A stretch of DNA of 21,850 nucleotides, taken from positions 1-21,850 of IMG/VR virus record IMGVR_UViG_3300007345_000329. The stretch is one strand, 5' to 3'. Numbering within the stretch: position 1 is the stretch's first letter; every line of letters starts with the position of its first letter. Of this stretch, positions 1 to 21,850 are shown one piece after another. The position numbers and the translations under genes were made by a program. The notes beneath the pieces were generated by a model, which saw only the letters and a list, made by a program, of their open reading frames with translations, made no database searches and was not told the origin of the DNA. The stretch is from a virus.

Positions 1-91
1 AAGCCCGGGGCAAGGTCAAAGCGTCAGCGGTAAAAGAGATATCTGTTGACACCGATTGAGCATCGTACGTATAACTTCCATTGCAGAAACC

Positions 92-141
92 GCTGACTAC
101 GGATCAGAAGGTTTGGGGTTCGACTCCCTACGGGTGTACCA
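92..141 (+). other. attP-like core: 3' half of tRNA-Arg(ACG)
   Basis: The stretch folds as the 3' part of a tRNA. The anticodon stem CTGA/TCAG flanks a 7-nt loop CTACGGA (anticodon ACG at 99-101), followed by a variable loop, a T arm with TTCGACT in the loop (stem TGGGG/CCCTA), a 3' acceptor strand CGGGTGT, discriminator A and an encoded CCA at 139-141. Bases 1-91 contain no matching D arm or 5' acceptor strand, so it is not a working tRNA. Phage tyrosine integrases commonly use tRNA 3' halves as crossover sites, and the integrase starts 35 bp downstream. The anticodon-loop symmetry is the usual crossover place. Bases 1-91 would then be the other phage arm; I recognise nothing else in them. 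Confidence 0.8.
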
Positions 142-176
142 CTTCTTTCTCGGTCACGGTTTCTGTAGCAATACCT

Positions 177-1232
177 ATGAAACCGTCACCCTCAGTTACC
201 CTATTCCGGCGTGGAAATAAGATCTACGCCAAGAAAACCCATCTGGGCACAACTCACGTAGTCTCGACCGGCACATCTGATCGCAAGCTTGCGCTAGAAG
301 TTGGCATCGAGAAAATCACGAGCCGCATCAAGGCCCAAGACTCTGAATTCCGGGTTAGTCATTTATTCGATCATTTTCGATTAAACGCCATTCATTGCCG
401 CGAGCGCACGGTCAAGTGCGCCATCCAACTGACCCGGCTTTACCTCAAAACAATCGGTGAGAACGAGAGGTCATTGGTCGAAGATGTCTTCACCAAATCA
501 GCTGCGATCACGTTCCAGCGCGTTAGGCTCGAGGGTCTCACCAATGCTAAGCGATCAGCAGCCGCGATCACTGCGAACACCATTCTCAGGTCGGCTCGTC
601 AGTTCTGGTCTGACCGGATGCTTCAGACTTACGACACCGTGCCGGACTGCATCGCAGAGTTCAAAAAGGTGAAGCCGATCCCGGTGCGGATGCCTCAATA
701 CACGGTAGCCGACAAAAAAGAATCCATGGTCCGCATTGTGGGCCGATGCGAGAAGCTGAAGACAATCCAGCCAGCTGCTTACCTCGCGTATTTCCTTAGC
801 TTACATGCCGGGCTAAGGCGCGGAGAGCTGGCAGCAGCTCGATGGAGCTGGGTTGAGTCTAACGGGATCAGAGTTCAGCAGACCGAGGATTTCACGCCCA
901 AGAGCGGCAAGTCGCGGTTAGTACCTCTCTCAGAGGCTCAGGTTGCCCACCTAAGGGAGTTTGATAGGGGTGACACCCACATCATCCCCGGGGCATACAC
1001 CAACCGGTACAGGTTGGCTCCCGATGTCGTGGCCAAGATCATTAGAGAAGAGGGCATCACGGGCTCCAAGAGTCTGCACGAGCTCCGGAAGTATTTCGGC
1101 GCGAATGTGGCCACTCAGATCGGCTTGTTTGCGGCTCAGAAGTATCTCGGGCATCACAGTCCGGAGATCACGAGCCGGTATTATGCGGATCTTATTGAAG
1201 CCAAACCGGTCGAAATTAGAATACTGGCTTGA
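177..1232 (+). CDS. int: Tyrosine recombinase integrase
   Basis: This is a site-specific recombinase for integration at the neighbouring tRNA-Arg core. From the ATG at 177 it is 351 aa, a normal length for phage integrases. The catalytic set is visible in order: HAGLRRGE with R214, LHELRKYFG with H301 and R304, LGHHS with H326/H327, and SRYYADL with the nucleophile Y335 or Y336. The N-terminal part (FRRGNKIYAKK, then a helical core-binding region around residues 55-150) fits the SAM-like arm/core domains. The frame is open from a TTG at 81, but that would translate through the tRNA remnant, so I prefer 177. No clear ribosome binding site precedes 177, so the start is uncertain. Its end lies in a 41-bp tandem duplication and a terminator follows. 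Confidence 0.93.
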   Translation: MKPSPSVTLFRRGNKIYAKKTHLGTTHVVSTGTSDRKLALEVGIEKITSRIKAQDSEFRVSHLFDHFRLNAIHCRERTVKCAIQLTRLYLKTIGENERSLVEDVFTKSAAITFQRVRLEGLTNAKRSAAAITANTILRSARQFWSDRMLQTYDTVPDCIAEFKKVKPIPVRMPQYTVADKKESMVRIVGRCEKLKTIQPAAYLAYFLSLHAGLRRGELAAARWSWVESNGIRVQQTEDFTPKSGKSRLVPLSEAQVAHLREFDRGDTHIIPGAYTNRYRLAPDVVAKIIREEGITGSKSLHELRKYFGANVATQIGLFAAQKYLGHHSPEITSRYYADLIEAKPVEIRILA

Positions 1233-1282
1233 TGTATTATACCAAACCGGTCGAGGTTTAAATACTGGCTTGACTAACTGTA
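1201..1282 (+). repeat. 41-bp imperfect tandem duplication at int 3' end
   Basis: Copy 1 is 1201-1241 and copy 2 is 1242-1282, about 32 of 41 positions identical by eye. Two blocks are perfectly kept: CCAAACCGGTCGA and ATACTGGCTTGA. Copy 1 encodes the last codons and stop of the integrase; copy 2 is non-coding. It could be a recent duplication or paired protein-binding sites for integrase or an excision factor. Confidence 0.8.
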
Positions 1283-1336
1283 CCAGACTTTCGCATGAAA
1301 GAAGTGTCAGGTTTCGTTACTAGCACTTGGAATCAA

Positions 1337-1371
1337 GGGGCTCGCTCTTACGGGGGCGAGTCCCTCTTTTT
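1337..1371 (+). terminator. Intrinsic terminator after integrase
   Basis: The arms GGGGCTCGC (1337-1345) and GCGAGTCCC (1356-1364) form a 9-bp stem with one G-T pair. A 10-nt loop lies between them and the stem is followed by TCTTTTT. This is a classic rho-independent terminator on the + strand, insulating the integrase from the next gene, whose first ATG is 3 nt after the T run. Confidence 0.85.
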
Positions 1372-1373
1372 GT

Positions 1374-1844
1374 ATGCGGATACAGTTCAGCCCAGCTACC
1401 CAGATGCACATGTGGCTCACGGTCTTGGAAAACCCCAAAGCCGGGGCTCGGTCTGCTGTCAATCCGATGCTCGACAGACAGCCCCTGTCGCAAGCCATAC
1501 GAAACCGTATGGTGTCTTACCTAGCAGAGCTGGCCATGAACATCTACGTGGGGAACGGAGCGGTCTACGGGCTGAGAGGGGTTCCCGATGTCCCTCCGGA
1601 CATCGAGGTCAAATGGAGCCGGAAAGGGGACCGGTTAATCGCGCTGCCTCGAGAGCTGAAGCCCGGGCTCAAATTCGTTCTGGCAACCGGCTGGCCAGAG
1701 ATCCGGTTACTGGGGTGGTGCGAGGCAGAGGAAATACAAGAGCCTTACCCGGGACACCCGAGAAAGGCTCGATTTGCGAGAGTATCAAAGCTGAAACCTT
1801 TGGACACTATACCTCTGGTTGGACAGCATTTGTCCCACCCTTAA
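1374..1844 (+). CDS. Unknown phage protein, possible PD-(D/E)XK-like fold
   Basis: The protein is 156 aa from the first ATG; an internal ATG at 1404 is a shorter alternative. The C-terminal half has the pattern GVPDVPPDIEVKWSR, then RLIALPRELKPGLKFVLATG, then RLLGWCEAEEIQ and a final RFARVSKLKPL. That order (D, E-x-K, strand, 'GW', 'L-pL') resembles small phage proteins thought to have a restriction-endonuclease-like core; this is by memory of the pattern and not certain. Neither start has a Shine-Dalgarno sequence and a terminator lies immediately upstream, so its promoter is unclear. Its last 38 bp overlap the leftward repressor-like gene tail to tail. Confidence 0.6.
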   Translation: MRIQFSPATQMHMWLTVLENPKAGARSAVNPMLDRQPLSQAIRNRMVSYLAELAMNIYVGNGAVYGLRGVPDVPPDIEVKWSRKGDRLIALPRELKPGLKFVLATGWPEIRLLGWCEAEEIQEPYPGHPRKARFARVSKLKPLDTIPLVGQHLSHP

Positions 1845-1992
1845 TCTTACGCTCGTTCAAATACTTCAAGAGCACCGTCTCGATGAAGTTTGATGTGGTC
1901 CGGTTTTCTTCGGCTGCAAGTGAGGAGAGCTCGTGCTTCATGTCCTCATGCACCCAGAGTCCTATCATTTTCTTGTGTGGATCGCGTCCCAT
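1807..1992 (-). CDS. Ribbon-helix-helix (Arc/CopG-type) regulator
   Basis: This 61-aa protein is the only clearly leftward gene. After a basic start (MGRDPHKK) comes a short beta strand MIGLWVHEDM and two helices with HELSSLAAEENRTTSNFIE, a pattern typical of ribbon-helix-helix DNA-binding proteins that act as dimers. I chose the ATG complementary to 1990-1992 because the upstream ATG at 2029-2031 overlaps the -10 element of the likely leftward promoter (2023-2050). A 14-bp palindrome at 1998-2011 sits between promoter and start, suggesting self-repression. Its placement, divergent from the early operon, is that of a lysogeny repressor or early-gene regulator; that role is inferred. Confidence 0.72.
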   Translation of the reverse strand: MGRDPHKKMIGLWVHEDMKHELSSLAAEENRTTSNFIETVLLKYLNERKIKGGTNAVQPEV

Positions 1993-1997
1993 AACAC

Positions 1998-2011
1998 TGT
2001 AAATCGTTACA
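1998..2011. promoter_or_regulatory. Candidate operator palindrome TGTAA-N4-TTACA
   Basis: A perfect inverted repeat TGTAA ATCG TTACA lies between the leftward promoter and the start of the ribbon-helix-helix gene. Related TGTnAA half-sites recur at 2045, 2104, 2115 and 2126, so it is probably one of a set bound by the same regulator. Confidence 0.5.
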
Positions 2012-2022
2012 ACTGTACACCT

Positions 2023-2050
2023 ATCATGCACGACTCACACTCAATGTCAA
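2023..2050 (-). promoter_or_regulatory. Leftward promoter for the ribbon-helix-helix gene
   Basis: Read on the minus strand there is a perfect TTGACA (complement of 2045-2050), a 16-bp spacer and CATGAT (complement of 2023-2028), four of six matches to TATAAT. The predicted start of transcription, near 2016, leaves a short leader before the ATG at 1992. Confidence 0.55.
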
Positions 2051-2095
2051 CAAAATGTATCACATCGATTATTTCTATTTGAACTATAACATTAC

Positions 2096-2131
2096 ACATG
2101 CGATGTTAAACGCATGTTAACCATTGTAAAC
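2096..2131. promoter_or_regulatory. Operator-like palindrome and 11-bp-spaced half-sites before early operon
   Basis: The 7-bp arms ACATGCG (2096-2102) and CGCATGT (2111-2117) form an inverted repeat around ATGTTAAA. TGTTAA, TGTTAA and TGTAAA begin at 2104, 2115 and 2126, one per helical turn. The cluster ends just before the first rightward gene at 2136, the place for an operator over the early promoter. I could not assign a convincing rightward -35/-10 pair; TTGAAC at 2079-2084 with TGTTAA at 2104-2109 has a long 19-bp spacer. Confidence 0.45.
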
Positions 2132-2135
2132 ACAC

Positions 2136-2321
2136 ATGGCCAACATATTGATAACTGATAAAACCGCTAAGGCGCTCGACCATGAGGCGTGGTACGGGGA
2201 AAGCCGAGGCCAAACACTAGAACGACTATGGAATACGTATTTGCGGCAATTCTGGTTGGAGCACTCTTCGGGTGCGTCCTCTCTGGAAGCCGATACAGCG
2301 ACGAGCAATCAGCCGGAGTGA
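2136..2321 (+). CDS. Small unknown protein, first gene of early operon
   Basis: This is a 61-aa reading frame beginning MANILITDKTAKALDHEAW and continuing with a helical segment SRGQTLERLWNTYLRQFW, then a short low-complexity tail. The strand-then-helices layout is reminiscent of a small regulator of the ribbon-helix-helix kind, and its place opposite the repressor-like gene is where a Cro-like or early control protein would sit, but I do not recognise a family. No Shine-Dalgarno sequence precedes the ATG. It ends 4 bp before the next start. Confidence 0.5.
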   Translation: MANILITDKTAKALDHEAWYGESRGQTLERLWNTYLRQFWLEHSSGASSLEADTATSNQPE

Positions 2322-2325
2322 AGCG

Positions 2326-2706
2326 ATGAACCGAGCAGAAATCATACAAGGGCTTCGGGAGCTGACTTACGAGAAGCAGTTTAAACTGGCGATGAAAGCG
2401 GCTTGTCGAACCCTACAAATCAAACCAGACCGCGTCACGGCTCCGGGCCGTCACTGGGATGGCCTTTTCGCCCGATGGGCAATCATTGATGTGTTGAGTG
2501 AGACGATGGGTTTTCAGTCAACACTCATACTAGCAGACAAACTGAAACGAGATAGAACAAGTATTCTGAATGCAAAACGAAACTACAGACAAAGCAAATC
2601 CACCAGAGACCGCTACCAACCATACCGAGAAGAGTTCCTTGAAAGACTTGGGCGAGCTCTTTGCGGCGATGAGTGCCGTGCAAAACGATCTAAAACCCGT
2701 GCCTAA
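2326..2706 (+). CDS. DnaA domain IV-like DNA-binding protein
   Basis: This 126-aa protein consists almost only of a region like the C-terminal DNA-binding domain of DnaA. The segment RWAIIDVLSETMGF, followed by LADKLKRDRTSILNAKRNY, matches the domain IV layout in which RDHTTVxxA is the box-contacting signature; here it reads RDRTSILNA. There is no AAA+ ATPase part. Start: GGAG at 2314-2317 lies 8 nt before the ATG at 2326; the frame is open further upstream to a GTG at 2272 but without support. The last 137 bp overlap the ERF gene in another frame. Its likely role is origin or operator binding at the head of the replication operon; that is inference. Confidence 0.7.
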   Translation: MNRAEIIQGLRELTYEKQFKLAMKAACRTLQIKPDRVTAPGRHWDGLFARWAIIDVLSETMGFQSTLILADKLKRDRTSILNAKRNYRQSKSTRDRYQPYREEFLERLGRALCGDECRAKRSKTRA

Positions 2707-3088
2707 GAGGGGCAAAAGCCACCATGGCCCCTATGCCACGCTGGACGACATTCTTGACGGAGTGGGCAAGGCATACAACAAGGCTGGCTTCTCGGTTTTG
2801 CAGCTTCCACGGTTTGAGCAAAACACAGTGCACATGACCACGGTCCTCGGCTTTAAAAACGGAAGCACGGTCAGGAGCACCATGTCGATGCCGTGTGATG
2901 GGAGCAATCCCCAGAAGATTGGCAGCGTGATGACCTATCTACGTCGATACATGCTGGCTTCTATGCTTGGTATTGCCAGTGAGACTGACGATGACGCCAA
3001 CTCAGCAGTGCCCAATGCACCTCGAGGTGTCGTCTCACGACCAAAGGTTATGTCAGCAAAACGCATTGTTAATGCGGTTGACCTATGA
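2570..3088 (+). CDS. erf: ERF-family single-strand annealing protein
   Basis: This 172-aa protein matches the ERF superfamily of phage recombinases that anneal complementary single strands. Visible family features are LGELFAAMSAVQNDLKPV, then HGPYATLDDILDGVGKAYNKAG, a strand-rich middle, and the conserved block GSVMTYLRRYMLASMLGI followed by the acidic DDDAN. It is on the short side for the family. The ATG at 2570 keeps the whole ERF domain but overlaps the previous gene by 137 bp; the next ATG at 2669 would remove part of the first helix. The start of the next gene overlaps its stop (ATGA, 3085-3088). The nuclease genes downstream suit a recombination module. Confidence 0.85.
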   Translation: MQNETTDKANPPETATNHTEKSSLKDLGELFAAMSAVQNDLKPVPKRGKSHHGPYATLDDILDGVGKAYNKAGFSVLQLPRFEQNTVHMTTVLGFKNGSTVRSTMSMPCDGSNPQKIGSVMTYLRRYMLASMLGIASETDDDANSAVPNAPRGVVSRPKVMSAKRIVNAVDL

Positions 3089-4065
3089 GCGACGAGAGAA
3101 AACATCACCCATTCGGTTGCAGCTCGTGGCCATTCCTCTGGGAGTGCTCGGATTTTAAGAGCACGCCCGGGAGCAGCTCAGCAGCTGAACGAGGGACACG
3201 CATTCACAAGTATTGGGAGCAGCTGGGTAAATCTGAGGATCTGCCAAAGGACTACGATTTCGAGGAGATGGCGTGCGCTCAGTGGGCGCTCGAGGCTCTT
3301 GATGAACTGGCTCAAGGCGCTGACATCGAGTGGGAGCTCCGCGTTGAAAACGACGAGCCGGAATACTGGGGCTATGCAGACTGTGTCTGGCAAAGCGATG
3401 GAACCACACTCCATGTCGCTGACGGAAAGAGTGGCCAAGGTAACGAGAACCAGTGGGTTCAGCTTATCGGCTACGCCGCTGCAATTTTAAAAGAGCGGAC
3501 CGAGATTACCGATGTCGTTCTTCACTTCGTCTATTGGGACACCAAGCTCATCAAAACCTATGAGTTTTCTCGTGCCGCAGTGTTTAACAAGGTTGACGAG
3601 CTGTTGCATCGCATTGCTCTGGGTCAACGCAAGGTAGGCGTGCAATGCAAGTACTGCGCGCACTACGAGGGGTGTCCCAAAACGCTTGATCCACTCTATC
3701 GAGTGTGGATGACGGACTGGGATGCTGCTTGGAGTGATCCGGATAAGTTAGGAGCCCTTAAAGACGACCTAGACTTCGTGGCTAAAATGCATGACCGAGT
3801 CAAAGACAAGCTCAAGGAGCTGGTTGATTCTGGCGTCGAGGTTCCCGGGATCAAGGTCTACATGCGCCCCGGGGCTTCAAAGGTGAATCCCGTCAAAGCT
3901 TACCAAGCACTCAAGGACACTGTGTCGCTTGAGGATCTGCTCCGGTGCATGAAGCCGGACCTCAAACAACTTCAAGCTCTCCACCAGCTGAGAACCGGCC
4001 AGCAGCTGGAGGGTGATTACATCGAGCCCGGTAAACCAATCAAAGTATTGAAGAAATCATCATGA
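3085..4065 (+). CDS. RecB/Cas4-like PD-(D/E)XK nuclease (DUF2800-type)
   Basis: This 326-aa protein probably trims DNA ends to feed the ERF annealing protein. An early SSWPFLWEC (C21) resembles the 'S..r...C' start of RecB-like nucleases. AAERGTRIHKYWEQLG is the N-terminal catalytic helix. GYADCVW holds D99 and ADGKSG holds D113-x-K115 as a D-x-K metal site, followed by the QWVQLIGYAAAI helix. CKYCAHYEGC (C188, C191, C197) together with C21 could bind an Fe-S cluster, as in Cas4 and AddB. The helical C-terminal third is DUF2800-like. It overlaps ERF upstream and the SSB-like gene downstream by ATGA junctions, so translation is coupled. Confidence 0.78.
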   Translation: MSDERKHHPFGCSSWPFLWECSDFKSTPGSSSAAERGTRIHKYWEQLGKSEDLPKDYDFEEMACAQWALEALDELAQGADIEWELRVENDEPEYWGYADCVWQSDGTTLHVADGKSGQGNENQWVQLIGYAAAILKERTEITDVVLHFVYWDTKLIKTYEFSRAAVFNKVDELLHRIALGQRKVGVQCKYCAHYEGCPKTLDPLYRVWMTDWDAAWSDPDKLGALKDDLDFVAKMHDRVKDKLKELVDSGVEVPGIKVYMRPGASKVNPVKAYQALKDTVSLEDLLRCMKPDLKQLQALHQLRTGQQLEGDYIEPGKPIKVLKKSS

Positions 4066-4325
4066 TGGAAACTACGCAAAAACCAAAATCAACATACCTC
4101 AAAGTGGCATCCGCTCGGATGTTTCCAAACAACTCAGAGAACCCAAACGCGCCAGCCTATGGCAATGGCAAAGTCGAGGTTCTCGAGGATCTGAAGAAAG
4201 GCGACATCATTAGTTTCTCTGGCTGGGTGAACCAGTCCGAGACCGGTGAAAAACAGCTGACCATTCAGATTCAGAAACGAGTCGAAGCTGGTCAGGAAGC
4301 CGCGAGGAACGAGCCTCCCTTTTGA
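4062..4325 (+). CDS. Small OB-fold, SSB-like protein
   Basis: The product is 87 aa. The pattern YLKVASARMFPN, then GKVEVLEDLKKGDIISFSGWV and EKQLTIQIQKR, reads as the strands of a compact OB fold. The 'i-sGWv...G...l.iqi' core is shared with small single-strand-binding-like proteins of phage recombination modules. The protein ends in EPPF, close to the DIPF-type tip by which SSB recruits partners, though the tail is short and only weakly acidic. The start ATG overlaps the previous stop; a second ATG is the next codon. Function is inferred from pattern and context. Confidence 0.6.
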   Translation: MMETTQKPKSTYLKVASARMFPNNSENPNAPAYGNGKVEVLEDLKKGDIISFSGWVNQSETGEKQLTIQIQKRVEAGQEAARNEPPF

Positions 4326-4327
4326 TC

Positions 4328-4699
4328 ATGGTCAACTCCCGGGACAAGGGCAAACGGGGCGAGCGCGAATGGGCTGGCGTGTTACGCGACGAAGGATTTA
4401 CGGCGTATCGCGGCAGTCAATATTCCGGCAAAACGCCGGATGGTCTTCCGAGCCCAGACATCCATTGCCCCGATCTGCCGATCCACTGGGAGGTCAAACG
4501 CACTAACAAACTCAACCTCCGTGCCGCTGTGAATCAAGCCAAGGACGATTCGCGGCGGTATGGGGCTGAGCACTGGGCGGTGGCGTGGCGAGAGGACAAT
4601 GGTGAGTGGTTGATCATCACTGACCGCAACACTCACTTCGCCGCTGTCCGAGGAGATTTCGCAGATCCGCGAACTGACGAGGACATTAATGAGAAATGA
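4328..4699 (+). CDS. Holliday-junction-resolvase-like PD-(D/E)XK endonuclease
   Basis: This 123-aa protein has the compact catalytic order of archaeal Hjc-type and phage resolvases: KGKRGEREWA with E12, GFTAYRGSQYSG, PSPDIHC with D44, and WEVKRT with E55-x-K57, followed by the NLRAAVNQAKDD helix. It probably cuts branched recombination or replication intermediates. I start at the ATG at 4328; the frame also allows the TTG two codons earlier at 4322, which overlaps the preceding stop. Its neighbours (annealing protein, RecB-like nuclease, SSB-like protein) support a recombination role. A 29-aa frame begins in its last codons. Confidence 0.8.
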   Translation: MVNSRDKGKRGEREWAGVLRDEGFTAYRGSQYSGKTPDGLPSPDIHCPDLPIHWEVKRTNKLNLRAAVNQAKDDSRRYGAEHWAVAWREDNGEWLIITDRNTHFAAVRGDFADPRTDEDINEK

Positions 4700-4778
4700 T
4701 AGAAAGATTCTCAATTTAGGCTTGATGAACCTCGTCAGCTGGGGGGCGCGAGTGCGTCCCCCTTACCTAATTTTATGA
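4689..4778 (+). CDS. Possible 29-aa micro-ORF
   Basis: A short frame runs from an ATG at 4689 inside the end of the nuclease gene to a TGA that overlaps the start of the dNMP kinase gene (ATGA at 4775-4778). GAGG at 4678-4681 lies about 7 nt ahead of its ATG. The peptide starts basic (MRNDRK) and ends hydrophobic (PPYLIL). It spans the hairpin at 4741-4762, so ribosomes crossing it could open that hairpin for the next gene. It may be a leader peptide rather than a working protein. Confidence 0.35.
   Translation: MRNDRKILNLGLMNLVSWGARVRPPYLIL
4741..4762 (+). terminator. GC-rich hairpin before dNMP kinase gene
   Basis: GGGGGGCGC (4741-4749) pairs with GCGTCCCCC (4754-4762), including one G-T pair, around the loop GAGT. 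It is followed by TTACCTAATTTT and then the ATG at 4775. The T tract is broken, so it may attenuate, or act on translation or mRNA stability, rather than fully terminate. Confidence 0.5.
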
Positions 4779-5326
4779 AACACCTTATTGCGCTTTGTGG
4801 GAAGAAACGGTCAGGCAAGACCACGGCTGCTGAGCAGCTGCAACACATCATTGGGCCGAGCTGTTATCGGTTCTCATTCGCGGACGCCATCAAGTCTGAG
4901 GTCCGAAAGATCTTCGGCAATCATGCTGACGACCGGAAAGAAATTATCCGGCCAGTCTACCAGTCAGTGGGTGAGGCGGCTAAGCAGCTGTTTGGTCAGC
5001 TGGTCTGGGTGGAGGTAGTCGAGAGGCAGATCAAGGCCATGGCTGATTACCAAGCCACGATTGTGATCGACGATTTGAGATTTCCTTTCGAGGCCGAGTG
5101 GGCTCGGAAGATGGGTGGAGAAGTCTGGCGCATTCGTCGCCCAGAGACTGACTGCCTGATTGATACACACGTATCAGAAACAGAGGTCGAGAATGTGCTG
5201 GCAGACCTCACCATCATCAACGACAGCACAAAAACCTATTACGACAAAATCCAAGATGCATATACCGAGACGAAAAATAAACAGAATACTGGCGACAGTG
5301 GCCGAGAATTACATGCTGACGGTTGA
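4775..5326 (+). CDS. Deoxynucleoside monophosphate kinase
   Basis: This 183-aa protein should phosphorylate dNMPs to dNDPs for phage DNA synthesis. The P-loop GKKRSGKTT occupies residues 9-17 (K15, T16). FSFADAIKSEVRKIFG, then QSVGEAAKQLFGQLVWV, IVIDDLRFPFEAEWARKMGGEVWRI and R-P-E match the layout of T4 gp1-like dNMP kinases, in which DDxRxxxE and the following strand shape the active site. There is no Shine-Dalgarno sequence at the ATG, and a hairpin and a micro-ORF lie directly upstream. The last 14 bp overlap the next gene. Such kinases occur in phages with both ordinary and modified DNA; no base-modifying synthase is visible nearby. Confidence 0.8.
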   Translation: MKHLIALCGKKRSGKTTAAEQLQHIIGPSCYRFSFADAIKSEVRKIFGNHADDRKEIIRPVYQSVGEAAKQLFGQLVWVEVVERQIKAMADYQATIVIDDLRFPFEAEWARKMGGEVWRIRRPETDCLIDTHVSETEVENVLADLTIINDSTKTYYDKIQDAYTETKNKQNTGDSGRELHADG

Positions 5327-5561
5327 GGAGATTAGAAGCAAATCGAGGCAGCATAGAATAGTTGATGCTCGTGCTGCTTTTATTCGGCTGATGTCCCACG
5401 AGTTCGACATGTCACCTCGAGTTTCAGTTGTGGCTTTAAAGAAAAGGCGAGAGATGGGGCCATATTACTTAGAGCTAAGCGAACGACTTTGCGAGTACCT
5501 ACCGTGGAGAACATCCTACCACGAATGCGTCTATCAAACAGCAAAGGAGTTAGATGCATGA
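5313..5561 (+). CDS. Second DnaA domain IV-like small protein
   Basis: This 82-aa protein starts MLTVEEIRSKSRQHRIVDAR and continues AAFIRLMSHEFDMSPRVS. It resembles the first helices of DnaA domain IV ('v...y.i...dl..k.R.r.iv.aR..amyL'), but the RDHTTV signature is not clear; the corresponding region reads VVALKKRREMGPYYLEL. The ATG at 5313 is chosen because the homologous part begins there; the frame is open upstream only as overlap with the kinase gene. It overlaps the kinase by 14 bp and the next small gene by 8 bp. It is probably a DNA-binding accessory of replication; confidence in the family is moderate. Confidence 0.6.
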   Translation: MLTVEEIRSKSRQHRIVDARAAFIRLMSHEFDMSPRVSVVALKKRREMGPYYLELSERLCEYLPWRTSYHECVYQTAKELDA

Positions 5562-5733
5562 GGATATTCCAAAGCCGGACTACACCGGCACGTACGGCTA
5601 CAGCTACGACCTCGAGCTTGGAACTGGTTGGACAAAGGCTTTCACAAAGTTCTGGGAAAAGCGTGGCATGGGGCCAGCTGGGCTCCCACTGCCAAAGCCA
5701 AAGCAGCGCAAACCTCCAAGAAAAGTAGAGTGA
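5554..5733 (+). CDS. Small unknown protein (59 aa)
   Basis: The frame starts MHEDIPKPDYTGTYGYSYDL, followed by a W/K-rich middle (WTKAFTKFWEKRG) and a Pro/Lys-rich basic tail (PLPKPKQRKPPRKVE). The start lies in the last codons of the previous gene after AAGGAG at 5543-5548, a good ribosome binding site. The stop TGA shares its A with the next ATG at 5733. This ordered, punctuated frame fits the operon better than the frame that starts 4 nt later. I do not recognise a family. The positively charged tail could contact nucleic acid. Confidence 0.65.
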   Translation: MHEDIPKPDYTGTYGYSYDLELGTGWTKAFTKFWEKRGMGPAGLPLPKPKQRKPPRKVE

Positions 5734-6521
5734 TGAAATATATCAGATTTTACTTCGATCACTGGGCGTGCTCTACCCGGATGCTATCGCTCGAGGCTAA
5801 AGGCGCTTGGCTTGAGCTCATGGTAGCCATGAGCACTCAGAGAGAGCCCGGGAAGCTGGAAGCCAGTATTGACCAGATAGCTCGTTTATGGGGTGTCACG
5901 TGCTCACGAGCTGAAGAGCTGCTAAGTGATCTCGAGATGGCAAACGTGTGTGAGATCCGGCATGGGGAAAAGATTCAAGTGCAATGCCGAGAGCTGATCA
6001 AGTCAGCTAAGGATCACGACGAGTATGCCAAGAAACGCAGCGAGGCTGGGAGGATTGGTGGGCAAGCAAGTGCTAAAGCACGTGCTCAACGAATCGTTAA
6101 CGAATCGTCAACGATTGCTAAAGCAAACGTTAAGCAATCGTCAAGCAAGCGCTCAACGAATCGTCAAGCAAACGTCAACCATACTACTAAGCTACTAACT
6201 ACTAAGACTAATAAAGCTAATACTAGCTTAAAGGGGGCTCCTACTTTGGATGAGATAAAAGCTTTCTGCGCTTCGCGCTCTCTCCCCGAGTCACGAGCTG
6301 AAGCTTTCTTCAACTACTACGAGGGACACAACCTCTGGAGAAACAAAAACGGGGAACCAATCAAATGGTTCCACATGATTCAAAACTCACCATGGAACGA
6401 GGATAGACAAGACAATGGAAAAAACGGCTCAGGATCTGTTCGGGTCAATCGCAACTCAGGAACAGCAAATGACGGCGACTTCAGTGAATTCGCAAACGTG
6501 GGCAAAGTGGCTCGGGATTGA
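5733..6521 (+). CDS. Replisome organiser / replication initiator-like protein (DUF1376-like N-terminus)
   Basis: The product is 262 aa. The N-terminus (MKYIRFYFDHWACSTRMLSL, then EAKGAWLELMVAMSTQREPG and IDQIARLWGVTCSRAEELLSDLE) is the winged-helix-type start found in phage replication proteins of the DUF1376 kind. A KKRSEAGRIGGQASAKAR linker follows, then a Ser/Thr/Asn-rich stretch at about residues 119-165 that is encoded by the DNA repeats at 6088-6231. The C-terminal part ends with a replication-protein-like PIKWFHMIQNSPWNEDR. The next gene is a DnaC-like loader that starts inside this one. This matches the O-P order of lambdoid phages, where the origin lies within gene O. Start: the ATG shares a base with the upstream stop. 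Confidence 0.72.
   Translation: MKYIRFYFDHWACSTRMLSLEAKGAWLELMVAMSTQREPGKLEASIDQIARLWGVTCSRAEELLSDLEMANVCEIRHGEKIQVQCRELIKSAKDHDEYAKKRSEAGRIGGQASAKARAQRIVNESSTIAKANVKQSSSKRSTNRQANVNHTTKLLTTKTNKANTSLKGAPTLDEIKAFCASRSLPESRAEAFFNYYEGHNLWRNKNGEPIKWFHMIQNSPWNEDRQDNGKNGSGSVRVNRNSGTANDGDFSEFANVGKVARD
6088..6176 (+). repeat. 11-bp iteron array, candidate replication origin
   Basis: Eight near-identical 11-mers stand head to tail with starts at 6088, 6099, 6110, 6121, 6132, 6143, 6155 and 6166 (one 12-bp step). Examples are AACGAATCGTT, AACGAATCGTC, AAGCAATCGTC and AAGCAAACGTC; consensus about AASSAAWCGTC. Eleven is not a multiple of three, so the repeat is kept at DNA level and not as a peptide repeat. 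One copy per helical turn places all sites on the same face. Confidence 0.82.
6177..6231 (+). other. AT-rich tract next to iterons, possible unwinding element
   Basis: Directly after the iterons is an A/T-rich stretch with CTACTAA at 6184, 6192 and 6199, then ACTAATA and CTAATACTAG. On the opposite strand it contains spaced TAGTAG units, which resemble the TAG trinucleotides (DnaA-trio) of bacterial unwinding elements. The likeness is suggestive only. Confidence 0.5.
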
Positions 6522-7023
6522 GCTGGTTGACGACGAGGTTGAACGCATGGTCAAGGCAGCAGCAGAATGGGCGACAGCGATCAAAGAGGGCAAAAGCCCT
6601 CGATGGTTGGTCATGCTGGGCACATCTGGATGCGGCAAGACTCACATCGCTAAGCGGCTTTGGAAATGGCTTCAAGGTCATAGGGAAGACTTCAGCTCAC
6701 GAGCCGAATACCTACCTCGATGGATCTACTGGCCCGGGTTCATGGATAAAACCAAAACCGATACGAGCTGCTACGGAGTCCTCAACGACATGCCAAAGTG
6801 GAAATATCTGGTGCTCGATGATGTGCTGGCAGAACGGCAGTCAGACTGGACTGTAGAGAAACTGCACAACCTCATTGGACAGCGAGCACGCAAATGGACG
6901 ATCATCACAAGCAACCTCTCGATGATGGGCATGGCGAAACTGGACAAACGAATCGCCAGCCGAATGCTGAGAGACAAAAGCATCGTCACCGATGTGACCA
7001 CCACTGATTACAACCTCCGATGA
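6415..7023 (+). CDS. DnaC/IstB-like helicase loader ATPase
   Basis: This 202-aa AAA+ protein should load the replicative helicase at the phage origin. From the ATG at 6415, Walker A is GTSGCGKT (69-76), Walker B is YLVLDD (131-136), a sensor-1-like WTIITSN lies at about 161-167, and DKRIASRMLRD carries the likely arginine finger. The size and order fit DnaC/DnaI-type loaders. The ATG at 6415 gives a 107-bp overlap with the organiser gene; an ATG at 6469 after AGGA gives a 184-aa alternative that keeps all motifs. No DnaB-type helicase gene is seen, so the host helicase is probably used. The stop overlaps the next ATG. Confidence 0.85.
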   Translation: MEKTAQDLFGSIATQEQQMTATSVNSQTWAKWLGIELVDDEVERMVKAAAEWATAIKEGKSPRWLVMLGTSGCGKTHIAKRLWKWLQGHREDFSSRAEYLPRWIYWPGFMDKTKTDTSCYGVLNDMPKWKYLVLDDVLAERQSDWTVEKLHNLIGQRARKWTIITSNLSMMGMAKLDKRIASRMLRDKSIVTDVTTTDYNLR

Positions 7024-7280
7024 AAGACACAGTCCTCCTCAATGGAATCGAACGACCAATCCTCTCAGCTGAAGAGGCTTCACGAGCTGGATACCGAGCA
7101 TTCACCTACGGCTACAACCCGGAGGTAGAGCTCTGGATGATGCACAACGTGGCCAAGGATCTGGACGAACAAGGCGATGGGCTCTGCTGCGTCGAAGTCA
7201 TCAATCGCCGCTCTCCAAACTTCCTATGGCTAGAGATCTGGAGGAGGACTTATCAGAAACGCATCAAATCTTGCGTGTAA
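7020..7280 (+). CDS. Unknown protein (86 aa) after helicase loader
   Basis: The frame begins MKDTVLLNGIERPILSAEEA and is mixed alpha/beta with aromatic residues (YGYNPEVELWMM, FLWLEIWRRTYQKR). It has no membrane segment and no metal motif. The ATGA junction with the helicase loader shows it belongs to the same transcript. I do not recognise a family. It is the last gene before a short spacer that leads into the terminase gene. Confidence 0.6.
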   Translation: MKDTVLLNGIERPILSAEEASRAGYRAFTYGYNPEVELWMMHNVAKDLDEQGDGLCCVEVINRRSPNFLWLEIWRRTYQKRIKSCV

Positions 7281-7305
7281 CTGTGTTTAACAATGGAGAT
7301 GATAG

Positions 7306-7368
7306 ATGATAAGGTTTGAACATAAAAATGCGTTAGAAGGCATTCTGGAGCGTTTAAAGGGCATATGA
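7306..7368 (+). CDS. Possible 20-aa micro-ORF coupled to terS
   Basis: GGAG at 7295-7298 precedes an ATG at 7306. The short frame encodes a Lys/Leu-rich helical peptide (ALEGILERLKGI at the end), and its TGA lies in the start of the small terminase gene (ATGA at 7365-7368). The spacing and junction match the true genes of this operon, but the length makes it uncertain. It may serve translational coupling. Confidence 0.35.
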   Translation: MIRFEHKNALEGILERLKGI

Positions 7369-7997
7369 GCAAGAAGACTACAGGCAAAGAACTGGAGAAG
7401 CCGTCAGCTCAAGGGACAATTGAGGCTTTAAGGCCATACATGACCATGATTGAGGGCATGTGTCCTCAGTCAGCCATCGACGCAACGAAGAGAGGAGTCA
7501 CGGCCAATGATAAATACACTCGAGACAATGTGCTGATGATCCTACGGCTGATTGCTGGAGGATACAGCCAACAGGACGCGAGCAATCTTGTCGGAGTGAC
7601 GCCGAGCACGCTCTCGAAATGGAAGCAAAAACATCAGGACTTTGAGGAAGCGTGCGAACAGGTCAAGAGTGTGAACATCTCCATGTACCTCAACGTGATA
7701 CACAAAGGGATGGAGAGAGATCCTAAGCTGGCTTTGGCTATGCTGGAGAGGGTTCATCCGAAGCAATACGCCCAGACGAAGAGGGTGGAAGGAACTATGT
7801 CTCACGCTCATGAACACGGACCGTCCAAGCTACTGCTCCAGCTCCACGAGGAACGAAAAGCCCTCGATTCTAAGCAGACAACTGATGTGCTATCAGACGC
7901 TAAGGTCGTTGAGCCTATTGATGCTGAGGAACTTAGCGATAACTGTACCCAGAACACAGCTGATGGGGGTGGTGGGGAGGGGTCCAGCCCCATTTGA
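7365..7997 (+). CDS. terS: Small terminase subunit-like DNA-binding protein
   Basis: The product is 210 aa. The N-terminal half holds a helix-turn-helix: VLMILRLIAGGYSQQDASNL, then VGVTPSTLSKWKQKHQDF. It is followed by helices YLNVIHKGMERDPKLALAML and ERVHPKQYAQTKRVEG. The last part, 'W/MLERxxPxxYA' after a helix-turn-helix, is typical of phage small terminase subunits, which recognise packaging sites and assemble into rings. The C-terminal 60 residues are acidic and low in complexity, ending in a Gly-rich tail whose DNA forms the 5' arm of the terminator. Unusually it is about 3.7 kb from the large subunit. A phage regulator with the same fold is the alternative. Confidence 0.68.
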   Translation: MSKKTTGKELEKPSAQGTIEALRPYMTMIEGMCPQSAIDATKRGVTANDKYTRDNVLMILRLIAGGYSQQDASNLVGVTPSTLSKWKQKHQDFEEACEQVKSVNISMYLNVIHKGMERDPKLALAMLERVHPKQYAQTKRVEGTMSHAHEHGPSKLLLQLHEERKALDSKQTTDVLSDAKVVEPIDAEELSDNCTQNTADGGGGEGSSPI

Positions 7998-8031
7998 GTC
8001 AGCAACAATCCAACACCCCCACCCCCTTTTT
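7965..8031 (+). terminator. Putative terminator from G-run/C-run pairing after terS
   Basis: GGGGGTGG (7965-7972, inside the last codons of terS) can pair with CCACCCCC (8019-8026), which is followed by TTTTT (8027-8031). The loop is long, with an inner GGGG/CCCC hairpin at 7979-7991. G runs and C runs give several alternative pairings. Confidence 0.45.
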
Positions 8032-8041
8032 AACCTCGCGT

Positions 8042-8155
8042 ATGAGAATCCTATTAGCCCTTTTCCTCACCGGCTGTGCCACTGAGCCTCCGTTCAAGAT
8101 CTTACTAAGTGATCCTAACTACATGCTGGTGGAGATCCCAGCTCGTGAGCATTGA
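8042..8155 (+). CDS. Tiny lipoprotein (37 aa)
   Basis: The frame starts MRILLALFLTGCATEPPF. It has a one-Arg n-region, a short hydrophobic core and a clear type II signal peptidase lipobox LTGC with Cys12, leaving a mature lipid-anchored peptide of 26 residues with PP near its start. In T7-like genomes the small lipoprotein Rz1 lies between the small and large terminase genes, which is this position. No Rz partner frame is visible here, so a superinfection-exclusion lipoprotein is equally possible. It has no Shine-Dalgarno sequence and follows a terminator, so expression is uncertain. Its stop lies 2 bp before the next ATG. Confidence 0.6.
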   Translation: MRILLALFLTGCATEPPFKILLSDPNYMLVEIPAREH

Positions 8156-8157
8156 CC

Positions 8158-8391
8158 ATGGAAACAACGATCAATCTTAGGGCCCTCGGCTGGAAAGTCG
8201 TCTTGGACGAGCTCCCTACCTCCGGAGAGGACTTCTGGGGGCTCGGTATCAGCGGGATCCCTCAACGGCTCAAGAGGCATGAGGTGTTGCACCCTCACGA
8301 TGAGGGCTTTGACAACTGGAAGAATGCTTGGTGGTGGATCGAGGCTAACCCGGAGACAGACACTCCGTATGGGCCTCCCGAGGTTGTGTAG
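8158..8391 (+). CDS. Unknown protein (77 aa), Trp-rich
   Basis: The product begins METTINLRALGWKVVLDELP and contains WKNAWWWIEANPE near its C-terminus, with many Gly/Pro residues. No signal peptide, membrane segment or metal site is evident. An in-frame TTG two codons upstream is possible but less likely than the ATG at 8158, which lies 2 bp after the lipoprotein stop. The tight spacing suggests a shared transcript with the lipoprotein. I do not recognise it. Confidence 0.55.
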   Translation: METTINLRALGWKVVLDELPTSGEDFWGLGISGIPQRLKRHEVLHPHDEGFDNWKNAWWWIEANPETDTPYGPPEVV

Positions 8392-8402
8392 AGAGAATTT
8401 AT

Positions 8403-8475
8403 TGCACTCCGTGTGGTGTCTGGGGAGAGCCCAGAACGGGTTTAGCGGAATAGCCTATAGAATCAAAGGAGTGCA
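8403..8475 (+). ncRNA. Possible structured RNA element
   Basis: An 8-bp outer stem TGCACTCC (8403-8410) / GGAGTGCA (8468-8475) encloses a hairpin CTGGG-GAGAG-CCCAG (8420-8434) and about 30 further bases, and is followed by TCCCTTTT. The pairing is perfect. It could be the closed form of a cis-regulatory RNA or a weak terminator for the gene upstream. I do not match it to a known RNA family. Confidence 0.35.
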
Positions 8476-8557
8476 TCCCTTTTAATAATATATAACTACT
8501 ACTATATAGCTAATCTAATATTAATATGAACTATAATAATACTATAAATATAAGGGG
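8476..8557 (+). other. AT-rich non-coding tract
   Basis: About 80 bp almost free of G and C, with CTACTACTA at 8496-8504, TATAAT at 8532-8537 and TATAAATA at 8543-8550. A promoter here is plausible: TATAAT is present but no good -35 lies 17 bp upstream. Unwinding of an origin is an alternative, given the direct repeats next to it. Confidence 0.5.
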
Positions 8558-8562
8558 ACGGG

Positions 8563-8667
8563 GCGACCAAACTGCAGAGGTAGTGCGACGAAACTGCAGA
8601 GGTAATACGACGAAACTGCAGAGGTGCAAATGAAGACGGCTATGAGAAGCGACGAAACTGCAGAGGT
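8563..8667 (+). repeat. Four 19-bp direct repeats, mostly 22-bp phased
   Basis: GCGACGAAACTGCAGAGGT occurs at 8585-8603 and 8649-8667, with one-base variants at 8563-8581 and 8607-8625. The first three start 22 bp apart (two helical turns) and the fourth is 42 bp on. Each contains CTGCAG. The spacing is like plasmid iterons or repeated operator sites. Copies 3 and 4 end in GAGGT, 4 and 3 nt before ATG codons, so they could also serve as ribosome binding sites. Confidence 0.85.
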
Positions 8668-8686
8668 GCAATGGAGATACTGATTT

Positions 8687-8968
8687 ATGAAACCAACAGT
8701 AAGAGATTGTGTAGCGTGCGGTTCCCCGGCTCGTGTGGTCCTCAAGGGGCGCGTTGAGTGTCGGAACCCATCATGTCAGATGCTCGGTCCTAAGAAAGAC
8801 CGTGACGCATCCAAATGGAATAAGTTGCCTCGCCGTGAGCAAGGCAGAGCAGCTCGTAAAACGCCACCATGGCAACGAAAGGACAAAACCAAGCTTGAGG
8901 CTCAGCCCTCGGCTAACGTAAGGCAGAGTGATGATAAAGATCGAGGTGAAGATCAAAGAGGGGAATGA
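8687..8968 (+). CDS. Lar-like zinc-ribbon protein (possible restriction alleviation)
   Basis: This 93-aa protein starts with CVACGSPARVVLKGRVECRN and PSCQMLGP, then ASKWNKL. Cys8, Cys11, Cys25 and Cys30 form a zinc site. The order C-x-x-C-G-S, V-x-C, C, G-P and W-N is that of Lar-type restriction-alleviation proteins carried by many phages. The basic/acidic tail (PPWQRKDKTKLEAQ onward) is low in complexity. GGAG at 8673-8676 precedes the start. It stands downstream of the repeat cluster and is the first gene of the block that leads to the glycan cassette. The family is fairly clear; the anti-restriction activity is inferred, since Lar-like proteins differ in function. Confidence 0.7.
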   Translation: MKPTVRDCVACGSPARVVLKGRVECRNPSCQMLGPKKDRDASKWNKLPRREQGRAARKTPPWQRKDKTKLEAQPSANVRQSDDKDRGEDQRGE

Positions 8969-9137
8969 CGGAGTGATCATCAGCCGCAAGGTGATGTCCC
9001 TCGATGGAACCGAGGCTGAGGACATGTTTGCCAGCAGCATCGCCGGGTTGGTCGATGAGGTGATGGACAATGTTGAAGCCGAGATCGAGGAAGAGGAAGA
9101 CGATGGCTTCGATTTTAAGGCATTTAAGAGGAACTGA
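8931..9137 (+). CDS. Unknown small acidic protein (68 aa)
   Basis: The start MIKIEVKIKEGNDGVIISRK looks like two beta strands. It is followed by a helix and a very acidic stretch (EAEIEEEEDD) and a basic end FKAFKRN. The ATG at 8931 has AAGG about 6 nt ahead; a GTG one codon upstream is also open. It overlaps the Lar-like gene by 38 bp. The acidic profile resembles DNA mimics or small phage regulators, but I do not recognise it. Confidence 0.55.
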   Translation: MIKIEVKIKEGNDGVIISRKVMSLDGTEAEDMFASSIAGLVDEVMDNVEAEIEEEEDDGFDFKAFKRN

Positions 9138-9150
9138 AACACCAGAGCCG

Positions 9151-10188
9151 ATGAGACTCATTATTCGCGGTCAGCTGGCCGATAACAGCTCCTATGATTT
9201 TCACTCACGGATAATCATCGATGGGCTCGTTGACCGTGGTTGGGATGTGTGCGTCATCCCATACAACTTGGACGCTTGGTCGCGTCTGCCCGAGCGGTAT
9301 GAGCGTCTTGTCAGTAGGCAACCCAAGTGGGACGCTCCTACCCTCATTATTCATCCACCCAAGCAAGCCCCGGACGATCCCAGCCGCACGATCTACTCGA
9401 CGATGTGGGAGACCACTCGAATCCCTCAAGGCTGGATACGTAACCTTAACAGCTCGCGAGCCGTCATCGTGCCGAGCAATCCCAATATCATGACGTTCAG
9501 TGCTCAAGGTGTAACGACATCGATGCACTGCGTGCCATTTGGGATTGATACAGAGACGTTCACTCCCGGGCCATTTACAGCTCGTGAGAAAGTTGTGTTT
9601 GGCACGAGCGGTATCAGCCGTCATGGCTGGCCCAGAAAGGGCTTTGACGAGGTCGTTGAGGCGTTCCTCCGGGCGTTCCCTAATGGCGACGAGAATGTAG
9701 AGCTCAGGATCAAGTGTTACCCGAAAGACCCGATCCCGGCATGGACAGATAAGCGGATTGTCTGTGATCAAGGCGAGTGGCCCAAAGAGGAGCTGTGTGG
9801 GTGGTATCAGTCCATTGACTGCTACGTGTCGATGAGTAAGGGCGAGGGCTTCGGGCTCATGCCGCTCGAGTGCATGGCCGCTGGTCGCCCCAGTGTGCTG
9901 CCAGCTTGGTTTGGCCCGGAGGCATACGCTAAGGACAGCAACTCATTTCTAGTGGATTACAAGCTTGTCCCGGCAACCAACTACTACGAGGGGCAAGGGC
10001 TATGGTGTGATCCCAGCGTGGAGAGCTGCGCGAAGATCATGGCTCAGCTGGCTAAACGTCCGGAGATGATTTACGCCAAAGCAAAGGTCGCTGCCACTGA
10101 CGCACACAAGTTCACTTACGACAAAATGGTTCAAGGATACGTCGATGTCATCAACCAGTATTTCGGAGTTCACCCGTATGGGTATTAG
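9151..10188 (+). CDS. GT4-family glycosyltransferase
   Basis: This 345-aa protein should transfer a sugar from a nucleotide donor in the cytoplasm. The N-terminal Rossmann half begins MRLIIRGQLADNSSYDFHSR and includes YSTMWETTRIPQGWI and VPSNPN. The C-terminal half shows VVFGTSGISRHGWPRKGFDEVVEA and the family signature E-x7-E (E232 in GEGFGLMPLE, E240), which binds the donor ribose/phosphate. The frame is open upstream, but the ATG at 9151 begins the fold and lies 13 bp after the previous stop. It overlaps the methyltransferase gene by 11 bp. Together with the next two genes it forms a glycan cassette set between the terminase genes. Confidence 0.85.
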   Translation: MRLIIRGQLADNSSYDFHSRIIIDGLVDRGWDVCVIPYNLDAWSRLPERYERLVSRQPKWDAPTLIIHPPKQAPDDPSRTIYSTMWETTRIPQGWIRNLNSSRAVIVPSNPNIMTFSAQGVTTSMHCVPFGIDTETFTPGPFTAREKVVFGTSGISRHGWPRKGFDEVVEAFLRAFPNGDENVELRIKCYPKDPIPAWTDKRIVCDQGEWPKEELCGWYQSIDCYVSMSKGEGFGLMPLECMAAGRPSVLPAWFGPEAYAKDSNSFLVDYKLVPATNYYEGQGLWCDPSVESCAKIMAQLAKRPEMIYAKAKVAATDAHKFTYDKMVQGYVDVINQYFGVHPYGY

Positions 10189-10837
10189 CCTACCAGTGTT
10201 TAGAGAGGGCACGTGGGATGACGGTATCTGGGGAGAGGCCCGGACATACCGTGTGCGCGACTTCAAGGGAAAGGTTGTCGTGGATCTGGGAGCCCACATT
10301 GGTGGCTTCACGACCATGGCAGCTGACGGTGGAGCCAAGCGCGTTTATGCCTACGAAGCGTGGAAAGAGAACTTTAAAATTCTCCAGAGCAACGTCGATG
10401 GCTACGAAAACGTGGAGGCCCACAACTGCGCGGTATGGAAGAGTAATAGCCCGGTTAAGAACGTCTACTTCCATGATGACTTCGACCAATCCAACACGGG
10501 AGGCGGTGGAGTGTTTGAGGCGACCGGACAAGGGCTTGAAGTCCGTTGCATGGGCTTGGATGACATCATCAGAGACACTGGCTTCATTGATATTCTAAAG
10601 ATCGATATTGAATCTTCAGAGTTCCCGGTGCTGTTTACCTCAGCTCGTCTGCACATGGTCCGGGCCATCATAGGCGAGTATCACCACGGTCGATCAGACC
10701 GCTTTGAGGACATAGGAGGACGCCACTGGGAATACAACATGGATTCACTGAAACTGTTTCTCGAGGGACACGGCTTTCATGTGGCAGTTGAGAAGTTCAG
10801 CGACGACTTAGGAAAGTTCGCAGCCTTTCGGATATGA
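10178..10837 (+). CDS. FkbM-family SAM methyltransferase
   Basis: This 219-aa protein is likely to O-methylate a sugar. GKVVVDLGAHIGGFT (residues 31-45) is the S-adenosylmethionine-binding motif I, RVYAYEAWKENFKIL supplies the acidic ribose-binding residue, and GFIDILKIDIESSEFPVL at about 135-152 is the FkbM hallmark. The length is normal for the family. The ATG at 10178 begins the fold and overlaps the glycosyltransferase stop; an in-frame ATG at 10145 would overlap more. Its stop overlaps the next start by an ATGA junction. Methylation often caps a glycan, which fits a decoration pathway with the two flanking transferases. Confidence 0.82.
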   Translation: MGISLPVFREGTWDDGIWGEARTYRVRDFKGKVVVDLGAHIGGFTTMAADGGAKRVYAYEAWKENFKILQSNVDGYENVEAHNCAVWKSNSPVKNVYFHDDFDQSNTGGGGVFEATGQGLEVRCMGLDDIIRDTGFIDILKIDIESSEFPVLFTSARLHMVRAIIGEYHHGRSDRFEDIGGRHWEYNMDSLKLFLEGHGFHVAVEKFSDDLGKFAAFRI

Positions 10838-11679
10838 GGGTAGCATTCGTAGACACAAACTACGATTGGCATCAGCGAGACAACGTGATGTGGCAGAGCC
10901 TGATTAGGCTTAGGGAAAACGTCACGTTAGACAACATCAACCCAGACCTTGTAGTTACAAAAGCGTTTGGTAACGGCTCGTCTCACGAGCTGTATGACTG
11001 CGCGAAGTGGTTCTTCACTATCGAGAGCCCGTGCCCAACACACCCGAAGTTGGATTTCAGTTTTACTCACGACGAGGACTCAGACACCAATTCGTATTTC
11101 CCGTGCTACTACTCATGGGTTGATTGGTTCAACGAGGCCATGCGTGTCTATCCTCAGTTTCTAATTCCTCCCAAGCTGCTGACTGAGCAGATCCCGGTAA
11201 GGCGACCAAGGCGAAAGTCGTTCACGGCTTTCTGGACAGCTGGTGGTCCGTTTCGAGATGTGTTTCCACAAAAGCTCGAGGCCATGGGCTTTGCGACCGA
11301 AAGGCATGGCAACTTGTTTGGGAAGCCTTACGTCAACTCCAAGATGAAGTGGCTGACCATGCTCGATACTAAATACAATCTCGCGTTTGAGAACCGGCTG
11401 TATCCCGGGTATCACACCGAGAAAGTGGTCGAAGCCAAAGCGGCTGGGACAATTCCAATTTACTACGGCGATCTGGGCATGAAAAACCTCAACTCTGAGG
11501 CGTGCCTAAACATCGCGGAGTATGACTATCTCGATGAGGCACTGGATGCGGTAGCGGATCTGGTCCACGACGAGCACGTGCAACAAACGATAACCGAGAC
11601 CCCACTGTTCATTAATCCACCCACCATCGACACTGTGTTAGCTCAGGTCGAGAGAGGGTTGTTGAGAGTTGGTCTGTAA
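10834..11679 (+). CDS. GT10 (fucosyltransferase-like) glycosyltransferase
   Basis: The product is 281 aa. The C-terminal part has LAFENRLYPGYHTEKVVEAK and then AAGTIPIYYGD, matching the GT10 alpha-1,3/1,4-fucosyltransferase signature 'FEN....dY.TEK....l.aG.vPI.yG'. F185-E186-N187 and T195-E196-K197 are the GDP-sugar-binding elements. The N-terminal acceptor domain (WHQRDNVMWQSLI, FFTIESPCPTHP) is less conserved. The actual donor need not be GDP-fucose. The start is ATGA-coupled to the methyltransferase, and the stop shares its last base with the large terminase ATG (11679), so the cassette is locked into the late operon. Confidence 0.8.
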   Translation: MRVAFVDTNYDWHQRDNVMWQSLIRLRENVTLDNINPDLVVTKAFGNGSSHELYDCAKWFFTIESPCPTHPKLDFSFTHDEDSDTNSYFPCYYSWVDWFNEAMRVYPQFLIPPKLLTEQIPVRRPRRKSFTAFWTAGGPFRDVFPQKLEAMGFATERHGNLFGKPYVNSKMKWLTMLDTKYNLAFENRLYPGYHTEKVVEAKAAGTIPIYYGDLGMKNLNSEACLNIAEYDYLDEALDAVADLVHDEHVQQTITETPLFINPPTIDTVLAQVERGLLRVGL

Positions 11680-13103
11680 TGCCGATACATGAAGCCCCGA
11701 AGAAAATCACCGGAAAACAAAAGAAAGCACTCGATCGATCGCTGGTCCACTTGGATCGATTTGCCAGTGAGGTTTTCGGTCTAAAGTTATACAAGTGGCA
11801 GAAAGAGGTTTTAGGTGATCTGGACGAGTCAGGCGTCCGGGTTGCGCTGAAAGCCGCAAACGGATCTGGCAAGACTGCCATGTGTGCAGCGCCAGCGGCG
11901 CTATGGCACGCGCTCATGTTTCCGGATTCAGTCTGTGTAACTACATCCGGTGTCTACCGTCAGGTGCGTGAGCAGATGTGGCCCACCATTCGCACGCTCG
12001 CGACCAAGGTCAAAGATTTCGGTATCGAGATCAATCAGACTGACCTCAAGATCCCGGCACTCAACTCTCGCATCGTGGGTTTCTCAACGGATGATCCCGG
12101 TAGGTTTGAGGGTTGGCACGCAGAGAACCTCATGATCATTGTCGATGAGGCCAAGTCTGTTAAGGACGGCATCTTCGAGGCTATCGAGCGTTGTCAGCCC
12201 AACCGAATGCTGGTGATGTCCAGCCCGGGTGGTAACTCTGGGGAGTTCTACAAGATCTTCACCAAGCATACTGAGCTCTACAAAACGCACACCGTCACCT
12301 CGTTCGACTGTCCGCACATTCCTAAGATTTGGATTGAGCAGCAAGTCAAGAAGTGGGGTGAGGAACATCCGCTTGTCCGGTCAATGATCTTCGGAGAGTT
12401 CATGCAGACTAGCGATGAGAGTCTGCTGATCTCGTATGACGCATACCAACGCGCGATACAGGAGCCACCTCGCAAGGAGCCCGGACCAATGATCGCTGGC
12501 GTAGACTTCGCTGGTGGCAATGACGAGAACGTCATCGCTATCCGTGAGGGCAACAAGATCACCAAGATCATCTCATGGACTGACAAGGACACCATGGCCA
12601 GTGTGGGCCGGTTCGTGGTCGAGTTCACCAAAGCCGGACTGAAGCCAGAGAACGTGTTTTGCGATGAGGGCGGCTTGGGACGCCCCATGGCAGACGCGTT
12701 GCGAGACGCTGGCTGGCCGGTCAACCGCATCAACTTTGGAGCCCGTCCACGTAACCCGGATAAGTTTACAAACCTAGCGGCAGAGATGTGGTATGAGACA
12801 GCTCGTCTGATTGAGAAGAACGAATTGATCATGCCAGACGATGAGGTGCTCATGGCTCAGCTCACGAGCCGTAGGTGTCGCGCCAACAAGGCTGGGAAGC
12901 TTGAGCTTGAGACTAAAGGGGAGATGCGATCCAGAGGGCTATCCTCCCCGGACAGAGCTGACGCAGTCTGCATGGCCATCGCACTGGGCCACGAACACGA
13001 CTACATGCAGCGGTTCAGCAAGCCCAGTATTGAAGAGATCTTCGCTGGGATGGAGCTCGACACGGAGAGTCCGGACTCGAGGCGTGGGTTCGATTGCGGA
13101 TAA
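11679..13103 (+). CDS. terL: Large terminase subunit
   Basis: This 474-aa packaging motor drives DNA into the procapsid and cuts concatemers. Walker A is AANGSGKT (59-66). Walker B is LMIIVDEA with D156 and E157, followed by the coupling-motif-like MLVMSSPGG. The nuclease domain starts at IAGVDFAGG with D276, then VFCDEGGLG with D329, and the third acidic site SPDRADAV with D425/D428. Length and order are normal for phage terminases. The ATG overlaps the glycosyltransferase stop by one base. A 51-bp spacer with no strong hairpin separates it from the portal gene. Confidence 0.95.
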   Translation: MPIHEAPKKITGKQKKALDRSLVHLDRFASEVFGLKLYKWQKEVLGDLDESGVRVALKAANGSGKTAMCAAPAALWHALMFPDSVCVTTSGVYRQVREQMWPTIRTLATKVKDFGIEINQTDLKIPALNSRIVGFSTDDPGRFEGWHAENLMIIVDEAKSVKDGIFEAIERCQPNRMLVMSSPGGNSGEFYKIFTKHTELYKTHTVTSFDCPHIPKIWIEQQVKKWGEEHPLVRSMIFGEFMQTSDESLLISYDAYQRAIQEPPRKEPGPMIAGVDFAGGNDENVIAIREGNKITKIISWTDKDTMASVGRFVVEFTKAGLKPENVFCDEGGLGRPMADALRDAGWPVNRINFGARPRNPDKFTNLAAEMWYETARLIEKNELIMPDDEVLMAQLTSRRCRANKAGKLELETKGEMRSRGLSSPDRADAVCMAIALGHEHDYMQRFSKPSIEEIFAGMELDTESPDSRRGFDCG

Positions 13104-13154
13104 ATGACATTTTTCTGTTTGAATAAATCCTCGAACAATTGCATTTCGGGCTGA

Positions 13155-15068
13155 ATGGATTACTCGGAGCTATACTCCAAGACTTACGCTGATTTGCGCG
13201 ACCGCTCCACGTGGGAAACTCGTCAGCGTCAGTTCTACGAAATGCGTCACCACGGCTTGAGACGCAAGCACAAGCCATGGCCCGGTGCATCTGATGCCCA
13301 TTTCCCTCTCAGTGACACGATCATAACCAACCTCAAGCCCTACTATGTTCAGCAGCTGTTTGCGCTCGATACTGTCGCCTCATTCGTGTCGTTGAAGCAG
13401 CAACAGGCTGCATTGACTACAGCTGCCAGTCAGTGGATGGACTACAAACTGAAGCAGCGGTCAAATCTACAGACGGAGATCATCTCGACGATTGACACGA
13501 TGCTCGTGACCGGGCGTGGCATCCTCAAGGTGACCTACAACCTCGATGATCAGAAGCTGAGCTTCGAGAACGTGGACCCGATGCATCTCGTCGTTCCAAG
13601 CTACTGCAAGGACATCGAGACCGCTGACCGCATCACACACATTCAGCACTACTCGCCGGACAGTTATCGCCGTAAGTCAGTGTTCGCTCAGGATGAAGAT
13701 TTCATTGAGCGCGTGACTGGAGGCAACGCCAAAGAGCGAGGCGATCACAATCGCCATCAGATAGCCAAGCAGCGTGAGGGTGTCATTGATACGGACAAGG
13801 ACACCATTGTCATCTGGGAAACATACGTCCAGAACGACGACAAGACATGGACGATATACACCTATTGTCCACATGACTTGAACTTTGAAGTCCGGCCACC
13901 GATGGAAGTGCCCTACAGCCACGGCAAGCCGCCGTTTGTGAGCTGTCAGTATGAGCACAAGGATGCCGGATGGTATAGCCCTCGGGGAGTGACTGAGCTC
14001 GTTGCTGTATTTGAATCAGCGTTGAGCAAGCTTCTCAACGAGAAGAATGACACGATGTCGCTCTACAACAGGCCTTTGTTTCGCTCGACTCGTGCGCTGC
14101 CTAACACAGCCAACTTGCGTTTTCAGCCCGGGCAAATTTTACCGGAGGACATACAACCAATCCCGATGCCTCAGCCGCCGATCTCGTTTGATCAGCACAT
14201 GATTCTGTATCGGGAACTCGCCCAACAACGGGTAAGTACTCCGGACTTCGGGATCTCTCAGACTCTCGATCAGAACCAGCGTAGGACTGCTACAGAAATT
14301 AGCGCAATCGGGAATCTGTTCAGTCAATCAGCTGATCTACGTATGCGGACGTTCCGCTTGTTTTTGGGAGATCTCTACAGGCAGTGCTGGTCGCTACTGA
14401 CGCAGTTCGACCGCTCGAGCCTCAATTTTTATTACCTCGACACGTTGCAGAAGATTCCTCAAGAGGCGCTGCATGAGGACTACGACATCGTGCCTAGCGG
14501 ATCGGCTGATGGTGTGAACAAACAGTTTCACTTCCAAAAGGCGGTGGCTCGCTTCCAGATGTTTGTGAACGATCCAAACATCGATCAAGTCGAGCTAAGG
14601 CGATCAGTCCTCGAGGCTGATGACTCTGGGCTCGTTAAGCGTTTGCTCACTGATCCCGGGATTGAAGCAGCAGACCAAGCAGAGGATCAAGCTGTCGAGC
14701 TGAGTGTCATGAAGATCGGCTTCCCAGCTGTGGTGAAGCCCGGTGATGACCATGCCACCCACGTTCGGACCATGCTTGATTACTTAGCACTCAAGCGTGC
14801 CCAGAATGCCCCGACAGATCCTATCGAGCTCCAGCGTATCCAAGAACACATTGGAGCGCACATGGAGCAGTTCCAGCAACAAGACGGCAAGGCTGCTCGC
14901 GAGCTGGCGATAGAGATTCAAGAAATTTCCGATGCGATTACTCAAACTGATCAAGGCGGCATACCGCCTCAGCAAGCTGGACCCGGGGCTCCAATCCCCG
15001 GAGTGGACCAAGGAGGAAGCCCAAGCCCTCAGCAGCTTCCTCAGCAGCCCACTGGGGCAGAAAATTAA
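13155..15068 (+). CDS. Portal protein
   Basis: This 637-aa protein sits directly after terL. FPLSDTIITNLKPYYVQQLF and IDTMLVTGRGILKVTYN are followed by LSFENVDPMHLVVPSYCKDIETADRITH. The latter is the 'vdP...v.P.a.d...a' clip/stem region typical of podophage-like portals that form a 12-mer at the head vertex. The large size resembles portals of short-tailed or N4-capsid-type phages. The C-terminal 40 residues are Pro/Gln/Gly-rich (IPPQQAGPGAPIPG and on), and the last 137 bp are shared with another gene in a second frame. The start has no good Shine-Dalgarno sequence. Confidence 0.82.
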   Translation: MDYSELYSKTYADLRDRSTWETRQRQFYEMRHHGLRRKHKPWPGASDAHFPLSDTIITNLKPYYVQQLFALDTVASFVSLKQQQAALTTAASQWMDYKLKQRSNLQTEIISTIDTMLVTGRGILKVTYNLDDQKLSFENVDPMHLVVPSYCKDIETADRITHIQHYSPDSYRRKSVFAQDEDFIERVTGGNAKERGDHNRHQIAKQREGVIDTDKDTIVIWETYVQNDDKTWTIYTYCPHDLNFEVRPPMEVPYSHGKPPFVSCQYEHKDAGWYSPRGVTELVAVFESALSKLLNEKNDTMSLYNRPLFRSTRALPNTANLRFQPGQILPEDIQPIPMPQPPISFDQHMILYRELAQQRVSTPDFGISQTLDQNQRRTATEISAIGNLFSQSADLRMRTFRLFLGDLYRQCWSLLTQFDRSSLNFYYLDTLQKIPQEALHEDYDIVPSGSADGVNKQFHFQKAVARFQMFVNDPNIDQVELRRSVLEADDSGLVKRLLTDPGIEAADQAEDQAVELSVMKIGFPAVVKPGDDHATHVRTMLDYLALKRAQNAPTDPIELQRIQEHIGAHMEQFQQQDGKAARELAIEIQEISDAITQTDQGGIPPQQAGPGAPIPGVDQGGSPSPQQLPQQPTGAEN

Positions 15069-15243
15069 AATGACAATTTTTCGGTGGATAGTTCAGCAAA
15101 GCTTTGCGTCTATTGACCGAGGAGCCGACAAGGCTCAATACAATGTTGGATACGCCATGGGCTTCAGGGACGGCATTGCCGCTCTGGATACGCTGGTCTC
15201 GAACGGACTGCTCGTGGACTCCGATGATAGCGAAGACATATGA
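14932..15243 (+). CDS. Small head-region protein overlapping portal
   Basis: The product is 103 aa. After a basic helix (MRLLKLIKAAYRLSKLDP) comes LQSPEWTKEEAQALSSFLSS with PLGQKIKMTIFRWIVQQSFA. It then continues into YNVGYAMGFRDGIAALDTL. The 'W..eE...L..FL.sp.G..l' and 'y..GyA.G.r.gi..L' patterns recall small proteins encoded next to portals in many phages; I recall the pattern and do not know a function. Starting at 14932 it overlaps the portal by 137 bp in another frame; later starts would lose the SPEWT motif. Its stop is ATGA-coupled to the scaffold gene, so it is in the operon. Confidence 0.65.
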   Translation: MRLLKLIKAAYRLSKLDPGLQSPEWTKEEAQALSSFLSSPLGQKIKMTIFRWIVQQSFASIDRGADKAQYNVGYAMGFRDGIAALDTLVSNGLLVDSDDSEDI

Positions 15244-16124
15244 CAGAAGCCATGGACCGAGACGCAATGCTGCGTCTCATCTCGGGCGAAACCCCGGCAG
15301 AAACGCCCACTGCCACTCCAGAGCAAGAGTCACCCTCAGCGGAAGAGCCAATCGCTGTAAATGAAGAGGCTCAAGTGGAGGAAGCCAAACCGGCTGAATC
15401 AACTGACTCTGAACAGTCAGAAACGTCTGACGAGAAGACTGAATCGAGATACGAGAAACTCCGTAAAGCTGAAGAACGCCAGAAGAAAACATGGCAAAAA
15501 CTTCAAGAAGAACGTGAGTCTCTCAGAGTGGCTAAGGAGGAGCTCGAATCCTCGCGCATCCAGCTCGAATCAGACCGGAACAAACTAGCCGACGAGATCG
15601 CCAATAAAGGGGACGAGGCATCACCGGATGTCTACGAAGCGGTGGCAGAAAGATTTCGCGACTCGGGAGAACCGGAACTAGCAGAGGAAGCCATGCGAAT
15701 GGCTAAGGAAGCTAGGTCTAAACGCGAGAACGCCCAGAAGACTGTTGAGGTCAATCGATTCAAAAAAGAATGGTCGGACTCCGTGAGTGAGTTGGTCAAG
15801 GACAAGCCTGACTTGAACAATCCGGAGAGTGAGCTCTACAAGGCCACCGAGTTTTTGCTCAAGAACAAGCCAGCCCTATCCACTTACTCGTCTGGGTTTC
15901 GGGATGCAGTTGAGGTTGCCGAATACTACGTCAACTCAAAGCGGCTCGAGACAGTTTCAAACGAGAACAAGAAGCTCCGCGAGGAGCTCGATAACTACAA
16001 ACGAAAACTAAATTTAGGCACGAGCGATGTTCCTCGTCGATCAGCCCCGAAAGGGTTTGGCGACATGAGCCGCGAGGAGCAGCGTGAAGCGATTCTTCGC
16101 ATGACTCGCTCAGCCACAAGGTAA
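15240..16124 (+). CDS. Capsid scaffolding protein-like
   Basis: This 294-aa protein is highly charged. The first 60 residues are acidic and disordered (Glu/Ala/Pro/Thr-rich). Residues about 65-125 form a long coiled coil (RYEKLRKAEERQKKTWQKLQ, then EERESLRVAKEELESSRIQL), a second helical part follows, and a basic C-terminus SREEQREAILRMTRSATR would bind the shell. This is the usual build of phage scaffolds: acidic start, long helices, basic end. Its place between portal and major capsid genes supports the call. No protease domain is visible. The stop lies within the Shine-Dalgarno of the capsid gene. Confidence 0.75.
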   Translation: MTEAMDRDAMLRLISGETPAETPTATPEQESPSAEEPIAVNEEAQVEEAKPAESTDSEQSETSDEKTESRYEKLRKAEERQKKTWQKLQEERESLRVAKEELESSRIQLESDRNKLADEIANKGDEASPDVYEAVAERFRDSGEPELAEEAMRMAKEARSKRENAQKTVEVNRFKKEWSDSVSELVKDKPDLNNPESELYKATEFLLKNKPALSTYSSGFRDAVEVAEYYVNSKRLETVSNENKKLREELDNYKRKLNLGTSDVPRRSAPKGFGDMSREEQREAILRMTRSATR

Positions 16125-16133
16125 GGAAATACT

Positions 16134-17138
16134 ATGGCAGATTCTACTATTAGCACCACAAATGGCGGCGGAGGCGGAGCCTCCGGTGGCGACATTTCAC
16201 ACGCAATGCAGACATACTTCAGTCGCGAGCTTTTGGCCACGATTGAAAAGACTGTCGTTTTGGACCAGTTCGCAATGAAGGCTCCTTTGCCCGAGCGCGC
16301 TGGAGGTCGGACGATGCGCTTTTTCAGATACGAAGCCGGAGACGCTGGTCACGTTGATTCTCTTACCGAGGGAACCACGCCAACCACCAAGGCTCTACAG
16401 CTCGAATACGTTGAGGCTCCTCTCAATCAATACGGTCAGATTCTCTCTATCTCTGATCTGGCTGACGCAACTGCATTGTTCAACAACATCGAGCAAGCCA
16501 CTCTTCGCATTGGTCGTGACAGTGCTCTGAAGCTCGACAGCGTTATCCGCGCTGAGCTGTTCAGCAATGACGGCGGCATTCCAACCGAAAACAACATCTA
16601 CTCCGGCTCACCCACTTCTTACGGGGCTTCCATCACCGCTGCTGATGCCAGCGACTGGCTGGATGCCGCCACGGCATTGAAGATTCAAGCTGCCACTCCT
16701 ATTGATGGTGGGTTCGTTGCTATCGTTGGTCCCCAACAGGCTCGTGACTTGCTGTCTGACTCCGAGTGGCAAGAAGCGCACCACTACGCTGAGCCACAAG
16801 CTCGTCTGCGCGGTGAGATCGGTCGTATGCACGGTGTCCGTTTCGTGGAAACCACTGAGCCTTGGATTGCTGATGCTGCTGGTTCTCAGTTCACCTACGA
16901 CTCGACTGCAACTGACAAGGCTTACGGCTCTGTTGTTGTTGGTGCTCAGGCTTACGGTGTTCCCTCTCTCGGAAGCCAGAGCCCATACAGCCCATCGGTC
17001 TACATTGTGACCGGAGCTGACAAGAATGATCCTTTGAACCAGCGCATCCTTGTTGGTTTCAAATCATTCTTCGCAGCCAAGAACATCCAGCCTAAGCACA
17101 TCGCTCGCGTCTACTCCAAGACCGGCTACGGAGCATAA
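16134..17138 (+). CDS. Major capsid protein, N4-gp56 family
   Basis: This 334-aa protein is the shell protein. The pattern TYFSRELLATIEKTVVLDQF, then GGRTMRFFRY, LTEGTTPTTKALQLEYVEAP and LNQYGQILSISDLAD matches the N4-gp56 family of HK97-fold capsids. Conserved later parts include GFVAIVGPQQARDL and GVRFVETTEPWIAD. The N-terminus (residues 2-20) is a flexible Ser/Thr/Gly-rich arm with a five-Gly run. AAGGA at 16123-16127 lies 6 nt ahead of the ATG, one of the best ribosome binding sites in the window, in keeping with high expression. Confidence 0.9.
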   Translation: MADSTISTTNGGGGGASGGDISHAMQTYFSRELLATIEKTVVLDQFAMKAPLPERAGGRTMRFFRYEAGDAGHVDSLTEGTTPTTKALQLEYVEAPLNQYGQILSISDLADATALFNNIEQATLRIGRDSALKLDSVIRAELFSNDGGIPTENNIYSGSPTSYGASITAADASDWLDAATALKIQAATPIDGGFVAIVGPQQARDLLSDSEWQEAHHYAEPQARLRGEIGRMHGVRFVETTEPWIADAAGSQFTYDSTATDKAYGSVVVGAQAYGVPSLGSQSPYSPSVYIVTGADKNDPLNQRILVGFKSFFAAKNIQPKHIARVYSKTGYGA

Positions 17139-17143
17139 TCATC

Positions 17144-17392
17144 ATGCCATTCGAGATAACGATACCCACTGAGGCGGTAGCCATCATGGACGGTGAGGAA
17201 CAAGTGATGCCACAAGCTGGCGACACTGTGACCGTCACCATTGAGGGCACTGTTGAGGAAGCTGGCGAGGGAGGCGTCACACTGTACGCCAAAACGGCAA
17301 ACGGTGTTGATCTCGGAGCTGGTGAGGAAGCACCCGAGGGTCCAAGCGACCGCGAGGGAATGCTGGCGATGCTCAAAGGAGCGCAGCTGTAA
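17144..17392 (+). CDS. Unknown small acidic protein after capsid gene
   Basis: The product is 82 aa: MPFEITIPTEAVAIMDGEEQ, then beta-rich TVTVTIEGTVEEAGEGGVTL and a helical end REGMLAMLKGAQL. GGAG at 17132-17135, within the end of the capsid gene, can serve as its ribosome binding site. A beta-rich acidic small protein right after the capsid gene could be a decoration or head-completion protein; I do not recognise a family. Confidence 0.65.
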   Translation: MPFEITIPTEAVAIMDGEEQVMPQAGDTVTVTIEGTVEEAGEGGVTLYAKTANGVDLGAGEEAPEGPSDREGMLAMLKGAQL

Positions 17393-17403
17393 ATATCACA
17401 CAA

Positions 17404-17425
17404 TGGGGGAGGGCAACCTCCCCCA
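17404..17425 (+). terminator. GC-rich hairpin with GCAA tetraloop after capsid region
   Basis: TGGGGGAGG (17404-17412) pairs perfectly with CCTCCCCCA (17417-17425) around a GCAA tetraloop. No T run follows (CCTTAA and then ATG at 17432), so it is more likely an mRNA stabilising or processing element, or a weak attenuator, than a full terminator. Confidence 0.6.
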
Positions 17426-17431
17426 CCTTAA

Positions 17432-17683
17432 ATGCCAACCTACACGTTTGAAAACATAGCCGGGGAACGCATCGAGGCGAACAAGCCCATGGGCACTCAA
17501 GAGTTCGTCAATGAGGGCGTCACATGGAAACGCATCACAGAGCCCGAGGGCTTTCGGATGCACACCGGAGCAAGTCTCCCAGATCAGAGGGAGCAGATGC
17601 GGCGAGGTTACTACCGCGCAGAGCACAAGGGTTGGAACAGTCGATTTTCAAAAACCAAAGTCAAAAAGGTCTGGGATCTATGA
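17432..17683 (+). CDS. Unknown small protein (83 aa)
   Basis: The frame starts MPTYTFENIAGERIEANKPM. Its first strand resembles the N-terminus of FmdB-type zinc ribbons, but it has no cysteines, so it is not a metal ribbon. The rest is mixed, with a basic end FSKTKVKKVWDL. It starts 6 nt after the hairpin at 17404-17425 with no free Shine-Dalgarno sequence; the only GGAGG is buried in that stem. The stop is ATGA-coupled to the next gene. It is probably a minor structural protein from its place. Confidence 0.6.
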   Translation: MPTYTFENIAGERIEANKPMGTQEFVNEGVTWKRITEPEGFRMHTGASLPDQREQMRRGYYRAEHKGWNSRFSKTKVKKVWDL

Positions 17684-17907
17684 GAGATTTTATTCAAGGA
17701 AAAGGTCGGGTCGTTACCACCGCTGGCACATACACGGGCAAGTGGAATTACATTTATGCCATCAGCGATGTCGTTATCAGTAGCTATGATGGCGCATTGG
17801 AAGACTTCCCGGGTGGTGGACTTACTATCCCGGCTGGGTTCTGTCCGAGGATCGATGCCAAGTCAGTGACCATCGATAGTGGCAACGCATTCTTGTACCA
17901 CGAATGA
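17680..17907 (+). CDS. Unknown small structural-region protein (75 aa)
   Basis: It begins MRDFIQGKGRVVTTAGTYTG and is beta-rich throughout (KWNYIYAISDVVISSY, IDAKSVTIDSGNAFLYH). The frame is open further upstream, but the ATG at 17680 overlaps the previous stop, like other junctions here. Its stop overlaps the start of the next small gene. This all-beta small protein could belong to the head surface or head-tail joint; no family is recognised. Confidence 0.62.
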   Translation: MRDFIQGKGRVVTTAGTYTGKWNYIYAISDVVISSYDGALEDFPGGGLTIPAGFCPRIDAKSVTIDSGNAFLYHE

Positions 17908-18041
17908 TCGCCAGACTAATGACCTTGTTTGCGATGATGACAACGCCCAGTCGCATTGCTGTCTCGCCTACCGTTTTCATTGTTTCGAGCACTGGTCACA
18001 CAATCAGTGACGGAGCAAACCTTATTATCCAGAAAGACTGA
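17904..18041 (+). CDS. Unknown very small protein (45 aa)
   Basis: The frame starts MIARLMTLFAMMTTPSRIAV, a hydrophobic and Met-rich beginning, then a beta-like VFIVSSTGHTISDGANLIIQ. ATGA coupling to the gene before and a 2-bp gap to the fibre gene after it place it firmly in the operon. The hydrophobic start is too weak to call a membrane helix. It may resemble its upstream neighbour in its beta part (both end in a short strand-turn-strand unit). Confidence 0.55.
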   Translation: MIARLMTLFAMMTTPSRIAVSPTVFIVSSTGHTISDGANLIIQKD

Positions 18042-18043
18042 TC

Positions 18044-19507
18044 ATGGCTAACATCCGAGTAAAAGATCTACCCAATACGAACACAGCAGCTGATACAGAT
18101 GAGTTCATCATCGACAGCTCGACAGCTGGTACTCGCCGCCTCTCCTACTCGGAGTTAAAGAGCGAGATCTCCACGGACTTTGCAGCGGACGTTGCCACAT
18201 ACGGCATCGCAACGCTAGATTCCGACAACAAACTGAGCGCCTCCCAGATCCCAGACTCACTGGCTCAGGGCATGAACTTTGTTGGTGTGGCCAACAGTGC
18301 TGGGGATCTTACCTCCACGACTCAAGGTGACTTTTACGTGATCCAAACTGCGTTTGGCGTTTACTCAGTCGGCGACCAAGCTGTCTATGATGGTAGCGCC
18401 TATGTCCGGGTGGTCGATGGGACTAAAGAAATCACCGAGGGTGGAACTGGAGCAACTACACTCGATGACGCTAAAGGCAACCTCGAAGTCCCAGACGTTG
18501 GCACTGCACCCAACGAGGTTCCGCTGAACGGCATGCTGGGCGATATGGCCTATCAATCAAGTGAGGGCATATCAGTTGGTACTGTCGAGGCTGACAATGT
18601 CTCGGTTGGTAATGTCGGGTCTGGATACTCAGCAGTTGCTGACAAGCTGATTGTCGGGGACGAGGATGGCTCCTCTGGAATGACGATTGCCAGCGGCAGT
18701 AGCAGCACGGGTAGCTTGTTTTTTGCTGACGGCACAACCAGCTCGTCTCAACGTGCTGCTGGGAAAATCGTCTACAACCACAGCGCAGACCAGCTCCAGA
18801 TTGGAACCGTAAACACGACTGCTATCACCATCGATTCGGACCAGAGGGTCGGCATCGGGACATCCTCGCCATCAGACATGTTTGCTTGGAGCAACCAATT
18901 GGTTGTCGGTGATGGGGCAGACCATCGAGGTCTAACCGTTTTAAGTGCCACCAACAAAACCGGCAACATTTTCTTCGCGGACGGAACCGGAGCAAGCAGC
19001 TTCGCTGGCCAAATTCAGTATGACCATACGGCGAACGCTATGGTATTCGCCACAAATGGAGTCACCCACTGGACCATTAACTCCACGGGCAACCTAGTTG
19101 CTGGCTCAGGAGTAGGCATTGATTTCGGGTCTACGACCACGGGTTCAGGAGCTGTAGCCACAAACGGTGGGTTATTGGACGACTATGAATTTGGCGACTT
19201 CACCGTAACTGCTGGCGGGACTTGGACGGTTACTCCTACTTCGATGGGGGGTAAATATGTGAAAGTCGGGAACCTCGTAACTTGCTGGGTCACGTTTGGT
19301 GGAAGCCCATCCAAAACCAGCGCAACAAGCGGTTGGCTTGAGGGCTTGCCTTTTGCAACCAATGGATACCCCGGACAGGGCTCCGTGAGTGACACCTCAG
19401 TCGTCGACCGAGGCAACTGCTATGCCGCAAACGTGAACAGACTGTGGCTGACTGCTACCAGTTTTGGCGTGAATAGCTTCGCAACTGTTACCTACCGACA
19501 CGACTAA
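18044..19507 (+). CDS. Tail fibre-like protein
   Basis: The product is 487 aa. The N-terminus MANIRVKDLPNTNTAADTDE and then FIIDSSTAGTRRLSYSEL is the attachment-type start of many phage fibres. The middle holds ITEGGTGATTLDDAKGNLEV, a common fibre collar motif. Two related blocks follow at about residues 202-276 and 286-350, each with L-I/V-VGD, a G-L/M-T stretch, TG-S/N-L/I-FFADGT and an I-x-Y-x-H strand, plus RVGIGTSSPS. This is the repeating beta-helix build of fibre shafts. The C-terminal 120 residues look like a beta-rich tip domain. It presumably binds the host surface. Confidence 0.75.
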   Translation: MANIRVKDLPNTNTAADTDEFIIDSSTAGTRRLSYSELKSEISTDFAADVATYGIATLDSDNKLSASQIPDSLAQGMNFVGVANSAGDLTSTTQGDFYVIQTAFGVYSVGDQAVYDGSAYVRVVDGTKEITEGGTGATTLDDAKGNLEVPDVGTAPNEVPLNGMLGDMAYQSSEGISVGTVEADNVSVGNVGSGYSAVADKLIVGDEDGSSGMTIASGSSSTGSLFFADGTTSSSQRAAGKIVYNHSADQLQIGTVNTTAITIDSDQRVGIGTSSPSDMFAWSNQLVVGDGADHRGLTVLSATNKTGNIFFADGTGASSFAGQIQYDHTANAMVFATNGVTHWTINSTGNLVAGSGVGIDFGSTTTGSGAVATNGGLLDDYEFGDFTVTAGGTWTVTPTSMGGKYVKVGNLVTCWVTFGGSPSKTSATSGWLEGLPFATNGYPGQGSVSDTSVVDRGNCYAANVNRLWLTATSFGVNSFATVTYRHD

Positions 19508-19516
19508 GCAATTTAC

Positions 19517-19533
19517 CCCAGTCGGAGACTGGG
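19517..19533 (+). other. Short perfect hairpin between fibre gene and next gene
   Basis: CCCAGTC (19517-19523) pairs with GACTGGG (19527-19533) around a GGA loop. There is no T run after it, so it is not a standard terminator. GGAG sits at the loop, 28 nt from the next ATG at 19556, which has no Shine-Dalgarno sequence of its own. Confidence 0.5.
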
Positions 19534-19555
19534 ATGGACCACAACCAATAATACT

Positions 19556-19849
19556 ATGATTGAGAAGAAAACATACTGCGACAAAATCGAATTTGTCCCT
19601 CCATACGCCGTTCAATGCCGTAAGCGCATTAGTGTTGTCGAAGACGGCAACGAACTCGCCGCCTCGTTTGAACGTTGCGTGATGCAGCCGGACTCTGACT
19701 GGAGTCAGGCCGAGCCTAACGTCCAAGCCATCTGCAATGCAGTTTTCACTGATGCAGTCAAAGCTGACTGGGCTGCGAAGAAAGCCGCTGATGCTGCTGA
19801 GGTGGCAACTGAGCCAGAATCAGACGCTACCGAAACTCCAACTGAATAA
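19556..19849 (+). CDS. Unknown small protein (97 aa) between fibre genes
   Basis: It begins MIEKKTYCDKIEFVPPYAVQ, with paired strands, followed by RISVVEDGNELAASFERCVM and a helical end, then an Ala/Glu/Thr-rich tail (AAEVATEPESDATETPTE). Three cysteines are scattered and form no metal motif. Small proteins with this strand-strand start and Ala/Glu-rich tail often stand beside fibre genes and may be assembly helpers, but this is inference. A perfect hairpin precedes it in the 48-bp gap. Confidence 0.65.
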   Translation: MIEKKTYCDKIEFVPPYAVQCRKRISVVEDGNELAASFERCVMQPDSDWSQAEPNVQAICNAVFTDAVKADWAAKKAADAAEVATEPESDATETPTE

Positions 19850-19863
19850 CGGAGAGGTCACCA

Positions 19864-21708
19864 ATGGCATATTCAGACAACTTCCCAGCCACTAGGCCAG
19901 TCTTCCAAGCTGACTTTGCCAACGGTGGCCGCATTGACCCACGGGCTACATTCAGTCGTGCCGACACTCCACCAACCTATGCTGCGCCATCGGCGGTGCA
20001 TTACTGGAGTAATGAGAAACACCTAAGCAGTGAAAACCTACTTCTCCAGTCGAGCGACTTAAACACCAGTTGGACCAATCAGGGTTTAACGTCAATAACT
20101 GGCGGTCAGACTGACCCATCTGGAGGAACTGACGGGTTTACGCTGCTGGAAAATACAGCAACAAGCTATCACAGAGTTGACCAGTCAATGTCAGCTTCAG
20201 GCGAACTGGCTTTCGTGGTGTATGCCAAGCGAAAATCAGGAACCCGATACTTAAATTTAGCATTATACACCCCAGCCAATTCACAGTCAGCTGGATTAGC
20301 CACTTTCGATTTGTCAGGTGGGGCTACCCACACGTCCAACGGGTCGTCCAGCACTCTGACTAATTTGTCAGCCACCCAGACTGAGTCTGGCAATGGCTAC
20401 TACAAGTGCGTTTTCAAGGCAACGGGTTCTGGGCCTACATACGTCAGTATAGGGTTCAGCGATGTAGCTGCTCCAGTGGCGAACGATTTTGGTTTGGTTT
20501 CTTACACTGGAGACGGCTCCAGCTCAATCGACGTTGCATTCGCCAGCCTAAGCACTACGGGTGCGACTGACTACAACGCCACCACAACCTCCATCCACAG
20601 GCAGTATGCCCCGTCACTTAAATCAGTGGCCACTGCTGGGCAACCTCGCTTTGAATACGACCCATCAACAGATGGGCAATCTATGGGCATTCTCATTGAG
20701 GGGTCTGCCACGAACCTCCTCAACCGGAGTGAGGAGTTTGACAATGCGTATTGGTCCAAAGGCCGCACGACTGTCCAGCCAAATGCTGCGGTCTCTCCAG
20801 CCGGCGACCTGACAGCGGACCTCATAACGGCGAACGCCACTGGTGCAAGCGAAACCCACTACGCTGCCAAAGTGTTTTCGTTCACAAGCGGCACGACATA
20901 CACGCTGAGTGTTTACGCAAAAGCTGCCGGACTGACTCAGCTCACACTTCAAGCTGGTAACACAGCAACGTGGGATGCATCAGTTCAGTTTACGCTGACG
21001 GGAGATGGCTCCACATCAGTGAGCAGTGGGTCAGCTGCAATTGAACGGTGCGGAAACGGGTGGTATCGCTGCTCAATTACTGGAGATGCCGCTGCCTCGG
21101 CCAGCACTAATGTGTTGTTTAAATTAGTCAGTGGAGGCTCTGACTCATTCGACGGTGACGACTACTCAGGAGCCCTACTATGGGGAGCGCAGCTGGAAAC
21201 GGGAGCGGCGAGCAGTTACATCAAAGTCGAGGGCAGCACCGCAACTCGCGCAAGTGAGTCGTTATCTGTTGCCACCGCTGACATTGGTTACACGGGTGGA
21301 CCTGTGTCGATTGTCGCAGAGGGTGAGGGTGGCCGAGGTGATTACCCGAGGCTATTTAGTATGGGGGACTCATCGAGCTATCTGACATTTTTCCGCCTTA
21401 GCTCTGCCGCTTCGGCCTCTACTGCCTATAAATTCTGGGTTAATGACTCAGGAGTTCGGCAAGCCGATTTGAACGAGGAGGCATCTGTTACTAGGGTCGC
21501 CGTTAGCGTTGATACCGACAGCGTTAAATCGTGCGGCAACGGAGGCGCAGTTCAAAGCGACACCGCAGCCGTCATGCCTGTTTTAAGCACCACGCTTCAA
21601 ATTGGCGACCAGCCGACGGGCGGAAAGCAATGGAACGGCCACATCAAGCGACTAGCGATTTACTCTGAGCCGCTAAGTTCAACCAACCTCCAAGCCCTCA
21701 CCTCCTAA
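19864..21708 (+). CDS. Fibre/spike protein with two carbohydrate-binding-like modules
   Basis: This 614-aa protein starts MAYSDNFPATRPVFQADFAN with an N-terminal attachment part, followed by two tandem beta-sandwich-like modules. Module 1 (about residues 58-240) begins SSENLLLQSSDLNTSW and holds FVVYAKRKSGTRYLNLALY and NGYYKCVF. Module 2 (about 273-455) begins MGILIEGSATNLLNRSEEFD and holds YTLSVYAKAAGLTQLTLQAG and NGWYRCSI, then LLWGAQLETG. 'gILIEgsaTNLL..SEeF' is a hallmark of phage head-spike/tail-fibre sugar-binding proteins. The last part, GHIKRLAIYSEPLSSTNLQALT, is LamG-like. GGAGAGG at 19851-19857 is a strong ribosome binding site. It probably binds host polysaccharide. Confidence 0.8.
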   Translation: MAYSDNFPATRPVFQADFANGGRIDPRATFSRADTPPTYAAPSAVHYWSNEKHLSSENLLLQSSDLNTSWTNQGLTSITGGQTDPSGGTDGFTLLENTATSYHRVDQSMSASGELAFVVYAKRKSGTRYLNLALYTPANSQSAGLATFDLSGGATHTSNGSSSTLTNLSATQTESGNGYYKCVFKATGSGPTYVSIGFSDVAAPVANDFGLVSYTGDGSSSIDVAFASLSTTGATDYNATTTSIHRQYAPSLKSVATAGQPRFEYDPSTDGQSMGILIEGSATNLLNRSEEFDNAYWSKGRTTVQPNAAVSPAGDLTADLITANATGASETHYAAKVFSFTSGTTYTLSVYAKAAGLTQLTLQAGNTATWDASVQFTLTGDGSTSVSSGSAAIERCGNGWYRCSITGDAAASASTNVLFKLVSGGSDSFDGDDYSGALLWGAQLETGAASSYIKVEGSTATRASESLSVATADIGYTGGPVSIVAEGEGGRGDYPRLFSMGDSSSYLTFFRLSSAASASTAYKFWVNDSGVRQADLNEEASVTRVAVSVDTDSVKSCGNGGAVQSDTAAVMPVLSTTLQIGDQPTGGKQWNGHIKRLAIYSEPLSSTNLQALTS

Positions 21709-21731
21709 CAACTGACACTCAATCAACCGAT

Positions 21732-21850
21732 ATGCACTACACCGATTTAATGCTGAAATTCGACGATGAGGCACAGGCTAAGGCCTACCTCTACGAGGAG
21801 GTTCCAACCGCTTGGGACAATACCGATCCGGAGAACCCAGTTGTGACGGA
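21732..21850 (+). CDS. Partial CDS running off the window (unknown phage protein)
   Basis: The visible 39 codons start MHYTDLMLKFDDEAQAKAYL and continue with YEEVPTAWDN. The pattern 'YtDL.LkFdDEaqAkayLy' recalls small proteins found near fibre genes in several phages. No Shine-Dalgarno sequence is seen in the 23-bp gap. The gene continues past the end of the window, so length and function cannot be judged. Confidence 0.6.
   Translation, partial: MHYTDLMLKFDDEAQAKAYLYEEVPTAWDNTDPENPVVT

Follow-up and report, generated by a model that had tools for sequence, protein, structure and literature searches.

A probable replication origin inside the coding sequence of a DUF1376-like phage initiator gene

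Plasmid iterons are generally about 17–22 bp long and lie outside the rep gene. Origins of this kind hold helix-phased iterons beside an A+T-rich region (PMC5043065), as does the locus described here, in which, unlike in the plasmids, the iterons are ~11 bp long and are located inside the gene. Phage origins embedded in a gene are already known as such. In phage lambda, the O gene itself contains the iterons, and opening takes place in the A+T-rich region beside them; lambda ori and its Stx-phage variants resemble our locus in that the iterons sit midway through the initiator gene, with an adjoining A+T-rich tract and the loader gene next (PMC5043065, PMC7466680). The origins of phage-inducible chromosomal islands also combine iterons with an AT-rich presumed melting site near the rep gene, but these lie on the 3' side of rep and have two sets of iterons, on either side of the AT region (PMC6092414), whereas our locus has a single set within the gene. 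The phage DUF1376/YdaU genes annotated as 'primosomal protein' share the place of the domain, the linker, and the in-gene array with its tract; they mostly carry AACGnnCGTT, whereas our locus carries AACGAATCGTY and AAGCA-type words and its protein scores below the Pfam cut-off. Judged by title and abstract, none of the open-access papers that name DUF1376 connects it with a replication origin, and the tandem iteron words were found in none of the open-access papers searched, subscription papers being outside the coverage of both searches.

The window analyzed here is the whole stretch of viral DNA (21,850 nucleotides, from an IMG/VR record). Direct reading revealed ten 11-mers on its + strand at 6064–6176, inside the putative initiator gene (Table 1). 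The eight downstream units, already listed in the initial annotation, are all present and start at 6088, 6099, 6110, 6121, 6132, 6143, 6155 and 6166; the two upstream units, absent from that annotation, resemble the 12-bp units of a relative, L010. The steps between the ten units are 12, 12, 11, 11, 11, 11, 11, 12 and 11 bp, and the 11-bp phase noted earlier therefore holds for most steps but not as a strict rule (6143 to 6155 is 12 bp, and the L010 array is purely 12 bp). All ten units have A at positions 1, 2 and 5, nine have G at position 9, and the unit at 6088, AACGAATCGTT, is a full odd palindrome. The ten start points represent all three codon positions. The lag-11 segment score of the array was 29, while 3000 synonymous-codon shuffles gave a maximum of 19 and a mean of 6.8; over lags 5–33, the top score among 400 synonymous shuffles was 16, and nowhere else in the 21.8-kb window did the lag-11 score reach 12. 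Because the 11-bp lag breaks the codon phase and protein-preserving shuffles never reproduce the array, the array is real and not a product of the protein sequence, in agreement with the earlier proposal that a frame-shifting repeat period reflects selection on the DNA. The three CTACTAA units described behind the array were likewise located, at 6184–6190, 6192–6198 and 6199–6205.

Table 1 Features of the putative in-gene origin and its surroundings (window coordinates)
Feature	Position	Strand	Remarks
Initiator gene	5733–6521	+	262 codons; N-terminal winged-helix domain (DUF1376-like), disordered linker, small C-terminal domain
Upstream iteron units (two)	6064–6074 AAGCAAGTGCT; 6076–6086 AAGCACGTGCT	+	12-bp steps
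Iteron units (eight of 11 bp)	6088–6176	+	Consensus AASSAANCGTY, dyad character; scored against synonymous shuffles
A-rich, G-poor tract, presumed melting region	6177–6232	+	26 A, 14 T, 12 C, 4 G; three CTACTAA units
Weak inverted repeat AAGCTA-ATAC-TAGCTT	6214–6229	.	DNA fold z about -2; absent from L009
DnaC-like AAA+ helicase loader gene	6415–7023	+	Overlaps initiator gene; phrog_50, E 2.8e-23

The product of the initiator gene matched three 'primosomal protein' families of PHROG (E 1.8e-8 to 4.2e-6). Its score against Pfam DUF1376 (PF07120) was 14.7 bits (E 0.041), below the gathering cut-off of 30.1 bits; when the window-clade alignment was compared with DUF1376 alignments by hhalign, the values were 96% (E 2.3e-9) and 88% (E 2.7e-6). 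The AlphaFold model contains a confident winged-helix N-terminal domain and, at residues 127–167, which the later units and the tract encode, a segment of low confidence that is probably disordered. Array and tract together encode the linker, which is predicted to be disordered and is poorly conserved as protein. Among viral proteins, the fold neighbours included DUF1376 proteins (one match at E 1.4e-5), replication initiators and replisome organizers; the PDB fold search returned generic winged helices alone, for the most part regulators and none at E ≤ 0.001, and the PDB sequence search gave nothing useful. Scans of sequenced genomes found no relatives. By profile–profile and fold similarity over its N-terminal domain, the window protein belongs, distantly, to the DUF1376 winged-helix group. 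The likeness to lambda O that had been suggested gained no backing from Pfam, which gave no O-family match, and the DnaC-like loader gene said to follow the initiator gene is indeed there, assigned to the phrog_50 DnaC-like helicase loaders. Compared with lambda, in which four 19-bp inverted-repeat iterons are bound by O dimers and the loader is P, the window has ten ~11-bp units, a DnaC-like loader and a protein without an O-family match. Neither 19-bp inverted-repeat iterons nor an O-family protein was found, the units of the window array being 11–12 bp. The lambda-type reading of the initial annotation therefore stands for its plan (repeats selected as DNA inside the initiator gene, an adjoining A+T-rich tract, a loader gene directly downstream) and falls as a strict lambda O type.

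Relatives of the window clade were found in IMG/VR, and all of them carry an array at the same gene position, with differing words and a pitch of 11 or 12 bp. The units of L009 (93%) are near-identical to those of the window; L010 (67% identical) has a pure 12-bp array of AAGCACGTGCTA units, L011 and L013 (41%) have AAGCAAACGTT units at 11 bp, and L012, L014–L016, L026 and L030 (37–39%) have 12-bp AAAGGGTACCCT units or close variants. Dyads among these words include AACGA-A-TCGTT, AGCACGTGCT and GGGTACCC. The tract behind the array retains CATACTA(A) or CATTCTATATC, and the distant relatives L031–L034 retain the tract while their iterons are not significant. Such a kept place with diverged words is the pattern expected if a protein and its binding site evolve jointly while the layout stays fixed. 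Comparison across related phages had been named as a check that could count against the origin; its outcome favours the origin, since close relatives with the gene have a repeat there as well.

These data suggest that the locus is very probably a phage replication origin lying within the gene for its own initiator, on the plan of lambda ori, and all sequence evidence favours binding of this in-gene origin by the product of the surrounding gene. The winged-helix N-terminal domain would bind the iterons of the gene that encodes it; every iteron is a small dyad with half-sites AACG/CGTT or relatives. Such half-sites would face alternately every 5–6 bp and fill opposite faces in turn, and therefore the array could be coated continuously, with about one dyad per helical turn. 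The bound protein, together with supercoiling, would then melt the adjacent A-rich tract, where the DnaC-like AAA+ protein of the overlapping gene would load the host replicative helicase. We infer binding, melting, loading and the filament, the chain of events being modelled on lambda O. The GC-skew switch that had been expected at the origin is absent at 6.1 kb.

The arrangement was also examined in 107 non-redundant DUF1376-group genes, drawn from phages with annotation and from scans of IMG/VR. Of these genes, 58 have tandem repeats that exceed those of synonymous shuffles; among control genes taken at the same loci, the figure is 1 of 92. Once the short tract was masked, nearly all significant iteron lags were 11, 12 or their doubles, with the arrays beginning around nt 340. 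Significant arrays were present in all five window-clade genes, in 32 of the 39 genes of gamma type and in 23 of the 53 of alpha type (alpha and gamma are our own labels, given by the query that found each gene). A 10-bp dyad, AACGnnCGTT, is the most frequent word, seen 109 times versus 10.6 in synonymous shuffles; the excess is restricted to spacing 2, none being detected at spacings 0, 1, 3, 4 or 5, and successive copies are mostly 11 bp (21 cases) or 12 bp (7 cases) apart. In all but one of 48 genes (47), the iterons stand ahead of the short-repeat tract, with a median gap of 6 nt; the tracts of the family consist of 6–7-bp repeats, and their coding strand is 52% A. The array, its conserved place with diverged words, the fixed order from iterons to tract and the family-wide link between this signature and initiator genes are all apparent from the sequences.

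This fixed order bears on the possibility that the array is an operator, to which the initiator or another phage regulator binds solely to control transcription of the replication genes by roadblock or autoregulation. The array does lie inside an operon, and winged-helix proteins are often regulators, as are most of the PDB fold matches mentioned above. However, the array is deep within the gene, away from any promoter position, and a regulator site would not need an A-rich tract kept at a fixed order and distance across the family; we consider this reading unlikely. Even less probable is that the repeats merely reflect a repetitive or low-complexity protein linker and have no DNA function: although a disordered and poorly conserved linker would suit this idea, it conflicts with the broken codon phase and the synonymous shuffles, and with a dyad excess that is specific to spacing 2 and absent in control genes.

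The DUF1376 group was also approached from DNA alone, by a blind query of IMG/VR for AACGnnCGTT, one or two bases, and AACGnnCGTT again. At least 120 stretches match this tandem. Among the matches listed, 77 frames of at least 130 codons contain the match, at a median of nt 350, and 69 of the 77 belong to DUF1376 (63) or Lin1244_N (6). With ACAGnnCTGT, a control dyad of equal composition, 9 stretches were obtained, and none of the 9 lies in an initiator; all of these counts come from IMG/VR, in which related contigs recur. The remaining alternative, a packaging (pac or cos) or recombination site, has a terminase small-subunit-like gene at 7365–7997, about 0.8 kb downstream of the initiator gene, in its favour, but is the least probable of all, as the signature tracks the initiator gene across the family whatever its neighbours. 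A scan with the window's own iteron word found arrays in initiator-like genes of other kinds as well; the L248 array mixes AACGACCGTT and AACGAATCGTT units, and in L265 (6571) and L277 a short-repeat tract stands before the iterons.

A third element, a hairpin, was detected in other members of the group. Within nt 370–470 of the gene, there are 33 perfect hairpins with a 4-nt loop and a stem of at least 7, where 1.8 are expected. When stems of at least 6 were admitted, 24 of 37 four-base loops read TNNC on the coding strand (0.2 expected) and none read GNNA; given this bias, the hairpins of the other strand are of the C(GNNA)G type. This DNA tetraloop is exceptionally stable, and in three examples the GNNA strand folded 0.4 kcal/mol better with DNA parameters. 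Among the 36 hairpins with T..C or T..A loops in the joint set, 23 distinct stems were counted; all four pair types are represented at every stem position, and the encoded amino acids change in step with the palindrome (e.g. EEPIGSS, EVTSVTS and DISNDIS). The hairpin is most frequent in alpha-type genes; TNNC/GNNA hairpins just after the tract were seen in L036, L038, L144, L153, L163, L169–L176, L194 and others. An intrinsic terminator was considered and rejected, no T run being visible by eye behind the stems. The inverted repeat at 6214–6229 of the window is a possible counterpart, but because it is weak there and not kept in L009, the hairpin stays outside the main claim for the window. 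More broadly, and only tentatively, we propose that DUF1376 and Lin1244 winged-helix proteins may together be a single, very large and hitherto undescribed class of phage initiators, whose linker-coding DNA holds an origin in three parts: dyads of the AACGnnCGTT type, one per helical turn, that would seat a two-sided filament; a lineage-specific A-rich melting tract; and, in many members, a hairpin whose non-coding strand, closed by a C(GNNA)G tetraloop, would act in single-stranded form as a signal to load helicase or primase.

If the origin reading is right, DUF1376, a common Pfam domain of 'unknown function', gains a likely role as an origin-binding domain, and the DNA signature can find the replication origins of many uncultured phages straight from sequence. 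Since initiator and iterons have changed together in a natural series, the winged-helix recognition code becomes testable, and the strand-biased hairpin is a candidate single-strand loading or priming signal.

Several other readings were tried and set aside. A DnaA-trio in the CTACTAA tract would have the correct orientation, but the CTA units are confined to the window clade, the tracts outside it being ACAGAT, CCAGAA or CCATAA repeats; 3'-GAT-type trinucleotides beside initiator boxes, kept across the group, were not found. A downstream ATPase is not a family rule, because a Walker-A frame lies within 1.3 kb in only 12 of 57 scan-set initiators. Rac oriJ was dropped as a mapped DUF1376 origin, as the available literature passages do not put it within ydaU; the ydaU gene of Rac-SA53 has no AACGnnCGTT and no strong repeat. 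DUF1376 plasmids were likewise rejected as natural minimal replicons, both plasmids inspected having another rep gene. On plasmid pSWBY1 of Acinetobacter (L208, 20629–22262), a replication pair of phage type, made up of a YdaU-family gene and an ATP-binding protein gene, stands beside repM.

Further AACGnnCGTT words, single or in pairs (32 matches), occur at nt 120–190 of many DUF1376 genes (e.g. L040, L049, L056 and L058), about 200 bp upstream of the main array and in the winged-helix coding part. In the window itself, positions 90–145, at the start of the integrase reading frame, resemble the 3' half of a tRNA gene with the end GTGTACCA; ARAGORN detected no whole tRNA in this region, which is probably the phage attachment site. 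Judged by eye from translations alone, the block at 9070–11679, between the small and large terminase genes, holds one glycosyltransferase-like and one methyltransferase-like gene.
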